From Candidatus Gastranaerophilales bacterium (GTDB taxonomy: Bacteria; Cyanobacteriota; Vampirovibrionia; Gastranaerophilales; Gastranaerophilaceae): a DNA stretch of 64,000 nt. Location of the stretch: positions 27,931 to 91,930 of the forward strand of contig CALUTI010000008.1 of NCBI GenBank assembly GCA_944323695.1. Reading direction: 5' to 3'. Below the pieces are notes generated by a model. That model saw only the letters and a program-made list of their open reading frames with translations, searched no databases and was not told the DNA's origin. A program made the position numbers and the translations under genes. Position 1 is the first letter of the stretch. Every line of letters begins with the position of its first letter. Shown here one piece after another: positions 1-64,000 of the stretch.

Positions 1-1338
1 ATTAACATGTTCATCATTCAAACTTTTCAAAACAGAATAAAGTGTTGTTGTTTTACCGGAACCAGTAGGACCTGAAGTTAATATAATACCGTTTGGACAG
101 CTAACCATATTTTTTATTTTTACAAGATCACTTTCAGAAGCGCCTACAAGCATGATCTTTCTGTCTTCTGCTTTCAAGCTGACTGCAGGTGCCAATACAC
201 GGATAACCATCTTTTCTTTACCCGATACGGGAAGTGTATTAATACGGAAATCATAAGATTGTTTTTTATATTTAATTGAGAAGGTACCGTCTTGCGGACG
301 TCTGTGTTCCGCGATATTCATTCTTGACATAACTTTGAAACGGGCAATTACGGAAGATTCAACCTTTGCCGGCATATCCAGAACTTTTTGCAGCATACCG
401 TCTTTTCTGTAACGGACAATATATCCGTTAAGACGCGGCTCTATATGAATATCGGAAACCTTATTATCAATTGCATTTGTAATAATCTGGTTTACAAATT
501 TTGCAACAGAACCTGTTGAATCTTGCAATTCCGCATCGACTTGCTCCCACAAGCTTTCTTCAACTTCAATTTCCGCAGCTTCTGTTTCAATTTGCTGGAT
601 AATCTTCTGGGTTTCTTTTTTCTGGGCGCTGAAAAACATATCCAGAGAGTTTTGGAACTCGTAATGAGTCATCAATAACTGTTTTGGATTTTGCCCTGTT
701 AAATAAATAATTTCTTTTAAAACATCCGGCTTAACAGGTTTTACAACACCCAAGGTCAAGGTTTTTCCGTCTGAAGATATAGGAATAACCTTATTTTCTT
801 TAATAAAATCCTCCGGCAAAATATTAACAAACTTATCCTGTTTTGCGAGCTGCTCATTGCTGACCATATCAAAACCGGTTTGTAAATGCAGGATAGACTT
901 CAACTGATCAAGCGATATAAAGCCGAGTTTAAATAATGTTGAACCTATAGGCATCTTCTGACGCTTACTTTCTGCAAGAGCTTGCAGTAATTGAACATCA
1001 GTTATATAGCCTTTTTGGATTAAAAGTTCACCAAGTTTTATTTGTTTATCAACATGACCTTCCTCAATAGTCTGTGAGGAAGGGGTTTTTTTCAAACTAA
1101 GAATTAATTCATCCAAATCAACATTCGGGACCTGAATAAACTTGATTTGATAAGGAAAATACTCTTTTAAGATTTTATTAACTGTATCTTTATCTGAGGA
1201 AGAATTTACCGCAACAAATAAAAATTTATCCTTCACACTAATAGGAACAAATTTATTTTGTTCCATTAGTGCGTCATCTATGTGATTAAGTATTTCTTTA
1301 TTAACACTGTTTTTTAATCTGTTTAGTAATTCATTCAT
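1..1338 (-). CDS. pilB: Type IV pilus assembly ATPase PilB/GspE family, 3' end cut off by window
   Basis: This is the cytoplasmic hexameric ATPase that powers pilus extension or type II secretion. Reading the minus strand from the ATG at 1338 (start MNELLNRLKN) gives 446 residues with no stop before the window edge. Two N-terminal MshEN/GspE-N-like segments come first, one around residues 95-150 with the phrase LGELLIQKGYITDVQLLQAL. The GspE core follows (SDIHIEPR, RHRR-like EHRRPQDG), and Walker A GPTGSGKTT lies at about residues 423-431. The Walker B, Asp box and His box would lie beyond the edge. It is the last gene of a pilP-pilQ-pilB run, starting 20 bases after the pilQ stop. Family assignment is firm. 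PilB rather than GspE is inferred from the pilP/pilQ neighbours. Confidence 0.93.
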   Translation of the reverse strand, partial: MNELLNRLKNSVNKEILNHIDDALMEQNKFVPISVKDKFLFVAVNSSSDKDTVNKILKEYFPYQIKFIQVPNVDLDELILSLKKTPSSQTIEEGHVDKQIKLGELLIQKGYITDVQLLQALAESKRQKMPIGSTLFKLGFISLDQLKSILHLQTGFDMVSNEQLAKQDKFVNILPEDFIKENKVIPISSDGKTLTLGVVKPVKPDVLKEIIYLTGQNPKQLLMTHYEFQNSLDMFFSAQKKETQKIIQQIETEAAEIEVEESLWEQVDAELQDSTGSVAKFVNQIITNAIDNKVSDIHIEPRLNGYIVRYRKDGMLQKVLDMPAKVESSVIARFKVMSRMNIAEHRRPQDGTFSIKYKKQSYDFRINTLPVSGKEKMVIRVLAPAVSLKAEDRKIMLVGASESDLVKIKNMVSCPNGIILTSGPTGSGKTTTLYSVLKSLNDEHVN

Positions 1339-1357
1339 TTTTGTACATTATGATTTT

Positions 1358-3178
1358 TTAGAGAGTATTTTCATTCCTCATCGCATCATCCGTATCTACA
1401 ACGATTTTCGGAGTAATCATAATAAGCATTTCTTCCTTGGATTTTGTAGATACAGTAGAACGGAAGAACATACCCAATCCGGGGATATCACCCAAAATAG
1501 GGATCTTTTGAACGGTTTTTTGATCTTCTTCACGTATCATACCGCCAATAACAAGGGTTTCGCCATCTTTTATACGAACATTCTTCAATTCAAGATTTCT
1601 TCTCTGCAAAAGAGTTGCCTGAATATCCATAATATCAGGGTTTTCTTCGTTTGGTGTAGTTACCTGGCTGGCAATAGTTGCATATTCCGGTGTAATATTT
1701 AAGGTTACATAGCCGTCAGGACTTATAAACGGCGTTATACTAATTTTTATACCGTTATCATCACCAATTTCGTAATCTCTTTGAACGGCACCTGTTAATG
1801 ATTCAGAAACAACCTGTGATGTAACCGTTTTTACATAATCCGATGTTAAGTCAATAACAGATTCCTGACCGTTTGTAATCAAGATACGCGGATTAGCGAC
1901 AACGCGTCCTTTTCTGTTTTCCAATATATAGTTAATTGCATAAGTCAACGCCTGTGGTCCATTATATCTGTGGACATAATAATCAGGGTTATCAACGTTT
2001 TCAGGAGCATCTACGTGAGGGTACTGACTGCCGCTGAAGAATATAGGATAATACGGGCTGGTACCAAAGCTACCTGCTGACGCATTAAAGCTAAAATGTT
2101 TACTCAGGTATTGCCATGTATTTGTAAGAGTTTTACTGCCGCTTTCATTCAATTCAATAATTGAAAGTTCAAGGTAAGCCTGAGGCTGTTTCTTATCATT
2201 TTCCGCAATAAAATCTTTTATCATTTCAAGTTGCTGCTGAGAACCGCCGATTACACCTATTGTTCCCTGCTGGGTAAAATATGATATAACAAGAGTTTGT
2301 AAAGGCAAGGATGTTAGCGAGCCGGAAGCCCCGCCTTCAATTTGGCATGCTACTTCTCCGCCGCCAAGCTCAACTTCGTCAGAGCTGCCACCGCCGCCTG
2401 AGCTTGCGGCACCGGTCATAACACCTTTAATGCCTGCCGCACCGCCGGTTGAACGTCCGCCACCTTTGCCGCCGCCTGATGATGTGACAGGAATCAGCAT
2501 ATCACATATTAAATTCGCCATTTGTTCGGGAGTTGTATGATTTATTACAATAGACGTCGTTAATGGTTTTCTGTCAAATTTTTCAACTATTTTTTTCGCG
2601 ATAGCAACGTCATTTTTATTACCGAAAACCAAAAGCTCGTTTGTCATAGGATTTGTAGTAACAATCTCAGAATTTGATAATCCCGGTTTTTTCATAGTAA
2701 AAATATTTTTATTTAAAAATTCAGCAAGAACAGAAGCATCAACATATTTAACAGGGATCATGGTTATTTCTTGTTTAGCGGCACTAATGTCAGCACCGGA
2801 TGCAGAGACTATGAGTGTATTATCTTCTACAACATAAGAAAGCCCTGCAATACTTAACACAAGATCAAAAGCGGAATTCAACGGGACATCAACAAGATCT
2901 AATGTAACGGTTCCGGATACACCTGAATCAAAGATAATATTCATGCCGGCCTTATCAGCAAACATTCTCAATACCTGCTTTACATCGGAATCCCGCAAGC
3001 TCAAGCTTACCGGTTCATTTGACTTGGTAATGGAAATATCAGCTTTAAGCTGTATTGTATCTTCATTGCGCAATGAAGGTTTTTCACTGACGGCCAATGC
3101 CGATATGGCTGTATTTGAAAACGCAAAGACAACCAATATTAAAACTGCAATAACTTTTTGTGAAATCTTATTTTTCAT
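1358..3178 (-). CDS. pilQ: Type IV pilus outer-membrane secretin PilQ
   Basis: This forms the outer-membrane ring through which the pilus passes. The 606-residue protein begins with a signal peptide (residues 1-29, hydrophobic VIAVLILVVFAFS then ALA). An STN/secretin N0 domain follows at about residues 50-125 (VKQVLRMFADKAGMNIIF), then an N1-type domain. A Gly/Ser-rich low-complexity loop occupies about residues 232-275. The C-terminal secretin barrel ends with KIPILGDIPGLGMFFR and EEMLIMITPKIV, the classical secretin signature. The Gly-rich loop sits within a secretin_N repeat and is long for the family. It lies 14 bases downstream of the pilP-like gene and is probably co-transcribed with it and pilB. 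The outer-membrane channel fits a diderm cell. Confidence 0.93.
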   Translation of the reverse strand: MKNKISQKVIAVLILVVFAFSNTAISALAVSEKPSLRNEDTIQLKADISITKSNEPVSLSLRDSDVKQVLRMFADKAGMNIIFDSGVSGTVTLDLVDVPLNSAFDLVLSIAGLSYVVEDNTLIVSASGADISAAKQEITMIPVKYVDASVLAEFLNKNIFTMKKPGLSNSEIVTTNPMTNELLVFGNKNDVAIAKKIVEKFDRKPLTTSIVINHTTPEQMANLICDMLIPVTSSGGGKGGGRSTGGAAGIKGVMTGAASSGGGGSSDEVELGGGEVACQIEGGASGSLTSLPLQTLVISYFTQQGTIGVIGGSQQQLEMIKDFIAENDKKQPQAYLELSIIELNESGSKTLTNTWQYLSKHFSFNASAGSFGTSPYYPIFFSGSQYPHVDAPENVDNPDYYVHRYNGPQALTYAINYILENRKGRVVANPRILITNGQESVIDLTSDYVKTVTSQVVSESLTGAVQRDYEIGDDNGIKISITPFISPDGYVTLNITPEYATIASQVTTPNEENPDIMDIQATLLQRRNLELKNVRIKDGETLVIGGMIREEDQKTVQKIPILGDIPGLGMFFRSTVSTKSKEEMLIMITPKIVVDTDDAMRNENTL

Positions 3179-3192
3179 ATCTGCTCCTGCTT

Positions 3193-3885
3193 TTATTTTT
3201 TAGATCCTCCAAATTTTTGTTCCAAATTATAAACATTATTATAATTCATTTCAGCGTCTGCAATTACTTCGCCAACACGTGCTTTATAAACATTTGTACC
3301 GAGCTGAACCGTAACTAAATCTTTACTTATAGATAAAACTTTATAGTTATTAATATAATCGCCGGAACGCACAAGATAATCCGAACCTTCAATATTTAAA
3401 ATAGCTGACGGATTTTTAGGCTCATACATTATACCGGATACTTTAGTAGTCATTACTTTTGCCGCATCGGATTCAGAACCGGACAAACTCTCCGGAGGTG
3501 CCATAAGTTCAAATCCGTACTTTCTTGTATTTGCATAGGATTCACTCCCCGGCAAAAAAGGATTAGGTCTGCCGTAATCCTCTATAGACAAGGATACCAT
3601 CTTTTCCGCAGACTTATCTATTTCATCAAGATCGTCATCTATTTCAATTTCTTTCATATTTGCCGCAGTAGAATCTTCGATTGTCTTTTGAATATCCTCA
3701 TTGACCGGTAATCCTGACTGAACCTCTTTTTTACCGCCGAAAGACGTAACCCCGAAATATATACAGGCAGCAATTGCAAGGCAAATAATCACTAGAAATA
3801 TTATTTTACCGTTAGGGCTAAAATAACTATCTAACCTCGCATTCAGCTCTTTAAATACTTTTTTCAACTCTTCCTCTATGTTCAC
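3193..3885 (-). CDS. pilP: PilP-like inner-membrane type IV pilus protein
   Basis: PilP normally bridges the PilNO inner-membrane platform and the PilQ secretin. The 230-residue product has a short cytoplasmic start, one membrane helix at about residues 28-47 (IIFLVIICLAIAACIYFGV), and a charged linker. Then comes a PilP-style periplasmic region: the NPFLPG motif near residue 107, followed by a small beta domain with SGIMYEP, AILNIEG, YLVRSGD and YKVLSIS. Typical PilP is a lipoprotein of about 170-180 residues. Here a membrane helix replaces the lipobox. The start is GTG with AAGGTG upstream. It heads the pilP-pilQ-pilB run, while pilO and pilMN sit 41 kb away. Identity rests on domain pattern and neighbours, so it is less certain than for PilQ. 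Confidence 0.72.
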   Translation of the reverse strand: MNIEEELKKVFKELNARLDSYFSPNGKIIFLVIICLAIAACIYFGVTSFGGKKEVQSGLPVNEDIQKTIEDSTAANMKEIEIDDDLDEIDKSAEKMVSLSIEDYGRPNPFLPGSESYANTRKYGFELMAPPESLSGSESDAAKVMTTKVSGIMYEPKNPSAILNIEGSDYLVRSGDYINNYKVLSISKDLVTVQLGTNVYKARVGEVIADAEMNYNNVYNLEQKFGGSKK

Positions 3886-3908
3886 GTGACACCTTTTCTT
3901 CTAATAGA

Positions 3909-3914
3909 ATTATA
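3909..3914 (-). promoter_or_regulatory. Possible -10 box for pilP-pilQ-pilB
   Basis: A TATAAT hexamer reads toward the pilP-like gene, 23 bases before its GTG. No convincing -35 box is seen at 16-18 bases, so this is only a candidate. The rest of the 160-base gap to the next gene is AT-rich with no other clear signal. Confidence 0.3.
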
Positions 3915-4045
3915 ATTGAAGATTAATGCTATTGTATCAGTTATTTAATGTATTTAATTCAATTTCTATCAAAAAAATACACAATCCTACCTGAATATTG
4001 TAACATATTTCAAAAAACGTGGCAATAAATCAAAAAATGTTAAGT

Positions 4046-4915
4046 TTATTGAAAATTATTTGTAATAGTATGAATGTATTCAAGAATTTGGGCAAAGTAT
4101 TTTAAATCAGCTTTACCATTAATAATCATATCAGCTTCACGTCTGTAAGGCTTAACATATTTTTGCCCTGCTTCCGTAATATAATCCCAATGCTTAAGCG
4201 CATTTTCAATATCCTGATTTCTTTCTTCAACGGCTCTTGTAATAAACCATTTTTTACGGATTTCATCATCAGTTTCCACATAAATTTTTACATCAAAAAC
4301 GTCCTTAACATCTTCATACATTGTTGCGGTGCCTTCAACAATAATAATTTTTGAAGATTTCACATCAATTGCTTTAGGCATTGAAACACCCGTGCCATTC
4401 GGCAAATACATAGGGCATTTTATATCAAGCCCGTCTGCCAAATCCTGAAGATCACTCTTTAGAATATCCAGCTGAAAACTTGTCGGTGCATCAACGTCAT
4501 AACCGCTGTCACGCAATTTATCGAAAGTTCCGTATTTTGCAATAAGTTTGGAAATATCATTAAAATAATTATCCGTGCTTAAAATCGTAACAGGCATTGA
4601 TAATTGTTCAATAACCTTGCTGATTTCACGGCATATAGTAGATTTTCCCGCGGCAGATTCGCCGGTAATACTTATTAAAAACCTTTTTTCAGGATTATTA
4701 ATCAAACGTTTTGCAAATCTGTTGACAAAATCCGGATTAACCTCTCTAAAAATCGGCATAGGATATTTTTTATCAAAAGCCAAAATCTGCTTAAATTTTG
4801 TCTGCAGATAAAACGCCAAAAGCTCGCGCCCTGTTTTAGAATTAAAATCGGGCTTTAATATTTTATCTTTTGAAGATAATTCCTTTTCTATAAGTCCTTG
4901 CATAACATTATCCAT
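4046..4915 (-). CDS. Uridine kinase / phosphoribulokinase-family P-loop protein
   Basis: This is probably a nucleoside or small-molecule kinase of the uridine kinase family. Walker A is GESAAGKST at about residues 84-92, followed by the substrate loop STDNYFND and a Walker-B-like IIIVEGTATMYED. The C-terminal lid region (KKWFITRAVEERNQD) fits the fold. About 75 extra residues precede the P-loop, unlike classical 210-residue uridine kinases, so substrate specificity cannot be claimed. The gene stands alone, divergent from atpD, with no Shine-Dalgarno site before the ATG. A short or absent leader is possible. The exact substrate (uridine, phosphoribulose or another) is unknown. Confidence 0.72.
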   Translation of the reverse strand: MDNVMQGLIEKELSSKDKILKPDFNSKTGRELLAFYLQTKFKQILAFDKKYPMPIFREVNPDFVNRFAKRLINNPEKRFLISITGESAAGKSTICREISKVIEQLSMPVTILSTDNYFNDISKLIAKYGTFDKLRDSGYDVDAPTSFQLDILKSDLQDLADGLDIKCPMYLPNGTGVSMPKAIDVKSSKIIIVEGTATMYEDVKDVFDVKIYVETDDEIRKKWFITRAVEERNQDIENALKHWDYITEAGQKYVKPYRREADMIINGKADLKYFAQILEYIHTITNNFQ

Positions 4916-4981
4916 AGGTAGTATGAATATATAAACACAAGAAAAAAAATTTTGCTAGTCCAAAAATTAATTTTTTAAAAT

Positions 4982-5013
4982 TTGACATACTAAAATTTTT
5001 TTTGTTATATAAT
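4982..5013 (+). promoter_or_regulatory. Sigma-70 promoter of atpD-atpC
   Basis: A perfect -35 TTGACA (4982-4987) is followed by TTATAT at a 17-base gap or TATAAT at a 20-base gap (5008-5013). The first gives the best spacing, the second the best -10. Transcription would start about 25 bases before the GAGGGG-type ribosome site and the atpD ATG. Confidence 0.7.
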
Positions 5014-5033
5014 TAATTTATAAAAATAAATAA

Positions 5034-6455
<1,422 letters not shown>

Positions 6456-6458
6456 TTT

Positions 6459-6857
6459 ATGCACTTAAAAATAATAACACATGAAAGAGTTGTTTTTGAT
6501 GAAGACGTAGACGAAATCTATTCAAAAGGCGTTGACGGCGAATTCGGTATTTTAAAAGGCCACGTGCCTTTTATGTCAGCTCTCGATATAGGAATAACAA
6601 AAGTTGTTCAGGGCGATAAATCAAGACTTTTCACTACAATGGGCGGAGTTTTCCAATTTAAGGATGAAGAGGGTTTGATTTTAACCCAATGTGCTGAATG
6701 CGGAGACGAAATTGATGCCGTACGTGCAGAAAAGGCTTTGGAAAGAGCAAAAGCACGGCTTGCGGAACACGATGCCAAAGTAGACGCCAAACGTGCGGAA
6801 GCGGCATTAGCAAGGGCAATGGTTCGATTAAAAGCGACAATGAATAATGAAAAATAA
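6459..6857 (+). CDS. atpC: F1 ATP synthase epsilon subunit
   Basis: The epsilon subunit belongs to the central stalk and modulates ATP hydrolysis. The 132-residue product has the N-terminal beta sandwich (MHLKIITHERVVFDEDVDEI, then GEFGILKGHVPFMSALDIG). A C-terminal helical hairpin rich in Ala, Arg and Lys follows from about residue 90. It begins three bases after the atpD stop and is followed at once by a rho-independent terminator that overlaps its stop codon. It is clearly the second and last gene of a two-gene operon. Confidence 0.96.
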   Translation: MHLKIITHERVVFDEDVDEIYSKGVDGEFGILKGHVPFMSALDIGITKVVQGDKSRLFTTMGGVFQFKDEEGLILTQCAECGDEIDAVRAEKALERAKARLAEHDAKVDAKRAEAALARAMVRLKATMNNEK

Positions 6858-6879
6858 GCGGTCGAATTGACCGCTTTTT
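6857..6879 (+). terminator. Rho-independent terminator of atpD-atpC
   Basis: The stem AGCGGTC / GACCGCT has a five-base loop and is followed by TTTTT. It starts on the last base of the atpC stop codon. The same stem, AGCGGTCAATTGACCGCT, recurs after minE. Confidence 0.85.
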
Positions 6880-6922
6880 CTATAAATAACAAATCCTTAT
6901 TGTTTATGATAAGATAAATGCT

Positions 6923-7492
6923 ATGGACAAGTCATTTTATACGATATTTAAAACGTTTTTTAAAGTCGGCACTTTGCTATTAGGCGGCGGATATGTAATA
7001 TTACCGCTATTACAGGCCGAACTTGTTGATAAGAAAGGATGGATAGATTCTGATGGATTATGTGAGTATTACGCACTGGGACAGTCTGTTCCGGGAATTA
7101 TTGCAGCTAATATGTCTATTTTTGTAGGGTACAAACTCAAAGGACAAATCGGCGCGCTTGCGGCAGTTTTGGGAATAGTTACACCTGCGTTTCTTGCAAT
7201 AATTCTTGTTGCAAGCATACTGGAAGAAATTGTTCACTTAAGTTTTATACAAAGTATTTTCTGGGGCGTAGGAATTGGTGTTATTTTGCTTGTTTATCTT
7301 GCGACAAAAGAAATGTGGACAAGAAGCATTGTTGATAAATTTACCTGTATAATATTTTTTGCGGCATTTATTCTATCATCATGCTTTAAGGTTTCACCCG
7401 CATTAATCATTATTCTATCAATCGCTGCCGGAATAATTTACAAAAAACAGGTTTCCGCTCAAACCCAATCCGTTGAGGAGTGTGAAAAATGA
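6923..7492 (+). CDS. CHR (chromate-type) transporter, N-terminal half protein
   Basis: This is a half-size member of the CHR anion transporter family. Long members carry two such domains in one chain, while short ones work as pairs. The 189-residue product has the family signature FFKVGTLLLGGGYVILPLLQ near the N-terminus and the SVPGIIAANMSIFVGYK loop, and about five or six membrane segments. The following gene overlaps it by four bases (ATGA), so the two are translationally coupled and probably form a heterodimer. Substrates of such pairs are often unproved. Chromate efflux is only the family name. Confidence 0.88.
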   Translation: MDKSFYTIFKTFFKVGTLLLGGGYVILPLLQAELVDKKGWIDSDGLCEYYALGQSVPGIIAANMSIFVGYKLKGQIGALAAVLGIVTPAFLAIILVASILEEIVHLSFIQSIFWGVGIGVILLVYLATKEMWTRSIVDKFTCIIFFAAFILSSCFKVSPALIIILSIAAGIIYKKQVSAQTQSVEECEK

Positions 7493-8019
7493 TTTATCTT
7501 AATCTTTTCATACAATTTTTTCATATAGGTTTATTTTCATTTGGCGGCGGGTATGCGACATTACCGTTTTTGTATCATATTGCGGAAAACCAAAAATGGT
7601 ACACCATAAAACAATTAACAGATATGATAGCAATATCTTCAATAACTCCAGGGCCTGTCGGGGTGAATGTTGCAACTTTTGCAGGATTTACAACGTCCGG
7701 AGTCCTTGGTGCGCTTGTTGCAACCACATCAGTAATTTTGCCATCATACATACTTGTAATTGTAATTTCAAAATTTCTTGAGCAATTTGAAACAAACAAA
7801 AATGTAAGAGCAGCAATTTATGCACTAAAACCTGCCGGCTGCGGACTTTTAGCAGCTGTTGCAGTGGATATGTTTATGGATAATGCAAATTTACCGGGGA
7901 TGTTTCTGCTTGCAATATTATTCTTTATCAGTGTAAAACAAAAGCATGACCCGCTTTTTTATCTTGCAGTATCAGCTTTAGTGGGATTGTTTGCTGGTTT
8001 TCTGCACCTGACAGCTTAA
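7489..8019 (+). CDS. CHR (chromate-type) transporter, C-terminal half protein
   Basis: This is the partner half of the preceding transporter. The 176-residue product repeats the family hallmark FFHIGLFSFGGGYATLPFLY at the N-terminus and SSITPGPVGVNVATFAG in the conserved loop, followed by hydrophobic helices to the C-terminus. The overlap with the upstream gene and the normal half-size length argue for a true two-gene pair and not a frameshifted full-length protein. No terminator is obvious before the next gene. Confidence 0.88.
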   Translation: MIYLNLFIQFFHIGLFSFGGGYATLPFLYHIAENQKWYTIKQLTDMIAISSITPGPVGVNVATFAGFTTSGVLGALVATTSVILPSYILVIVISKFLEQFETNKNVRAAIYALKPAGCGLLAAVAVDMFMDNANLPGMFLLAILFFISVKQKHDPLFYLAVSALVGLFAGFLHLTA

Positions 8020-8094
8020 CAAACTTTAATATTTAAATAAAATTAGAAAATTATTTGCTTTAGCTATTTTAAATACATAGAAAGGAGTTATGTG

Positions 8095-8433
8095 ATGATT
8101 AATAACGTGAAAAGCTGTCCGAATTTCGGTTCAACCAGAATCCCGTATAAAGATGTACCGGTGGCAAAATATCTTGAGCCATTAAATAAATACTTTGAAG
8201 TAAAAGGCTTTAATCTTATGAAACCTCAGGAAGCAGCTGATAAACTTGATTTTGGAAAAGCTGCTGCAATGATGGATAAAGATGCCATGATTATTGTAGG
8301 CAAAGACGGCGGCCCTGGCGGTGCTGATACCTTTATAGGACGTCTTTTGAAAAAAATTGATCCTGATGTTAAATATATTGATGATGTAAAGCCGGTTGAA
8401 ATCGACGGACCGGTTATTGATCTGAATATTTAG
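8095..8433 (+). CDS. Small hypothetical protein with N-terminal NFG motif
   Basis: This is not a family I recognise. The 112-residue product starts MINNVKSCPNFGSTRIP and continues with a short mixed alpha/beta protein containing KDAMIIVGKDGGPGGADTFI. The ATG is preceded by AAAGGAG at a good distance. An in-frame GTG one codon earlier is less likely. The motif PNFGS at residues 9-13 resembles NFAG, TFGE and SFGK near the start of three other unrelated proteins in this window. The 3' end overlaps the convergent comM gene by 20 bases. Function unknown. Confidence 0.7.
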   Translation: MINNVKSCPNFGSTRIPYKDVPVAKYLEPLNKYFEVKGFNLMKPQEAADKLDFGKAAAMMDKDAMIIVGKDGGPGGADTFIGRLLKKIDPDVKYIDDVKPVEIDGPVIDLNI

Positions 8434-9952
8434 GATCAAACATTTTATATTGTAAAGCTTGCATCAAATGCGATTGCTGAATTTGTTCTGAATTATCCAA
8501 ATCAGCGATTGTGCGTGCAAGCTTTAATATTCTGTCATAACGTCTGCCTGACAGCTGGTATTTTACAATTGCAGTTTTAAAAATAGCTTGAGACGCTTCA
8601 TCTATCCGGCAATATTTTTTAATAAGTTCGGAGGTTAATTCCGAATTTGTCAAAATATTTTCATTTTTATATCTTTCAGCTTGAATTTGACGGGCTTTAA
8701 TAACTCTTTTTCTTATATCGGAAGATTTTTCGGCATTGTTGTCAATGTTTAAAAGTTCACTTGCGGTAAGCCGCGGAACTTCAATCTGCAAATCAATTCT
8801 ATCCAGAAGCGGTCCTGAAAGTTTTGCAAGATATCTGCTTATCATATATTCAGAGCACGTGCAATGTTTTTCTCTGTCGCCTTTAAAACCGCATGGACAA
8901 GGGTTCATTGCGCCTAAAAGCATGAATTTTGCCGGATACTTTATTGAATGTTTTGCACGAGAAATAACGATTTCGCCGTCCTCCAGAGGTTGTCTTAAAA
9001 CCTCAAGTACATTCCTCGGAAACTCCACCATCTCATCTAAAAACAATACCCCTCTGTGCGCAAGCGTAATCTCACCCGGCATAGGATTACTTCCGCCGCC
9101 TATAATCCCGTTTGCGGATGCCGTATGATGAACAGCTCTGAATGGACGTTTTGTCATCAGTGGCTGATCAGGTGACAAAAGTCCGCAAATACTATATATT
9201 TTTGTTAATTCCAGGGCTTCTGATAATTCCAGAGGCGGCAAAATTGACGCAAAACACTTTGCCATAAGAGTTTTCCCCGATCCCGGAGAGCCTGTCATCA
9301 GCAAATTATGTCCGCCTGCCGCAGCAATTTCCAGTGCTCTTTTTGCCTTTTGCTGACCTTTTACATCCTTAAAATCGTATTCAAAATTCTCTTCAATATT
9401 TGAAAGATAAGAATTTATATCAATTTTAAACTGACTTAAAGGCGTTTCAATAAAATGATTAACAACATCAACGAGGCAAGCCGCACCAAAAACATTAATC
9501 CCGTCGATCAGTGCAGCCTCTTTTGCATTATCTGAAGGTACAATTACATTTTTAATACCGATTTCCTTTAGACCGATAACAATAGGCAGAACCCCGCGGA
9601 CTCCGCGCAAATCGCCGTTCAACGAAAGCTCGCCGACAAAAGCGTAATCTTTTACCTGTTCCGGCTGCAAAACACCTTCTTCTATAAGAATCCCCACCGC
9701 AATAGGCAAGTCAAAACTTGTTCCTGCTTTTTTCAAATCAGCCGGCGCAAGATTAATGACTATTTTTCTGTTCGGAAAACTGTATTCTGAATTTTTGACT
9801 GCGGAACGAACCCTGTCTCTTGCTTCATTAACGGCAGCATCGGGTAAGCCGACAACAGAAAAGCCCGGAAGTCCGTTTTGGACATCCGTTTCAACAGAAA
9901 CTTCATACGCATTCAAGCCGATTACGGTTGCAGTTGTAACTTTATTAACCAT
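8414..9952 (-). CDS. comM: ComM / YifB-family Mg-chelatase-like AAA+ ATPase
   Basis: ComM is a hexameric helicase that promotes branch migration during natural transformation. From the ATG at 9952 the protein has 512 residues. It has an N-terminal Lon-protease-like ChlI domain (NGLPGFSVVGLPDAAVNEA), a AAA+ core with Walker A GSPGSGKTLM near residue 220, and Walker B GVLFLDEM. A Cys cluster (CPCGFKGDREKHCTC) typical of the family follows, then a C-terminal helical domain. A TTG six codons upstream would be another start, but the ATG lies exactly six bases after a TATAAT, suggesting a leaderless transcript. Its presence with comF and type IV pili suggests, but does not prove, competence for DNA uptake. 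Confidence 0.93.
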   Translation of the reverse strand: MVNKVTTATVIGLNAYEVSVETDVQNGLPGFSVVGLPDAAVNEARDRVRSAVKNSEYSFPNRKIVINLAPADLKKAGTSFDLPIAVGILIEEGVLQPEQVKDYAFVGELSLNGDLRGVRGVLPIVIGLKEIGIKNVIVPSDNAKEAALIDGINVFGAACLVDVVNHFIETPLSQFKIDINSYLSNIEENFEYDFKDVKGQQKAKRALEIAAAGGHNLLMTGSPGSGKTLMAKCFASILPPLELSEALELTKIYSICGLLSPDQPLMTKRPFRAVHHTASANGIIGGGSNPMPGEITLAHRGVLFLDEMVEFPRNVLEVLRQPLEDGEIVISRAKHSIKYPAKFMLLGAMNPCPCGFKGDREKHCTCSEYMISRYLAKLSGPLLDRIDLQIEVPRLTASELLNIDNNAEKSSDIRKRVIKARQIQAERYKNENILTNSELTSELIKKYCRIDEASQAIFKTAIVKYQLSGRRYDRILKLARTIADLDNSEQIQQSHLMQALQYKMFDPKYSDQ

Positions 9953-9958
9953 ATGGCT

Positions 9959-9964
9959 ATTATA
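9959..9964 (-). promoter_or_regulatory. -10 box six bases before the comM start (leaderless candidate)
   Basis: TATAAT on the minus strand is followed by AGCCAT and then the comM ATG. Transcription would begin at or beside the ATG. The -35 region is weak. It is one of a pair with the divergent -10 at 9981-9986. Confidence 0.55.
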
Positions 9965-9980
9965 CAACAAATTTTTGGGT

Positions 9981-9986
9981 TATAAT
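9981..9986 (+). promoter_or_regulatory. -10 box six bases before the GT9 gene start (leaderless candidate)
   Basis: TATAAT is followed by TAATTT and the ATG of the glycosyltransferase gene. No Shine-Dalgarno site fits in the gap. The -35 region is poor, so the call rests on the -10 and the spacing seen repeatedly in this window. Confidence 0.5.
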
Positions 9987-9992
9987 TAATTT

Positions 9993-10976
9993 ATGGAAAA
10001 AATTAACAAAATACTTGCTGTAAATTTTGGCGGAATAGGTGACGAGATTTTATTTTTACCTGCATTGATTTCGCTGAAAAAAGAATTTCCGAATGCCAAA
10101 ATCACACTTGCGCTTGAGCCGAGAAGCAAAAGCGTTAAGGATTTGACAGATGTAATTGATGATTTAATCCTTGTGGATATAAAAAACAAAAACAAATATT
10201 TTGAGCTTATAAAATTTATATTTGCAGCCCGCTGTAGACATTTTGACCTTGCAATAACAGCAGGTGGGAATAAATTTATGAGTATAATTTTATTTTTAAC
10301 AGGTGCAAAAAAACGCTACGGATATGACTGCGGGGCTTTAAGCCGAAAACTTCTGACATTTGCGGTTCCTTTGAATAAAAATCAATATGCCGCAAAAATG
10401 TATCACGATCTGGTAACTCCGGTTACGAAAAATATTACCGAACTACCTGAGATAAACGTACCGGCGCAGGAAAAAATTCCTAATTCCATACTCATTCATC
10501 CCGGAGTAAGCAAGATGAGCGTTCAAAAGGGAATGATTAAAACTGTTCCGCCTCAAGTTTGGGCTGAAACCATTGATCTTTTAGCAGCAAAAGGGAAAAA
10601 AGTAATCCTTGCAGGCGGTCCGGATGATAAAGAATGTATTGAAACAATTTTGAAAACCGTTAAGACAAATGATTTTGAAAACTTTTACGGCAAAACAAAA
10701 AATCTCAGAGAGCTTGCAGAACTTATAGGGAGAGCCGAAATATTTTTGTGCTCGGATTCCGCGCCTTTGCATGTAGCAGTTGCAATGGGGACAAAAACTT
10801 ATGCAATATTCGGTCCGACTGACGATAAAAAACTTATTCCGCCGATGATTACGGCAATCAAAGCGAATGACAATTGCCCCTTAAAACCATGTCTTTGGGA
10901 GAAAAGACAGACTACATGCGAAAGTTTAGACTGTTTGAAAATTACAGCATATAATATTGCAGACCACATCAATTAA
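9993..10976 (+). CDS. Glycosyltransferase family 9 (heptosyltransferase-like)
   Basis: This is probably a lipopolysaccharide core sugar transferase that uses ADP-heptose or a related donor at the inner face of the cytoplasmic membrane. The 327-residue length is normal for GT9. Visible motifs are the N-terminal GGIGDEILFLPAL, the middle ILIHPGVS, and the donor-site region LCSDSAPLHVAVAMGTKTYAIFGPT. It lies divergently from comM with only 40 bases between, and its end overlaps the convergent dehydrogenase by four bases. Exact donor and acceptor cannot be read from sequence. Confidence 0.87.
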   Translation: MEKINKILAVNFGGIGDEILFLPALISLKKEFPNAKITLALEPRSKSVKDLTDVIDDLILVDIKNKNKYFELIKFIFAARCRHFDLAITAGGNKFMSIILFLTGAKKRYGYDCGALSRKLLTFAVPLNKNQYAAKMYHDLVTPVTKNITELPEINVPAQEKIPNSILIHPGVSKMSVQKGMIKTVPPQVWAETIDLLAAKGKKVILAGGPDDKECIETILKTVKTNDFENFYGKTKNLRELAELIGRAEIFLCSDSAPLHVAVAMGTKTYAIFGPTDDKKLIPPMITAIKANDNCPLKPCLWEKRQTTCESLDCLKITAYNIADHIN

Positions 10977-11671
10977 ATTCCGACACTCAAACCTGCGCAA
11001 AGATTTATTGACTGACCGGTAATCCCCTTTGCATCATCTGATACGAGATACTTAACCAGCTTTGCTATCTCAATTGGCTGAACAAAACGTCGCTGAGGAA
11101 TGGTTTCCAAAATCTCATCCTTGAAAAATTCGGAAAGCTCAACTGATGTCATGCCCATTTCCGTATCTACCCAGCCCGGATTTACGGTATTTACAGTAAT
11201 ATTATATTCAGCTAATTCAAGTGCCAACGCCCTTGTAAGCCCTACCAAACCTGATTTTGTTGATGAATAAAGACTTGCATTTGCCTCGCCCATAATGCCT
11301 GAAATTGAGCCTATATTTATAATTCTTCCCCATTTATTTTTTTTCATATTTACGCTTGCTTTTGCTATAAGTTTAACCGGGGCAAGCAGGTTGACTTCAA
11401 AAATTTCCCGAATCTGCTCATCAGTCATTTTATCAATTGACCCGTAAATATATTCACCGGCATTATTTATCAAAATGTCAATCTTCTTGGACTGAATATA
11501 ACTCTCCAACGTTTCAACATCGGTTGCAAGGTCACATACACAGTAGTTTTTATACTCTCTGAGTAATTCAACATTTCTGCCGGTCGCAAAAATAGTGCCG
11601 ACATCGCTTAATTCTTCCGCAATCGCTTTACCTATTCCTTGTGTAGCGCCTGTAACCAGAATGTTAACCAT
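10973..11671 (-). CDS. Short-chain dehydrogenase/reductase, FabG-like
   Basis: This is an NAD(P)-dependent oxidoreductase of the SDR superfamily. The 232-residue product begins VNILVTGATQGIGKA, the TGxxxGIG cofactor loop. It has NNAGEY, the catalytic Ser of INIGSISG, and YSSTKSG with the Tyr/Lys pair, then the VNPGWVDTEM turn. The ATG at 11671 has AAGGAG seven bases upstream and is preferred to a TTG two codons earlier. It overlaps the end of tcdA, as the last gene of the Nudix-secG-tcdA operon. The substrate may be 3-oxoacyl-ACP, but other FabG-like roles are possible. Confidence 0.85.
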   Translation of the reverse strand: MVNILVTGATQGIGKAIAEELSDVGTIFATGRNVELLREYKNYCVCDLATDVETLESYIQSKKIDILINNAGEYIYGSIDKMTDEQIREIFEVNLLAPVKLIAKASVNMKKNKWGRIINIGSISGIMGEANASLYSSTKSGLVGLTRALALELAEYNITVNTVNPGWVDTEMGMTSVELSEFFKDEILETIPQRRFVQPIEIAKLVKYLVSDDAKGITGQSINLCAGLSVGI

Positions 11672-12419
11672 TTTCAAACTCCTTTTTGAATTGCCTTATT
11701 ATATATGATGCCATAAAAATTCCGGCAGCGCTTGCTACAAACGGTGTAGATGAAGGCGTTATTTTTGTAAATTCAATCTCTTCACCCGATTTTGTAATTA
11801 AATGTTCCGTTTGGGATAATTTTTCCTGAACAAAAGGTTTTTCACGGCTTGCAACAACAGTAATACCGCTTTCTATACCGCGTTTTTTCAACTGATAAAT
11901 TATATTAGAAACAAATGAAGCATTTTTATCTTCAATCTCCTTAATATCGCAAATATAAAGCTTTGTGGGATCAATACGGTTTCCTGCACCCATGGAACTT
12001 ATTACAGGAAGCCCGTTTTTTACACAAGTTTCCAAAAGAGAAATCTTTGAACGCATTGTATCTATTGCATCCGCAACAAAATCCGCATTAATTTCTCCAT
12101 CTGTATAAAAATCATCAATTATATCCAATTCAATTTTGGGGTTAATGTCTTTAAACCGTTTTGCAAAAAGCTCGGTCTTTTTTTGTCCTACAGTAGAATT
12201 TAGTGCTACAATCTGCCTGTTTATATTAGATAAAGAAACCTCATCAAAGTCGACAATAGTAAGTTTTCCAACCCCCGAACGTGCAAGCGCTTCGGCACAA
12301 AAGCCACCGACCCCGCCAAGCCCGAATACAGCAACATGCTTGGATTTAAGCAAAGCTTGAAAATCCTTGCCCCAATAAAGCTCATTTCTCGAGTATATTT
12401 CTTTTAAAGAATCACACAT
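11664..12419 (-). CDS. tcdA: tRNA threonylcarbamoyladenosine dehydratase TcdA-like
   Basis: TcdA cyclises the t6A base at tRNA position 37 to ct6A, using ATP. The 251-residue product has the E1-like Rossmann fold with GLGGVGGFCAEALARSG near residue 33, DFDEVSLSNINRQ, the AIDTMRSK stretch and SSMGAGNRIDPTK, which are typical for TcdA rather than ThiF or MoeB. No MoeB-type Cys pairs are evident. It starts five bases after the secG stop and overlaps the downstream dehydrogenase, so it is embedded in an operon. ThiF-family alternatives are less likely. Confidence 0.85.
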   Translation of the reverse strand: MCDSLKEIYSRNELYWGKDFQALLKSKHVAVFGLGGVGGFCAEALARSGVGKLTIVDFDEVSLSNINRQIVALNSTVGQKKTELFAKRFKDINPKIELDIIDDFYTDGEINADFVADAIDTMRSKISLLETCVKNGLPVISSMGAGNRIDPTKLYICDIKEIEDKNASFVSNIIYQLKKRGIESGITVVASREKPFVQEKLSQTEHLITKSGEEIEFTKITPSSTPFVASAAGIFMASYIIRQFKKEFENG

Positions 12420-12424
12420 ATAGT

Positions 12425-12649
12425 CTATTTAACTATACCATACCCGAGTAAAAATGTGCAAATTATAAATACGGCGGCTACAATACCGGTAATTTTATTC
12501 AAACCTTTTTCGGCACTTTTTTGTGATGTAAAAAGATGTGATGCCCCGCCAATACCTGCGATGCCGTCACCTTTTGGTGAATGCAGTAATATTAATATAA
12601 TTAAAAACAATGCAGATAAAATCTGGATTGCCCATACAAATGTAACCAT
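12425..12649 (-). CDS. secG: Preprotein translocase subunit SecG
   Basis: SecG is the small accessory subunit of the SecYEG channel. The 74-residue product has two membrane segments (about residues 3-21 and 53-73). Between them is the signature LLHSPKGDGIAGIGGASHLF, matching the usual SecG LLQxxKGxGlga pattern. Its ATG overlaps the stop of the upstream Nudix gene by one base, so the pair is translationally coupled. Confidence 0.9.
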   Translation of the reverse strand: MVTFVWAIQILSALFLIILILLHSPKGDGIAGIGGASHLFTSQKSAEKGLNKITGIVAAVFIICTFLLGYGIVK

Positions 12650-13332
12650 TATTTTTTCTCCTTTTTACCAGAAATAAAATGTGCCCGTTTTGAGTTTAAT
12701 TTGATGCTTTCAAATGTATAAAGCCTTGCCGGACGCTTGGAAGAAGATTTTGTATACTCATCCAATTCAATAAGTCCCTCTGTACTTAAAGCTTTTTTTC
12801 TGAAATTACGTTTATCAAGTTTTTTATTCATTATAAGTTCGTATGCTTTTTGCATTTCGGTAAGCGTAAATTTTTCATTTAATAATTGGTACGCTACAGG
12901 GCAAAGTTCTAACCTTTCACGGGTTCTTTTAAGGGAATACTCAATAATTTCCTTGTGGTCAAATGCCAGCGGCGGAAGATCGGAAACCTTATGCCAACCG
13001 AGTTCCGGAGATGTTGTAATGTTAAGATCCTCAGCTCTTACCAGAGCAAAATATGCGCATGTTATAACCCTTGCATTAGGGTGGCGCAAAGGATCACCAA
13101 ACGTATATAACTGTTCAAGATAAATGTTATCTACATTTGTACGTTCTTTCAACACTCTTAATGCCGCCTGATCAAGGTTTTCGGACAAACGAACATAACC
13201 GCCCGGAATTGCCCATTTATCCTTGAACGGTTCATTCAAACGCTTAACCAATAATACCTGTATGGCATTATTTTTCATTGTTAAGATAACTACATCGACT
13301 GTAATTTCGTGGGTTTTTGTCTCGTTGAACAT
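12649..13332 (-). CDS. Nudix-domain protein with C-terminal winged helix, NrtR-like regulator
   Basis: This is probably a transcription factor that uses a Nudix fold as a ligand sensor, as NrtR does for ADP-ribose or NAD metabolites. Residues 8-135 are the Nudix domain and 150-227 a winged-helix segment (LTEMQKAYELIMNKKLDKRN). The Nudix box around GGYVRLSENLDQAALRVL departs from GX5EX7REUXEE. The catalytic RE is RV and the EE pair is ER, so hydrolysis is probably lost. It heads an operon with secG, tcdA and a dehydrogenase. An inverted repeat lies 12 bases before its ATG and could be its own operator. The regulated pathway is unknown. Confidence 0.78.
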   Translation of the reverse strand: MFNETKTHEITVDVVILTMKNNAIQVLLVKRLNEPFKDKWAIPGGYVRLSENLDQAALRVLKERTNVDNIYLEQLYTFGDPLRHPNARVITCAYFALVRAEDLNITTSPELGWHKVSDLPPLAFDHKEIIEYSLKRTRERLELCPVAYQLLNEKFTLTEMQKAYELIMNKKLDKRNFRKKALSTEGLIELDEYTKSSSKRPARLYTFESIKLNSKRAHFISGKKEKK

Positions 13333-13344
13333 AGTAATCTCTTT

Positions 13345-13373
13345 CCCTTGTTTATATAATACAATAAACAGGG
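13345..13373. promoter_or_regulatory. Inverted repeat, possible operator of the Nudix-regulator operon
   Basis: CCCTTGTTTAT and ATAAACAGGG face each other across eight bases, with a perfect TGTTTAT / ATAAACA core. The site sits just before the Nudix-regulator ATG, over the AT-rich stretch where its promoter must lie. Autoregulation is inference. It does not match the published NrtR site that I recall. Confidence 0.45.
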
Positions 13374-13482
13374 TTATATTTTAAAATTACAGGGAAAAAT
13401 TTTTAACATATATTAACAAAAAGGACAATTTTACAGTATAAAAAAACTTTATATTAATAGAGGAATAAAATCAGGGGAAATT

Positions 13483-14472
13483 ATGTTTTGGGGATTTGGA
13501 TATTTTAATAATCCATTTATGCTGAATACATTTTTCATGCCGAATTTCTTTTTCAATTTCGGGTTCAGCAATTTTTGTATGCCAAATCTGTTTATGCCGT
13601 CATTATTTATGTTTTCAAATCCTTACAGTAATGTAAGTATCTTTGCTAACAGACCAAACTATTCAAATACGCCCATGACTGCAGAATATCCAATGCCCAC
13701 AAGGCATAAAAAACATATGAGTGCAGCGAGTGTTGAACAAAATACTCCAGGCAACGCACCGGCACGCAGGGTTAAAACAGAATTAGCAACAAGCTCAAGT
13801 AAAATAAGTCATCAAACAATTACACATGATATGCCAACAGCTAAAAAAACAACAGTAACTCAAACAATTACACATGACACGCCAACAGCTAAAAAAACAA
13901 CAGCAACTCAAACAATTACGCATGATACGCCAACAGCTAAAAAAACAACAGTAACTCAAACAATTCGTCATAAAGCTTCAACAGACAAAAAAGATTCTGC
14001 ATTTTTACAAAAGACAAAACAAATTGCAAAAAGGCTCAACTGCGATTATAAAGATTTGCTGGCTCTGATGAATTCGGAATCAGGACTTAATTCAAAAGCC
14101 GTCAATTCTTCAAGCGGAGCTACAGGTTTAATCCAGTTTATACCTTCTACGGCCAAAGATCTCGGAACTACTACCGAAAAATTAAAAAATATGACACCAA
14201 CAGAGCAACTGGACTATGTAGAAAAATATCTTGTTAAGATGAAAAAAGCTGCAGGTTTCAAATCAGGTGAAAAACTGGACAGCGGAGATTTGTATGCACT
14301 CGTATTTTTACCTGGCAGGGCAAAACGCGAAATTGTAACGGATTCTTCCGAAAAATACTATGCCGTTAACGCCCCTGCATTAGATTTAAACAAGGATGGC
14401 AAGATAACCAAGACCGAACTTGCACAACGCCTTAACGGACATCGGGTGAGTGATTCAATATTCCTTGCATAA
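13483..14472 (+). CDS. Lytic transglycosylase (SLT domain) with Phe/Met-rich N-terminus and tandem repeats
   Basis: This is probably a peptidoglycan-cleaving or cell-wall-remodelling enzyme. The N-terminal 55 residues are almost entirely Phe, Met, Asn, Pro and Leu, unlike an ordinary signal peptide. A Thr/Lys-rich linker holds three 16-residue repeats (TITHDTPTAKKTT type, residues about 111-158). The SLT domain follows at about 170-290, with catalytic Glu in MNSESGLNSKA and the GATGLIQFIPSTA motif. Near the end an EF-hand-like calcium loop, DLNKDGKITKTEL, is intact. The start has AGGGGA upstream. Domain identity is good. Export route and substrate are unknown. Confidence 0.82.
   Translation: MFWGFGYFNNPFMLNTFFMPNFFFNFGFSNFCMPNLFMPSLFMFSNPYSNVSIFANRPNYSNTPMTAEYPMPTRHKKHMSAASVEQNTPGNAPARRVKTELATSSSKISHQTITHDMPTAKKTTVTQTITHDTPTAKKTTATQTITHDTPTAKKTTVTQTIRHKASTDKKDSAFLQKTKQIAKRLNCDYKDLLALMNSESGLNSKAVNSSSGATGLIQFIPSTAKDLGTTTEKLKNMTPTEQLDYVEKYLVKMKKAAGFKSGEKLDSGDLYALVFLPGRAKREIVTDSSEKYYAVNAPALDLNKDGKITKTELAQRLNGHRVSDSIFLA
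13813..13956 (+). repeat. Three tandem 48-base repeats inside the lytic transglycosylase
   Basis: Three in-frame 48-base units begin at 13813, 13861 and 13909 and differ by only a few bases, with a nine-base start of a fourth unit. They encode the Thr/Lys-rich linker. The near identity suggests recent expansion and variable copy number. Confidence 0.9.
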
Positions 14473-14560
14473 ATAATTATTACAAATCTCAATATTTCAT
14501 TGCGGTAAAAATCTTTTTCGTGTAATGTCATGAGTATTAACCATGATTGGAAGGGAAAAG

Positions 14561-15400
14561 ATGGATAAGGGATATATTGAAAACGGTTTTATCGTCGATT
14601 TAAGCAATGCAAGAAAAACTTCCGAGATAATTTATGAATTATCCAGGATACTTGACATTCCGGAAGCCAAAAATAAACAGGTTTGCCTCAAACTGGGCAG
14701 TGTAGATTTGTCACAGCCTGAATTAACAAGTATTAAGGCACTTGTAGAGTCAATGGATTCACAGATAGAATTTATAAGCACAAATTCGCCTGAGACAATA
14801 GATTCAGCCAAATCACTCGATATTGAGGTATCAGAATTAGAAAATGTCGTCGAAGCACCTGATTTTGAAATGGAGCCGAACGTAAGCCCTGAAGTTGAAA
14901 CAGCTCTTGATAAAATCTTCGGCGATAATGACTTTGATAAAGATGAGGATGAGCCTCAAAAAGAAGTCAAAGAAATGGAAGAAAGTTTTGAATTCATTGA
15001 AGATGAAGATGATGAAGAAACCCGACAGCTAAAAAAAGAAGCTGAAAAACTTCCGACGTTATATATTAAAAAGACCATACGTTCAGGTCAAAGCATAACT
15101 TCTGACGGCAATTTGATAATTGTAGGAGATGTAAACCCCGGAGCGGAAATTATTGCAAAAGGCGATATAACAGTTTGGGGGATTCTCGGCGGGATTGCAC
15201 ATGCCGGCTGTGAAGGCAATACTCAGGCGAGAATAAGAGCCTTAAAAATGAATGCAATTCAATTAAGGATAGCCGATATTTTTGCCAGACGACCGGATGG
15301 AGCTAATACTCCGTTTGTACAAAAAACAAATGAGTTCATTCCGGAAGAAGCTAAAATATACAGGAAAAATATTATTATAAATAAATTATTAGAAAATTAA
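14561..15400 (+). CDS. minC: Septum-site determining protein MinC
   Basis: MinC blocks FtsZ assembly away from mid-cell when recruited by MinD. From the ATG at 14561 (AAGGG-type site upstream) the 279-residue product has an N-terminal FtsZ-binding domain. A strongly acidic linker (about residues 105-165) separates it from the C-terminal beta-helix domain, with TLYIKKTIRSGQSI, GNLIIVGDVNPGAEIIA, GDITVWGILGGIAHAG and IRALKMNAIQLRI. The linker is longer and more acidic than usual. It is first in a tight minC-minD-minE operon. An ATG six codons earlier exists but lacks a ribosome site. Confidence 0.93.
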   Translation: MDKGYIENGFIVDLSNARKTSEIIYELSRILDIPEAKNKQVCLKLGSVDLSQPELTSIKALVESMDSQIEFISTNSPETIDSAKSLDIEVSELENVVEAPDFEMEPNVSPEVETALDKIFGDNDFDKDEDEPQKEVKEMEESFEFIEDEDDEETRQLKKEAEKLPTLYIKKTIRSGQSITSDGNLIIVGDVNPGAEIIAKGDITVWGILGGIAHAGCEGNTQARIRALKMNAIQLRIADIFARRPDGANTPFVQKTNEFIPEEAKIYRKNIIINKLLEN

Positions 15401-15410
15401 GGAGAAATAA

Positions 15411-16226
15411 ATGAGCGGTAGAGTTATCGTAATCACATCCGGTAAAGGCGGTGTAGGTAAAACAACTGCAAGCGCAAATATCGGAACAGCCCTCGCAAAA
15501 GCAGGAAATAAAGTCGTAATGATAGATACAGACTTAGGCTTGAGAAATCTGGATTTGTTATTAGGCTTGGAAAACAGAATTGTATATACAATTGTAGATG
15601 TTGTTGAAGAACGCTGCAAGCTTAAACAGGCACTGGTAAAAGATAAGAAAAATCCTAACCTTTGTCTTTTAGCTGCTGCACAAACACGAGATAAAAGTGC
15701 AGTAACGGAAGAACAGTTAAAAGATATCTGCGAAAAACTTAAAAAAGACTATGATTTCATTCTTGTAGACTGTCCGGCAGGTATTGAACAAGGATTCCAA
15801 AATGCAGTAGCAGGTGCAACAGAAGCAATTGTTGTAACAACACCAGAAATGTCAGCCGTAAGAGATGCAGACAGAATTATAGGACTTTTGGAAGCAAAAG
15901 AAGAAATCGAATCCTACAGACTGCTTTTAAACAGAGTAAGACCTAACCTTATCAAGTCAAAGGATATGATGAGTGTCGAAGATGTTGTAGAAATTTTGTC
16001 TGCTGACTTAATCGGAATAATTCCGGAAGACACAGGCATCATAACATCAACCAACAAGGGCGAACCTATTGTTAATGACGAAAAATCACTTGCGGGACGT
16101 GCTTATATGAACGTTGCAAGAAGAATAATGGGCGAAGAAGTTGACTTTATGAACCTGGAAGAAGAAACCAGCGTAGTTGCTAAAGTTAAAAAATTCTTCA
16201 AAGGTTTAATGGGTAAGGAGAAGTAA
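15411..16226 (+). CDS. minD: Septum-site determining ATPase MinD
   Basis: MinD is the membrane-binding ParA-type ATPase that recruits MinC and is driven off the membrane by MinE. The 271-residue product has the deviant Walker A SGKGGVGKTT at residues 10-19, the switch region MIDTDLGLRNLD, DFILVDCPAGIE, and a C-terminal amphipathic membrane-targeting helix (VVAKVKKFFKGLMG). It lies ten bases after minC and two bases before minE, a standard min operon order. Confidence 0.97.
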   Translation: MSGRVIVITSGKGGVGKTTASANIGTALAKAGNKVVMIDTDLGLRNLDLLLGLENRIVYTIVDVVEERCKLKQALVKDKKNPNLCLLAAAQTRDKSAVTEEQLKDICEKLKKDYDFILVDCPAGIEQGFQNAVAGATEAIVVTTPEMSAVRDADRIIGLLEAKEEIESYRLLLNRVRPNLIKSKDMMSVEDVVEILSADLIGIIPEDTGIITSTNKGEPIVNDEKSLAGRAYMNVARRIMGEEVDFMNLEEETSVVAKVKKFFKGLMGKEK

Positions 16227-16227
16227 A

Positions 16228-16818
16228 ATGAAGGATAATATTTTTGCAGAATTATACAATAAATTACTTGGCTTCTTCCGCCAGGCCGAAGAAGAAGAAA
16301 GCGCAAAAGACGTTGCCTGCAACAGATTACGTGTCGTCTTAATGCAGGACAGAACAAATTTAACACCACAGCTTTTGGAAAGAATGCGTAGCGAGCTTGT
16401 TGAACTGCTTTCTAAATACTTGGAAATGGACAAAGAAGCTTTAGAGCTAAACCTTGATCAAGAAGGTGAACAAATGGCTCTAATGCTTTCAATTCCCGTT
16501 ATCAGAGCTAAAGATGAAGCTGAAATCGAAAAAGCTTTGGCAGAGGAAGAAGAAAAAACAGAAGAAACCACGGATGAGAATTCCGAAGAATCTGATGAAT
16601 CAGAAGATGATGAAGATGAGATACAGGAAGAAGACTCCGATGATACTGAAACGGATGAAGAAACAAGTCATCCTGAACTTGTTTCAGGATCTCAAGCAGC
16701 AACTGTCCGTAAATTTCCTGATAAAGAAATCTGCGGAGACTGCAGAGAATGCGAACTTTCAGATGATATCGAATGCGAGAAAAAATCACAAAATCTATCA
16801 GTTAAAAAGACAAAATAA
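16228..16818 (+). CDS. minE: MinE with long acidic, cysteine-bearing C-terminal extension
   Basis: MinE sets the Min gradient by stimulating MinD ATPase. Residues 1-90 are a normal MinE: membrane-targeting start, the MinD-contact helix ARDVACNRLRVVLMQDR-like KDVACNRLRVVLMQDR, and the dimer domain with LDQEGEQMALMLSIPV. Typical MinE ends there. This one runs to 196 residues. It has a Glu/Asp stretch (about 95-150), the insert HPELVSGSQ encoded by a genomic palindromic repeat, and a four-Cys tail (ICGDCRECELSDDIEC). The extension has no stops or frameshift signs and ends at a terminator. Its role is unknown. A metal or redox site is possible. Confidence 0.88.
   Translation: MKDNIFAELYNKLLGFFRQAEEEESAKDVACNRLRVVLMQDRTNLTPQLLERMRSELVELLSKYLEMDKEALELNLDQEGEQMALMLSIPVIRAKDEAEIEKALAEEEEKTEETTDENSEESDESEDDEDEIQEEDSDDTETDEETSHPELVSGSQAATVRKFPDKEICGDCRECELSDDIECEKKSQNLSVKKTK
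16670..16690. repeat. Palindromic repeat (ATCCTGAA-TTCAGGAT type) inside minE
   Basis: Eight-base arms ATCCTGAA and TTCAGGAT flank a CTTGT loop. The same unit occurs after rplE (25573), after rplF (27498), before ispH (53132) and twice before fba (57121, 57157). Here it lies inside the reading frame and is translated as HPELVSGS. Confidence 0.85.
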
Positions 16819-16847
16819 AAAAAAGCGGTCAATTGACCGCTTTTTTT
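16819..16847. terminator. Bidirectional terminator between minE and the convergent 408-residue gene
   Basis: The stem AAAAAGCGGTCAATTGACCGCTTTTT has A and T runs on both sides, so it can stop minCDE and, in reverse, the hypothetical gene that ends at its edge. Confidence 0.88.
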
Positions 16848-18072
16848 ATTCCTCTTTAAAATTTTCAGGATTATAGAATTTTGCAATATCAGCTTCAAAG
16901 TTTTTCATAAATGTCTTTTCGTTCGCATTAAGTTCAGTACCCGAATTCTGTTTATTTACTAAATCCATATATACGGCTTGTTGCAATGATAAATCCTGTA
17001 CGTGGAAATTCAAGCTTGTTTTTAGCATTTCTTTATTTTTAGATTTGAAACCTAAAGCCGTATATTCTCCTGTGTTTGTATCTTGAAAAATTCTTACATT
17101 GTTTAATTTCTTAAACAAGTCATTCTTTTCCGGATCAGTTGAAGATAAAACATCCTGATTATGAGAAATATTACCCTTTTCATCTATTTCATATTCAAAA
17201 TCCGGTACATTAACCTTAATTTCAGAAATTTGCTCAGAAGTAAACGGTTCAACTTCAGTTTTTTCAGAGCCTGATTTTCTATTTGATGCTTGTGAGGAAG
17301 CAGCTTTCAGCTTGGCATTTTCAAATACGTCTTGTTTTACTTCTCTGTTATTAATGTAATATTTACCGTCGATAATCCTACCTGTTTGACCTCTAAATTG
17401 AAATTCAGGTACAGCTTCTGCTAAAGCTTTTTTCAATTCTGCTTTTTCTTGACTTCGTTCTAAACGTTCTTCCCGGCGTTCTTCTCGACGTGCTTCACGA
17501 CGTTCACGCGCGGTCATCGGTGCTTCTTCAGCTGTATCGCTTACAGGATTTTCTTCACCGTCAGCAGGCACTTCTGCATCAGGTACAGTGGCAATAGTGT
17601 TATCTTCGGTCTTTGGTACTTCCGGATGCTCAACTGGTCTTGTTTTTATTGATAATTCAGGAGCTTCAGCCTGTGTGACAATGGTATCTGTTATAGCAGG
17701 CAGAGATTCTAATGGTTCTATTTTGGGTCGTTCCGGGTTTTCAGCGGTTTTTTCAACGATTTCGTAACCTGCTGCTTTTGCCAGCGCTTTCATCTCATCT
17801 GCCGTGTAATCAAATTCTTGACCTACCTGCATAGTTGTATAATTAGTTGCTCGTTTCGTTTCCTGATGAATTTTATTTAGCTTTTCATACAAGTTCAAGG
17901 CATCCTGCTTTGTTAAGCCTTTTCCATCGGTGTCCTTTATCAATCCTTGTTTGGCCATTTCATCAAATACAGATTTTAATTCAAATGTTATACCGCTTGA
18001 TTTTGCACCTCTATTTTGTAACTTCACTTTAAAGCCGGCACTTAATGCCTCGTTGATACCATTTGTACTCAT
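16846..18072 (-). CDS. Large hypothetical protein starting MSTNGIN, charged helical middle
   Basis: I do not recognise a family. The 408-residue product has no signal peptide. It opens with MSTNGINEAL, then a small helical domain (about 30-105), a Pro/Glu-rich linker (110-195), a highly basic-acidic helix (ARERREARREERREERLERS) likely to form a coiled coil, and a C-terminal alpha/beta region with FRGQTGRIIDGKYYINNREV. The heptamer MSTNGIN is matched by MGTNGIN at the start of the 517-residue coiled-coil protein at 58317-59870. A GAGG element precedes the ATG. The gene has ordinary codon use for the window, so it is likely real. Confidence 0.65.
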   Translation of the reverse strand: MSTNGINEALSAGFKVKLQNRGAKSSGITFELKSVFDEMAKQGLIKDTDGKGLTKQDALNLYEKLNKIHQETKRATNYTTMQVGQEFDYTADEMKALAKAAGYEIVEKTAENPERPKIEPLESLPAITDTIVTQAEAPELSIKTRPVEHPEVPKTEDNTIATVPDAEVPADGEENPVSDTAEEAPMTARERREARREERREERLERSQEKAELKKALAEAVPEFQFRGQTGRIIDGKYYINNREVKQDVFENAKLKAASSQASNRKSGSEKTEVEPFTSEQISEIKVNVPDFEYEIDEKGNISHNQDVLSSTDPEKNDLFKKLNNVRIFQDTNTGEYTALGFKSKNKEMLKTSLNFHVQDLSLQQAVYMDLVNKQNSGTELNANEKTFMKNFEADIAKFYNPENFKEE

Positions 18073-18192
18073 AGTAAAACCTCATTTTTTATACTCTTAT
18101 TATTAATAAAATATTTTTTCGGGAATAATTGCACTAACTTACAAATATTTTTTCAAAAATTTACAAATCTAAACAATTTAAGAAATTCAATG

Positions 18193-18221
18193 TTGACAGT
18201 GAATTATGTTTGTTTTACTAT
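18193..18221 (+). promoter_or_regulatory. Sigma-70 promoter of the S10 ribosomal protein operon
   Basis: TTGACA (18193-18198), a 17-base gap, and TACTAT (18216-18221) make a near-consensus promoter. The predicted leader of about 100 bases contains the hairpin GAAACCC-GCAAA-GGGCTTTC just before rpsJ, a possible site for autogenous control. Confidence 0.75.
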
Positions 18222-18325
18222 CGTTATGCTTGGAGAATAGCCGAAATTTAGTTTTCTTCAAGAAATAGAAACCCCGCAAAGGGCTTTCTGTACGTGTAAC
18301 ACATATAAAACAAAAAGGAATGCAC

Positions 18326-18646
18326 ATGGCAAGTAGTACTAAAAGACAAAGAATCCGCGTTTGTTTGAAAGCATACGACCACAAACTTATCGACGTATCA
18401 TCAGACAAAATCGTAGAAACAGCAAAAAGAACTGACGCAAAAGTAGCCGGTCCGATTCCTTTACCTACAAAAAGACGTATATATTGCGTTCTTAGATCAC
18501 CACACGTTGACAAAAAATCACGTGAACATTTTGAATTAAGAACACACAAACGTATTATAGATATATACGAACCGACTCAACAGACAACTGAAGAGTTAAG
18601 CAGATTAGATTTACCGGCTGGTGTAGATATCGAAGTTAAATTATAA
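18326..18646 (+). CDS. rpsJ: 30S ribosomal protein S10
   Basis: S10 is part of the 30S head and of the NusB antitermination complex. The 106-residue product has the family core [44 protein letters not shown] (in two blocks) and a conserved C-terminal [12 protein letters not shown]. The ATG at 18326 is chosen because AAAAAGGA lies seven bases upstream. An ATG two codons earlier overlaps it. No tuf, fus or rpsL precede it, so the str operon is elsewhere. Confidence 0.97.
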
Positions 18647-18847
18647 ACACAGGCAGGAAAAAGCTTCATTGAAAATTTAATAGCATTATGCATATATAAT
18701 GTGAACTGCGACTTCCTAGAGAAGGATGTGAGGTGAAAGCCCTCAAAGGTAAAGAAAGACGAACGTAGCGCTCGCAAGAGAAAATGCAAACCCGAAACGG
18801 GGCGGAAAGTGTCCGCACCAAGTAAGGCGAGCAGGAAAGGTAAAAAT
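18647..18847 (+). other. Structured 200-base spacer between rpsJ and rplC
   Basis: No reading frame is supported. Several hairpins are visible: CATTAT/ATAATG around 18681-18700, GAGG/CCTC after 18730, CCCG-AAA-CGGG and CGGA-AAGTG-TCCG after 18790. It is richer in G and C than the flanking genes. It may be an RNA control element or part of a repeat family. Confidence 0.5.
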
Positions 18848-19483
18848 ATGACACTAGGTGTAATAGGAAAGAAAGTCGGAATGACTCAAATCTTCGACGA
18901 AAACGGTTTGGCAATACCTGTCACCGTAATTAAAGTTGATGAAACTGTAGTTACTCAGGTTAAAACTGAAGAAACTGACGGTTACAACGCAATTCAAGTC
19001 GGAACAATTTCAGCAAAAGAAAAACACTTAACAAAAGCTGAAATGGGTCATTTCAAAAAGAACGGTTTAAATAACTACAGACACTTGCAGGAATTCAGAG
19101 TAGATAACCCGCAAGACTACAAAGTAGGCGATAAAATTGAATTATCCGTTCTCGATAACGTAGAAAAAGTTGATGTAACCGGAAAATCAATAGGAAAAGG
19201 GTTCCAGGGAACAGTAAAAAGATGGAACTTCGGCAGAGGACCAATGGGTCACGGTTCAAAAAACCACAGAGAACCAGGTTCAATCGGTGCAGGTACAACA
19301 CCGTCCCGTGTTATTAAAGGCAAAAGAATGGCAGGAAACATGGGCAACGAAAGAGTTACAATTACTAAATTAAAATTAGTAAGAGTAGACGCAGCAAACA
19401 ACTTAATTTTAATCAAAGGTTCAGTACCGGGCTGCGAAGGAAGATTGGTAACAATTGTTCCGACAAGAACTAAGTGGAACTAA
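18848..19483 (+). CDS. rplC: 50S ribosomal protein L3
   Basis: L3 binds near the peptidyl transferase centre. The 211-residue product begins TLGVIGKKVGMTQIF. It contains the conserved loop GKGFQGTVKRWNFGRGPMGHG with SKNHREPGSIG, and KRMAGNMGNERVT. The ATG at 18848 matches the family start. An upstream in-frame ATG at 18809 falls in the structured spacer and is rejected. It is followed by another long spacer before rplD. Confidence 0.98.
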   Translation: MTLGVIGKKVGMTQIFDENGLAIPVTVIKVDETVVTQVKTEETDGYNAIQVGTISAKEKHLTKAEMGHFKKNGLNNYRHLQEFRVDNPQDYKVGDKIELSVLDNVEKVDVTGKSIGKGFQGTVKRWNFGRGPMGHGSKNHREPGSIGAGTTPSRVIKGKRMAGNMGNERVTITKLKLVRVDAANNLILIKGSVPGCEGRLVTIVPTRTKWN

Positions 19484-19670
19484 CGGATTTTGTGCGTGGG
19501 CGCGAGCGACATCCAGCCCGAAGCAACGACGACAATGAATGAGCATCTTGTCCGAGTTAAACAATAATCCAAGAGCTACAAACAGACAAGTTTAAAAAAT
19601 CCCGAGTTGCCATATAAAACGGAATATCCGAAAGGGGTAACAGGCACAATAAAAGAAAAGGAAAACAAAA
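19484..19670 (+). other. Structured 187-base spacer between rplC and rplD
   Basis: This spacer contains GGGC...GCCC pairing around 19497-19522 and other GC-rich segments, and ends with an AAAGGAAAA ribosome site for rplD. In most bacteria these two genes are almost adjacent, so the length is unusual. Confidence 0.5.
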
Positions 19671-20297
19671 ATGTCAAAAGAAATATTAAGCACAAACGGA
19701 GAAAAATTAGGCGAAATCACTTTGAATAAAGAAGTATTCGGAGTAGAACCCAATTTACACGTAATGCACTTAGCATTAAGAAGACAATTAAACAATGCAC
19801 GTCAAGGCTCAGCTTGCACAAAAACAAGAGCTGAAGTATCAGGCGGCGGCAGAAAACCATGGAAACAAAAAGGTACAGGCCGCGCAAGAGCAGGATCTTT
19901 AAGATCACCATTATTTGCAGGCGGCGGCGTAATTTTTGGACCAAAACCAAGAGATTACGGCTTCTCAATGCCTCAAAAAGCAAGAAAACTTGCTTTGAAA
20001 TCAGCATTGTCAGCAAAAGAATCTCAATTGGTTGTTGTTAAAGATTTCTCAACAATCACAGAACCAAAAACAAAATTGATGGTTAGTGCATTAAAATCTT
20101 TAAAAGTAAGCGGTAAAACATTAATCGTTGCAGATGCAAAAGCTGATGAAAACAAAAATCTTGAATTGTCAGCAAGAAACATCCCGAGCGTAAAAATCAT
20201 TTTACCGTCAAACTTAAACGTAAAAGACTTATTGGAAGCTGATTTCGTTGTAATGACAGAATCTGCTGTAAATGAAATAACTGAAAGGTTACAATAA
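19671..20297 (+). CDS. rplD: 50S ribosomal protein L4
   Basis: L4 lines the exit tunnel and represses the S10 operon in some bacteria. The 208-residue product has the tunnel loop RQGSACTKTRAEVSGGGRKPW followed by KQKGTGRARAGSLRSPLFAGGG, and the C-terminal alpha/beta domain (SGKTLIVADAKADENK). It shares its last base with the rplW start region (ATAATGA overlap), so rplD and rplW are coupled. Confidence 0.98.
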   Translation: MSKEILSTNGEKLGEITLNKEVFGVEPNLHVMHLALRRQLNNARQGSACTKTRAEVSGGGRKPWKQKGTGRARAGSLRSPLFAGGGVIFGPKPRDYGFSMPQKARKLALKSALSAKESQLVVVKDFSTITEPKTKLMVSALKSLKVSGKTLIVADAKADENKNLELSARNIPSVKIILPSNLNVKDLLEADFVVMTESAVNEITERLQ

Positions 20298-20605
20298 TGA
20301 GTAAAGAAAGAACAAACACAGAAAAGTTATACGACGTAATCAAAAAACCTTTGATTACTGAAAAATCAGTAGGTGCAACAACTATGGGTCAATATACTTT
20401 TGAAGTAAACAAAGACGCAACAAAAGTTGAAATTGCACAAGCAGTAGAATTAGCTTTTCCTGGAAGAAAAGTTAAAAAAGTAAGAACAGTTTATATGCCG
20501 TCACATTCAAAAAGAATGGGCTACAAATTCGGCAGAACGGACAGTTCTAAAAAAGCCATCGTAACAATCGAAGGCGATCCGATTGAAGAACTCGTCGGAG
20601 CATAA
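20297..20605 (+). CDS. rplW: 50S ribosomal protein L23
   Basis: L23 sits at the tunnel exit and docks SRP and trigger factor. The 102-residue product has VIKKPLITEKSVG, YTFEVNKDATKVEIAQAVE and the VRTVYMP segment. The start overlaps the end of rplD. A 139-base spacer separates it from rplB. Confidence 0.97.
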   Translation: MSKERTNTEKLYDVIKKPLITEKSVGATTMGQYTFEVNKDATKVEIAQAVELAFPGRKVKKVRTVYMPSHSKRMGYKFGRTDSSKKAIVTIEGDPIEELVGA

Positions 20606-20744
20606 TTCCACCCTCACCAAGGGATGAACATTTGACGAAATTATAAGTCTAAGTGTTCAGGGTAAGGGGTAACCTTTACCAATATATAGGGGCGAAAGGC
20701 ATAAGTCCCAAACAGTACAAAGCCAATAAAAGGAGAAAATAAAA
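20606..20744 (+). other. Structured 139-base spacer between rplW and rplB
   Basis: No supported reading frame. ACCCTCACC...GGTAAGGGGT and GTAAGGGGTAACCTTTAC give GC-rich pairing, then an AAAGGAGAAA ribosome site for rplB. Confidence 0.45.
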
Positions 20745-21572
20745 ATGGCAATAAGAAAAATCAATCCGACATCTCCGGGACAAAGAGGTATGACAAAGAG
20801 TGATTATCAAGAAATCACTTCAACAACTCCTGAAAAATCATTGCTAAAATCATTGAAAAAAACAGCAGGAAGAAATAACACCGGTAGAATTACGTGTCGT
20901 CACAAAGGCGGCGGTGTAAAAAGAGCATACCGTGTAATAGATTTCAAACGTGAAAAATTCGGCGTACCGGCAACAGTAAAAACTATTGAGTACGATCCGA
21001 ACAGAAACGTAAGAATTTCATTAGTATACTACGCAGATGGTGAAAAAAGATATATTTTGACACCGGAAGGCTTAAACGTAGGTGACGTAATTGTATCAGG
21101 TCCTGAAGCACCGGTACAAACAGGTAACGCACTTCCGTTAGAATTAATCCCGTTAGGTACAATAGTTCATAATATAGAATTAACACCGGGACGCGGCGGC
21201 GTGATGGTAAGATCAGCAGGTAACGCAGCACAGGTTATGGCAAAAGAAGGTAACTACGTTACAATCAAACTTCCTTCATCAGAAATGAGAATGGTAAGAA
21301 AAGAATGTATGGCAACAATAGGAACCTTGGGAAATGCCGAATTCAAAAACCTTTCAATCGGTAAAGCCGGCAGAAAACGTTACCTTGGCATCAGACCAAC
21401 AGTCCGCGGTGTAACGATGAACCCATGCGATCACCCTCACGGTGGTGGTGAAGGTAAAACAGGTCCGGGCGGACACCCGAAAACACCTTGGGGTAAACCG
21501 GCACTTGGTCATAAGACCAGAAAAGTAGGAAAAGCTTCTGATAAACTAATAGTTAGAAGAAGAAAGAAATAG
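20745..21572 (+). CDS. rplB: 50S ribosomal protein L2
   Basis: L2 is needed for subunit association and peptidyl transfer. The 275-residue product has the RNA-binding start ([14 protein letters not shown]), [21 protein letters not shown], and the functional C-terminal loop [20 protein letters not shown] carrying the critical His. A 165-base spacer follows before rpsS. Confidence 0.98.
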
Positions 21573-21737
21573 GCGTAAGCCGGAGTTGAGCCGGTGTCGG
21601 CACACGACAGTGCGACTAGCAGGGCGAAACTCAACGATACCGCCGTTGTGAATGGAGCGGCAGCGAAATGAACGAAGCAATCTTTGATTGCACAGGCGGA
21701 AAAATAAATATACTCAAACAAATTAAAGGAGAAATTA
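21573..21737 (+). other. Structured 165-base spacer between rplB and rpsS
   Basis: GC-rich, with GAGTTGAGCCGG, GTGTCGGCACACGACA and GAAACTCAAC segments able to pair (GAGTT with AACTC across about 50 bases). No gene is supported. It ends with an AAAGGAGAAA site for rpsS. Confidence 0.45.
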
Positions 21738-22019
21738 ATGGCACGTTCATTAAAAAAAGGTCCATACGTAGAACAAGCTCTACAGACAAAAATCGAAAAA
21801 ATGAATGCAAACTCTGAACATAAAGTTATAAAAACTTGGTCAAGAGCATCAATGATTATACCTGATATGTTGGGTCACACAATTGCAGTTCATAACGGCA
21901 AAACTCACGTACCCGTATATGTAACTGAACAAATGATCGGACATAAATTAGGTGAATTTGCACCGACAAGAATGTTTAGAGGACACGCAGGTTCTGATAA
22001 AACCGCAAAAAGAAAATAA
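21738..22019 (+). CDS. rpsS: 30S ribosomal protein S19
   Basis: S19 is a head protein near the A-site finger. The 93-residue product has [32 protein letters not shown] and [16 protein letters not shown], all conserved. It lies 12 bases before rplV with a good AAGGAAA site. Confidence 0.98.
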
Positions 22020-22031
22020 AGGAAAATAAAA

Positions 22032-22367
22032 ATGGAAGCAAAATCAAGACAAACAGATATCAAAATGACAGCAAGAAAACTTCGCAGAGTAATCAACGAA
22101 GTACGTGGAAAAGCTGTTAAAGATGCTCAAGATATGTTACGTTTTATGCCTTACTTTGCAGCAAGAGTGGTAGAAAAGAACTTGAAAGCCGCAGTTGCAA
22201 ATGCACAGGAAAAATACGGCGTAGGAGCAGAGAACTTAAAGATTTCTGAAATCTATGCAGATGAAAGCGTTACATATAAAAGAGGTAAACCAAGAGCGCA
22301 AGGTCGTATCTACAAAAGACTAAAACGTACATCACACCTTACATTAAAAGTTAGTGATAATAATTAA
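22032..22367 (+). CDS. rplV: 50S ribosomal protein L22
   Basis: L22 lines the exit tunnel. The 111-residue product has ARKLRRVINEVRGKAVKDAQ, LKAAVANAQEKYG and the tunnel beta hairpin PRAQGRIYKRLKRTSHLT. It is short but complete for the family. Confidence 0.97.
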   Translation: MEAKSRQTDIKMTARKLRRVINEVRGKAVKDAQDMLRFMPYFAARVVEKNLKAAVANAQEKYGVGAENLKISEIYADESVTYKRGKPRAQGRIYKRLKRTSHLTLKVSDNN

Positions 22368-22383
22368 GTAAAAGGAATAAAAA

Positions 22384-23106
22384 ATGGGACAAAAAACACA
22401 TCCAACCGGATTTAGAGTAGGAATCATTCAACCTTGGGTAAGCACATGGTTTGCAAAGGTTAAAGACTACGGTGAATTTGTAGCAGAAGATGCTAAAATC
22501 AGAAAATTCATAAAGAAAAAATTATACGCAGCAGGGATTTCTAAAATATTAATAGCAAGAAAAGCCCAAAATACAACCGTAACAGTTGTAACCGCAAAAC
22601 CGGGTATCGTAGTAGGCCGCGGCGGACAGGGTATTGAAGAATTAAAACAAGATGTAACAAAATATCTTGGAAAACCTGTAGTAATCAACGTAGTAGAAGT
22701 AGCAAGAATTGACGCAGATGCTCAATTGGTAGCGGAAGCAATTGCACAACAGCTTGAAAAACGTGTAGCATTCAGACGTGCAATGAAACAAGCAATGCAA
22801 AGAACAATGAGAGCAGGCGTTCAAGGTATAAAAGTTATGGTATCAGGCCGTTTGGGCGGAGCAGAAATTGCACGTTCAGAATGGGCAAAAGAAGGCAGAA
22901 TTCCTCTTCAAACATTACGCGCAGACGTAGATTACGGATTTACCGAAGCAGATACCATAATGGGTAAAATCGGTGTTAAGGTATGGATTTTCAAAGGCAA
23001 CTTGATGCCTGGTGAAAAAGCAGACCAAAACATTAAAGCAAAAACCGGCAAAGGCGACGAAAAAGGTATGAGACGCCCGAGACGTAAGGCAATAGAAACT
23101 GAATAA
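22384..23106 (+). CDS. rpsC: 30S ribosomal protein S3
   Basis: S3 is part of the mRNA entry helicase. The 240-residue product has the N-terminal [13 protein letters not shown], the KH domain with [20 protein letters not shown], and the C-terminal [20 protein letters not shown] and [13 protein letters not shown]. It is followed by rplP after 19 bases. Confidence 0.98.
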
Positions 23107-23125
23107 AATATAGGAGCAAATAATA

Positions 23126-23545
23126 ATGTTACAGCCTAAAAAAACAAAATACCGCAAAATGATGAAAGGCAGAATGAAAGGTACCGAAACAAGAGGCACA
23201 AAACTTGAATTCGGCGGCTATGCACTTCAAGCCTTAGAACCGGGCTGGATAACCAGCAGACAAATCGAGGCAGCACGTCGTGCAATGACTCGTGAAATCA
23301 AACGTGGCGGTAACGTTTGGATAAAAATATTCCCGGATAAACCTATTACAGCAAAACCTGCCGAAACTCGTATGGGTTCAGGTAAAGGTAACTTGGAATA
23401 CTGGGTAGCGGTTGTAAAACCGAACAGAATACTTTTTGAACTTGATTATTTTGATAGAAACGTTGCAGTTCATGCATTGGAATTAGCTGCACAAAAACTT
23501 CCTATCAAAGTTAAAGTTGTAGAAAAAGCTAAAATTGAAGCTTAA
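23126..23545 (+). CDS. rplP: 50S ribosomal protein L16
   Basis: L16 contacts the A-site tRNA elbow. The 139-residue product has [39 protein letters not shown] and [16 protein letters not shown]. Order and spacing with rpsC and rpmC are standard. Confidence 0.98.
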
Positions 23546-23562
23546 GAAAAGGAAAAATAACA

Positions 23563-23754
23563 ATGAAATTAAGTGAAATGCGAGAAAAAACAATTGATGA
23601 GCTGCAAAATCAAATTGTTGATTGGAAGAAAGATTTGTTCAACTACAGATTACAACTTTCAACACACAAATTGGAAAACACAGCATTGATTTCCAAAACA
23701 AAAAGATTAATAGCTCAGGCAAAAACAGTGATAAAAGAAAAAGCAGCAGTGTAA
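23563..23754 (+). CDS. rpmC: 50S ribosomal protein L29
   Basis: L29 sits beside L23 at the tunnel exit. The 63-residue product starts MKLSEMREKTIDELQNQIVD, then WKKDLFNYRLQLSTHKLEN and the terminal helix with KRLIAQAKTVIKEK. It has normal length for the family. Confidence 0.95.
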   Translation: MKLSEMREKTIDELQNQIVDWKKDLFNYRLQLSTHKLENTALISKTKRLIAQAKTVIKEKAAV

Positions 23755-23775
23755 TTGCTTTTAAAGGAGAAACAA

Positions 23776-24021
23776 ATGCCTAAAAAAGAAAAACAAGGAA
23801 TGGTAATCAGCAATAAAATGGATAAAACAGTTGTCGTAAAAGTAGCTGATTATGAACCACATCCGAAATACAAAAAGATTATAGAATCAAACAAAAACTA
23901 TAAAGCACACGATGCAGAAAATGTCTGCAACGAAGGCGATATCGTAAGAATTGTGGAATCAAAACCGATTTCAGGCGACAAACGCTGGGTAGTGGCAGAA
24001 GTAGTAGAAAAAGCACGTTAA
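23776..24021 (+). CDS. rpsQ: 30S ribosomal protein S17
   Basis: S17 binds the 5' domain of 16S rRNA. The 81-residue product has MVISNKMDKTVVVKVADYEP, HPKYKKII, and the NEGDIVRIVESKPISGDKRW core. The ATG at 23776 is chosen because AAAGGAG lies just upstream. The frame is open seven codons further but without a ribosome site. Confidence 0.97.
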   Translation: MPKKEKQGMVISNKMDKTVVVKVADYEPHPKYKKIIESNKNYKAHDAENVCNEGDIVRIVESKPISGDKRWVVAEVVEKAR

Positions 24022-24084
24022 TGTGCGCGGACATCATTACAAAGCTAATGCGCTGTCAAAAGTAAATGATAAAGGAAAAGAAAA

Positions 24085-24453
24085 ATGATACAACAAGAAA
24101 CAAGACTAGAAGTAGCAGATAACACAGGTGCAAAAGAACTTTTGTGTATCCGTGTTATGGGAAGCTCAAACAAGAAATTTGCAGCAGTAGGTGACGAAAT
24201 TGTTGCTACAGTAAAAGATGCAACCCCGAATATGGCTGTAAAAAAATCAGAAGTTGTAAGAGCTGTTGTAGTAAGAACCAAAGCTGATATCAAACGTAAC
24301 GACGGATCAGTAATCAGATTTGACGAAAATGCGGCAGTAATTATCAATAAAGACGGAAACCCGAGAGGAACTCGTGTATTCGGACCGGTAGCCAGAGAAT
24401 TAAGAGACAAAGGCTATATGAAAATAGTTTCATTGGCACCGGAAGTAATTTAA
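24085..24453 (+). CDS. rplN: 50S ribosomal protein L14
   Basis: L14 forms an intersubunit bridge. The 122-residue product has [34 protein letters not shown], and [20 protein letters not shown], ending SLAPEVI. It is canonical in length and sequence. Confidence 0.98.
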
Positions 24454-24498
24454 CATGTAATAGACCGTAAGGTCAGTCCATGAAACAGGAGAATAAAA

Positions 24499-24837
24499 AT
24501 GACAGACAAGAATAAAAAATCCTTGCATGTAAAAACCGGTGACAGAGTCATCGTAATAGCAGGAAAAGACAAAGGAAAAACAGGTAACGTAAAAAAAGCG
24601 TATCCTGCAGAAGGTAAAGTATCTGTAGAAGGCGCAAACATGGTTACCAAAGCACAAAAGCCGATGCCGGCAGCCGGAATTCAAGGCGGCTTGGTAAAAC
24701 TTGAAGCACCTATGGATGCGTCAAAAGTTATGGTAGTTTGCCCGGCTTGTGAAAAACCGACCAGAATCAAACACAGCGTCATCGACGGTAAAAAAGTTCG
24801 TGTTTGCAAAAAATGTGGTGAACAGTTAGATGTGTAG
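24499..24837 (+). CDS. rplX: 50S ribosomal protein L24
   Basis: L24 initiates 50S assembly. The 112-residue product has the KOW motif (GDRVIVIAGKDKGKTGNVKK) and PAAGIQGGLVKLEAPMDASK. It ends with a zinc-ribbon-like CPACEKPTR...CKKCGEQ tail, which occurs in L24 of many bacteria. Confidence 0.97.
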   Translation: MTDKNKKSLHVKTGDRVIVIAGKDKGKTGNVKKAYPAEGKVSVEGANMVTKAQKPMPAAGIQGGLVKLEAPMDASKVMVVCPACEKPTRIKHSVIDGKKVRVCKKCGEQLDV

Positions 24838-24980
24838 CGCGAGCGAGCTGAGGGCGCCGACTTTGTGGAGTTGGCTTGCGAAGCAACCAGACAAAGTCAA
24901 GACCCGTTAACAGCGAGCGAGTAAGATAACCACCTTACAAGTCACTCGGCGTCAATCATCTTAAGATAAGGAAAAGAAAA
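24838..24980 (+). other. Structured 143-base spacer between rplX and rplE
   Basis: A strong stem pairs GACTTTGT (24859-24866) with ACAAAGTC (24891-24898). An inner TTGGCTT-GCG-AAGCAA arm makes a long hairpin. GCGAGCGAG occurs on both sides. No reading frame is supported. Such a spacer inside the spc operon is unusual. Confidence 0.55.
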
Positions 24981-25532
24981 ATGACAACAAAAACTGAAAG
25001 CTTAAAGAAAAAATACGAAAACGAAGTAAAATCAGCATTAAAAGAAAAATTTGGCTACAAAAATGAACACCAAATCCCAAGACTACACAAAATAGTTTTG
25101 AACATGGGTGTTGGTGAAGCTTCACACAACTCAAAAATAGCTGAATCAATTGAAGCACAATTAACAAAAATAGCAGGTCAAAAAGCAGTTGTAACAAAAG
25201 CAAAAAAATCAATTGCGTCTTATAAATTAAGAGAAGGAATGCCTGTAGGTGCAATGGTAACCTTGCGCGGCGAAAGAATGTATGACTTCTTGCAGAAATT
25301 AATCTGCGTAGTATTGCCAAGAATCCGTGACTTTAGAGGCGTAAGCGCTAAAAGTTTTGACGGCCGCGGCAACTACACATTAGGATTGAAAGAACAAGCA
25401 TTGTTCCCTGAAATCACATATGAAGAAGTTGATTTGGTAAAAGGTATGAACGTATCAGTAATCACAACAGCGGAAACTGATGACGAAGCCAGAGAATTGT
25501 TAAGATTACTCGGTATGCCTTTCAAAAAGTAA
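24981..25532 (+). CDS. rplE: 50S ribosomal protein L5
   Basis: L5 binds 5S rRNA. The 183-residue product has [60 protein letters not shown] and the C-terminal [20 protein letters not shown]. It is standard in length. Confidence 0.98.
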
Positions 25533-25588
25533 GATAGCTGTCAGCGAGCGTGCGAGCTTTACAGATATCTTAAACTTGTTTCAGGATC
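25531..25588 (+). repeat. Composite repeat after rplE: 41-base inverted repeat plus half palindrome
   Basis: AAGATAGCTGT and ACAGATATCTT pair across CAGCGAGCGTGCGAGCTTT-like sequence (25531-25571). AAACTTGTTTCAGGAT (25573-25588), half of the ATCCTGAA palindrome, follows at once. The same two-part unit begins on the rplF stop codon at 27456. Confidence 0.7.
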
Positions 25589-25650
25589 TATGGACAAAGC
25601 CTGATAATTGAACTAGAATATAATTACAAAAGAACATAAAGGAGAAATTC

Positions 25651-25857
25651 ATGGCTAAAAAAGCGATGATAAACAAAGAAGAAAAAAGAAGAATGCTTGC
25701 TGCACAGGGCAAATACCCGACAGTAAGACTTCATAACAGATGCAGCATATGCGGAAGACCTCACGGGTTCCACAGAGATTTCGGCTTATGCAGAATTTGT
25801 TTAAGAAAAATGGCACACCAAGGTTTGTTACCGGGTGTTACAAAAGCAAGCTGGTAA
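25651..25857 (+). CDS. rpsN: 30S ribosomal protein S14, zinc-binding type
   Basis: S14 sits in the 30S head. The 68-residue product carries the zinc ribbon [20 protein letters not shown] and the family end [11 protein letters not shown], so it is the C+ (type Z) form, slightly longer than the usual 61 residues at its N-terminus. It is followed by a strong terminator and then an opposite-strand gene. The ribosomal operon is therefore broken after rpsN. Confidence 0.96.
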
Positions 25858-25865
25858 TCTTTCAC

Positions 25866-25894
25866 AAAAAAGCACCCAAAAGGGTGCTTTTTTT
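25866..25894 (+). terminator. Rho-independent terminator after rpsN
   Basis: The stem AAAAGCACCC-AAAA-GGGTGCTTTTTT ends the rpsJ-rpsN transcript. rpsH and beyond then need another promoter. Confidence 0.9.
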
Positions 25895-25914
25895 AATATT
25901 GAAATAAAGTTAAT

Positions 25915-26214
25915 TTATCCTATTTTATCAAATTTTTGCCCAACTTTTGACATGCTTTCTTCAAACATAGCCTCTTGATTTTCCGGGATATTGAATACTA
26001 CATTAAAAGGAGCGGATTTATCTTTATTATAAAGTCCATTGTAAAAATCAGCCAATTTTTTTGAGACTTCTTCACCATTATATGCATAACCGCAGGCGAC
26101 ACCAAGCATATAATCACGTTTTAAACAAGCATCCTGATTAGGCATAGCCTGATTTGCGTTAAGCTGATATTTTCCGGCAAAGTTAAGATTTGAGTTAATT
26201 TCATTACATTTCAT
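25915..26214 (-). CDS. Small hypothetical protein with N-terminal NFAG motif, antisense within the ribosomal cluster
   Basis: No known family is recognised. The 99-residue product begins MKCNEINSNLNFAGKYQLNA, with the NFAG element at residues 11-14. It contains a helix pair and ends KVGQKFDKIG. The ATG has AAAGGTGGT upstream, a good ribosome site. It lies between rpsN and rpsH in the reverse direction, where other bacteria have no gene. The NFAG element parallels NFGS, TFGE and SFGK in other proteins of the window. Confidence 0.65.
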   Translation of the reverse strand: MKCNEINSNLNFAGKYQLNANQAMPNQDACLKRDYMLGVACGYAYNGEEVSKKLADFYNGLYNKDKSAPFNVVFNIPENQEAMFEESMSKVGQKFDKIG

Positions 26215-26450
26215 TGCACTACCACCTTTCTTGTTTTACTAAAAACACCTGCATAAAATTAATTGCCAAAAAATTCATTTTATGTAACATGTCTAAACAA
26301 ATTACTTGTAAAATAAAAAAGTTTATAATAAAATAAATACGTTGACTGCCGAAAGACGCTTTAGAATGAGCAACAATTAATTCGGTAAGAACGGGTAGAA
26401 GGAGCCATAAGTAAAGCCGTATGGTTTCCGCAAACAGAAAAGGAATAACT
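26215..26450 (+). other. Upstream region of rpsH with candidate promoter and leader
   Basis: A TATAAT at 26324-26329 lacks a good -35 but is well placed to restart transcription of rpsH-rplF-rplR after the rpsN terminator. The leader from about 26336 is GC-richer and could fold (GCCGAAAGACGC and GGGTAGAAGGAGCC regions). The promoter is weakly supported. Confidence 0.4.
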
Positions 26451-26846
26451 ATGAACACAGATCCTATAGCAGATATGCTAACAAGAATCAGAAACGCAAG
26501 CCTTGTTTCACACGAAACAGTTTCTATGCCTTCATCAAAATTGAAAGCAGAATTGGCTAAATTATTAAAATCAGAAGGTTTCATCACAGATTACGAAGTA
26601 AAAGAAGAAGGAAAATTCAAAGTTCTTACAATTACTTTAAAATATGATGAAAAACACAAACCTGTAATTACAAAACTTGAAAGAGTTTCAAAACCCGGTT
26701 TAAGAAACTATTCAAAAGCTAAAAACTTACCGCAGGTATTGGGCGGTATGGGTGTAGCAATTGTATCAACAAGCAAAGGTTTGTTGACAGACAGAAAAGC
26801 CCGCAAAGAAAACGTTGGCGGCGAAGTTCTTTGCTACATTTATTAA
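26451..26846 (+). CDS. rpsH: 30S ribosomal protein S8
   Basis: S8 is a primary 16S binder and, in E. coli, represses the spc operon. The 131-residue product has [28 protein letters not shown], and the C-terminal [20 protein letters not shown] then GGEVLCYIY. The ATG at 26451 matches the family and has AAAAGGAAT upstream. An open frame ten codons earlier is rejected. Confidence 0.98.
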
Positions 26847-26917
26847 TGAAATTTATCAGACATAATTGGTAGAAAAGTCTGATAATTAGTAGAAATATAC
26901 CAAAAGGAGAAATTAAA

Positions 26918-27457
26918 ATGTCACGTATAGGTAAAAAACCAATTGAAATTCCGCAAGGAGTTGAGATTAAAATAGACGGTCAAACAGTTACTGCAAAAGG
27001 ACCTTTGGGCGAAGAAACAGTAGAAGTTCGTCCTGAAATTGCAGTTAAAATTGAAGATAACCACATCATCTTGTCAAAAGTTGGTGAATCAAGAGAAACA
27101 GATGCATTGTACGGCTTATTCAGAACATTAGTTGCAAACGCTGTACACGGTGTAAAAGAAGGTTTTGAAAAGAAACTTGAAATCCAGGGTGTTGGTTATC
27201 GTGCACAAATGCAGGGAACAACATTAAATATGCAATTGGGTTATTCACACCCTGTTGATATTGTTCCGCCGAAAGGCATTACAATTTCTGTTGAAGCAAA
27301 CACAAAAATCACCGTAAAAGGCTCAAATAAACAAACAGTAGGTGATGTTGCTGCAGAAATCAGAGGCAAACGTCCGCCGGAAGTTTATAAAGGAAAAGGT
27401 ATCAGATACGAAGGCGAATACATCAGACGTAAAGCCGGTAAAGCCGGTAAAAAATAA
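26918..27457 (+). CDS. rplF: 50S ribosomal protein L6
   Basis: L6 sits near the factor-binding site. The 179-residue product has MSRIGKKPIEIPQGVEIKI, TVTAKGPLGEE, FEKKLEIQGVGYRAQMQG, and RGKRPPEVYKGKGIRYEGEY near the end. The stop codon overlaps the first bases of a repeated hairpin element. Confidence 0.98.
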   Translation: MSRIGKKPIEIPQGVEIKIDGQTVTAKGPLGEETVEVRPEIAVKIEDNHIILSKVGESRETDALYGLFRTLVANAVHGVKEGFEKKLEIQGVGYRAQMQGTTLNMQLGYSHPVDIVPPKGITISVEANTKITVKGSNKQTVGDVAAEIRGKRPPEVYKGKGIRYEGEYIRRKAGKAGKK

Positions 27458-27515
27458 GATAACTGTTAGCGAGCATTGCAAGCTTTACAGATATCTTATC
27501 CTGAACTTGTTTCAG
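27456..27515 (+). repeat. Composite repeat after rplF, second copy
   Basis: AAGATAACTGT pairs with ACAGATATCTT across GTTAGCGAGCATTGCAAGC-like sequence (27456-27497), followed by ATCCTGAACTTGTTTCAG (27498-27515). It starts on the rplF stop codon exactly as the copy at 25531 does on the rplE stop codon. Confidence 0.7.
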
Positions 27516-27599
27516 AAACTAACGAATATATTAAGCCCGCATAAACCCTTAGAAGTGGTTCTTTTAAGAAGGTTTGGGTAAAATGAAAGGAAAAATAAA

Positions 27600-27968
27600 A
27601 TGATTAAACAAAAAACAAGAAAACCACAGGTACAAAAAAGACACAGATCAATCAGAACAAAGATTTCAGGCACATCTGAATTCCCGAGATTGGCTGTATA
27701 TAGAAGCACAAAACACATTTACGCACAATTAATTGATGATGAAAACCATGTAACAATCTGTTCAGCATCATCAGTTGACAAAGACCTTAAAGAAAAATTA
27801 GCACACGGCGGCAACATTGACGCAGCAAAAGTTGTTGGTGAAGCCATTGCTAAAAAAGCGAAAGCAAAAGGTATTGAATGTGTAGTATTTGACCGCGGCG
27901 GATTTTTATATCACGGTCGTGTAGCAGCATTAGCTGATGCCGCCCGCGAAGCCGGATTGATGTTCTAA
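27600..27968 (+). CDS. rplR: 50S ribosomal protein L18
   Basis: L18 delivers 5S rRNA. The 122-residue product has [30 protein letters not shown], and the C-terminal [20 protein letters not shown]. It is followed by a terminator. rpsE, rpmD, rplO and secY, which normally come next, are not in the window. Confidence 0.98.
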
Positions 27969-27987
27969 TTGACACATACAATTGCAA

Positions 27988-28018
27988 AAAAGACTTCCAT
28001 CAGGAAGTCTTTTTTTTT
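27988..28018 (+). terminator. Rho-independent terminator after rplR
   Basis: The stem AAAGACTTCC-ATCA-GGAAGTCTTT is followed by a T run and closes the ribosomal cluster. Confidence 0.92.
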
Positions 28019-28092
28019 ACATACTATTAAAAAATAATTAACAATTTAATGATTTAAAAAAATTTATATTATCATAATAATAGGAGAAAAAT

Positions 28093-29136
28093 ATGCAATA
28101 CAAAGATTATTATGAGATATTGGGAGTAAAACGCGAGGCAACAGAAGCCGAAATCAAATCAGCCTACAGAAAACTTGCGCGTAAATACCACCCGGATGTA
28201 AATAAAACAAAAGAAGCGGAAGCAAAATTTAAAGATATAAATGAAGCCTATGAAGTTTTAGGCGACAAACAAAAACGCCAAAGATATGACAGCTTGGGTT
28301 CAAACTGGCAGGGCGGAGCTGAATACACCCCGCCGCCGGGATTTGAGCAATTTAACTTTGGCGGAGGTCAGGGTTATCAAACCTTCAACTTTGGCGGGCA
28401 AGATTTTGGAGGATTTTCCGACTTTTTCAGCTCACTATTCGGTGATATGATGATGGGACAAGCTCAATCCGGCGGCAGGAAAAGCCGTATGGATTTTGGC
28501 GGATTTGACTTTGGCGGGGCAGCCCAACAGCAAAGCACGCGTTCACGCCGCCAGCCAAAAACGGAAAACCTTGATGTTACAATGACATTAAATGTAACCG
28601 CGAAAGATTTATTTGACCAAAAACCAATTACCGTAAAATTTAATCAGATGGAAAAATGTCATCAATGTCCTCCTGGAGGCGGTTTTTGCGCTGCCTGCGG
28701 CGGTACCGGCATAAAATCAGAACAAAAATCCATTAAAGTAAAACTTCCGGCTGAAATAAAAGAAGGACAAAAAGTTCGTGTTAAAGGCGAAGGAAAAACC
28801 GACGATTTCGGTCAAAAGGGCGATCTTTATTTAATAGTACACATGAAAGACAGCAATTACGAAATCGACGGCAACGACTTGACCAAAGATATTGAAATAA
28901 CCCCGCCGGAAGCTGTTCTTGGTACAAAAAAAGATATAGAAACTCTGCACGGCAAAATCGGAATAAAAATTCCGCCTAAAACATCTACAGGTCAAATGCT
29001 TAGACTTAAAGGATTAGGTTTGCCTAAAAAGGGCGGCGGATACGGCAATTTGAATGCACGGATAAAGATTGTTATTCCAAAATCCTTATCCGACAAACAA
29101 ATTGAACTCTATAAAAAATTATCTGAATTTAATTAA
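28093..29136 (+). CDS. DnaJ/CbpA-like J-domain co-chaperone with compact Cys finger
   Basis: This is a co-chaperone that stimulates DnaK. The 347-residue product has an N-terminal J domain (residues 3-70, HPD motif in [15 protein letters not shown]) and a Gly/Phe-rich region (about 80-150). Two C-terminal substrate-binding beta domains follow. Between them canonical DnaJ has four CxxCxGxG motifs. Here only CHQCPPGG and CAACGGTG remain, compressed into about 18 residues. It thus lies between type I DnaJ and CbpA. It stands alone after the ribosomal cluster with an AGGAGA site. Confidence 0.85.
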
Positions 29137-29783
29137 AATTTATAAGGATAATCATCAGGAATTTTCCAGCCGTTTTCTATAATATCTGCAACACAAGACG
29201 GATCATCCGGATCTTCCTCATTAATATAAGGTACAATACCATTTTCGGTTCGTGTAAATACAAATAAATCAGCACATAATCTATTTGGTTTTTGAGCACC
29301 GTTTATATCAGCATAAACAATATTTGTTGATAATGGATTTCCATCAGCATCTGCACCTTGAGCAATCGCAAACCAGTATATCATTCCGTCCTTTGCCATT
29401 AATGGCATACGTCTTAAGGGATCCACAACTTGCATCGCCCAAGCATTACCATCTTCCTGCAAATATGGAGTCAATGTGTCAAAACCGCACTGTGCATAAT
29501 CCTTACAAATTTGTGCACCGCTGAAATAAGGCAAAAAATACTTATCAACAAAGACCTCTGCATCTGTGCCGGCAGATGAGATATATCCATTATCAATCAT
29601 TGATAATTTATAAACATTTGTAATTGTAGCATAGGCTTTTTTTAATTTTGAAATTGTCATAGTCTCGGTATATTTTGCAATTAGTGTCGGTATGGTCATT
29701 GCTGCCACAACCCCGATTATTCCTAACGTTATTAACACCTCTGCTAATGTAAAAGCAAATTTTTTATAACTATAATTCATCAT
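29133..29783 (-). CDS. Type IV pilin-like / pseudopilin protein
   Basis: This is a minor or major pilin subunit. The prepilin signature [20 protein letters not shown] is complete: basic leader, then Phe, then Glu at +5 of the mature hydrophobic helix. A 150-residue C-terminal globular part with two Cys pairs ([14 protein letters not shown]...CVAD) follows. From the ATG at 29783 the prepilin leader has about nine residues, and a perfect promoter lies six bases upstream. An in-frame ATG at 29915 with its own AAGGAG site would add 44 residues and cross a G9 tract. I prefer 29783 because leaders of that length are rare. The C-terminus overlaps the convergent dnaJ-like gene by four bases. Confidence 0.85.
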
Positions 29784-29789
29784 ACAAGC

Positions 29790-29818
29790 ATTATAGTTTA
29801 ATTTTATATTCTTGTCAA
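29790..29818 (-). promoter_or_regulatory. Consensus sigma-70 promoter six bases before the pilin start
   Basis: TTGACA (29813-29818), 17 bases, TATAAT (29790-29795), then GCTTGT and the ATG at 29783. The -35, spacer and -10 are all perfect. The start point would fall on the ATG, giving a leaderless mRNA. Confidence 0.8.
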
Positions 29819-29878
29819 TTACATAATCGACAAAACATTTTGCCCCAAAACCCTTGCTATATCTACTTAGAGGAGATG

Positions 29879-29887
29879 CCCCCCCCC
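29879..29887 (-). repeat. Nine-base G homopolymer in the upstream pilin reading frame
   Basis: Nine C on the plus strand are nine G in the frame that runs from the ATG at 29915 into the pilin. Tracts of this kind slip easily. In the present length the upstream frame is in phase with the pilin. Confidence 0.7.
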
Positions 29888-30017
29888 TGTTTATAATTTT
29901 TTTTAACATTTGCATCAGCCTTTCTCCTTCTTTTTATATAATAACAAGAAATATAAATTTTGACAAGATGCTTGACATTTTCTTTAAAAAATCAGAAAAT
30001 AAACTCAAGGGGGCAAT

Positions 30018-31124
30018 ATGGTCAAAAAAACTTACTTACACGAAAAACACATTGAATTAGGCGCTAAAATGGTTGATTTTGCGGGCTGGCACATGCCGGT
30101 GCAATACAGGTCAATTATTGAGGAGCATAAAAACGTTCGCGAAAATATAGGCTTATTTGATGTGTCGCACATGGGAGAAGTTTTTGTTGTCGGCGAAGAT
30201 GCAGAAGAATACTTGAACAAACTTGTGCCTCAGAATATTTCCAAATTAACTGACGGCAAAGCTGTTTATTGCCAGCTTCCGAACCGTCAGGGCGGGCTGA
30301 TTGACGATTTAATCATTTACAAGCTTAAAGAAAACACCTACCTTATCGTTTGCAACGCTTCAAGAGTGGATGAAGATATTAACTGGATGTCCTTGAACCA
30401 GAGAGGATATAACATAAATTTGGACAATCAGTCGCATAATCTGTCTTTGCTTGCGGTGCAGGGGCCTAAGGCCATTGATTTAATGCACAAACTGGGTTAT
30501 AAAGACGATCAGGATTCCTTCACAATAATTGAAGGCAAACTCTTAAACATTCCAATGTACATTTCAAGAACAGGTTACACCGGCGAGGATGGATTTGAAC
30601 TGCTTGTGATTAACGAATATGTTGAGCACCTCTGGGATAAATTGTTAGAGGAAGGAAAAGAATTTAACATATTGCCGATAGGTTTGGGCGCACGTGATAC
30701 CTTAAGACTGGAGGCTGCATTACCTTTATATGGAAATGATCTTGATGAAAATACTACACCCGTCGAGGCAGGTTTGTCATGGTCAATTCCAAAGGATAAA
30801 TTTGACGATTATAACGGAAAAAAGGTTATTATGTGGCAAATTGAAAATGGGGCGCCCAAAAAACTTATAGGCTTAAAAATGCTTGATAAATCTATAGCGC
30901 GCCACGAATATGAAGTTTATTATAAAGGAGAAAAAGCCGGTATAATCACAAGCGGCGGGGTTTCTCCAATGCTGAATGCAAATATTGCAATGGCTTATGT
31001 AAATAATATTAAAGAAATTTGCGCAGGTTCTGTTGTTCAGGTTATGATAAGAGAAAAACTTCATGATGCAGAAGTTGTTAAACGACCTTTTATTAAAAAA
31101 AGAAATAAAGTAACAAGGAGCTAA
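30018..31124 (+). CDS. gcvT: Glycine cleavage system T protein (aminomethyltransferase)
   Basis: GcvT moves the aminomethyl carbon from lipoyl-H protein to tetrahydrofolate. The 368-residue product has VDFAGWHMPVQY, RENIGLFDVSHMGEV, ISRTGYTGEDGFELLV and GLGARDTLRLEAALPLYGND. It starts at an ATG preceded by AAGGGGG and is first in gcvT-gcvH-gcvPA. I looked for a glycine riboswitch in the short upstream region and saw none. Confidence 0.97.
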   Translation: MVKKTYLHEKHIELGAKMVDFAGWHMPVQYRSIIEEHKNVRENIGLFDVSHMGEVFVVGEDAEEYLNKLVPQNISKLTDGKAVYCQLPNRQGGLIDDLIIYKLKENTYLIVCNASRVDEDINWMSLNQRGYNINLDNQSHNLSLLAVQGPKAIDLMHKLGYKDDQDSFTIIEGKLLNIPMYISRTGYTGEDGFELLVINEYVEHLWDKLLEEGKEFNILPIGLGARDTLRLEAALPLYGNDLDENTTPVEAGLSWSIPKDKFDDYNGKKVIMWQIENGAPKKLIGLKMLDKSIARHEYEVYYKGEKAGIITSGGVSPMLNANIAMAYVNNIKEICAGSVVQVMIREKLHDAEVVKRPFIKKRNKVTRS

Positions 31125-31125
31125 A

Positions 31126-31506
31126 ATGAGTATTACAGAAAAAATTTTATGTTCAAAATCTCACGAATATTTGCTGGAAGAAAACGGTCATTACATAATC
31201 GGATTAACGGATTACGCAATTGAACAATTGGGCGACATAGTTTTTGTAGAACTTCCCGAAGTTGATACCGAATACAAAAAAGGCGATACTTTTGCTACAA
31301 TTGAATCTGTTAAAGCCGCATCTGAAATTTATATGCCGATAAGCGGTAAAATTATTGAAGTAAATGATTCAATTGCGGATGCACCTGAAATTTTGAACGA
31401 AGACTGCTATGAAAAAGGCTGGCTTGTAAAAATTGAAAAAACAGGCGATGAATCCGAATTTGCCGACCTTTTAGAATACGAAGATTATAAAGAAGAATTG
31501 GAATAA
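31126..31506 (+). CDS. gcvH: Glycine cleavage system H protein
   Basis: GcvH is the lipoyl carrier of the complex. The 126-residue product has YIIGLTDYAIEQLGDIVFVE and the lipoylation site ESVKAASEIYMPISG with its Lys, then GWLVKIEKTG. It lies two bases after gcvT and shares its last base with the start of gcvPA, so the three are coupled. Confidence 0.97.
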   Translation: MSITEKILCSKSHEYLLEENGHYIIGLTDYAIEQLGDIVFVELPEVDTEYKKGDTFATIESVKAASEIYMPISGKIIEVNDSIADAPEILNEDCYEKGWLVKIEKTGDESEFADLLEYEDYKEELE

Positions 31507-32741
31507 TGAAAAACTTTTTAGTACATAATGAAGATGTTATAGAAAAAATGTGCGCAGAAATCGGTGTGCGGGATGTGGAAGATTTATTCAAACAAATTCC
31601 TGCTCAAGCCCGCATGCAGAAGCTTGAACTTTCTGATGCACTTAGCGAAATGGACACCCAAAAGCTTATTAAATCACTTGCAAAAAAAAATAAAACAGAT
31701 TACATAAGCTTTTTAGGAGCAGGTTACTATAACAAATTTATACCTGCATGTATTTCGCAAATTACACAGAGATTTGAATTCAACACGGCATATACACCTT
31801 ATCAGCCGGAAATTTCTCAAGGCACATTGCAGGTTATGTACGAATTTCAAACAATGATGTGCCGCCTTACCAATATGGATGTAGCAAATGCAACGGTATA
31901 TGATGCGGCAACAGCTTGTGCAGAAGCTATTTTGATGGCTGTGCGTATCAAAAAAATTGACAAAGTTTTAGTTTCAAATTCCATCAATCCTGAATACAAA
32001 AAGGTTATTGAAACTTACACTCACGCAAATTCAATTGGAGTTGAATGGTTTGACGAAATTCCTGATAAGACATCCGAATATTCATGCGTTTTAGTGCAGA
32101 CACCGAATTTTTACGGTGAAATTTTGGATATAAAACCTGTTGATACTTTGCTTGTAGTTTGCACTGATGTTTCAACGCTTTCAATACTAAAACCCGTTGA
32201 ATGCGATATTATGGTAGGAGATGTGCAGACATTAGGTATTCCGGTAAGCTTTGGCGGCCCTGGTGCCGGATTTATGGCATGTAAAGAAAAATATATGAGA
32301 CAGCTTCCCGGAAGGCTTGCAGGCAGAACTGTTGACGCAGAAGGAAATCAGGCATTCACGTTAACCATCCAAACCCGTGAACAGCATATTAAACGTGAAA
32401 AGGCTACAAGCAACATCTGCTCAAATCAGGCTCTTATAGGTTTATGCACAACCGTTTATTTGAGCGTTATGGGCGAAAAGGGATTTAAACAGGCAGGATA
32501 TTTGTCTGCAAAACAGGCACATAAACTTTCCCAAAAACTTGCAGCTAAGGGCATTAAAACCTTAAATAAAAACTTCTTTAATGAATTCGTTATAGAAGTT
32601 AAAAATGCTGATGAAACGCTTTCCAAACTCAAATCTGCAGGCATAATCGGCGGTTTGAAACTTGAGGATAATAAAATTCTTGTTGCGGCAACGGAAATGA
32701 TATCAAACGATGATATTGACTTGTATGTAAGTTCTTTGTAG
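31506..32741 (+). CDS. gcvPA: Glycine dehydrogenase (decarboxylating) subunit 1
   Basis: This is the N-terminal half of the split, pyridoxal-phosphate-dependent P protein. The 411-residue product has FLGAGYYNKFIPA, FNTAYTPYQPEISQGTLQVM, YDAATACAEAILMAVR and FGGPGAGFMACKEKYMRQLP. It is slightly shorter than the usual 440-450 residues. The catalytic second subunit gcvPB, which carries the PLP lysine and normally follows, is absent here. A tRNA gene follows directly. The partner must lie elsewhere for the system to work. Confidence 0.95.
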   Translation: MKNFLVHNEDVIEKMCAEIGVRDVEDLFKQIPAQARMQKLELSDALSEMDTQKLIKSLAKKNKTDYISFLGAGYYNKFIPACISQITQRFEFNTAYTPYQPEISQGTLQVMYEFQTMMCRLTNMDVANATVYDAATACAEAILMAVRIKKIDKVLVSNSINPEYKKVIETYTHANSIGVEWFDEIPDKTSEYSCVLVQTPNFYGEILDIKPVDTLLVVCTDVSTLSILKPVECDIMVGDVQTLGIPVSFGGPGAGFMACKEKYMRQLPGRLAGRTVDAEGNQAFTLTIQTREQHIKREKATSNICSNQALIGLCTTVYLSVMGEKGFKQAGYLSAKQAHKLSQKLAAKGIKTLNKNFFNEFVIEVKNADETLSKLKSAGIIGGLKLEDNKILVAATEMISNDDIDLYVSSL

Positions 32742-32752
32742 AATTTACTTAT

Positions 32753-32825
32753 GGACGATTAGCTCAGTTGGTAGAGCACTTGAACGACATTCAAGGGGTC
32801 ACAAGTTCGAGCCTTGTATCGTCCA
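32753..32825 (+). tRNA. tRNA-Val (GAC)
   Basis: A complete cloverleaf. The acceptor GGACGAT/ATCGTCC has discriminator A. The D arm is GCTC/GAGC, the anticodon stem CTTGA/TCAAG with loop ACGACAT, and the T arm ACAAG-TTCGAGC-CTTGT. The anticodon GAC is at 32786-32788. The base before it (position 33) is C, not the almost universal U. CCA is not encoded. It starts 11 bases after gcvPA and may be co-transcribed with it. Confidence 0.93.
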
Positions 32826-32829
32826 TTTT

Positions 32830-33483
32830 TTATATTGTATAATCAATACCGAATTTATTCAAAATATTATTGTGCTTTGCGTTGTTTTTCATTGCATCTT
32901 TTAATGTAAGCTTCATATCAACTGTACTTGGAAAATTAGCACGTTCGTCGGGAATCCCGTTTTTAAACACAGCTTCTAAATATTCATCATATAATTTATC
33001 GGCTTCTTTAATAGCTTTTTGGTCTTTTAAAGATAATCGCATCCACAAATCATTTGCCTGTTCTTTTAATTTAGAAAAAGGGGTATCAGACTTAATAATA
33101 GAACGCATACAAGCTGCCGCAGCCTCATTACCTCCGCTTGACGTTCTAAACCCGTTCATATAATGGAATTTGATTGCCTGCGGTAAAGAATTAAGGTGAA
33201 TATACTTAGCCTTATTTTCCTTCATAAGCATCACTGATAAAGCATGTATAAGACTTCCGAAACCCTTTCTTTTTTCAGCAGTATTTTCAATTTCAATATC
33301 AATACATTTAAGAAAATCTTTTTCTCTGCTAAAAAGCTCACGTCCGATACTATTTGAACCTCTTTCAAGAGAAATCATATTGAACATACCGTCAAAATCC
33401 GCGGTCAAATTATCATTTAACTGCATTTTCTGCGGCAGCTTAAAGCCGGTTTTCTTTACTACGCACCAAACAGGTTTTATCAT
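32830..33483 (-). CDS. Hypothetical GNAT-like acetyltransferase
   Basis: This is probably an N-acetyltransferase fold of unknown substrate. In the 217-residue product, residues 62-115 give the GNAT-style strand-turn-helix. ENTAEKRKGFGSLIHALSVM contains the R-x-x-G-x-G/S acetyl-CoA loop, then YIHLNSLPQAIKFHYMNGFR resembles the C-terminal strand-helix. About 100 further residues (a charged helical domain) are not typical of GNATs. It lies alone between the two tRNA genes on the minus strand. Family call is moderate. Function unknown. Confidence 0.55.
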   Translation of the reverse strand: MIKPVWCVVKKTGFKLPQKMQLNDNLTADFDGMFNMISLERGSNSIGRELFSREKDFLKCIDIEIENTAEKRKGFGSLIHALSVMLMKENKAKYIHLNSLPQAIKFHYMNGFRTSSGGNEAAAACMRSIIKSDTPFSKLKEQANDLWMRLSLKDQKAIKEADKLYDEYLEAVFKNGIPDERANFPSTVDMKLTLKDAMKNNAKHNNILNKFGIDYTI

Positions 33484-33553
33484 AATTTTATAAAGAAAAT
33501 TTCAATAAAAAAATTGCCTCGACGGCAACTTTCAACTTAATATTAATTAAAAA

Positions 33554-33624
33554 AGGCGACACCCGGATTCGAACCGGGGGTAAAAGCTTTGCAGGCTTCT
33601 GCCTTACCACTTGGCCATGTCGCC
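33554..33624 (-). tRNA. tRNA-Cys (GCA)
   Basis: The minus strand gives acceptor GGCGACA paired with TGTCGCC and discriminator T, as expected for tRNA-Cys. The anticodon stem is GAAGC/GCTTT with loop CTGCAAA (anticodon GCA), and the T arm ends CCGGG-TTCGAAT-CCGGG. CCA is not encoded. Confidence 0.95.
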
Positions 33625-33679
33625 GCCTCGTTTCTTTATAATAAAAAAGACATAACCGAATGTCAAGGTTAAATTTATT

Positions 33680-34026
33680 AATAGAGGCGCCGGCGAAGTA
33701 AGTAGGTTGGGCATACCTGCCCAACTATTCCTGTCATTGCGAGGGTGCTACGCACGTAGACATGTCTGACAATTTTGGTAAAGCCTATACATGTCATTGT
33801 GAGGGAACTAAGCGACCGTCGCAATCTCATTATTATGCGATTACTACGTCGTGTGCTGTGCACACTCCTCGTAATGACAAAAATACTTTCCCTATCCCTA
33901 CGGGAAACAAAGCGAACCAACGAGGAATGAGTTTGTGAGTCTGTTTCCGGAGCATAGCGTAGATGAGGGAGATGAGGGGCTATATCTCCTGAGATTCTTC
34001 GCTAACGCTCAGAATGACAAGAATAT
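33680..34026. repeat. Cluster of dispersed palindromic repeats between tRNA-Cys and adhE
   Basis: This 350-base region has no supported gene. It opens with GAGGCGCCGGCGAAGT, the same 16 bases that form the first arm of the adhE terminator at 34027. After TGGGCATACCTGCCCA come three or more TGTCATTGCGAGG...CTCGTAATGACA-type units (33731-33884) and a GAGATTCTTCGCTAACGCTCAGAATGACA unit (33992-34021). These are widespread intergenic repeats. Their packing suggests serial insertion. Confidence 0.75.
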
Positions 34027-34058
34027 AGAGGCGCCGGCGAAGTTTCGCCGGCGCCTCT
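34027..34058 (-). terminator. Terminator after adhE
   Basis: A very strong perfect stem, GAGGCGCCGGCGAA / TTCGCCGGCGCCTC, sits 18 bases past the adhE stop on the minus strand. The U run is weak, so it may act as an mRNA 3' stabiliser or as a repeat. Confidence 0.6.
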
Positions 34059-34076
34059 AAATATTAGTGATAATTA

Positions 34077-36749
34077 TTATTTATCGTTGGTGTAATCTCT
34101 CACAACACCTTCATAAGCGTCGATGTAGATTTTCTTAATATCTTCCATTAACGGATATGCCGGGTTTGCACCTGTACATTGATCGTCAAATGCCAATTCC
34201 ACCATTTCATCAAGTTTGTCGTAGAAGTCTTTTTCTTTTACGCCAAATTCCTTGATTGATTTCGGAAGGTGAATTGCATCTTTCAATCTTGTAATTTCAG
34301 ATAACAACAATTCAACTTTTTCGTCGTCATTCTTACCGCCAAGTTTAAGTTCATCAGCTATCTGGCCATATTTAGCCTTAGCATTCGGGAACTTATATTG
34401 CGGGAAGATACATTGTTTTTTCGGACAATCAGTTGCGTTGTATTTGATTACCTGATTAATCAACAATGCGTTTGCAACACCGTGAGGTATGTTAAACATA
34501 GCACCGAGTTTGTGAGCCATTGAGTGGCACAAACCTAAGAATGCGTTTGCAAATGCCATACCAGCAATTGTTGCTGCGTAATGCATTTTTTCTCTTGCTA
34601 TCGGATCATTTGCACCTTCATTGTAAGATCTTTCAAGGTATCTGAAAATTAATTTTGTTGCTTCCAACGCATTTGAGTTAGTAAAGTTTGTAGCCATTGA
34701 AGAAACATAAGCTTCAATAGAGTGAACCAATGCGTCGATACCTGATGCTGCAGTCAAGCCTTTTGGCATACCGTCAACAAAGTTCGGGTCAATAATTGCC
34801 ATATTCGGTGTTAATGCGTAATCAGCGATTGCATATTTAACATGAGTTGCATCATCAGTAATAATAGCAAACGGTGTAACTTCAGAACCTGTACCTGATG
34901 TTGTCGGAATTGCAACCATAGTTGCTTTTTTGCCCAATTCAGGAATTCTGCAGATTCTCTTTCTGATATCCATGAATCTCATTGAGATATCTTCAAACAC
35001 TGTATCAGGCTGTTCATACATCAACCACATAATTTTAGCAGCATCCATCGGAGAACCGCCGCCTAATGCGATAATGATATCAGGTTCGTAAGGTTTAATA
35101 ATTTCCATTGCCTGATTAATTGTAGACAAAGTCGGATCCGGTTTAACATCAAAGAAGATTTGGTGGTCAATACCGATTTCATCCAATACATTAACTATTT
35201 GATCAACTGCGCCTGAATTGAATAAGAATCTGTCAGTTACAATAAATGCGCGTTTCTTGCCTTCAAGTTCACGGAGAGCCAAATCAACGGCGCCTCTTTT
35301 GAAGTAAACTTTCGGCGGAACTTTAAACCATAACATGTTTTCTCTCCTTTCAGCAACAGTCTTGTAGTTTAATAAGTGTTCAACACCAATGTTACCTGAT
35401 ACTGCGTTTTTACCCCAAGAACCGCAGCCTAATGAAAGTGACGGTTCAAGTTTGAAGTTATACAAATCACCGATACCGCCCTGTGCTGAAGGTGAGTTGA
35501 TCAATACACGGCAGGTAGGCATTTTTTCTGCATATCTGTCAATTCTTTCCTGATGACGTGCATCTGTATAAAGGTCTGCTGAGTGGCCTGCGCCGCCTTT
35601 TATAACAAGCTCATAAGCCATTTCTGCAGCTTCTTCAAAGTCTTTTGCTTTATACATTGTCAAAATCGGTGACAATTTTTCTCTTGAGAACGGATCTTCC
35701 CAATCAACTGAAGGTCTTTCAGCTAACAAAATTTTAGCACTTGCAGGAACTTCAAAACCGGCAAGTTCAGCAATCTTATGAGCATTTTGACCAACAATAG
35801 CCGGATGTGCGGTACCGCGTTTCGGGTCTATAAACGGCAATGCCATAAGTTTCTTTTCATCAGCTTTGGTTAACAGGTGTGCGCCTCTGTAGATGAACTC
35901 TTTTTTAACTTCTTCATAAACTTTGTCAACAACTACAACTGATTGTTCTGATGCACAAATCATACCGTTATCAAAAGTTTTTGAAAGAATAATTGATGAA
36001 ACAGCCATTTTGATATCGGCAGTTTCATCGATAACAGCTGCGGCGTTACCGGGCCCTACACCTAATGCAGGGTTGCCTGATGAATAAGCAGCCTTAACCA
36101 TTCCCGGACCGCCTGTTGCCAAAATGCAGGCAATTGATTCGTGTTTCATTAACTGATTTGACAAGTCAATTGACGGAACATCAATCCAGCCGATAATATC
36201 TTCCGGAGCACCTGCTTTAACTGCAGCTTCCAAAACTAATTTTGCAGCTGCAATTGTGCATTTTGTAGCTCTCGGGTGTGGTGAAAAGATTATTGCGTTT
36301 CTTGTTTTTAATGCAATTAATGATTTGAAAATTGCAGTTGAAGTCGGGTTTGTTGTCGGAACAATACCTGCAATAACACCCAAAGGTTCTGCAACAACCT
36401 TGATGCCGTTAGTTTTGTCTTCACTAATGATACCGCAGGTTTTTGCATTTTTGTGTTTGTTATAAATGTATTCTGATGCAAAGTGATTTTTAATAATTTT
36501 ATCTTCCAAAACACCCATTCCTGTTTCTTCAACAGCCATTCTTGCTAAAGGAATACGTGCTTTATCAGCGGCAGTAGCTGCTGCCTTGAAGATTGCATCC
36601 ACTTGTTCCTGTGTGTAAGTTGCATAAATCTTTTGAGCTTTTTTAACTCTTTCGATAAGCAATTCCAATTGTTCGGCGTTGTCAACCAGAGTAGACTTGT
36701 TTAAGGTCTTTTCCAGCTTTTCAACGGTCTTTTTGCTCTTTGTAGTCAT
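34077..36749 (-). CDS. adhE: Bifunctional aldehyde-alcohol dehydrogenase AdhE
   Basis: AdhE reduces acetyl-CoA to acetaldehyde and then ethanol, recycling NADH in fermentation, and forms spirosomes. The 890-residue product has an N-terminal CoA-acylating aldehyde dehydrogenase with catalytic Cys265 in DNGMICASEQS. The C-terminal iron alcohol dehydrogenase has ALGGGSPMDAAKIMWL, IPTTSGTGSEVTPFAII and the metal His pattern HSMAHKLGAMFNIPHG. Full length, single chain. It has GGAG before the ATG. A Rex-like operator lies over its upstream promoter, suggesting redox control. Confidence 0.97.
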   Translation of the reverse strand: MTTKSKKTVEKLEKTLNKSTLVDNAEQLELLIERVKKAQKIYATYTQEQVDAIFKAAATAADKARIPLARMAVEETGMGVLEDKIIKNHFASEYIYNKHKNAKTCGIISEDKTNGIKVVAEPLGVIAGIVPTTNPTSTAIFKSLIALKTRNAIIFSPHPRATKCTIAAAKLVLEAAVKAGAPEDIIGWIDVPSIDLSNQLMKHESIACILATGGPGMVKAAYSSGNPALGVGPGNAAAVIDETADIKMAVSSIILSKTFDNGMICASEQSVVVVDKVYEEVKKEFIYRGAHLLTKADEKKLMALPFIDPKRGTAHPAIVGQNAHKIAELAGFEVPASAKILLAERPSVDWEDPFSREKLSPILTMYKAKDFEEAAEMAYELVIKGGAGHSADLYTDARHQERIDRYAEKMPTCRVLINSPSAQGGIGDLYNFKLEPSLSLGCGSWGKNAVSGNIGVEHLLNYKTVAERRENMLWFKVPPKVYFKRGAVDLALRELEGKKRAFIVTDRFLFNSGAVDQIVNVLDEIGIDHQIFFDVKPDPTLSTINQAMEIIKPYEPDIIIALGGGSPMDAAKIMWLMYEQPDTVFEDISMRFMDIRKRICRIPELGKKATMVAIPTTSGTGSEVTPFAIITDDATHVKYAIADYALTPNMAIIDPNFVDGMPKGLTAASGIDALVHSIEAYVSSMATNFTNSNALEATKLIFRYLERSYNEGANDPIAREKMHYAATIAGMAFANAFLGLCHSMAHKLGAMFNIPHGVANALLINQVIKYNATDCPKKQCIFPQYKFPNAKAKYGQIADELKLGGKNDDEKVELLLSEITRLKDAIHLPKSIKEFGVKEKDFYDKLDEMVELAFDDQCTGANPAYPLMEDIKKIYIDAYEGVVRDYTNDK

Positions 36750-36826
36750 AATGTTTTATCTCCTTTTTGATTATAACTTCAGCTTTTTAGGGGTACTTTA
36801 TTATATCATAAAACCCGTTTATTTTA

Positions 36827-36877
36827 TCGTGATTTATTTCACAATTACATTATAAAACAATGACAACAAAAAAGCAA
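36827..36877 (-). promoter_or_regulatory. adhE promoter with Rex-like operator
   Basis: On the minus strand, TTGCTT (36872-36877), 17 bases, and TATAAT (36849-36854) predict a start near 36842. That falls inside TTGTGAAATAAATCACGA (36827-36844), which matches 12 of 14 arm positions of the Rex consensus TTGTGAA-N4-TTCACAA. A second TATAAT lies at 36800-36805. No rex gene is in the window, so regulation by NADH/NAD is inference. Confidence 0.45.
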
Positions 36878-36913
36878 GTGTAATTTTTACAATCTTTATT
36901 TTTTCTTTATAAA

Positions 36914-36942
36914 TTGATATATTGATAAAATATTGCTATAAT
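36914..36942 (+). promoter_or_regulatory. Consensus promoter six bases before the 36949 gene
   Basis: TTGATA (36914-36919), 17 bases, TATAAT (36937-36942), then TAAATT and the ATG. No ribosome site fits, so the transcript should be leaderless, as for the pilin. Confidence 0.75.
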
Positions 36943-36948
36943 TAAATT

Positions 36949-37653
36949 ATGAATAACATAATAAGAAAAATTTTATACTATTTTCTATCAATTCAGGAAA
37001 GAGCCTTGTCTTACAGACTTAACAAAAGCCTCAAGCATTCTTACAGCAATAAAACATCTAAGACAATTCTTTCTTCAACAGAGCACGTGACATTAACGTT
37101 GGAGACAGAAAAGAACAAAGAATTAGCAAGAAAAAATGTAGAAGATATTGTTAAAAATACAGGCAATGACCCTGAAAAACTGATTGAATATATAAAAGCT
37201 GCCGGAACTAAGGTTTATAAAATAAATAATGCCGATAAAATTTTGAATGCAATCGGTGAAGAAGAAGGACTGATTTGTGAGTTAAAAGGGTTAAAAGCCT
37301 TGTATTTAAACATGCTTACAAACTCGGGATTCAGCTTAAAATTTGCCCCTGCATTTGTTATGCGGGAAGGTACAATTGATCCTTTATATATGCTTCACCA
37401 TTTTTACAAATGGTATTCTTTAAGGTTAAATCTCCCGGGATTTGACTATAAAGCCCAGCAAAATTTCAAAAAATATTTGAAGAACATTAACAACCCTGAT
37501 TTAAGCAAACTATCAATGGAAGACACTCTGGCACTCACGGAAGCTGTTGCAAGAGACAGGGAAGCAACTGAATTTGCACTGTCATTTGTAAGAAAAACAG
37601 AGGGCGCCAAAAATGTTCACAAAAAAATGACAGAAGGCGGAGCAGATATTTAA
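36949..37653 (+). CDS. Hypothetical helical protein, leaderless start
   Basis: I do not recognise a family. The 234-residue product is mostly helical and charged, with no signal peptide. A possible amphipathic N-terminal segment (IIRKILYYFLSIQERAL) could touch the membrane. Residues 60-110 (ARKNVEDIVKNTGNDPEKLI) look like a small helical bundle and 130-190 contain several aromatic residues (LYMLHHFYKWYSLRLNLPGF). The perfect promoter immediately before the ATG and the shared terminator with the rhodanese gene support a real, single-gene unit. Confidence 0.65.
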   Translation: MNNIIRKILYYFLSIQERALSYRLNKSLKHSYSNKTSKTILSSTEHVTLTLETEKNKELARKNVEDIVKNTGNDPEKLIEYIKAAGTKVYKINNADKILNAIGEEEGLICELKGLKALYLNMLTNSGFSLKFAPAFVMREGTIDPLYMLHHFYKWYSLRLNLPGFDYKAQQNFKKYLKNINNPDLSKLSMEDTLALTEAVARDREATEFALSFVRKTEGAKNVHKKMTEGGADI

Positions 37654-37677
37654 AAAAGGAGCTTTCGCTCCCTTTTA
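37652..37677. terminator. Bidirectional terminator between the 36949 gene and the rhodanese gene
   Basis: AAAAAAGGAGC-TTTC-GCTCCCTTTT overlaps both stop regions. Its U run is better in the minus direction. Confidence 0.7.
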
Positions 37678-38064
37678 ATCTTCTTTTACAACAGCAAATC
37701 TGTAAAATTCAGACCAGGCATTGTAACCGCCGTTCATCATAACGCACGGATATTCGTAATCCGCCAGAGTAAGACATGCAAAAGCCGCTGCAGAGCAGTA
37801 TTCACTGCATCCATAGACAATTGTCAATTTGTCTTTTGAAAGCTTATCGATATTTTTGTCAATTTCATGTTTAGGTATTGAAATTGCTGTCGGGATATGC
37901 CCTTCCTTATATTGTTCCGGATCTCTGATATCCACCACAATGACATGGCCTTCTTCCAAGAGTTTTTTCAATTGTTTGGGACCTATTACATAAGCCAGTT
38001 TTTTTACGAAAAATTCCTGTGCAGATTTGCTGTCAAATCTTAGTTCATTAATTTTTTCATGCAT
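37675..38064 (-). CDS. Rhodanese-like domain protein
   Basis: This is a single-domain sulfurtransferase-type protein. From the ATG at 38064 (AAAGGA upstream) it has 129 residues. It has VVDIRDPEQYKEGHIPTAIS, a classical CH2A/rhodanese motif, and the active-site loop IVYGCSEYCSAA with the candidate catalytic Cys. An open frame 20 codons further upstream gives a hydrophobic start but without a ribosome site. The substrate and partner are unknown. No thiosulfate or Moco genes are near. Confidence 0.82.
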   Translation of the reverse strand: MHEKINELRFDSKSAQEFFVKKLAYVIGPKQLKKLLEEGHVIVVDIRDPEQYKEGHIPTAISIPKHEIDKNIDKLSKDKLTIVYGCSEYCSAAAFACLTLADYEYPCVMMNGGYNAWSEFYRFAVVKED

Positions 38065-38184
38065 AATAAATATCCTTTCTATATAAGAAAGGATAAAATA
38101 TCTCAATAAAAAAAAACTTAGCAATTTGGGGTAAATTGCTATAGTTTAAGTGGGGTAAGTAGTTAAGGATTCTATGTATATCCA

Positions 38185-38469
38185 CTATGCCATATACGGC
38201 AGGTGGATGTATGAAGTTTCTGCTCTATTAGAGTCTTTATTTGGTGAAAATAGTATATTATAAGCCTTGGCAAATTTACGACCTAATGCCTTTACAGGAT
38301 TAGATTGGACAGCATCTGCTTCCTGAGTAAGTCTTAAATTCTTTTCAAATTTCAATTTATCAGAATTTTGTAAGGATAAAAGACCAATTTTCGGGGTTAT
38401 GTTGTTCATATTACCTTCACCGAAGGTTACGTGTTTTGTATTTATATTACTTATAGGAGTTACTCTCAT
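38185..38469 (-). CDS. Small hypothetical protein with N-terminal TFGE motif
   Basis: Unknown family. The 94-residue product starts MRVTPISNINTKHVTFGEGN, with VTFGE at residues 14-18, then a basic helical middle (SNPVKALGRKFAKAYNILF) and a polar tail. It belongs with three other window proteins that carry FG or FAG near residue 12-20. The leader holds CCTC-GAA-AGGAGG, in which the ribosome site can pair with CCTC, so translation may be restrained by a small hairpin. Confidence 0.6.
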   Translation of the reverse strand: MRVTPISNINTKHVTFGEGNMNNITPKIGLLSLQNSDKLKFEKNLRLTQEADAVQSNPVKALGRKFAKAYNILFSPNKDSNRAETSYIHLPYMA

Positions 38470-38557
38470 TTTTCTTACCTCCTTTCGAGGTTTTTATTAT
38501 TAAGTGTTTTTTTAACACTTCATCCTAACAATTTCACTATATACTATAAAATATTTT

Positions 38558-38585
38558 TTGTCAACCCCTATTGTAAAGTTATATT
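38558..38585 (+). promoter_or_regulatory. Promoter of a candidate small RNA
   Basis: TTGTCA (38558-38563), 16 bases, then TATATT (38580-38585). It points away from the 94-residue gene into a gene-free region that ends with a strong plus-strand terminator. Confidence 0.45.
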
Positions 38586-38591
38586 AAGTAA

Positions 38592-38842
38592 GCCAAAAAC
38601 CAAATAAATTAAGCATTTTGCCATAAAGTGGCAAAAATACACTTATTCTTGAGTTTGCGCCTAATACCCTATCCTTTAAAATAGCCGACCGGATAATAAA
38701 AAATATATTAAAAATCCCCCAACAGTATGACTAAATCAAACTTACAGGGGAATTGAAAAAGTTAATTTATTTTAATTTAATATAATTAAATCTTTTTCAT
38801 ACTTCCAGCTATTCTTAACCGGGGGCAAACAGCCCCCTTTTT
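38592..38842 (+). ncRNA. Candidate small RNA, about 250 bases, unknown family
   Basis: Both flanking genes are on the minus strand, yet this stretch has a plus-strand promoter and ends in GGGGGC-AAACA-GCCCCC-TTTTT (38821-38842). Within it are a perfect 8-bp hairpin TTTTGCCA/TGGCAAAA (38616-38636), a TCCCC/GGGGA pairing (38715-38751), and a GAAAAAG/CTTTTTC stem (38755-38798). No reading frame is supported. It does not show the marks I know for RNase P RNA, SRP RNA or tmRNA. It could also be terminator-like repeats, so confidence is moderate. Confidence 0.45.
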
Positions 38843-38847
38843 CTTAC

Positions 38848-40113
38848 TTATACATCCGGAAGATCGCCTTTGACATCGGCGATAACATCACTTTCCAGAT
38901 TAAACACTGTATGCAAAGCTTTCACTGCTTTTTGAGCATCGGATTTATCCACAAGACAGCTTATTTTAATTTCGCTGGTAGAAATCATTTTAATATTCAC
39001 ATTTAAAGTCGCAAGTGTTTCAAACATAGTTGATGCTATACCCGGTCTGTCAATCATGCCGGCGCCGACAATTGAAACTTTTGCGATTTCATCATCAACT
39101 TTAATATCTGAAGCGCCTATTTCATTTTTCAGTTTGTCAAGCACAGACAAAGTTTTAGGCAAATCGGCCGCATCAACGGTAAATGCGATATCGTTGGTAT
39201 TTGATATTTTTCTTGCATAAGACTGAATAATCATATCTACAGAGATATTTTCATTAGCAAGCGCAGTAAATAAACTTGCGGCAACACCGGGTTTATCCGG
39301 AACATCGCAAACAACTATTCTTGCCTGACTTAAATCTGCAGCGACACCTGCAACCGGTCTGTATAATTCCATTTTATCAACTCCTACAATTAATGTGCCC
39401 ATATCTTCAAGCTTAAAGCTGCTTCTTACTCTCATTGGAACAGCAAATTGTTTTGCGGTTTCAACGCTTCTGGGGTGAAGAACATTTGCGCCTGCATGGG
39501 CGAGTTCAAGCATTTCCTCGTAAGAAACTTCATCAAGCTTAGAGGCATTCGGAACAACTCTTGGGTCTGTTGTATAAACGCCCTCCACATCAGTATAAAT
39601 ATCACAGCGTTCAGCGTTCAAAGCTGCGGCAAGAGCAACAGCAGAGGTATCGGAACCGCCGCGGCCGAGCGTAGTAATTTCGCCGTCCTCGGTTACCCCT
39701 TGGAACCCTGCGACAACAATAATTTTACCTTCTTCAAGATTTTTGCGTAACTTTTCGGTTTTTATATCCACAATTCGGGCTTTTGAATGGATATTTTCCG
39801 TCATGATACCGACTTGCATAGCGTTAAAACTTATGGCATCATAGCCTTGAGCCTGAATTGCCATTGTTAAAAGCGCAATAGATACGCATTCACCGGTGGA
39901 CAAAAGCATGTCCATTTCACGGCTTGAAGGGTTCGGGGTCAAAGATTTTGCCATTTTAACAAGATGATCAGTCGTGTGCCCCATAGCAGACACAACAACC
40001 ACAACATCGTTGCCGTTTTCTTTTTCCCTAATTACAACTTTTGCTACATTCTTAATTTTTTCGGTATCGGCGACTGACGTCCCGCCGAATTTTTGAACTA
40101 TTATCTTTTTCAT
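38848..40113 (-). CDS. lysC: Aspartate kinase
   Basis: Aspartate kinase makes aspartyl phosphate, the first step to lysine, threonine and methionine. The 421-residue product has VQKFGGTSVADTEKI at the start, STGECVSIALL, TTLGRGGSDTSAVALAAAL, and YTDVEGVYTTDPRVV. Two C-terminal ACT domains (VCDVPDKPGVAASLF; VSIVGAGMIDRPGIASTMF) would give feedback control. It shares one base with the TPR gene's stop, so the two are coupled. Confidence 0.96.
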   Translation of the reverse strand: MKKIIVQKFGGTSVADTEKIKNVAKVVIREKENGNDVVVVVSAMGHTTDHLVKMAKSLTPNPSSREMDMLLSTGECVSIALLTMAIQAQGYDAISFNAMQVGIMTENIHSKARIVDIKTEKLRKNLEEGKIIVVAGFQGVTEDGEITTLGRGGSDTSAVALAAALNAERCDIYTDVEGVYTTDPRVVPNASKLDEVSYEEMLELAHAGANVLHPRSVETAKQFAVPMRVRSSFKLEDMGTLIVGVDKMELYRPVAGVAADLSQARIVVCDVPDKPGVAASLFTALANENISVDMIIQSYARKISNTNDIAFTVDAADLPKTLSVLDKLKNEIGASDIKVDDEIAKVSIVGAGMIDRPGIASTMFETLATLNVNIKMISTSEIKISCLVDKSDAQKAVKALHTVFNLESDVIADVKGDLPDV

Positions 40114-41600
40114 CAGTTCTCTTTTGTACCTTTTAAAAGTCCTTCTAACTCCGCCCTAAGTTCGGGGTATTCAAATTTTGTTATCTTATCGGCAATTGAT
40201 ATTGCTTCCTTAACATTATATTCACAAACGTTTTCTTTGACAAGTATGTAACTTGTATAAAATAACAAATTTAATATTTCCTGATTATCCGGAGCAAGCT
40301 TTTCGGCTTTTCTAAGCTTTCTTTGGGCGTCTTTGTAATCATGCTTTGAAATTAAATATTTTGCATATTCCAGATACGCATTTGTGCAATTAGGATTAAA
40401 TTTCAAAACCTTATCATAGGAATCCCTTGTCATTTCATCATTTTTAAGTGTTTCGTAACATTTGGCGAGCCTGAAGTAATTGTAAACATCTTTGGAATCT
40501 TTTTCCAGAGCATGCTTAAAATATTGAATGGCTTCCTCAATCTTTCCGTAAGCAAATGCCGAAACGCCTTTTGCTTCTGTTAGGAACACACTGTCAATAT
40601 CTTTTTCACCAGCAAATTCAATAAAATTATGTGCCTTTTCAAAATCTTTTGTTTCCGCCGCGCACAAAGCCATGCCCGCCTGAGCTTCAGGGCTTTCCAA
40701 ATCTTCAAGCAGAACCTTCTGATACATTTCTTTTGCTTCTTCAAATCTGCACAATCTGACAAGCGCATTGCCCCATTCGGTGTATAAAAGCGGATTAACA
40801 AGGTCTCTGTCTTTTGCCATTTCAAAATATTTTGTTGAATTTTCGTAATCAAATTCCAAAGAATATATTTTACCCAAAAGCAAATATGAAGGCAGCATGT
40901 TAGGGTTAAACTCTATAGACTGCTTTGCATAACGGATTGCAGCTTCATAATTTTCTTTAAGAAAATAAAGATTTGCGAATTCATAAGTGCAGCTTTCGTT
41001 AGGATTTGTACCTGCCAAGAAAGTCAATTTATGCTCTGCATCATCATATTTTCCGAGCCTTACCTCAACAATTGCAGCCAAAAGCATGGCGGCAAAGTTA
41101 TAGCGATTAATTTGTATAGCTTTCAAAAACTTTTCATGAGCTTCATTGTATTTTTTCTGTTTAAATAAAGACATGCCCCAGCCTGTTTGGATATCCGTAT
41201 TTATCGGGGAAATTTTGTTGGCATTTTCAAACGACTGTTCCGCATTTTCATATTTCCGCAAGGTAATTTGCACCAAACCAAGTTTGTGCCAGATATTTTT
41301 GTCTTGCGGGTTAAGCTCTGCCGATTTTTGGTACGCGGAAACAGAAGATTTGTAATTGCCCAGCTTTTCTTCGCAAACACCAAGATACTTATAAACAAGC
41401 GAATCTTTTTGAGTAATTTCCAGCGCCTCATTCAAAACATTTTTTGCTTCTTCATAGCGCATCTTGTCAATAAGCTTTTTGGCACGATTTACATAAGCAA
41501 CTGACGGAATTGTCTGATTGTCTGTTTCTTTTTTATAAGTATCAACAGACGTATTCAAATCTTTTATTTTGTCCAAAATTTTTTTTACCCTGCCAAACAA
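40113..41600 (-). CDS. Tetratricopeptide repeat protein
   Basis: This is a scaffold-type protein of about ten TPR units. The 495-residue product starts with a charged coiled segment, followed by regular 34-residue repeats such as YKYLGVCEEKLGNYKSSVSA, IWHKLGLVQITLRKYENAEQ and YNFAAMLLAAIVEVRLGKYD. No signal peptide or membrane helix. It lies between the KdsC-like gene, which it overlaps by 16 bases, and lysC. Its partner cannot be predicted. Confidence 0.88.
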   Translation of the reverse strand: MFGRVKKILDKIKDLNTSVDTYKKETDNQTIPSVAYVNRAKKLIDKMRYEEAKNVLNEALEITQKDSLVYKYLGVCEEKLGNYKSSVSAYQKSAELNPQDKNIWHKLGLVQITLRKYENAEQSFENANKISPINTDIQTGWGMSLFKQKKYNEAHEKFLKAIQINRYNFAAMLLAAIVEVRLGKYDDAEHKLTFLAGTNPNESCTYEFANLYFLKENYEAAIRYAKQSIEFNPNMLPSYLLLGKIYSLEFDYENSTKYFEMAKDRDLVNPLLYTEWGNALVRLCRFEEAKEMYQKVLLEDLESPEAQAGMALCAAETKDFEKAHNFIEFAGEKDIDSVFLTEAKGVSAFAYGKIEEAIQYFKHALEKDSKDVYNYFRLAKCYETLKNDEMTRDSYDKVLKFNPNCTNAYLEYAKYLISKHDYKDAQRKLRKAEKLAPDNQEILNLLFYTSYILVKENVCEYNVKEAISIADKITKFEYPELRAELEGLLKGTKEN

Positions 41601-42067
41601 TCCGCTACCTCTCTAAAAGCACCTTGTCCGCCGTCTTTTTCAGTAACCTGAATGCCCCGTATTTTTTTAAGCTTTTCAGGCGCATGCGGAACAGTAATTT
41701 TATATTTGGCATATTCAAGACATGCCGCATCATTTACATCATCACCTATGTATACAAAATCGTCCAAAGACAGGTTATATCTTTCAACAATTGATTTCAA
41801 TACATCAATTTTTATTCTTATGTCCCTGTGAACCTCTGTAATATTAAACTTTTTTGCAAGAATATCCATTGCCAGATTTTTTTCACCGGAAATTATTGCG
41901 ATTTCGTAACCGCTTTTTTTAAGTATAGAAAAGCCCATTACGTCAGTAAAATTAAGTCTGCGGGACATTGTGCCGTCATCATTTATGTAAACACAATTGT
42001 CGGTCACAACTCCGTCAAAATCAGTTATAATCCATTTTATACTTTCAGGTAACTTAATCAATGACAA
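41585..42067 (-). CDS. kdsC: KdsC-like HAD phosphatase (Kdo-8-phosphate or related)
   Basis: KdsC removes phosphate from Kdo-8-P for lipopolysaccharide. The 160-residue size and tetrameric C-type HAD pattern fit: TDFDGVVTDN near residue 15, FTDVMGFSILKKSGYEIAII with Ser/Gly, and YIGDDVNDAACLEYAKYKI. The end GGQGAFREVADCLAG is typical of KdsC or of the phosphatase linked to NeuA. Start is TTG with AGAGG upstream. Distinguishing Kdo from another 2-keto sugar acid needs the neighbouring pathway, which is absent. Confidence 0.83.
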   Translation of the reverse strand: MSLIKLPESIKWIITDFDGVVTDNCVYINDDGTMSRRLNFTDVMGFSILKKSGYEIAIISGEKNLAMDILAKKFNITEVHRDIRIKIDVLKSIVERYNLSLDDFVYIGDDVNDAACLEYAKYKITVPHAPEKLKKIRGIQVTEKDGGQGAFREVADCLAG

Positions 42068-42089
42068 ATATCCTCTTATCTGCTATAAT
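42061..42089 (+). promoter_or_regulatory. Promoter of the histidine kinase gene
   Basis: ATGACA (42061-42066), 17 bases, TATAAT (42084-42089). The predicted start leaves a leader of about 20 bases. It overlaps the start of the divergent KdsC-like gene. Confidence 0.6.
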
Positions 42090-42115
42090 TATATCATAAG
42101 ATAGGGCTGAGACAA

Positions 42116-43387
42116 ATGATTTCTTACATTATTAACAGCGGATTAATTCTGGTTTTCATATTACTGTTTTTCATCACAAGAAAAACAAACAAACGCTGGT
42201 CGAAAATTAACGATTATCTCGGCACCGTAACAAATACCGTCAATTCTGTCCGCTACGGGAATTTAACTACTAAAATCGAAAAACTCGAACACCCGACATA
42301 CCAGAATGTAACAGACAGTATTAACAGGATGGTTGAAACCTTAAACGACAGAGAAAAAATGATTATTGAATATCAGGCGGAATTAATGCGCCAGAACAGA
42401 CTGCTTGAATCCGTTATTAATTCTTTGTCCGACGGGATTTTGATAATTAACGAGCATAATGATATTTTGCGGGCAACACCAAAAGTTTCTACTTGGTTTG
42501 GCGTAAAGGGTAAAAATATAGTCGGCAAAAATATTTTTGAATTTATTGAGCTTGCGGAAGATTTAAGCATTGAAAAATTAAACGGAAATGATGTTTTTAT
42601 AAAACACACCCCGACAAATAACTTTATTATAAGCTCTCAGAGACTAAAAACCGATGACAAAAAGCACAGGTTTGTGCTTTTGATAAAAGATGTTACAAAT
42701 GAGCGCGAAATTGAAACTTTAAAAGAGGATTTTGTTGCAACGTTAACCCATGACCTTAAGGTTCCGATTGTTGCGGAAGCCAATATTGTCGAATTTTTGC
42801 TGGAGGGCAAGTTCGGAGAAATTACAGAAAAACAAAAGGTTGCGCTTCAAAACATGCAGGTTTCAAATAAAGAATTGATTGACCTTGTACAAATTCTGCT
42901 TGAAACTTACAAAATAAAAGAACAGGGTATTAAGCTTTTGAAAGAAACAATTGTGCTGAACCCGTTCATTGAAGGCATAGTTGCAGAAATGCAGCCGATT
43001 GCAAACAAATCCGGCATAACAATTAATTTCAAGCCCGAACGAGCATTGACCGTAAACGCAGATCCCATCCAGCTTAACCGCGTTATCAAAAACCTTATCT
43101 CAAATGCAATCTCACACAGCAACACAAAAGAATGTATTGATGTTAAAACAGGGGAGTTAAAAGGTTATATAACAATTTCCGTTATTGACTACGGACAGGG
43201 CATTTCTCAAAAAGAAATCAAAATGATTTTCAACAAATACTATTCGGCAGCCAAAAAATTCCGTAAAATAGGAACCGGTCTCGGGCTTTATCTTTCACAG
43301 CAGATAGCCCTCTCACACGGCGGAGAAATTACCGTAGAAAGCGAAGAAAACATCAGAACGGAATTCTGTGTAAAACTGCCGGTGTAA
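42116..43387 (+). CDS. Membrane sensor histidine kinase with PAS domain
   Basis: This is a two-component sensor kinase. The 423-residue product has one membrane helix at about residues 5-20, a HAMP-like or linker region (30-90), and a PAS domain (95-195, NSLSDGILIINEHNDILRA). A HisKA domain follows with phospho-acceptor His212 in ATLTHDLKVPIV, then the ATPase domain with NLISNAISHSN, DYGQGIS and GTGLGLYLSQQIALSHGG. No response regulator is adjacent. The input and target are unknown. Confidence 0.88.
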   Translation: MISYIINSGLILVFILLFFITRKTNKRWSKINDYLGTVTNTVNSVRYGNLTTKIEKLEHPTYQNVTDSINRMVETLNDREKMIIEYQAELMRQNRLLESVINSLSDGILIINEHNDILRATPKVSTWFGVKGKNIVGKNIFEFIELAEDLSIEKLNGNDVFIKHTPTNNFIISSQRLKTDDKKHRFVLLIKDVTNEREIETLKEDFVATLTHDLKVPIVAEANIVEFLLEGKFGEITEKQKVALQNMQVSNKELIDLVQILLETYKIKEQGIKLLKETIVLNPFIEGIVAEMQPIANKSGITINFKPERALTVNADPIQLNRVIKNLISNAISHSNTKECIDVKTGELKGYITISVIDYGQGISQKEIKMIFNKYYSAAKKFRKIGTGLGLYLSQQIALSHGGEITVESEENIRTEFCVKLPV

Positions 43388-43391
43388 CTTA

Positions 43392-43400
43392 TGTTATAAT
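43392..43400 (+). promoter_or_regulatory. Extended -10 six bases before comF (leaderless candidate)
   Basis: TGT followed by TATAAT (43395-43400), then GAACCT and the comF ATG. The TG extension can replace a missing -35. Confidence 0.55.
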
Positions 43401-43406
43401 GAACCT

Positions 43407-44051
43407 ATGAAAGAGAAATTGCTGAGCCTTTTAGACTGGATTTATAAAAAGAAATGCTATTTTTGCAAAAGTTCAAAAGAGTCTGTCCGCATGTGTTCAA
43501 AATGCTATGACAAGCTCATTCACCTGCCCGTAAAACCCAACAGAATTATAGACGGAATTAATGTCTACTGCGCCGGCAATTATTCAAATGAATTGCAAAA
43601 ACTCATCCGCGGGCTTAAATACCACAAACAAAAGGATTTGGCATACTTTCAGGCAAAATTCATGTTTGAATACTGGAAAAAATTGAATTATGAAGGAGAT
43701 TTTCAGGTAGTGCCCGTTCCCTTGCACGAAAAACGTTTAAAAAAGAGACACTACAACCACATGGAGCTTGTAACACAACAATTCTGTCTTTTAACAGGCT
43801 ATGAGCCTAATTTTAATCTTATAAAACGTATTAAAGACACAAAACCTCAATACAGATTATCAAAAAGCGAACGCGCCCAAAACCTTCACGAAGCTTTTCA
43901 GGTGAACAAATCCGCATACATAAACGGCAAAAAAGTTCTAATCCTCGATGATATCTGCACAACCGGCTCCACTTTTGAAGAAATGATAAAGGAATTTAAG
44001 AAAAACGGGATTTGTGATATAATGTGTTTTGCGACAACAACACCGTTTTAA
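43407..44051 (+). CDS. comF: ComF-family phosphoribosyltransferase-like protein
   Basis: ComF helps natural transformation in several bacteria by processing incoming single-stranded DNA. The 214-residue product has the N-terminal zinc site CYFCKSSKESVRMCSKC, VPVPLHEKRLKKRHYNH and the PRPP-binding loop VLILDDICTTGSTFEEM. It starts just six bases past a -10 box and is followed three bases later by a 110-residue gene. With comM and pilus genes it suggests a DNA uptake capacity. Confidence 0.9.
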   Translation: MKEKLLSLLDWIYKKKCYFCKSSKESVRMCSKCYDKLIHLPVKPNRIIDGINVYCAGNYSNELQKLIRGLKYHKQKDLAYFQAKFMFEYWKKLNYEGDFQVVPVPLHEKRLKKRHYNHMELVTQQFCLLTGYEPNFNLIKRIKDTKPQYRLSKSERAQNLHEAFQVNKSAYINGKKVLILDDICTTGSTFEEMIKEFKKNGICDIMCFATTTPF

Positions 44052-44054
44052 ACT

Positions 44055-44387
44055 ATGATACTAAAAGAATTCGCAAAATATTTGCAAAAACACAATGATG
44101 ATTTAGTAAATAATAAAACCACTGCAACAAAGCTTTTATGCAAGTGGTTACGTCATATTATACACAAACACCCCAGATCAAATGTCGAAAAAATTATCCA
44201 CTGCGAAATTATGCTTGCGGAAAATAAAGCCGGTGATTTTCTGCTTGTCGGCAAATCAGAAAGCGGCAGAACCCTGATGAATGCTCTGAATAATTTTGCA
44301 ATGAGTTATGAAAATTACATAATGAGCAGGTGGCTTGAGGACAAAAAGCCACATCACTTCACAAACTATCCCGATGATACCAACTAA
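44055..44387 (+). CDS. Hypothetical 110-residue protein between comF and a radical SAM gene
   Basis: Unknown family. It begins MILKEFAKYLQKHNDDLVNN, is basic and helical in its first half, and contains DFLLVGKSESGRTLMNALNN. No ribosome site is visible. Translation may be coupled to comF, whose stop is four bases earlier. The radical SAM gene starts 69 bases later. A link between the two is only positional. Confidence 0.6.
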   Translation: MILKEFAKYLQKHNDDLVNNKTTATKLLCKWLRHIIHKHPRSNVEKIIHCEIMLAENKAGDFLLVGKSESGRTLMNALNNFAMSYENYIMSRWLEDKKPHHFTNYPDDTN

Positions 44388-44456
44388 TTGCCATATTGGC
44401 GGATTTTATTTAACTTCCCTAATCATAAAATATTTTTGAAGAAAAGGGGATTTACA

Positions 44457-45317
44457 ATGAATACTATATATACCGCGCCCGTTTGTGAAATGAAGGCATT
44501 TAACAATCTTTTTATTGAGCTTACCGCAAAAAACTGCAACCAGAGATGCAAACACTGCTATATTGATTTTCCGTTGACAAAAAATGTGAAAGATTTTATC
44601 TCAATAGACACAATAAAAGAAGCCCTGAATGATACAACAAATGAAAATTTGGAATGTATTTATCTTACCGGCGCAGAACCTATGACACATCCGGATTTCA
44701 ACAATATTCTAAGATTATGTCTCAAGCGTTCAAATGTGTGCATCTTCACCAACGGTTCATTTATAAACGAAAAAAAAGCCAGATTTTTAAAGCGCGTTGA
44801 AGGCGAAAGTAATTTTGAAATTATATTCAAATTAAGCATAGACCACTATAACGAAGTTAAAAGTGACGACATTCGCGGCAGAGGAACCTACAGACAAGTC
44901 TTGCACGCTGTAAAAAGCCTTGTTAAATATGATTTTAACCCGATTCTTTGTGTCACAGACTACTACAATGAAGGTAAAGAAACCCTCTTAAAAGAATTCA
45001 AAAACGTATTTGCCAAAATAGGATTTGAAGCACAGGATAATAATTTCAAAATCAATTTATGGCATGACAAAAATAGCACCGATGACAGCACAGCAGAAGA
45101 TTTCAACTGGAAGTCACTGGACTGCGAATACGGCAGAATATTAACCGCAAAAGGCATTTACACCTGTCCGTTTTTAGCAAATGACCACAGAGGGCGTTCA
45201 GGAAGCACCTTCAGAGACTTTTCACGCAAAAATACCCTCGAAACAAATTATTGTATGACCTGCGTAAAAAATAAAGAAGCACTTTTCGGTATAGATTACA
45301 GCCTTTTTAAAGAATAA
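44457..45317 (+). CDS. Radical SAM enzyme, substrate unknown
   Basis: This is a 4Fe-4S, S-adenosylmethionine-dependent enzyme. The 286-residue product has the CX3CX2C motif (CNQRCKHC) near residue 29, YLTGAEPMTHPDFNNIL (the GE motif) and IFTNGSFI. A C-terminal set, GIYTCPFLANDHRGRSGS then NYCMTCVKN, may bind a second cluster (SPASM-like). The ATG at 44457 has AAAAGGGGA upstream. The frame is open 23 codons further without support. Radical SAM enzymes of this shape often modify peptides, but no obvious precursor is adjacent apart from the 110-residue protein. Confidence 0.85.
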   Translation: MNTIYTAPVCEMKAFNNLFIELTAKNCNQRCKHCYIDFPLTKNVKDFISIDTIKEALNDTTNENLECIYLTGAEPMTHPDFNNILRLCLKRSNVCIFTNGSFINEKKARFLKRVEGESNFEIIFKLSIDHYNEVKSDDIRGRGTYRQVLHAVKSLVKYDFNPILCVTDYYNEGKETLLKEFKNVFAKIGFEAQDNNFKINLWHDKNSTDDSTAEDFNWKSLDCEYGRILTAKGIYTCPFLANDHRGRSGSTFRDFSRKNTLETNYCMTCVKNKEALFGIDYSLFKE

Positions 45318-45320
45318 AAG

Positions 45321-45905
45321 CTACTTTTGTGCATAAAGCTTCAACTGAAACTTAATTATTAATATTTTTTTATCTTTTTCGTAAGGCACGATTTCCATTG
45401 ATGCCATGTCTAAAAAGTGTTCATGCTTATAAAGTTCTTTTAAAAAGCCTTCAAAATCTTTATAAGTTCCGATCATTTCAATGTCAAGTTTTGCGACATG
45501 ATATTTATCGGGAACATTTTTAACAAAGTTATCATCTTTTGGATCGTATTCATATTTTATTGAACGGGTTTTGATAGCATTGCCTCGGATAAGTGTCAAA
45601 ATTTCCGCAAATTCATTTGCAATAACGGATTCAGTATCCATCCCCTGTTCTATTGGTTTGAATACAGCCTTAGGCGTGTTATTATTTTCAGCCTCAGCTT
45701 TTGCTGTTTTCTCTTTTAAATTTTTTAATGTTCTTTCCTTATCTGCAAGAGTTGTTACAGCTGTTTTATAATCCTGAGAAATTTTATAAATATCAGTAAT
45801 CATCGGCACAACTTTACTGATGATGTAACCAAAAACGAAAAGCGTCAAAAGTAATATTAATATTATTGACTTAAATTTTCTATAATAAACTTCTAGTTCG
45901 TGCAT
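45321..45905 (-). CDS. pilO: PilO-like inner-membrane type IV pilus protein
   Basis: PilO forms with PilN the inner-membrane alignment complex. The 194-residue product has one membrane helix (about 14-32), a coiled coil (LADKERTLKNLKEKTAKAE), and an alpha/beta periplasmic domain ending with KFQLKLYAQK. Length and order fit PilO, 23 bases downstream of the PilM-PilN fusion gene. AAGGG precedes the ATG. The pilP-like gene, normally next, is at 3193-3885. Confidence 0.82.
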   Translation of the reverse strand: MHELEVYYRKFKSIILILLLTLFVFGYIISKVVPMITDIYKISQDYKTAVTTLADKERTLKNLKEKTAKAEAENNNTPKAVFKPIEQGMDTESVIANEFAEILTLIRGNAIKTRSIKYEYDPKDDNFVKNVPDKYHVAKLDIEMIGTYKDFEGFLKELYKHEHFLDMASMEIVPYEKDKKILIIKFQLKLYAQK

Positions 45906-45928
45906 CTAAATTACCCTTATTATAAATA

Positions 45929-47668
45929 TCAACCACCTATATCAACCGGTTCCAAATCATTCACTTTTTTGGCAGGTGCATTAGGTGTCTGCGGAGCTGA
46001 AGCTCCATTATTAGCATTATCGGAATTATTATTTTTACCGGACGTATCAGATTTCTTTGCTGCGGCAGATGAAGGATTCAAGTCGCCCTCTGACATGTTC
46101 GTTATTTCAAAATTATACATAACCGGTCCGTCAGGCATTACAGCATCATCAATTGAATCCGAAACCATCTCAAGCTTATGAAGACGCAATTGATTATCAA
46201 TCAATGAATCTTTCATATTTTTAAAAAATATATAAATATCTTCTACATCTTCGGAAATACCTTTAATATCAAATTTTCCGGTATCCTTTGCCGAAAAATA
46301 AGTAATCCACAAGTCTGCCGGCACAGATTCGCCCAGTGCAGAATATGCAATAAGCTTAGCTCTATTGTTCTTTATAACATTTTCAATTTCTGTTTTAATG
46401 ACGAAATTTCCGGATTCTGATGCAAGTTCAGTAAGTTCTTTAATCTCTGCCTCAATCTTTTCAATTTTTGAATTTATGTCATTCAGCTGAGCCTTATTTT
46501 TCTTTTGTACAACCGGAAGTGTCAACATTGCAAAAAGTGACGGAACAATCAGCACAGCTGCAATAACAAATGACATTTTCCTCAATACAGTTTCTGTGAG
46601 GACAATTTCTTTATTATTAAAATTAAAGGAAATGCTTTCTTCACCGGCGGAAGCCATCTCTGCAGGACTATTACCTGAAAAATCAAGTTTTATCGGATAA
46701 TCACAAACTCTTGAAACTGCAATACCAACAGATTCAAGCGAAATTTTCATTACCTGATCGGGCAATATATTTAAGCTTACGGATAAAACTTCTCTTTTTC
46801 TGAAACTGTTATTTTCAAGGAAATCAATTTTACCTTCAAAAGGCATTTTGGTACTCAAATGTTCTGCGCTGACAAGATCCGTTTCTGAAACCACATACAG
46901 ATAATTACTCGGGAAATTCATCAATGCAATTTGTGCAGAAGTATTGATAACCTCATAGATTTCATCCAGCTCATAAGTCTTTAACGCTAACGGTTCCTCA
47001 TAATAATCTATAATTTCTTTACCTAATAGAGAGACGATGCTGTATCCATTAGAGTTTACAATCATAAGATTCCACGGAGTACCTTCCTCCATCTGGGTTT
47101 CAGTCAAACCTGAGAATAGCAGAGCACGCAAATTTGATATCAAAGAAATTTCAACGCCGCCGAGATTAGCACCAAGCTCGCCTAAAATCTCTTTTATCTT
47201 ATCAATAGCGTTTTTTTGAAGTGCCGAATAAAATATTGTTCTGGAATCGGAAGCACTGTTTGAGTGACCTTCAAACCAGCTTACAACAGGCTCGCATCTT
47301 TTGAATATATAAGACTGCTCAACTTCTGATATAACAGCTTCTGTAATACTCTCGTCACTCAATAATAAAGGCAGTTCAACCTTTCCGAAATGTACCATTG
47401 GCAGGTTAAGCACTATATTGCATTTTGGGTTTATATTTAATTCTTGAAATAAATCCTGCAGGGCATTTTTAAAATCGTCATAATTTGAGATTTCTCTCAT
47501 TGAATCACTATATTCAAGCGGCTTATGCCCGTAAGTTTTTACAGACTTTATAACCGGATCGACCTGAATCAATTCAAGACCAACACCGGGCGTTACTGAT
47601 AAAAATACAATCTCTTTACTCCCGGCACCTAACTGTGATAATAAGTCATTTAAAAATTTCTCTATCAT
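45929..47668 (-). CDS. PilM-PilN fusion protein
   Basis: One 579-residue chain joins the cytoplasmic actin-like PilM and the membrane PilN of the pilus platform. Residues 1-350 resemble PilM, with an ASKHA-like fold (SVTPGVGLELIQVD; KEILGELGANLGGVEISLIS). A membrane helix lies at about residues 378-402 (KMSFVIAAVLIVPSLFAML), followed by a coiled coil (NDINSKIEKIEAEIKELTEL) and a PilN-type periplasmic domain (DLWITYFSAKDTGKFDIKGI). A low-complexity Ser/Asn tail ends it. In most bacteria PilM and PilN are separate proteins held together by a short PilN peptide. Confidence 0.8.
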   Translation of the reverse strand: MIEKFLNDLLSQLGAGSKEIVFLSVTPGVGLELIQVDPVIKSVKTYGHKPLEYSDSMREISNYDDFKNALQDLFQELNINPKCNIVLNLPMVHFGKVELPLLLSDESITEAVISEVEQSYIFKRCEPVVSWFEGHSNSASDSRTIFYSALQKNAIDKIKEILGELGANLGGVEISLISNLRALLFSGLTETQMEEGTPWNLMIVNSNGYSIVSLLGKEIIDYYEEPLALKTYELDEIYEVINTSAQIALMNFPSNYLYVVSETDLVSAEHLSTKMPFEGKIDFLENNSFRKREVLSVSLNILPDQVMKISLESVGIAVSRVCDYPIKLDFSGNSPAEMASAGEESISFNFNNKEIVLTETVLRKMSFVIAAVLIVPSLFAMLTLPVVQKKNKAQLNDINSKIEKIEAEIKELTELASESGNFVIKTEIENVIKNNRAKLIAYSALGESVPADLWITYFSAKDTGKFDIKGISEDVEDIYIFFKNMKDSLIDNQLRLHKLEMVSDSIDDAVMPDGPVMYNFEITNMSEGDLNPSSAAAKKSDTSGKNNNSDNANNGASAPQTPNAPAKKVNDLEPVDIGG

Positions 47669-47774
47669 AATTTCCGTTAATTTTGCACTTAATTCTTATT
47701 TTTATTATACAATATATTTTATAAACATCCCAAATTTAACATAAATTTACACTATATGCAGGAGAAAAAGCTTA

Positions 47775-48683
47775 ATGGATGGAATTATAGAAAAAATAAA
47801 TAAGCTTAAAAGAGAGAAAAATGCCGTAATTTTGGCACACTGTTACCAAAACATTGAGATAGACGAAGTTGCCGATTTTGTAGGTGATTCGTTGTATTTA
47901 AGCCAAATGGCAGCAAAAACTGATGCCGATATTATAGTTTTTGCAGGCGTATACTTTATGGCACAGACTGCCAAAATATTATCACCGGATAAAAAAGTTT
48001 TACTTCCGAGACTTGAATCCGGATGCCTTATGGCAGATATGGTTAATTTGCAGCAATTAAGGGAATTCAAATCAAAACACCCGAATATTCCGACTGTATG
48101 CTATATAAATTCAACAGCGGAAGTCAAATCTGAATGCGACATTTGCTGCACAAGTTCAAATGCTGTTAAAATTGTTGACAGCTTGCAAGCTGAAAAAGTT
48201 TTATTCCTGCCTGACACATATCTTGGCAAATGGGTAGAATCACAGCTTAAAAATGTAGAAGTTATAACATATCCGGGATATTGTCCGACACATTTAAGAA
48301 TAAAAGCTGAAGATATTATTTCAATGCGCAAAAAATATCCTGATGCAAAAATCTTGACCCATCCGGAATGCCACAAATCAGTTACTGACATTTCCGATTA
48401 TGTAGGCAGCACAACCGGAATTATGAAATATGCAAAAGAAAGCAGCGCAAAACAATTTATTATCGCAACAGAAAAAGGTGTCTACGACAGACTCAAACGC
48501 GATTTGCCGGACAAAGAATTTATTATGATAAAAGACAATATCATCTGTCCTAATATGAAATGGCATACGTTGGATGATATTTATAACGCGCTTTTAAACG
48601 AAGAACATGAAATAGATGTTGAAAAAAGTCTGGCACAAAAAGCCCTTGGCTGCATTGACAGAATGTTAGAGGTATCAAAATAA
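47775..48683 (+). CDS. nadA: Quinolinate synthase A
   Basis: NadA condenses iminoaspartate with dihydroxyacetone phosphate to quinolinate for NAD synthesis, using a 4Fe-4S cluster. The 302-residue product has ILAHCYQNIEIDEVADFVGD, FAGVYFMAQTAKIL, LESGCLMADM, ATGKMEW-like ICPNMKWHTL, and three cluster Cys in GCLMAD, HPECHKS-adjacent and IICPNM. The ATG has GGAGAAA upstream. It overlaps the methyltransferase gene by one base. nadB and nadC are not in the window. Confidence 0.95.
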   Translation: MDGIIEKINKLKREKNAVILAHCYQNIEIDEVADFVGDSLYLSQMAAKTDADIIVFAGVYFMAQTAKILSPDKKVLLPRLESGCLMADMVNLQQLREFKSKHPNIPTVCYINSTAEVKSECDICCTSSNAVKIVDSLQAEKVLFLPDTYLGKWVESQLKNVEVITYPGYCPTHLRIKAEDIISMRKKYPDAKILTHPECHKSVTDISDYVGSTTGIMKYAKESSAKQFIIATEKGVYDRLKRDLPDKEFIMIKDNIICPNMKWHTLDDIYNALLNEEHEIDVEKSLAQKALGCIDRMLEVSK

Positions 48684-49426
48684 TGAGCGACATTATTTTT
48701 GGTAAAAACTCCGTTTTAGAAGCGCTGATTGCAGGTGACAGAGAAATAAATAAAATTCTCATCTCCAAAAATCTTCACAGCGATGAAAAATTAAACAAGA
48801 TTAAAGAACTTGCCAGACAAAACGGCGTTGTATACCAATTTGTAGCAAAAGAAAAATTCCAAAACTATGCAGAATATAACCACCAGGGAGTTATTGCACA
48901 AATTTCTCCAATCAAATACACAGAGCTGGAGGACTTTTTAGAAAAACCTTACACAAATGCATCTCTGGTAATTCTGGACGGGGTAGAGGATCCGCATAAT
49001 TTAGGCGCGATAATAAGAACGTGTGTCTGTGCCGGAGTTTCCGGAATTATTATACCTTCAAGACGAAATGTTTTGGTCAGCTCAATTGTTGAAAAAACAA
49101 GCGCAGGTGCAATTAATCATATTCCGATAATAAAAGTCAATAGCCTTGTTAACGCTGTCCAAAAGCTAAAAAATAAAGACTGGTGGATAATTGCCACAGA
49201 TGCATCCGCAAAAGATAATTATTACAACATAGATTATTGTAATATGAATTCGGCAATCATCATGGGTGCGGAGCACGCAGGCGTTTCAAAATCCTTATTA
49301 AAACTTTCGGATTTTGTTGTAAAAATCCCGATGATGAATGACTTCAACTCACTTAATGTATCAAATGCCCTTAGCGCAATAATCTTTGAGACGTTGAGAC
49401 AAAAGTTAAATAATATTAACAAATAA
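48683..49426 (+). CDS. TrmH/RlmB-family RNA 2'-O-ribose methyltransferase
   Basis: This is a SPOUT methyltransferase acting on 23S rRNA or tRNA. The 247-residue product has IIFGKNSVLEAL, the substrate-binding N-terminal domain, then NHQGVIAQISP, LDGVEDPHNLGAIIRTCVCA, IMGAEHAGVSKSLLKLSDF and IPMMNDFNSLNVSNALSAI. These are the knot motifs of RlmB-like enzymes. It is coupled to nadA by a one-base overlap. The exact RNA target is not readable. Confidence 0.93.
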   Translation: MSDIIFGKNSVLEALIAGDREINKILISKNLHSDEKLNKIKELARQNGVVYQFVAKEKFQNYAEYNHQGVIAQISPIKYTELEDFLEKPYTNASLVILDGVEDPHNLGAIIRTCVCAGVSGIIIPSRRNVLVSSIVEKTSAGAINHIPIIKVNSLVNAVQKLKNKDWWIIATDASAKDNYYNIDYCNMNSAIIMGAEHAGVSKSLLKLSDFVVKIPMMNDFNSLNVSNALSAIIFETLRQKLNNINK

Positions 49427-49472
49427 CCAAATCTCAAAAACTTGTTGTAATATAAAATTACGGAGCTAAAAA

Positions 49473-50474
49473 ATGAAGAAAGAGTTTGAAAAATTCGGAA
49501 TACTAACCGACGACATTTCTGATGAAAACATAGATTTCCATAAAATTCAGGCGGAAGACGATGACGAAAACGTTCTTGAATCCGTAGAGGATCCAAAAGT
49601 TCAGGAAAGTTTGTCATCAGTTAACGCAGACGACAGCGTAAGACTTTATCTTCAGCAGATAGGGAAAATTCCGCTATTGTCAGCAGAACAGGAATTGGAT
49701 CTTGCAAAGAAAATCAAAGACCAGCATGACGATTTTTCAAAAGATTTGCTTGTAAATGCAAACCTCCGTCTTGTTGTAAGCATTGCAAAAAAATACATAG
49801 GCCGCGGACTTTCGTTCCTTGATTTAATTCAAGAGGGGAATATGGGCTTGATGAAAGCCGCAGGACGCTTTGATTATACAAAAGGCTACAAATTTTCAAC
49901 CTATGCGACATGGTGGATTCAACAATCCATAACCCGTGCAATAGCTGATAAAGCAAGAATTATAAGACTTCCGATACACATGATTGAATCTCTCGGAAAA
50001 ATTCGCCGTGCGACACTGGATTTGACAACAGAGCTCGGACATACACCTACAAAACAGGAAATTGCATACAGATTAGGGGTTCCGGTAAGCAAACTTACAT
50101 CAATTGTTAAAGCAGCGCAATCTACAATTAGCATGGACACCCCTGCAAGCTCTGATGAGGATGCAACAAAACTATCAGATTTTATTGTTGATGAAAGCAC
50201 AATAACACCTGACAGCAGGGTTTCACAGGAAAATTTATTAGAGGATATAAGAAGAATTTTAAATCAGTTAAGCCAAAAAGAGCGTGACGTTTTAATTTTG
50301 CGTTACGGTTTGGACAATAACGGAGCAAAGAAAACTCTGGACGAAATCGGCTCGCAATATGGGGTTTCGCGAGAACGCATAAGACAGATTGAGAACCGCG
50401 CTATTGCAAAACTCAAAAAGCTTTGCAAAAACAAAAAACTGACCGTGGGCTTGAAAAATTACTTCGGAGAGTAA
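49473..50474 (+). CDS. rpoD: Sigma-70 family RNA polymerase sigma factor, primary type
   Basis: This is a sigma factor with all major regions. The 333-residue product has region 1.2 (DSVRLYLQQIGKIPLLSAEQ) and region 2 (LVVSIAKKYIGRGLSFLDLI; YKFSTYATWWIQQSITRAIA). Region 3 begins IRLPIHMIES, and region 4 has LRYGLDNNGAKKTLDEIGSQ and SRERIRQIENRAIAKLKKL. A short acidic N-terminus replaces region 1.1. It could be the housekeeping sigma or a close group 2 paralogue. The perfect TTGACA/TATAAT promoters in the window fit either. Confidence 0.9.
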   Translation: MKKEFEKFGILTDDISDENIDFHKIQAEDDDENVLESVEDPKVQESLSSVNADDSVRLYLQQIGKIPLLSAEQELDLAKKIKDQHDDFSKDLLVNANLRLVVSIAKKYIGRGLSFLDLIQEGNMGLMKAAGRFDYTKGYKFSTYATWWIQQSITRAIADKARIIRLPIHMIESLGKIRRATLDLTTELGHTPTKQEIAYRLGVPVSKLTSIVKAAQSTISMDTPASSDEDATKLSDFIVDESTITPDSRVSQENLLEDIRRILNQLSQKERDVLILRYGLDNNGAKKTLDEIGSQYGVSRERIRQIENRAIAKLKKLCKNKKLTVGLKNYFGE

Positions 50475-50480
50475 TTTATT

Positions 50481-50896
50481 TTTACATAAAAACTATTATA
50501 GACACCTATCAGCATTTTCTTTCTCTTTGTTGCGAAGCAAAGAGAAAGAAAACTCTGGCAAAAGAAAGAGAAACACGCGACCGAAATGAACGAGTGAGCA
50601 GGGGACACCCCTGCTACCCCGTTAAAGCCGGCTGTGCCGGCTCCGCGCCGTGATTATAGGCGCGGTAAAAGATTGCAGGATTTTAGCCCCTCTCCCGTCA
50701 CTACGTGACACCCTCTCCCCAAGTGGAGAGGGATAAAATTCTGCAACGGCACGAATGTGCGCCCGTTAGGGCTTGGGCAATCCGTAGGATTGCAAGTATT
50801 ATAGCGTGTTTTTCTTTTTCGGTTCACTTTTTCTTTTTGCATCGCAACAAAAAGAAAAAGTGAACAAAAGGGTTCCTATAATAGTTTTTATGTAAA
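50481..50896. mobile_element. 416-base repeat element with perfect 21-base inverted ends
   Basis: The left end (50481-50501, TTTACATAAAAACTATTATA...) is the exact reverse complement of the right end (50876-50896). Just inside each end lies a strong hairpin: TTCTTTCTCTTTG/CAAAGAGAAAGAA on the left and an 18-bp stem GTTCACTTTTTCTTTTTG/CAAAAAGAAAAAGTGAAC on the right. The middle holds GC-rich hairpins (GCCGGC...; CCTCTCCCC...GGGGAGAGG-like). It has no credible gene. It resembles a MITE or other non-autonomous element. The rest of the gap to rpsA holds only the rpsA terminator. Confidence 0.75.
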
Positions 50897-51010
50897 GCGA
50901 TATTACTAATGATTGTGTTATTTTACAAATATTCGTATAAAGCGCCTTTACCAATATTGATACAATATGTTGTCCTGCCTCAGGCAGTAGTTTTTATGGA
51001 AAAAAGCACT

Positions 51011-51038
51011 AAAAAAGCTCCCTTTCGGGAGCTTTTTC
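51011..51038 (-). terminator. Terminator of rpsA
   Basis: The minus strand reads AAAAAGCTCCC-GAAA-GGGAGCTTTTTT, with the U run on the downstream side of rpsA. Confidence 0.9.
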
Positions 51039-51042
51039 TAAC

Positions 51043-52116
51043 CTACGCATCTTTGTTGATGTCTTTAATGCTCAAGGCAATTCGGTGTTCTTGCGGAGTG
51101 AATTTCTTAATAAGAACTTCCACACTGTCACCGACTTTGAATTGATTAAACGGATTAACGTTTTCTTCAGCCATTTCAGAAACAGGCAATAATGCTTCAA
51201 CGCCAGGGAAAATATTAATAAATGCGCCAAAACCGGTTACTTTATTAACAGTACCTGTAATTACCTGACCTTCTTCAAATTGACCTTCAATCTGCTGCCA
51301 AGGATCTTCACCCATTCTCTTTAAAGACAATGAAATTCTTTTCAATTCGCTGTCAATCTTAATAATTTTGACTTCAATTGTTTCACCCAAAGAAATAACA
51401 TCAGACGGATGTTTGATTCTTGACCATGAAATTTCAGAAATCGGCAGCAAGCCGTCGATTCCGTTGATGTCAACAAATGCGCCGAAGTCTGCAATTCTTA
51501 CAACTTCACCTTTAACAATCTGACCTTCTTCAAGGGTTGATAAGATATTATCAACAACCTGATCGCGCTGTTCAGCAACTGCCAAACGCTGTGAAAGGAT
51601 TAATTTATTTTTCTTAGGATCAGCTTCAAGAACTTTAACTTCAATTTTCTGATCAACCAAACCGTCGAACGGAGTGCCGGTTCTTAATTGAGAAGAAGGA
51701 ATAAATCCTTTTAAATCAGCCACATCAACTAATACACCGCCTTTTACAATTGAAACGACTTTTGCCAAAATAGTATCGCCTTGAACTTTAGCATCGTTCA
51801 ACTGAGCCCAAGCCTGAGCAAATGCAATACGTTTAAGTGACAAAAGCATACCTTCGTCGTCATTTTCTTCTTTCAATACGTAGAATTCTCTTTCGTCGCC
51901 TATTTCAAGAGTTTCTGCACCTTCACCTGACGGAATTTCTTTGCTCGGCAAGAATGCTTCTGTTTTAGCACCGCGAATGCTGATTAAATATCCGTCCTGT
52001 TCTTTTTTTGCAACTGTACCTTCTACGATATCAGCTACTGAATAAGATTTTGAAAAGCTTTCTTCCAAAAGTTTTTCAAATTCATCCATAGATGTTTTTT
52101 CTAATGTTGTTGTCAT
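51043..52116 (-). CDS. rpsA: 30S ribosomal protein S1 with four S1 domains
   Basis: S1 helps load mRNA. From the ATG at 52116 (AGGAGAAC upstream) the product has 357 residues and four S1 domains, with KVVSIVKGGVLVDVADLKGF, VRIADFGAFVDINGIDGLLP and VTGFGAFINIFPGVEALLPV. E. coli S1 has six, and four is usual in Cyanobacteria and Firmicutes relatives. A frame open nine codons upstream lacks a ribosome site. It lies downstream of ispH, a pairing or fusion seen in several phyla. Confidence 0.93.
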   Translation of the reverse strand: MTTTLEKTSMDEFEKLLEESFSKSYSVADIVEGTVAKKEQDGYLISIRGAKTEAFLPSKEIPSGEGAETLEIGDEREFYVLKEENDDEGMLLSLKRIAFAQAWAQLNDAKVQGDTILAKVVSIVKGGVLVDVADLKGFIPSSQLRTGTPFDGLVDQKIEVKVLEADPKKNKLILSQRLAVAEQRDQVVDNILSTLEEGQIVKGEVVRIADFGAFVDINGIDGLLPISEISWSRIKHPSDVISLGETIEVKIIKIDSELKRISLSLKRMGEDPWQQIEGQFEEGQVITGTVNKVTGFGAFINIFPGVEALLPVSEMAEENVNPFNQFKVGDSVEVLIKKFTPQEHRIALSIKDINKDA

Positions 52117-52198
52117 TTTATTGTTCTCCTTTTCGTTTGTCATTCTAAACTTATTTCAAAATCTCCGCCAACAGCGCGACACTGAAATAAATTCAGGG

Positions 52199-53068
52199 TT
52201 ACATGGTACTTTTTATAGACAAAATAACTTTTTCTATAACTTCCTGCGGGGTAGAAGCGCCCGCTGTAATTGAAATCTTTTCTGAATTTTTGATTAAATC
52301 GCTGTAAGCTTCCAGCTCCTCATCATTTTCAATATGAATTGTTTTTGTAATATCTTTAAGAATTTCAGCCAAATGCGTTGTGTTGGCACTTTTTTTAGAA
52401 CCCACAACAATCATAAGATTGCTTGTCTGCGCAAGTTCTTTGGCCTCTGTCTGGCGCATGGAAGTGCTTGCGCAAATTGTATTTACGACATGCAATTCTT
52501 TTGCAATTGTAGTTAAATACTCCACAATAGGAGTCAAAGTTGTAATTCTTTGCGTTGTTTGAACAACAACCCCGATTTTTCTGTGAGATTTTAATTCTGC
52601 GTCAATAGGTTTTAACTTTTCAACAGAGCTTGCAACAACCACTTTATCAGTATATAATTCTGCATTTGCCTTTATTGCAATAACTTCAGGGTGCTCGGAT
52701 TTGCCGACAATTACGACATAATAACCATCTTTTGCTAATTCAACAGCCTTTTGTTGAACTTTTTTAACGTCAGGGCAGGTTAAATCTACCGGTTCAAAGC
52801 CTGCTTGTTTAATTTTTTCAATAACCTGCGGGCTTTCGCCATGGCTTCGGATAACACAAATCCCCTCACCTTTTTCGGGGATTTCGGTGAGAGTTTTTAT
52901 CCCTAAATTTTCCAATTCATGGATAACCTGAGTGTTATGGATAAGTTCACCCAGCACAAAAACATTCTTATCAGGGTTTTCTGCTTTTAATTTTTTAGCG
53001 GTTTCAACGGCTCTTTTTACACCGTAGCAAAATCCCGCGTGTTTTGCTAAAATTATTTCTTTCGGCAA
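52199..53068 (-). CDS. ispH: 4-hydroxy-3-methylbut-2-enyl diphosphate reductase
   Basis: IspH (LytB) makes IPP and DMAPP in the last step of the MEP isoprenoid pathway with an iron-sulfur cluster. The 289-residue product has cluster Cys in AKHAGFCYGVKRAVETA, DLTCPDVKKVQ and NTICASTSMRQTEA, and IRSHGESPQV. It starts with TTG and ends with VIEKVILSI. The other MEP genes are elsewhere. Confidence 0.96.
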   Translation of the reverse strand: MPKEIILAKHAGFCYGVKRAVETAKKLKAENPDKNVFVLGELIHNTQVIHELENLGIKTLTEIPEKGEGICVIRSHGESPQVIEKIKQAGFEPVDLTCPDVKKVQQKAVELAKDGYYVVIVGKSEHPEVIAIKANAELYTDKVVVASSVEKLKPIDAELKSHRKIGVVVQTTQRITTLTPIVEYLTTIAKELHVVNTICASTSMRQTEAKELAQTSNLMIVVGSKKSANTTHLAEILKDITKTIHIENDEELEAYSDLIKNSEKISITAGASTPQEVIEKVILSIKSTM

Positions 53069-53131
53069 TTTAAAATTGTCTTCTTTCTATTGGACTTGCG
53101 ATTTTTCCTTAATAAAGGATTATTTTAATGA

Positions 53132-53156
53132 GATTCTGAAACGAGTTCAGAATGAC
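53132..53156. repeat. Palindromic repeat upstream of ispH
   Basis: ATTCTGAAACGAGTTCAGAATGACA is one variant of the CTGAACTTGTTTCAG family seen at five other sites. Here it is in the upstream gap between ispH and the 834-residue gene. Confidence 0.75.
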
Positions 53157-53205
53157 AAAAAAATGAACCGCTGTAAGACAATTAAATAATAAACATAAGC
53201 AAAAA

Positions 53206-55710
53206 TCAACCTATTCTTTCAAAATCAAAAGTTTTTTTGGATTTACCGGCATTTTGCCTGTCTTCTCCAAGAACAGTATCTTGAGTCATCTTATTAAATT
53301 CTTCCGGATGATACATCATATATTCTCTAAGCTGAGCGCGTGTTTTATCACCGCTGCTGTTCATATATTTAATAGCAGACGTTTTAACAACAGGAGAACA
53401 TTCTTTAAATACTTCTATCCCTCTGCCGTTGTCAACAAACATCGGCACCAATTCAGGGAAATTATCGCATATTTTTACCGGTAATTTTTCAAATAATTTT
53501 TTCGGTAATGCTCTTAAAACATTCTGCTGCTCTTGCCTTGTTAAATACCTGAAGTTTTCAACAGCCTGCTCATGCGTAAGCTCACCGCGGTGAGTTTCTA
53601 TTGTATTATAAGTCTTTTTGGCATTCGCCGACAAATCCTCATAAGAAACCGTATTTACAGTTATATTTTGATTATTAACAACAGTATTTGTTACCGGACT
53701 ATTATTAGATATTTCGGAATACGAATTATTTGTTTTTATATCAGATGAATCTTTAGGTGCAGGCGGCTCTGTTCTGATTGCGTCCGTCAAATTTTCCTTG
53801 CCGAGAGATTTGGTGTAATCGCTTGCCCAATCTCTTACGCTTTCGTCCAATTTATAGATATTATTTGCGGCGTATTCCTGAACCTCATCGAATTTTGATG
53901 ACATAACAATCTTGTAGATGTCATCCTGGTTTTCCGCGTCAACCCCGGATGCGTTTGCATCAGCCAAACCTTTTTGAACTTCTACAGCATCCGCATCAGA
54001 TAAATATTGAGTTGCATCCATTGTGTTCTGCGCAAACGGCACCTGCGCATCTTTTTCTATAATTTTTTCTGCCAAGGCGTCATTAAAACCATGCAGTGCA
54101 AATTTATCACCGGATCCCTTTTCTAGATATGCTTCTTGCGATTTTACCTGAACATCCGCAGAAGCACCTTCCAAACCACGTTTTACCTGATCTTGTCTTG
54201 TGGAATTATTGCGGATATTATTAATCATCGCAAAATATTTAATTCGATCTTCATCATTAGAGGCAGATTTAACCAATTCATGAAATTTATTTTGAACAGC
54301 ATCCGGAGCTTTTGAAGAAATTAATTCTACAGCATTATCACGACCATCTCTAGCCATAGCTTTACCAGAGATAACTGCAGCATCTGTGCATTCCGGAGAT
54401 GCTGCGGCGGCGGCATTCATAAAGTTTGTAATGCCTATAGTCTGTTGATCGTCAAACTCTTCTGTTCCGTTTTGTTCTAAATAATCAGCTGAACCGTTCA
54501 ACACATTGGTCATTTCATGACTAACACCATTTTCAAACATTGTCTGCAATGCCTTTTGGTCCATACCCCAATGAGCTATCAAATGTGCCACATATTCCGG
54601 TTTTTCCTTATAGATTGCCAAAAGAATAGCCTCTCTGGCGTATTTTTTCTCTTTATCAGAAAGCCCTGCTAATTTGTCATTTTCTATATAACTTATAAAA
54701 GCTTCGCAGCGGTCATGTTTATTAAGATTATTACCGCGTATTTGATTATTAAATTCCGAAAGAATACCTTCATACGAATTTTTGACGCCGCTTTTTTCAA
54801 GTTGTTCATTTGTTTTTTCTAATACTATAGACAATGCCTGATCATCAGAATTCTTTTTTATAGAATATTCAAACTTTACGGCTTCATCTTTAAATTCTTT
54901 AAGTTTAGCTTCTAATTCTGAATTTTCAGGATTAGCATCAACTTCTTTCTGAAGATTTTCAATCTTTCCTTGAAGAAAATTATATTGTTTAGTTTGCACT
55001 TCAATGCGCAGTCCAAGCTGTTGAGAATATGATAAGTTTTGTATATCTTCGTCGCTGAAACCGGTTTCAATCATCACGGCAAAATCAGTCATGACGCGAC
55101 TTCTAATTCTTTCTTTTCTGTTCTCGGGCATGTTTGCCCATTTTTCATCGGAAAAACCGCGTATTTTTTTTATACGATTATCTAAAAGTTCTAACCTTGC
55201 AGCTGCTTTTTGATCTTCGGGTATATCTTTTAAATGTTCATTCATTTTCGCCTGAACATAGGCGACTCTCTGTTCCGGAGACATTTCCCGCCAGGCTTTT
55301 TCTGTTATAGTTGGTTTAGGAGTATCGTCACGCTTAATAATGCTGTTTTCTTTATTCTGGACTTCGGCCTTTACTTCCACAGGATTTTCTATTGATGTCA
55401 ATTTGCCATCTGCGGCTTCTGTTGTTGTTTTTTCAATAGATAAACCAGGTATTCCAAAATTAGTTTTATCAGCAGGATTTTTAATTTGATTAATCTTATT
55501 ATTTACTTCAGCTTTTTCCTCCGGCGTAAGCAAAGCATATTTTTCTGGTGTTAAACCCAATAACTTTAATAATTCGTCATCAATAGCAACAGGCACAATA
55601 GTATTTTTTGAACTTTCAGCAGTAGAAACTGGCGTAACAGAGCCTGCAGGATTTATTTGCGCCTGCTGCACATTCACATTCTGTTTAATTGTACCGTCAC
55701 CAAAAGCCAT
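53206..55710 (-). CDS. Large hypothetical helical protein, 834 residues
   Basis: I do not recognise a family. The protein starts MAFGDGTIKQNVNVQQAQIN with no signal peptide. A middle of repeated helical motifs (LTPEEKAEVNNKINQIK; MSPEQRVAYVQAKMNEHLKD; RLELLDNRIKKIRGFSDEKW) suggests several copies of a short helical unit. After residue 650 there is an Asn/Ser-rich stretch (NNSYSEISNNSPVTNTVVNN), then a C-terminal helical domain (EQAVENFRYLTRQEQQNVLR). Size, charge and repetitive helices suggest a cytoskeletal, surface or secreted filament-like role, but this is inference. It lies next to another lineage-specific gene. Confidence 0.65.
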   Translation of the reverse strand: MAFGDGTIKQNVNVQQAQINPAGSVTPVSTAESSKNTIVPVAIDDELLKLLGLTPEKYALLTPEEKAEVNNKINQIKNPADKTNFGIPGLSIEKTTTEAADGKLTSIENPVEVKAEVQNKENSIIKRDDTPKPTITEKAWREMSPEQRVAYVQAKMNEHLKDIPEDQKAAARLELLDNRIKKIRGFSDEKWANMPENRKERIRSRVMTDFAVMIETGFSDEDIQNLSYSQQLGLRIEVQTKQYNFLQGKIENLQKEVDANPENSELEAKLKEFKDEAVKFEYSIKKNSDDQALSIVLEKTNEQLEKSGVKNSYEGILSEFNNQIRGNNLNKHDRCEAFISYIENDKLAGLSDKEKKYAREAILLAIYKEKPEYVAHLIAHWGMDQKALQTMFENGVSHEMTNVLNGSADYLEQNGTEEFDDQQTIGITNFMNAAAAASPECTDAAVISGKAMARDGRDNAVELISSKAPDAVQNKFHELVKSASNDEDRIKYFAMINNIRNNSTRQDQVKRGLEGASADVQVKSQEAYLEKGSGDKFALHGFNDALAEKIIEKDAQVPFAQNTMDATQYLSDADAVEVQKGLADANASGVDAENQDDIYKIVMSSKFDEVQEYAANNIYKLDESVRDWASDYTKSLGKENLTDAIRTEPPAPKDSSDIKTNNSYSEISNNSPVTNTVVNNQNITVNTVSYEDLSANAKKTYNTIETHRGELTHEQAVENFRYLTRQEQQNVLRALPKKLFEKLPVKICDNFPELVPMFVDNGRGIEVFKECSPVVKTSAIKYMNSSGDKTRAQLREYMMYHPEEFNKMTQDTVLGEDRQNAGKSKKTFDFERIG

Positions 55711-55805
55711 TATTTTCTCTCTGTTTTTAACACTTATTTATATAAAAACATGCTAAAAGGCTCTATTTCAGCATGTTTTTATGTTGTTACATTTATTTAC
55801 ATATA

Positions 55806-56924
55806 TTATTCATCACCCAACACCAGATTAGATACATGTTGATTAACTTTGACAGCGAATTTCGAATTATTATTATAAGCAGAATCTTGCAGAGCCTTTA
55901 CAATTTCAGCGCCTAATATATCATCACATATAATAAAACTATAAAGATCTAAATGATTTCTATTTAAATCAGATATTTCATCACCTGAGCCAAGTTCGAT
56001 TGCTGTTATTGTAGCTGTATTCATCGCATTATCTATACCGTGTATTTTCCCGTCAATAAATGTAACGCCCCTTACATTAAAGTCCCAATTGCTACCTTCG
56101 GGCAATAGTGTTAAAACTTCAAAGTCACTTTTATTTTCATCATAATCATAAAATCCGAGTTTATAATTTCCGAATGGTGTTTGGATCAATTTATCAGGTT
56201 TAACTTTATCCAGGTCTGTCATACCATCACCTGTGTGCTTTTGTGTATACTTAAACGATGAAACGGTTCTTGCATGATCGTCATTTATAAAATCATCGTC
56301 AACAAAAAGCAGATCACCTTTTTCGTTAGCGACAATCAAATTACTATGATCTTTGCGAACTCCTTTGATATTACTTTGATTTGTTGGCTGAGAGATAACT
56401 GCTTCAACATAACTTACAATATTCGGATCTAAAAAACTAAATCGTTCTTTTTCGCCATTAAGTTCGGTCTCGCATATAAGTTCCTTAAGGCGTATAGGAC
56501 CCTCTTTTGCACCGTTTTCATTGTAAAAATAGATTTCTCTATCAACAAGATCTTTAGCTTCAAAGGTACTCTCACCAACTTTTAACACTATTTGATCAAA
56601 GCTGTCAGTGCCGCCTTTCGTGTTAAATGCCATTACTGCAACCTTTGACCCATTTTGAGATGTAAAACCTTCCGCATACATAAGCACTCGGCTCTGCGAC
56701 TGCGGAGCTTCAGCAAGCTCAATTGTGTGTGCATTGCTCTCTGCACGCATAATATTTTCCGCATTTGTCGTGGTTAAAGGACTCATTGCTATCAAAACCG
56801 CCAGCGGAACCGCTTTTACCGGACTTGTAACATTATGATTTTTTGCAGGTTTTTCACCGCGTTTTCCAAAACTTATATTTGAATAACCCTTATTCGTAAC
56901 ACTTGATAATGCCTGAATTGCCAT
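55806..56924 (-). CDS. Hypothetical protein with N-terminal SFGK motif and hydrophobic segment
   Basis: Unknown family. The 372-residue product starts MAIQALSSVTNKGYSNISFG, with SFGKRGEK at residues 18-25. After a basic stretch comes a short hydrophobic segment (VKAVPLAVLIAMSPLTTTNA) that could be a late signal or anchor. The rest is a beta-rich region with NLIVANEKGDLLFVDDDF, GNYKLGFYDYDEN and VRGVTFIDGKIHG, which could be a repeated beta fold. The ribosome site GGGAG precedes the ATG. The FG motif before the hydrophobic segment is shared in position and style with other window proteins. Confidence 0.62.
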   Translation of the reverse strand: MAIQALSSVTNKGYSNISFGKRGEKPAKNHNVTSPVKAVPLAVLIAMSPLTTTNAENIMRAESNAHTIELAEAPQSQSRVLMYAEGFTSQNGSKVAVMAFNTKGGTDSFDQIVLKVGESTFEAKDLVDREIYFYNENGAKEGPIRLKELICETELNGEKERFSFLDPNIVSYVEAVISQPTNQSNIKGVRKDHSNLIVANEKGDLLFVDDDFINDDHARTVSSFKYTQKHTGDGMTDLDKVKPDKLIQTPFGNYKLGFYDYDENKSDFEVLTLLPEGSNWDFNVRGVTFIDGKIHGIDNAMNTATITAIELGSGDEISDLNRNHLDLYSFIICDDILGAEIVKALQDSAYNNNSKFAVKVNQHVSNLVLGDE

Positions 56925-57294
56925 AACAACTCCCTGTTTTTAGTACTTTTTCTCTATAAAGCACCTAAAAACCTTTTTTGCTACCATTATTATTTAATTT
57001 TCTTAATTCACTAACCTTTTGCGCCTATTATAACAATGTTTTTCGGATTTGTAAAGAGTTGTATACAAATTTAATATATCTTAACGATATCCTGAATTTT
57101 ACACAGGATACATTGAATATTGTCATGCTGAACTTGTTTCAGCATCTCTCTAATACGAGACCCTGAAACAAGTTCAGGGTGACATTTTATGTTTTCCGGT
57201 CGCTATATATGCCCACAAACTTTTTTCGCTTGTAATCCGCAAATGTTTGTAATACACTTGTTGTGTGTAAAATTTTTTAAGAAGGAGAACTCAA
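56925..57294. other. Gene-free region upstream of fba with paired palindromic repeats
   Basis: Apart from the repeats at 57121-57184, this 370-base stretch holds the AGAAGGAG site of fba and ACAAAC...GTTTGT and ACAC-TTGTT-GTGT inverted repeats at 57210-57270. No clear promoter is seen. Confidence 0.4.
57121..57184. repeat. Two head-to-head copies of the CTGAACTTGTTTCAG palindrome
   Basis: TGTCATGCTGAACTTGTTTC... (57121-57148) and ...GAAACAAGTTCAGGGTGACA (57157-57184) are inverted copies separated by eight bases, so the whole can fold into one long hairpin. Confidence 0.8.
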
Positions 57295-58254
57295 ATGAGT
57301 GAAAGAAAATTAGTTGGAACAGGAGAAATGTTCAAAAAAGCATTAGCAGGCGGTTATGCTATTGGTGCTTACAACGTTAACAACATGGAAATTCTTCAAG
57401 GTATTGCAGAAGCTGCTGAAGAAACTCAATCACCTATCATTCTTCAAGTATCTGCAGGCGCAAGAAAATATGCTAACCAAACTTACTTAATCAAATTGGT
57501 TGAAGCTGCTTTGGCTACAACAACTGTACCTATCGCATTACACCTTGACCACGGTGCTGATTTTGAAATTTGTAAAGCTTGTATCGACGGCGGATTTTCT
57601 TCAGTTATGATTGACGGTTCAAGATTCCCGTTGGAAGAAAACATTAAATTAACAAAACAGGTTGTAGATTACGCTCACCCGCGCGGAGTTTCAGTTGAAG
57701 CTGAACTTGGTAAACTCGCAGGTGTTGAAGATGATGTTAAAGTTCATGCTAAAGATTCAACTTACACTGACCCTGCAGAAGCAGCAAGATTTGTTAAAGA
57801 AACAGGCTGCGATTCTTTAGCTGTTGCAATCGGAACTTCTCACGGCGCTTACAAATTCAAAGGCGAAGCTAAACTTGACTTTGAAAGATTAGCTGAAATT
57901 AAAAAAGCTGTTAATGAAGCTGTAGGCTACGATTTTCCGTTAGTTCTTCACGGTTCTTCATCAGTTCCTAAAGAATTTGTTGAAAAATGCAACAAATTCG
58001 GCGGTAACTTACCGGATGCACAAGGTGTTCCTGAAGATATGTTAGCTTATGCTTCTAAACATGGTGTTGCTAAAATTAACATCGATACAGATTTAAGATT
58101 GGCAATGACTTCAACCATCAGAGAATTCTTTATTGAACATCCTGAAAAATTCGACCCGAGAGAATATATGGGACCCGGCAGAACTGCTGTTAAAGAAATG
58201 GTTATGCACAAAATGCGCGACGTTTTAGGTACAGCAGGACACGCTAAAGACTAA
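57295..58254 (+). CDS. fba: Class II fructose-bisphosphate aldolase
   Basis: This zinc aldolase cleaves fructose 1,6-bisphosphate in glycolysis. The 319-residue product has AIGAYNVNNMEILQGI, IALHLDHGADFEICKACIDG (zinc His), DGSRFPLEENI, GTSHGAYKF, LVLHGSSSVPKEFV and KINIDTDLRLAMT. It fits the class IIB branch. AGAAGGAG lies before the ATG and a strong terminator follows. It is monocistronic. Confidence 0.97.
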   Translation: MSERKLVGTGEMFKKALAGGYAIGAYNVNNMEILQGIAEAAEETQSPIILQVSAGARKYANQTYLIKLVEAALATTTVPIALHLDHGADFEICKACIDGGFSSVMIDGSRFPLEENIKLTKQVVDYAHPRGVSVEAELGKLAGVEDDVKVHAKDSTYTDPAEAARFVKETGCDSLAVAIGTSHGAYKFKGEAKLDFERLAEIKKAVNEAVGYDFPLVLHGSSSVPKEFVEKCNKFGGNLPDAQGVPEDMLAYASKHGVAKINIDTDLRLAMTSTIREFFIEHPEKFDPREYMGPGRTAVKEMVMHKMRDVLGTAGHAKD

Positions 58255-58267
58255 TTATCTAACTATA

Positions 58268-58299
58268 AAAAAAGACCGCTTTTTCAAGCGGTCTTTTTT
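58268..58299 (+). terminator. Terminator of fba
   Basis: The stem AAAAGACCGCTT-TTTC-AAGCGGTCTTTT is followed by more T. Its A run also lets it serve the convergent gene. Confidence 0.92.
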
Positions 58300-58316
58300 T
58301 TTATGAAATACTCACA

Positions 58317-59870
58317 CTATGCAGTCATTTCTAATTTTGATTGTGCCAATTTATATTCCATAATGTCTTTTTTAGACTGCATCCGGATTTCGCGGATTTG
58401 TTGTTTTGTTTGTTGTCTTATGGCTTTAATATCTTGTCTATATTGATTTCTTTGTTCACGAATTTCAGCATTTATTGCTTTTTGTTCAGCAGCTTGAGCT
58501 TTTCTTTCTTCCTGTCTTGCCTCAAACTCTATTTGTCTTTCTTTTCTTGCCGCTGCACGTTGTGCCTTTTGTTCTGCACGTTTTGCATCTTTGATTGCTT
58601 TTTGTTCTGCCCATTCAGCTTTTCTTGCTTCCTGCTCTGCCTGATATTCTTGCAATCTTTGTTCTCTTGCGATTGCGCGGTCTTCAGCTTTAATATTTCT
58701 GATTTGAGCACGATATATTCTGTTTTCAGCTTTGTTTTGACGAATTTGTGCCTGAAGTGAGCTTATTGTTGCTGCGCTGTCATCAATATTATCTTCAACG
58801 ACTTTCTGTTTCGGTTGTTCCTTGACAACTTCTTTTGGTTCTTCTTTTGCAACAGGTTCTTCTTTCGGTTGTTCCTCAACAACTTTTTCTGGTTCTTTCT
58901 CAACCACAACCGGTGCAACAGTTTCTTCAGTATTTACTTTGTCGGTTTTGGCTTCTTCAACTTTTTCTGCCGTTTTTTCTTCGGTTTTTTCAGTTTTGGT
59001 TTCGCCGGCAGGGATAACCGGTTGAGTTTCGGTTTTTACTGCTTCTTTTTCTTCGGTAACAACCGGCGGTTGATTTTTTACATTTTCAAATTTTTCATCA
59101 ATTTTGTTTTCTTCGTCTTTCTTACCGTCTTTGCTTAATAATGCTATTCCGCCGCCTAAAAGCAGTGCTGCAGCTGTACCTGCAAGTGCATATTTACCTT
59201 TTGCGCCTTTGAAGAATTTGCCTAATTTGCCAAACTTGCCGCTATTTTCAGCAATTTTAGCCGCTGCCATTTCATCTGCCTTAACAACTCCGGAAATTTC
59301 ACCTTTATGTTTTGCAAGATTTTTGAAGCGTTTAACTTTTTCTTGTTCATTTGCTAATTTCTTTTCTAAATCTGCAATTTTTTCACTCTGGTAGCCGTTA
59401 ATTTTTTCTTGGGCCATATAGTCAGCCTTAACAACTCCGGAAACACCGCTGAATTTTTTCAAACGATCAACTTTAAGTTGTTCTTTTGCTAATTTCTTTT
59501 CAAGTTCCGCAATTTTTTCGCCTTGATATGCATTTATTCTTTCTTGTGCAATATAATCAGCTTTAACGACACCGGACAACCCTTTGTTTAAACCTAATCT
59601 TGATTTAATTTCAGCTTTTTTTGCTTCAAAGTCAACCGTCTGGTTGTTATATTTTACCGGTAAATTAGCACCATTTGAAGGTTGATATTTTACAAGTCCG
59701 CGTTCACCGCCTTCGGTAAGAAGTTTTTGTGATGTTACTTCATTTTTTCCGCTAAGCATTTTTTGCAAATCTGCTTCAAAAGCTGCCTTGATTTCAGCCT
59801 TTCTGTTCAAAGGTACAGGAAGGTTGCTGTTAAAATTGTTTGCATCAAAATTAATTCCATTTGTTCCCAT
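58317..59870 (-). CDS. Large coiled-coil hypothetical protein with triple SGVVKAD repeat and membrane segment
   Basis: Unknown family. From the ATG at 59870 (GGAGG upstream) the product has 517 residues and starts MGTNGINFDANNFNSN. Three repeats beginning SGVVKADYIAQE / SGVVKADYMAQE / SGVVKADEMAAA (about 95-215) alternate with coiled coils. A membrane segment follows (KYALAGTAAALLLGGGIALL), then a Pro/Glu/Lys-rich linker, and a long Arg/Glu/Lys/Ala helix to the end. It looks like a membrane-anchored scaffold. Its MGTNGIN start matches that of the 408-residue protein at 16846-18072. Confidence 0.66.
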   Translation of the reverse strand: MGTNGINFDANNFNSNLPVPLNRKAEIKAAFEADLQKMLSGKNEVTSQKLLTEGGERGLVKYQPSNGANLPVKYNNQTVDFEAKKAEIKSRLGLNKGLSGVVKADYIAQERINAYQGEKIAELEKKLAKEQLKVDRLKKFSGVSGVVKADYMAQEKINGYQSEKIADLEKKLANEQEKVKRFKNLAKHKGEISGVVKADEMAAAKIAENSGKFGKLGKFFKGAKGKYALAGTAAALLLGGGIALLSKDGKKDEENKIDEKFENVKNQPPVVTEEKEAVKTETQPVIPAGETKTEKTEEKTAEKVEEAKTDKVNTEETVAPVVVEKEPEKVVEEQPKEEPVAKEEPKEVVKEQPKQKVVEDNIDDSAATISSLQAQIRQNKAENRIYRAQIRNIKAEDRAIAREQRLQEYQAEQEARKAEWAEQKAIKDAKRAEQKAQRAAARKERQIEFEARQEERKAQAAEQKAINAEIREQRNQYRQDIKAIRQQTKQQIREIRMQSKKDIMEYKLAQSKLEMTA

Positions 59871-60028
59871 AATGTCCTCCAATTTGTTTATTTTTTAAAT
59901 ATCCCCTATGTATGTATTAAAAATTTTTGGATAAAATTATTGACATTAAAGAAAAATATTTTTTTAGATGATACCTCAAATCCCTTATATAATAATGCTT
60001 TAGAACAGTTTACATTTCTTCACATATA

Positions 60029-60056
60029 TAAAAAAGGGACGAATAAATTCGTCCCT
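60029..60056 (-). terminator. Terminator of ftsZ
   Basis: AGGGACGAA-TTTA-TTCGTCCCT with the U run on the downstream side of ftsZ, 31 bases past its stop. Confidence 0.88.
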
Positions 60057-60087
60057 GCTTTTTCATACTTCTTTAATTTTTACATCA

Positions 60088-61245
60088 TCACTTCTTTAAG
60101 AAGTCCGGAATTTCAATATTTGTAAAGCTTGGTGAAACTTCCGGAATAGAAGTTCTTCTCGGTTGATTAAAAGAACCTGTGCTTGCAAAGAAGTCTGCAG
60201 CATTTAACTGTCTTGTTTCAGGTTTTTCCTCAACAGACTGATTTTTCAGTTCAAAACCGGTTGCAATAACAGTAACCTGAATTTCTCCCTGAATATTTTC
60301 ATTAACAGCTGTACCGATAATAACTGTTGCATCATCAAGAACTGCATCATGGATAATATTGGCAGCATCAGTGATTTCGTGAAGTGTCATATCAGGACCG
60401 CCTGTAATATTAACGATTACGCCAGACGCACCGTTAATTGAAGTTTCCAACAATTGAGAATTGATAGCGATTTCAGCAGCTTTGATAGCTCTGCCTTCGC
60501 CCTGACCGCGCCCGATACCCATAAGAGCTGAGCCAGATGCCTGCATAACGTTTTTAACATCAGCAAAGTCAACGTTGATAAGACCGGGAACTGTGATGAT
60601 ATCAGAAATACCCTGAACACCTCTCAACAATACTTCATCAACGATTATGAAAGATTCTGTCAATGAAACTTGTCTGTCAACAACTTGAAGTAATTTATCG
60701 TTAGGAATTACTATAACGGCATCAACAGCTTCTCTAAGTTTTTCTAAACCCTGAACAGCCTGATTTTGTCTTTTCTTACCTTCCCAGGAGAACGGTTTTG
60801 TAACAACAGCAATTGTCAAAATTCCTAATTCTTTAGCAATTTTAGCAACAACAGGAGCTGCACCTGTACCTGTTCCGCCGCCCATACCTGCTGTGATAAA
60901 TACCATATCAGCGCCTTCAAGAGCGTTTGTAATTTCTTGCTGAGCTTCTTCTGCAGCTTTTTCACCGATTGACGGATCGCCGCCGGCACCTAAACCGTTC
61001 GTAGAAGACGCGCCAAGCTGAATTTTATTTTTAGTCTGGCCATATTCCAAAACTTGTAAATCTGTATTCATAAGCCAGAATTCTACACCTGATAATCCGG
61101 CTTTAATCATTCGGTTAACAGCATTTCCGCCGCCTCCGCCTACGCCGACTACCTTAATATTTGTAGGGTTGATTGGAGACCTGTTGATTGGAGTGCTGGT
61201 TGTGTCATCTTTTTTAGCAAAGATATCTGATACGAAATTTTCCAC
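60088..61245 (-). CDS. ftsZ: Cell division protein FtsZ
   Basis: FtsZ is the tubulin-like GTPase of the division ring. The 385-residue product has [16 protein letters not shown], the tubulin signature GGGTGTG (residues 122-128) and T7-loop region [13 protein letters not shown]-terminal linker ends in the conserved interaction peptide IEIPDFLKK for SepF/FtsA/MinC contacts. GTG start with AGAGG upstream. ftsA and ftsQ are absent nearby. SepF, two genes away, is the likely membrane tether. Confidence 0.98.
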
Positions 61246-61409
61246 TATTTTTACCTCTTATATATTGATTATTACTTATTTTCGAGTTATTTTACCCACA
61301 TCGACTAAGCGGGTTCGACAATAATATAATAACATACTATTTTAAATAGAAAAAAAGTACAATAATTTCCATGCCAATTATGAACAAAAATTAATATATT
61401 TTTTTAAAT

Positions 61410-62207
61410 TTAATTAATATTTGCCGGCGACACTCCCCAGTGAAGCTTATTTCTTAAGATTGAATAAAATTTCGCACCGTCCAAAAGTGCCAGTTTAGCT
61501 GTGTATTCAGATTTTTTAATTTCAATTTCCTTAGCAAACTCATAAAATTCCTGACCGTCGGTTGAGACGACATAGTTTGTCAAGTCTTTATCGGAACAAA
61601 TTGTAACAATTTCATTATCAGGAATGACAATCGGTCTTGCAGTAAGGGTGTGCGGACAAATCGGCACTATTACAAAAGCATTTAATTCAGGCGAAATAAC
61701 AGGTCCGCCTGCAGAAAGCCCGTAAGCTGTAGAGCCCGTCGGTGTTGTGACGATAATTCCGTCTGCAAGATAATCACAGACAAGCTCTCCGTTTAATTTT
61801 AAAGAAAAACGAGAAGTTCTGCCGGTTGTTGTTCCCTTTACAACAAAGTCATTAAGCGCAATTTTGTCACCGGATTGAAGCATTATTCTTTCTTCAATGT
61901 GATATTGACCCTTTAGAATTCTATCAACGGAATCTCCTATAGCTTCTTCACAGGATTGAGAGAGAAACCCCAGACGTCCCATATTTATACCGAAAATCGG
62001 GGTGGAAGTTTTTGCATAAAATCTTGCGGCTTTCAAAATTGTACCGTCGCCCCCGATTACAAAAACAAAATCATAACCGTTCTTCAATTCATCAATATCA
62101 AGAACATCCGCCGTACAATTTTTCGCAGCCAAAATACTTTTCAGCTCGCTCAATACTTCCATAGAATGCTCAATCATTTTGTTATAACAAATTGCAAAAT
62201 TGTTCAT
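61410..62207 (-). CDS. nadK: NAD kinase
   Basis: NAD kinase makes NADP. The 265-residue product has the GGDGT motif in VIGGDGTILKAARFY, FGINMGRLGFL, NDFVVKGT and ADGIIVTTPTGSTAYGLSAG, with GGPVISPE. It has no ribosome site. A TATAAG lies six bases before the ATG, so it may be leaderless. ftsZ follows it on the same strand after 164 bases with its own leader. Confidence 0.96.
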   Translation of the reverse strand: MNNFAICYNKMIEHSMEVLSELKSILAAKNCTADVLDIDELKNGYDFVFVIGGDGTILKAARFYAKTSTPIFGINMGRLGFLSQSCEEAIGDSVDRILKGQYHIEERIMLQSGDKIALNDFVVKGTTTGRTSRFSLKLNGELVCDYLADGIIVTTPTGSTAYGLSAGGPVISPELNAFVIVPICPHTLTARPIVIPDNEIVTICSDKDLTNYVVSTDGQEFYEFAKEIEIKKSEYTAKLALLDGAKFYSILRNKLHWGVSPANIN

Positions 62208-62213
62208 AAAAAC

Positions 62214-62219
62214 CTTATA
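62214..62219 (-). promoter_or_regulatory. -10 box six bases before nadK (leaderless candidate)
   Basis: The minus strand reads TATAAG, then GTTTTT, then the nadK ATG. The -35 is weak (TTCCCT at 17 bases). Confidence 0.45.
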
Positions 62220-62231
62220 TCATAAAATAAT

Positions 62232-62256
62232 AAAAAAGGGAATTTTCATTCCCTTT
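62232..62256 (-). terminator. Terminator of sepF
   Basis: AGGGAAT-GAAA-ATTCCCT followed by TTTTT on the minus strand, before nadK. Confidence 0.8.
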
Positions 62257-62303
62257 ATATACAACTATCTCTTCTCATACCCAATGAATCTATTGTTTAT
62301 CTC

Positions 62304-62804
62304 CTATTGCAAAGGAGCTCTCCACAAAGAATCATTAAATTTATTTTGGTTTGCATTCAATTCAACAGACAAAGTTACATTACTCGGAGTGAATACAAAT
62401 ACTAAATCGCCAACTTTTTGGGGCTTGCCGTTAAGAGCGTGAGCAGCACCGCATACAAAATCGATTGTACGTTGTGATTGTTCTTTATCCAAAAGGTGAA
62501 GGTTTAAAACGATTGTTTTTCTGTCTTTCAAATATTGAACAATGCTTGCTGCATCATCAAATGAACGCGGCTCCATAACAATTACTTCATAGCCTCTGAA
62601 ATTCGGATGATTAACAACTTTCAAGTCACTTGTTCTGTCAATATTTGCTTGATATGAATATTTCGGATCAACTGCGAGGTTATCCTGAACTTCATATTCA
62701 TCACCCATTTCTTCTGCCATTTCGTCAAATATTGTTTCTCTTGGTTCAAATCCTTTTACCAAGAAGTCTACTACTGATTTAATTTTGTCTGTTACTACTG
62801 CCAC
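62304..62804 (-). CDS. sepF: Cell division protein SepF
   Basis: SepF bundles and anchors FtsZ filaments. The 166-residue product has an N-terminal amphipathic region and a C-terminal SepF domain with VIVMEPRSFDDAASIVQYLK, RKTIVLNLHLLDKEQSQRTI and DFVCGAAHALNGKPQKVGDL-like core, ending VFTPSNVTLS. AGGAG precedes the ATG. It lies just after ylmE, the order known in Cyanobacteria and Gram-positives. Confidence 0.95.
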   Translation of the reverse strand: MAVVTDKIKSVVDFLVKGFEPRETIFDEMAEEMGDEYEVQDNLAVDPKYSYQANIDRTSDLKVVNHPNFRGYEVIVMEPRSFDDAASIVQYLKDRKTIVLNLHLLDKEQSQRTIDFVCGAAHALNGKPQKVGDLVFVFTPSNVTLSVELNANQNKFNDSLWRAPLQ

Positions 62805-62826
62805 CGTTTTATTCCTCCGTTTATTT

Positions 62827-63498
62827 TTACATAAATAATTTTCTACCGATTCTTAGCATTGTTGCCCCCTCGCGGGCTGCTATTTTGTAATCCTGACTCA
62901 TACCCATAGATATATCATTCAGTTTACAGTCAAACTCTTTTTCAAGATTATCTCTAATCTCACGTATTTCGCTGAAAAGTCTTGTTAATTCATCTTCTGA
63001 TGCACCAAGAGGTGCCATATTCATAACCCCTCTGACATCAAGGTTTTTCAGCAGAATTATTTTGGCAAAGGCGTCGAAAACTTCGTCTTTTGCAAATCCG
63101 AATTTCTGTTCCTCGCCGGCATTGTTTATTTGGATTAAAATCTTTTGAGTTTTCCCGATTTTACCTGCTTCTTCTGAAATCTTTTCTGCAAGCTTCACGG
63201 AATCCACAGAGTGTATATAATCAAAAATTTCAATTACTTTTTTAACTTTATTTGTCTGCAAATGCCCTATAAAATGAAATTTGGAATTTTTTCTTATTTC
63301 CTGCGGCAGATTGTTAATCTTTTCTGATGCCTCAATTACTCTTGATTCGGCGAAATTCCTTAACCCTGCATTATATGCTTCGATTATGGCATTTCCGTCA
63401 AAATACTTTGTAACTGCAATGATATTTGGTCTATAAGGTGCAATTTCTTCTTGTATTTGTAAAAGATTTTTTTGTATAACCTCTTGCACTATCTTCAC
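62827..63498 (-). CDS. ylmE: YggS/YlmE-family pyridoxal phosphate homeostasis protein
   Basis: This is a PLP-binding alanine-racemase-fold protein that balances vitamin B6 and amino acids. The 223-residue product has ITKYFDGNAI-type IIAVTKYFDGNAIIEAYNAG, NFAESRVIEA, WHFIGHLQTNK-like KFHFIGHLQTNKVKKVIEIF, and SMGMSQDYKIAAREGATMLR. Start is GTG. It is 22 bases before sepF. Confidence 0.94.
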   Translation of the reverse strand: MKIVQEVIQKNLLQIQEEIAPYRPNIIAVTKYFDGNAIIEAYNAGLRNFAESRVIEASEKINNLPQEIRKNSKFHFIGHLQTNKVKKVIEIFDYIHSVDSVKLAEKISEEAGKIGKTQKILIQINNAGEEQKFGFAKDEVFDAFAKIILLKNLDVRGVMNMAPLGASEDELTRLFSEIREIRDNLEKEFDCKLNDISMGMSQDYKIAAREGATMLRIGRKLFM

Positions 63499-63857
63499 CC
63501 CTACAAGAAATCCGCCCGTAATTAGAGCTTATCTTAATTGTACTCTAACCTTTTCAGGTGGACAACTATTTTATTTTTGAGTCTCTCACCCCCTTTTTAT
63601 CTACTCCCGAAACCATGATTTTGACATGATTTCAGCCTAAATTAATATTTCTTAATTTTTGGTTACATTTTGTAATACTGTTATTTAATGGGCATGCCTA
63701 CCATGCCATTTTGTTTACAATTTGTAAAAGTCCGGTAATAAATTGGGATTTATGTTATAAGGATAAACCTTTTTTGAATAAAATTTATCCTTCGTTTATA
63801 TGAGATTTTGCACATGTTACCAAAGGACAACATATTGTACCAACATTGGCAAGGCGC
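63499..63857. other. Gene-free region upstream of ylmE
   Basis: No reading frame with family support. Visible structure: GGCATG-CCTAC-CATGCC near 63691 and a perfect 9-bp pairing AAGGATAAA (63759-63767) with TTTATCCTT (63784-63792). The promoter of ylmE must lie at its left edge but is not clear. Confidence 0.4.
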
Positions 63858-64000
63858 TTTACATAAAAACTATTATCGGAATCTTTTGTTCACTTATTCT
63901 TTTCTTGTTTGCTCGCGTTAAATGGGACTGCAACGCCGTCGCCTACGCGCCGCCGTTTCGCCCTCTGCTCGCAATCCGCTTTATTGCGATGTAAAAAGAA
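63858..64000 (+). repeat. Second copy of the 416-base element's end, cut off by the window
   Basis: TTTACATAAAAACTATTAT (63858-63876) is identical to 19 bases of the inverted end at 50481. It continues with CTTTTGTTCACTTATTCTTT, close to the inside of the right end of that element. It then diverges into GC-rich sequence that runs off the window. Confidence 0.7.

Follow-up and report, generated by a model that had tools for sequence, protein, structure and literature searches.

The window analyzed here, a stretch of 64,000 nucleotides, is part of contig C8 of a 1.73-Mb Gastranaerophilales genome (G000, the source genome) and contains four genes whose predicted products begin with a short polar segment followed by a Phe-Gly motif (Table 1). 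The sequence-only reading that singled out these genes described them accurately: the four open reading frames lie where it placed them, encode proteins of 112, 99, 94, and 372 aa, and carry the motif at the residues it gave; the bodies of the proteins are unrelated to each other (best non-self blastp match, E 0.15), and in the largest protein the motif is followed by a hydrophobic stretch. A Shine-Dalgarno-like site is present upstream of each of the four starts, and none of the four proteins matches a Pfam family above its cut-off. The motif takes the FG form in three of the four proteins; the sole F-x-G form, LNFAG, belongs to the 99-aa protein, which has a Leu at the site where the strict pattern defined below calls for P, I, or V.

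Table 1. Tagged genes of the window and features of the 372-aa protein (window positions)
Feature	Position	Strand	Basis
372-aa protein: leader with the tag, hydrophobic segment resembling a signal peptide, beta-rich body with no PDB fold match (E<=0.001)	55806..56924	-	ORF; 39 homologues; model
SFGK motif, residues 18-21 of the 372-aa protein	56862..56873	-	Phe 19 invariant in 22 aligned homologues
Polar leader, residues 1-17 of the 372-aa protein	56874..56924	-	sequence
Hydrophobic segment KAVPLAVLIAMSPL, residues 37-50, signal-peptide-like	56775..56816	-	conserved in 39/39 homologues, loose pattern
112-aa tagged protein, PNFGS at residues 9-13 (8119-8133)	8095..8433	+	orthologues
99-aa tagged protein, NFAG at residues 11-14 (26173-26184)	25915..26214	-	orthologues
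94-aa tagged protein, TFGE at residues 15-18 (38416-38427)	38185..38469	-	orthologues

Polar starts of a like kind (MAFGDGTIKQNVNVQQ, MPNVGDVKQNVTVQ, and MxIEFNGKGNVNN), which may represent a second recurring N-terminal signature, occur in a gene of the window (53206-55710, minus strand) that lies 95 bases downstream of the gene for the 372-aa protein on the same strand, and in genes at L014:13683 and L020:15403 and 15954 (L and G numbers denote loci and genomes, respectively).

In the family of the 372-aa protein, the Phe of the motif is more persistent than the residues around it: the motif appears as SFGK, NFGK, NFEK, NFEA, NFLG, or QFEG, and as AFSG or KFER in diverged relatives. A Phe precedes the KAVP segment, the signal-peptide-like stretch, in 34 of the 39 homologues. 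Two of the five homologues that lack it begin with MKAI.. right at this segment, and the other three have another short leader; wrong start calls may account for these cases. Majority-residue conservation is 0.79 at residues 1-12 compared to 0.48 for the body (residues 78-372). In the structural model residues 1-77 are disordered, and most of residues 78-372 are confidently predicted as beta-rich, with no PDB match to the fold of this body at E<=0.001. The N-terminal module was detected in 55 of 98 genomes of the order, all of the same family as the source genome. Among the 22 proteins read from 30 loci (8 loci without a readable module were dropped), it is joined to bodies of three clusters (18, 3, and 1 proteins), which are weak evidence for a module on unrelated bodies because these clusters may be remote relatives.

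The orthologues of the three small proteins also retain the motif. The 112-aa protein, present in 9 of the 40 genomes searched, all of the genus, has P[NS]FGS in all seven orthologues read; the 99-aa protein (7 of 40 genomes) has FAG, FCG, or FTG in 7/7; and the 94-aa protein (21 of 40 genomes) has [ST]FG in 18 and SFKG in one of the 19 read, after removal of rows with the wrong ORF (two for the 112-aa and one for the 94-aa protein). Across the orthologues of all four window proteins the Phe is kept. FG and FxG swap among orthologues, and in these families the two forms are variants of a single element. The codons for F and G vary, which places the constraint at the protein level.

To assess recurrence beyond the window, genes were called in stretches of eight Gastranaerophilales genomes (1698 proteins, 1055 clusters) and of five genomes outside the order, four of the same class and one of the same phylum (416 proteins, 376 clusters). 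A strict pattern, [PIV][NSTAQ]F-x-G with x polar or small and F at residues 5-36, is found in the order sample, with homologues collapsed, at 17 of 33,760 N-terminal compared to 20 of 241,132 body positions (6.07-fold, p=4.5e-7), and the counts are 14 compared to 13 (7.25-fold, p=1.4e-6) when only proteins lacking homologues within the sample are considered; these and the other strict-pattern p-values are optimistic because the pattern was refined after matches had been seen, including those in the three genomes added last. The five genomes outside the order yield 1 vs 8 matches (1.04-fold). Before homologues were collapsed, the first five genomes of the order gave 18 vs 27 (5.3-fold), the further three 6 vs 8 (5.9-fold, p=0.003), and the four same-class outgroups 1 vs 7 (1.2-fold). 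In 80 named loci fetched later, which are redundant, the strict pattern occurs at 8/42,272 N-terminal vs 17/353,552 body positions (3.9-fold); two of the eight N-terminal matches lie in a hydrophobic stretch (L266, L271) and two others are alike (L220, L225). Three of the 17 cluster matches were judged by eye to be background (window:9993, L003:1671, L111:19069), leaving 14 strict carriers.

The form of the motif matters for this result. The literal FG is close to background genome-wide (10/33,760 N-terminal vs 39/241,132 body positions, 1.83-fold, p=0.07), and we rejected FG at residues 8-22 as the definition of the tag. In a scan of 1600 unselected residue pairs at N-termini, F.G ranks 6 and FG ranks 389. 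The claim that an N-terminal motif recurs on unrelated proteins of the lineage beyond chance is supported for [PIV][NSTAQ]F-x-G at approximately residues 5-36 and not supported for F-G at residues 8-22; a lack of enrichment, which the sequence-only reading had named as the outcome that would count against it, is nearly what the literal FG shows and not what F-x-G shows. Of the 69 genes called in the window itself, 11 have F.?G with the F between residues 8 and 22, compared to 5.1 in shuffles (11 is reached by 4 of 500), and four have [PIV][NSTAQ]F.?G, compared to 0.3 (four is reached by 0 of 500); the latter test is circular because the pattern was drawn in part from these same proteins, and one of its four matches (9993) resembles an ordinary enzyme. 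A looser pattern, [NSTAQ]F.?G at residues 5-36, was fixed before the last three genomes of the order were added, the strict pattern being set later; observed and shuffled counts are 10 vs 4.9 in G022, 7 vs 8.2 in G059, and 16 vs 8.6 in G030, with 1.42-fold enrichment over the body (p=0.045); the outgroup shows 1.44-fold.

An alternative is that there is no tag and that Phe-Gly is the first strand or edge of a folded domain in fast-evolving families, with recurrence produced by the fold and by ascertainment: the pattern was refined after matches were seen, the bare F.?G at residues 5-36 is 1.25-fold enriched in the order, and several small carriers have an I/V-P stretch close after the motif (SFSGVIP, SFSGTFLIP, SFQGYIP, FTGFIP). 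Against this, both modeled proteins have the motif in a leader that is predicted to be disordered and is well removed from the body, FG and FxG interchange among orthologues, and there is no enrichment in the genomes outside the order. We consider this alternative unlikely, and the N-terminal tag in Gastranaerophilales proteins is probably real.

In the leaders of the 17 carriers, Asn (2.1x), Ser (1.9x), and Gln are enriched, whereas Glu (0.31x), Asp (0.42x), and Gly are depleted. A Ser+Asn-rich leader is found in 10 of the 17 compared to 2 of 18 matched controls (p=0.004), and 10 of 32 tagged proteins (looser pattern, homologues not collapsed) begin with M[KQRN][IV], compared to 91 of 1666 untagged ones (p=8e-6). 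Disorder at the tag is predicted in both models that were built, those of the 372-aa protein and of the GT5 protein discussed below. The motif shows no evident cleavage site, and it differs from two known kinds of processed leader. Type IV prepilin leaders have a G-F junction with a hydrophobic helix at once after it; here the order is F-x-G and no hydrophobic helix directly follows the motif. Double-glycine leaders have G-G or G-A at the cleavage site; in 14/14 strict carriers the residue before the G is K, Q, S, or T. Among the 30 proteins scanned, the carriers other than the GT5 and GH77 proteins lack a Pfam match above cut-off, the one exception being an acyltransferase (L089:10340).

Neighboring pairs of tagged proteins of 518-597 aa were observed at L006:9972-13097, where the pair has no Pfam match, and at L273:15851-19319. 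A different recurring N-terminus, MG[ML]AASQARFL.., is present on proteins of 341-592 aa (L007:10434-12212, L008:8048-9073, L082:12804-14366), with no NCBIfam match in the two that were scanned.

The carriers with recognizable domains include enzymes of glucan metabolism. A 937-aa protein (L013:5419-8232) that starts MPSVQKITFRGEN has a GT5 starch-synthase match; the structures that its model resembles are starch and glycogen synthases (6gnf being the best match, E 9.7e-20), with residues 1-157 disordered. The 24 loci fetched with this protein comprise 13 ordinary GlgA proteins (479-485 aa, start M[KR][IV]LFA), all untagged, six long GT5 proteins whose start lies inside the locus, with I[ST]F[KR]G in four, NSFGF in one, and no tag in one, and five further loci that are cut. 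Together with the GlgA of the source genome (L003:16695-18137), the 13 make ordinary GlgA untagged in 14/14 read. In a set of 52 long GT5 homologues, from which the fragment P0077 was left out, [IVP][NSTAQP]F with G or x-[GAS] directly after it is found in 41/51 and a similar Phe in 51/51. The linker between this Phe and the hydrophobic segment varies from 25 to 90 residues and has a majority fraction of 0.23 vs 0.84 for the Phe. In four tagged homologues (P0042, P0046, P0067, P0068) the motif occurs a second time (TSFSGNK, PAFQGK, VSFAGN), directly before the hydrophobic segment. The GH77 protein (L081:12589-14592) starts MRILGVNSVVNFQRRP; among the 120 homologues listed of 194, all 117 longer than 620 aa have a Phe at residues 5-34, and since F-x-[GAS] is present in just 2 of these 117, its start is at best a related form of the tag.

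Disordered N-terminal leaders can serve as protease handles, and the leader could likewise be a handle for substrate recognition by an AAA+ protease. A tag on a second-copy enzyme beside an untagged one fits location better, and nothing in the analysis indicates proteolysis; a role in turnover is therefore very improbable. The suggestion of the sequence-only reading that the motif looks like a targeting tag is partly supported: recurrence beyond chance, the retained Phe, predicted disorder, and presence on the second-copy enzyme alone all point in this direction.

In the family of the 372-aa protein the leader is followed by the KAVPLAVLIAMSPL..NA segment, two of the five tagless homologues among the 39 begin at this segment, and in the long GT5 proteins the Phe is followed, at a distance of 25-90 residues, by a hydrophobic window, all of which is compatible with a tag that lengthens a signal peptide or signal anchor at its N-terminus and would tune Sec or SRP targeting. 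Autotransporters have an extended signal peptide region with such a tuning role, and the long extension before the signal-peptide-like segment in the 372-aa protein family resembles it, but most carriers lack a hydrophobic segment and the sequence is unlike that of the autotransporter region. A TM-like segment is present in just 3 of 17 strict carriers and is thus no commoner than in untagged proteins (255 of 1038); most of the carriers could not be Sec substrates in this way, and we regard an extended Sec signal as rather unlikely.

Another alternative is docking, in which the tag is a short linear motif that would tether the carriers to one intracellular receptor or scaffold, at a membrane site, a pole, or a granule, with no export involved. 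Predicted disorder, a single invariant aromatic residue, and a linker of variable length are what such a motif would show; the carriers include GT5 and, with the related form, GH77 enzymes, whose substrates are cytosolic; and 14 of the 17 strict carriers have no hydrophobic segment. No receptor was found, though, the motif is held near the N-terminus, a position that docking does not demand, and the signal-peptide-like segment in the 372-aa protein family does not fit. Docking to a cellular scaffold is possible and is a close rival of the reading that we favor.

That reading links the tag to type III export. Each of the five genomes examined from the source genome's family encodes one FlhB and an FlhA-type protein of full length (714.6-731 bits), and a flagellin match was found in none of the five; among the 15 other genomes of the order, flagellin is present in 14 and a higher-scoring FlhA in 13. 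The FlhA-type protein of the source genome does not reach NCBI's cut-off for either the flagellar FlhA or the injectisome SctV model; FliE-, FliF-, and FliH-like genes lie beside its gene, and the FlhB has NPTH. The components of a divergent type III export apparatus (FliE-, FliF-, FliH-, FlhA-, FliI-, and FlhB-like) are encoded in the source genome at L083:6159-12000, L082:9365-10711, and L287:1577-2638. Soo et al. had described incomplete sets of flagellar genes for the majority of nine Gastranaerophilales genomes (PMC4040986), and a termite-gut genome was thought to be that of a motile organism (PMC5877343).

A free-standing FlhA-C-like protein of 490 aa (L081:14625-16097) matches the FlhA cytoplasmic domain at residues 148-480, with 3mix as its best solved relative. 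It is present in 20/20 genomes of the order and 0/4 others, although one f11 genome covered by another search has a match of similar size. Its gene adjoins the GH77 gene in four of the five genomes examined from the family (G000, G021, G059, and G016, not G022); in G030 its neighbors include genes that by eye resemble flgD and flgE, and in G029 it is close to neither flg-like genes nor GH77.

We propose that the tag is a sorting or address signal that most likely routes its carriers to this filament-less type III export gate, a reading to which we assign a probability of about 0.3. Under this scheme, the polar, Asn/Ser-rich, acid-poor leader with its [P/I/V]-[N/S/T/A]-F-x-G core would be the address tag; a cytosolic receptor would read the leader via the Phe; the disordered leader would be threaded first; the retained type III gate would be the route; and a hydrophobic segment would leave its carrier in a membrane, whereas soluble carriers would leave the cytosol. 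The N-terminal position of the tag, the composition of the leader, the retention of the gate, and a parallel in Chlamydia argue for this reading. In the latter organism, fusions of GlgA, GlgB, GlgX, GlgP, and MalQ are reported to be secreted by a type III system (PMC4829429), and two of the carriers found here are of those kinds, glycogen synthase and 4-alpha-glucanotransferase.

Type III signals are described by composition and without a consensus motif (PMC2669295, PMC3338616); the tag resembles them in being N-terminal, predicted to be disordered, acid-poor, and Ser/Asn-rich, but differs in having a consensus motif and in that its carriers are not clustered at the gate genes (0.19 tagged genes per 1000 positions at flhA2 vs 0.44, or 24/54,336, in the genome samples). 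The N-terminal rules of Pseudomonas signals (aliphatic residue or Pro at position 3/4, no acid in the first 12) hold for 10 of 14 carriers compared to 176 of 1038 other proteins; against the matched control the figures are 10/17 and 8/18 (p=0.3), and part of the composition argument is thereby lost. A Ser content of at least 10% in the first 50 residues is no commoner in carriers (4/14 vs 205/1038, p=0.3). Flagellar substrates with two signals are similar in that a Phe-based motif lies downstream of a small hydrophobic residue at about position 3, but they need a spacing of at least 19 residues, with 24-30 best (PMC8983047); the spacing in the tag is too short, F being at residue 22 or later in 2/14 carriers.

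Further points against the type III reading are that the tag has a narrower distribution than the gate (FlhA is present in 3/4 same-class outgroup genomes, where the tag is not enriched), that the signal-peptide-like segment in the 372-aa protein family points to Sec, that TM-like segments are as scarce in tagged as in untagged proteins, and that the G is mostly missing in the GH77 family. In a bolder version, the flagellum-derived type III gate would serve for export in general and would have a real consensus motif as its signal: the free-standing FlhA-C would read F-x-G and hand cargo to FlhA2 and FlhB2, this cargo would include the second-copy glycogen synthase and MalQ as in Chlamydia, and glucan would be made or reworked outside the cytosol; we consider this version improbable. 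Red-algal and glaucophyte plastid transit peptides have a Phe-based motif and, like the tag, are acid-poor N-terminal leaders with one key Phe, but they serve a eukaryotic import system. Our literature search found nothing on an N-terminal tag such as the one described here.

The strict pattern marks 14 of 1055 clusters, and probably more proteins carry the tag; most carriers have no known domain, and the order is widespread in the gut. The pattern provides a rule with which carriers can be listed for every Gastranaerophilales genome. Should the type III route prove correct, it would explain why gut members without flagellin keep the gate, and the tag would be a type III signal carrying a consensus motif, of which we know no case from elsewhere. 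The tag is likely an address label, and reading it would open a protein-sorting route in bacteria rich in uncharacterized proteins.
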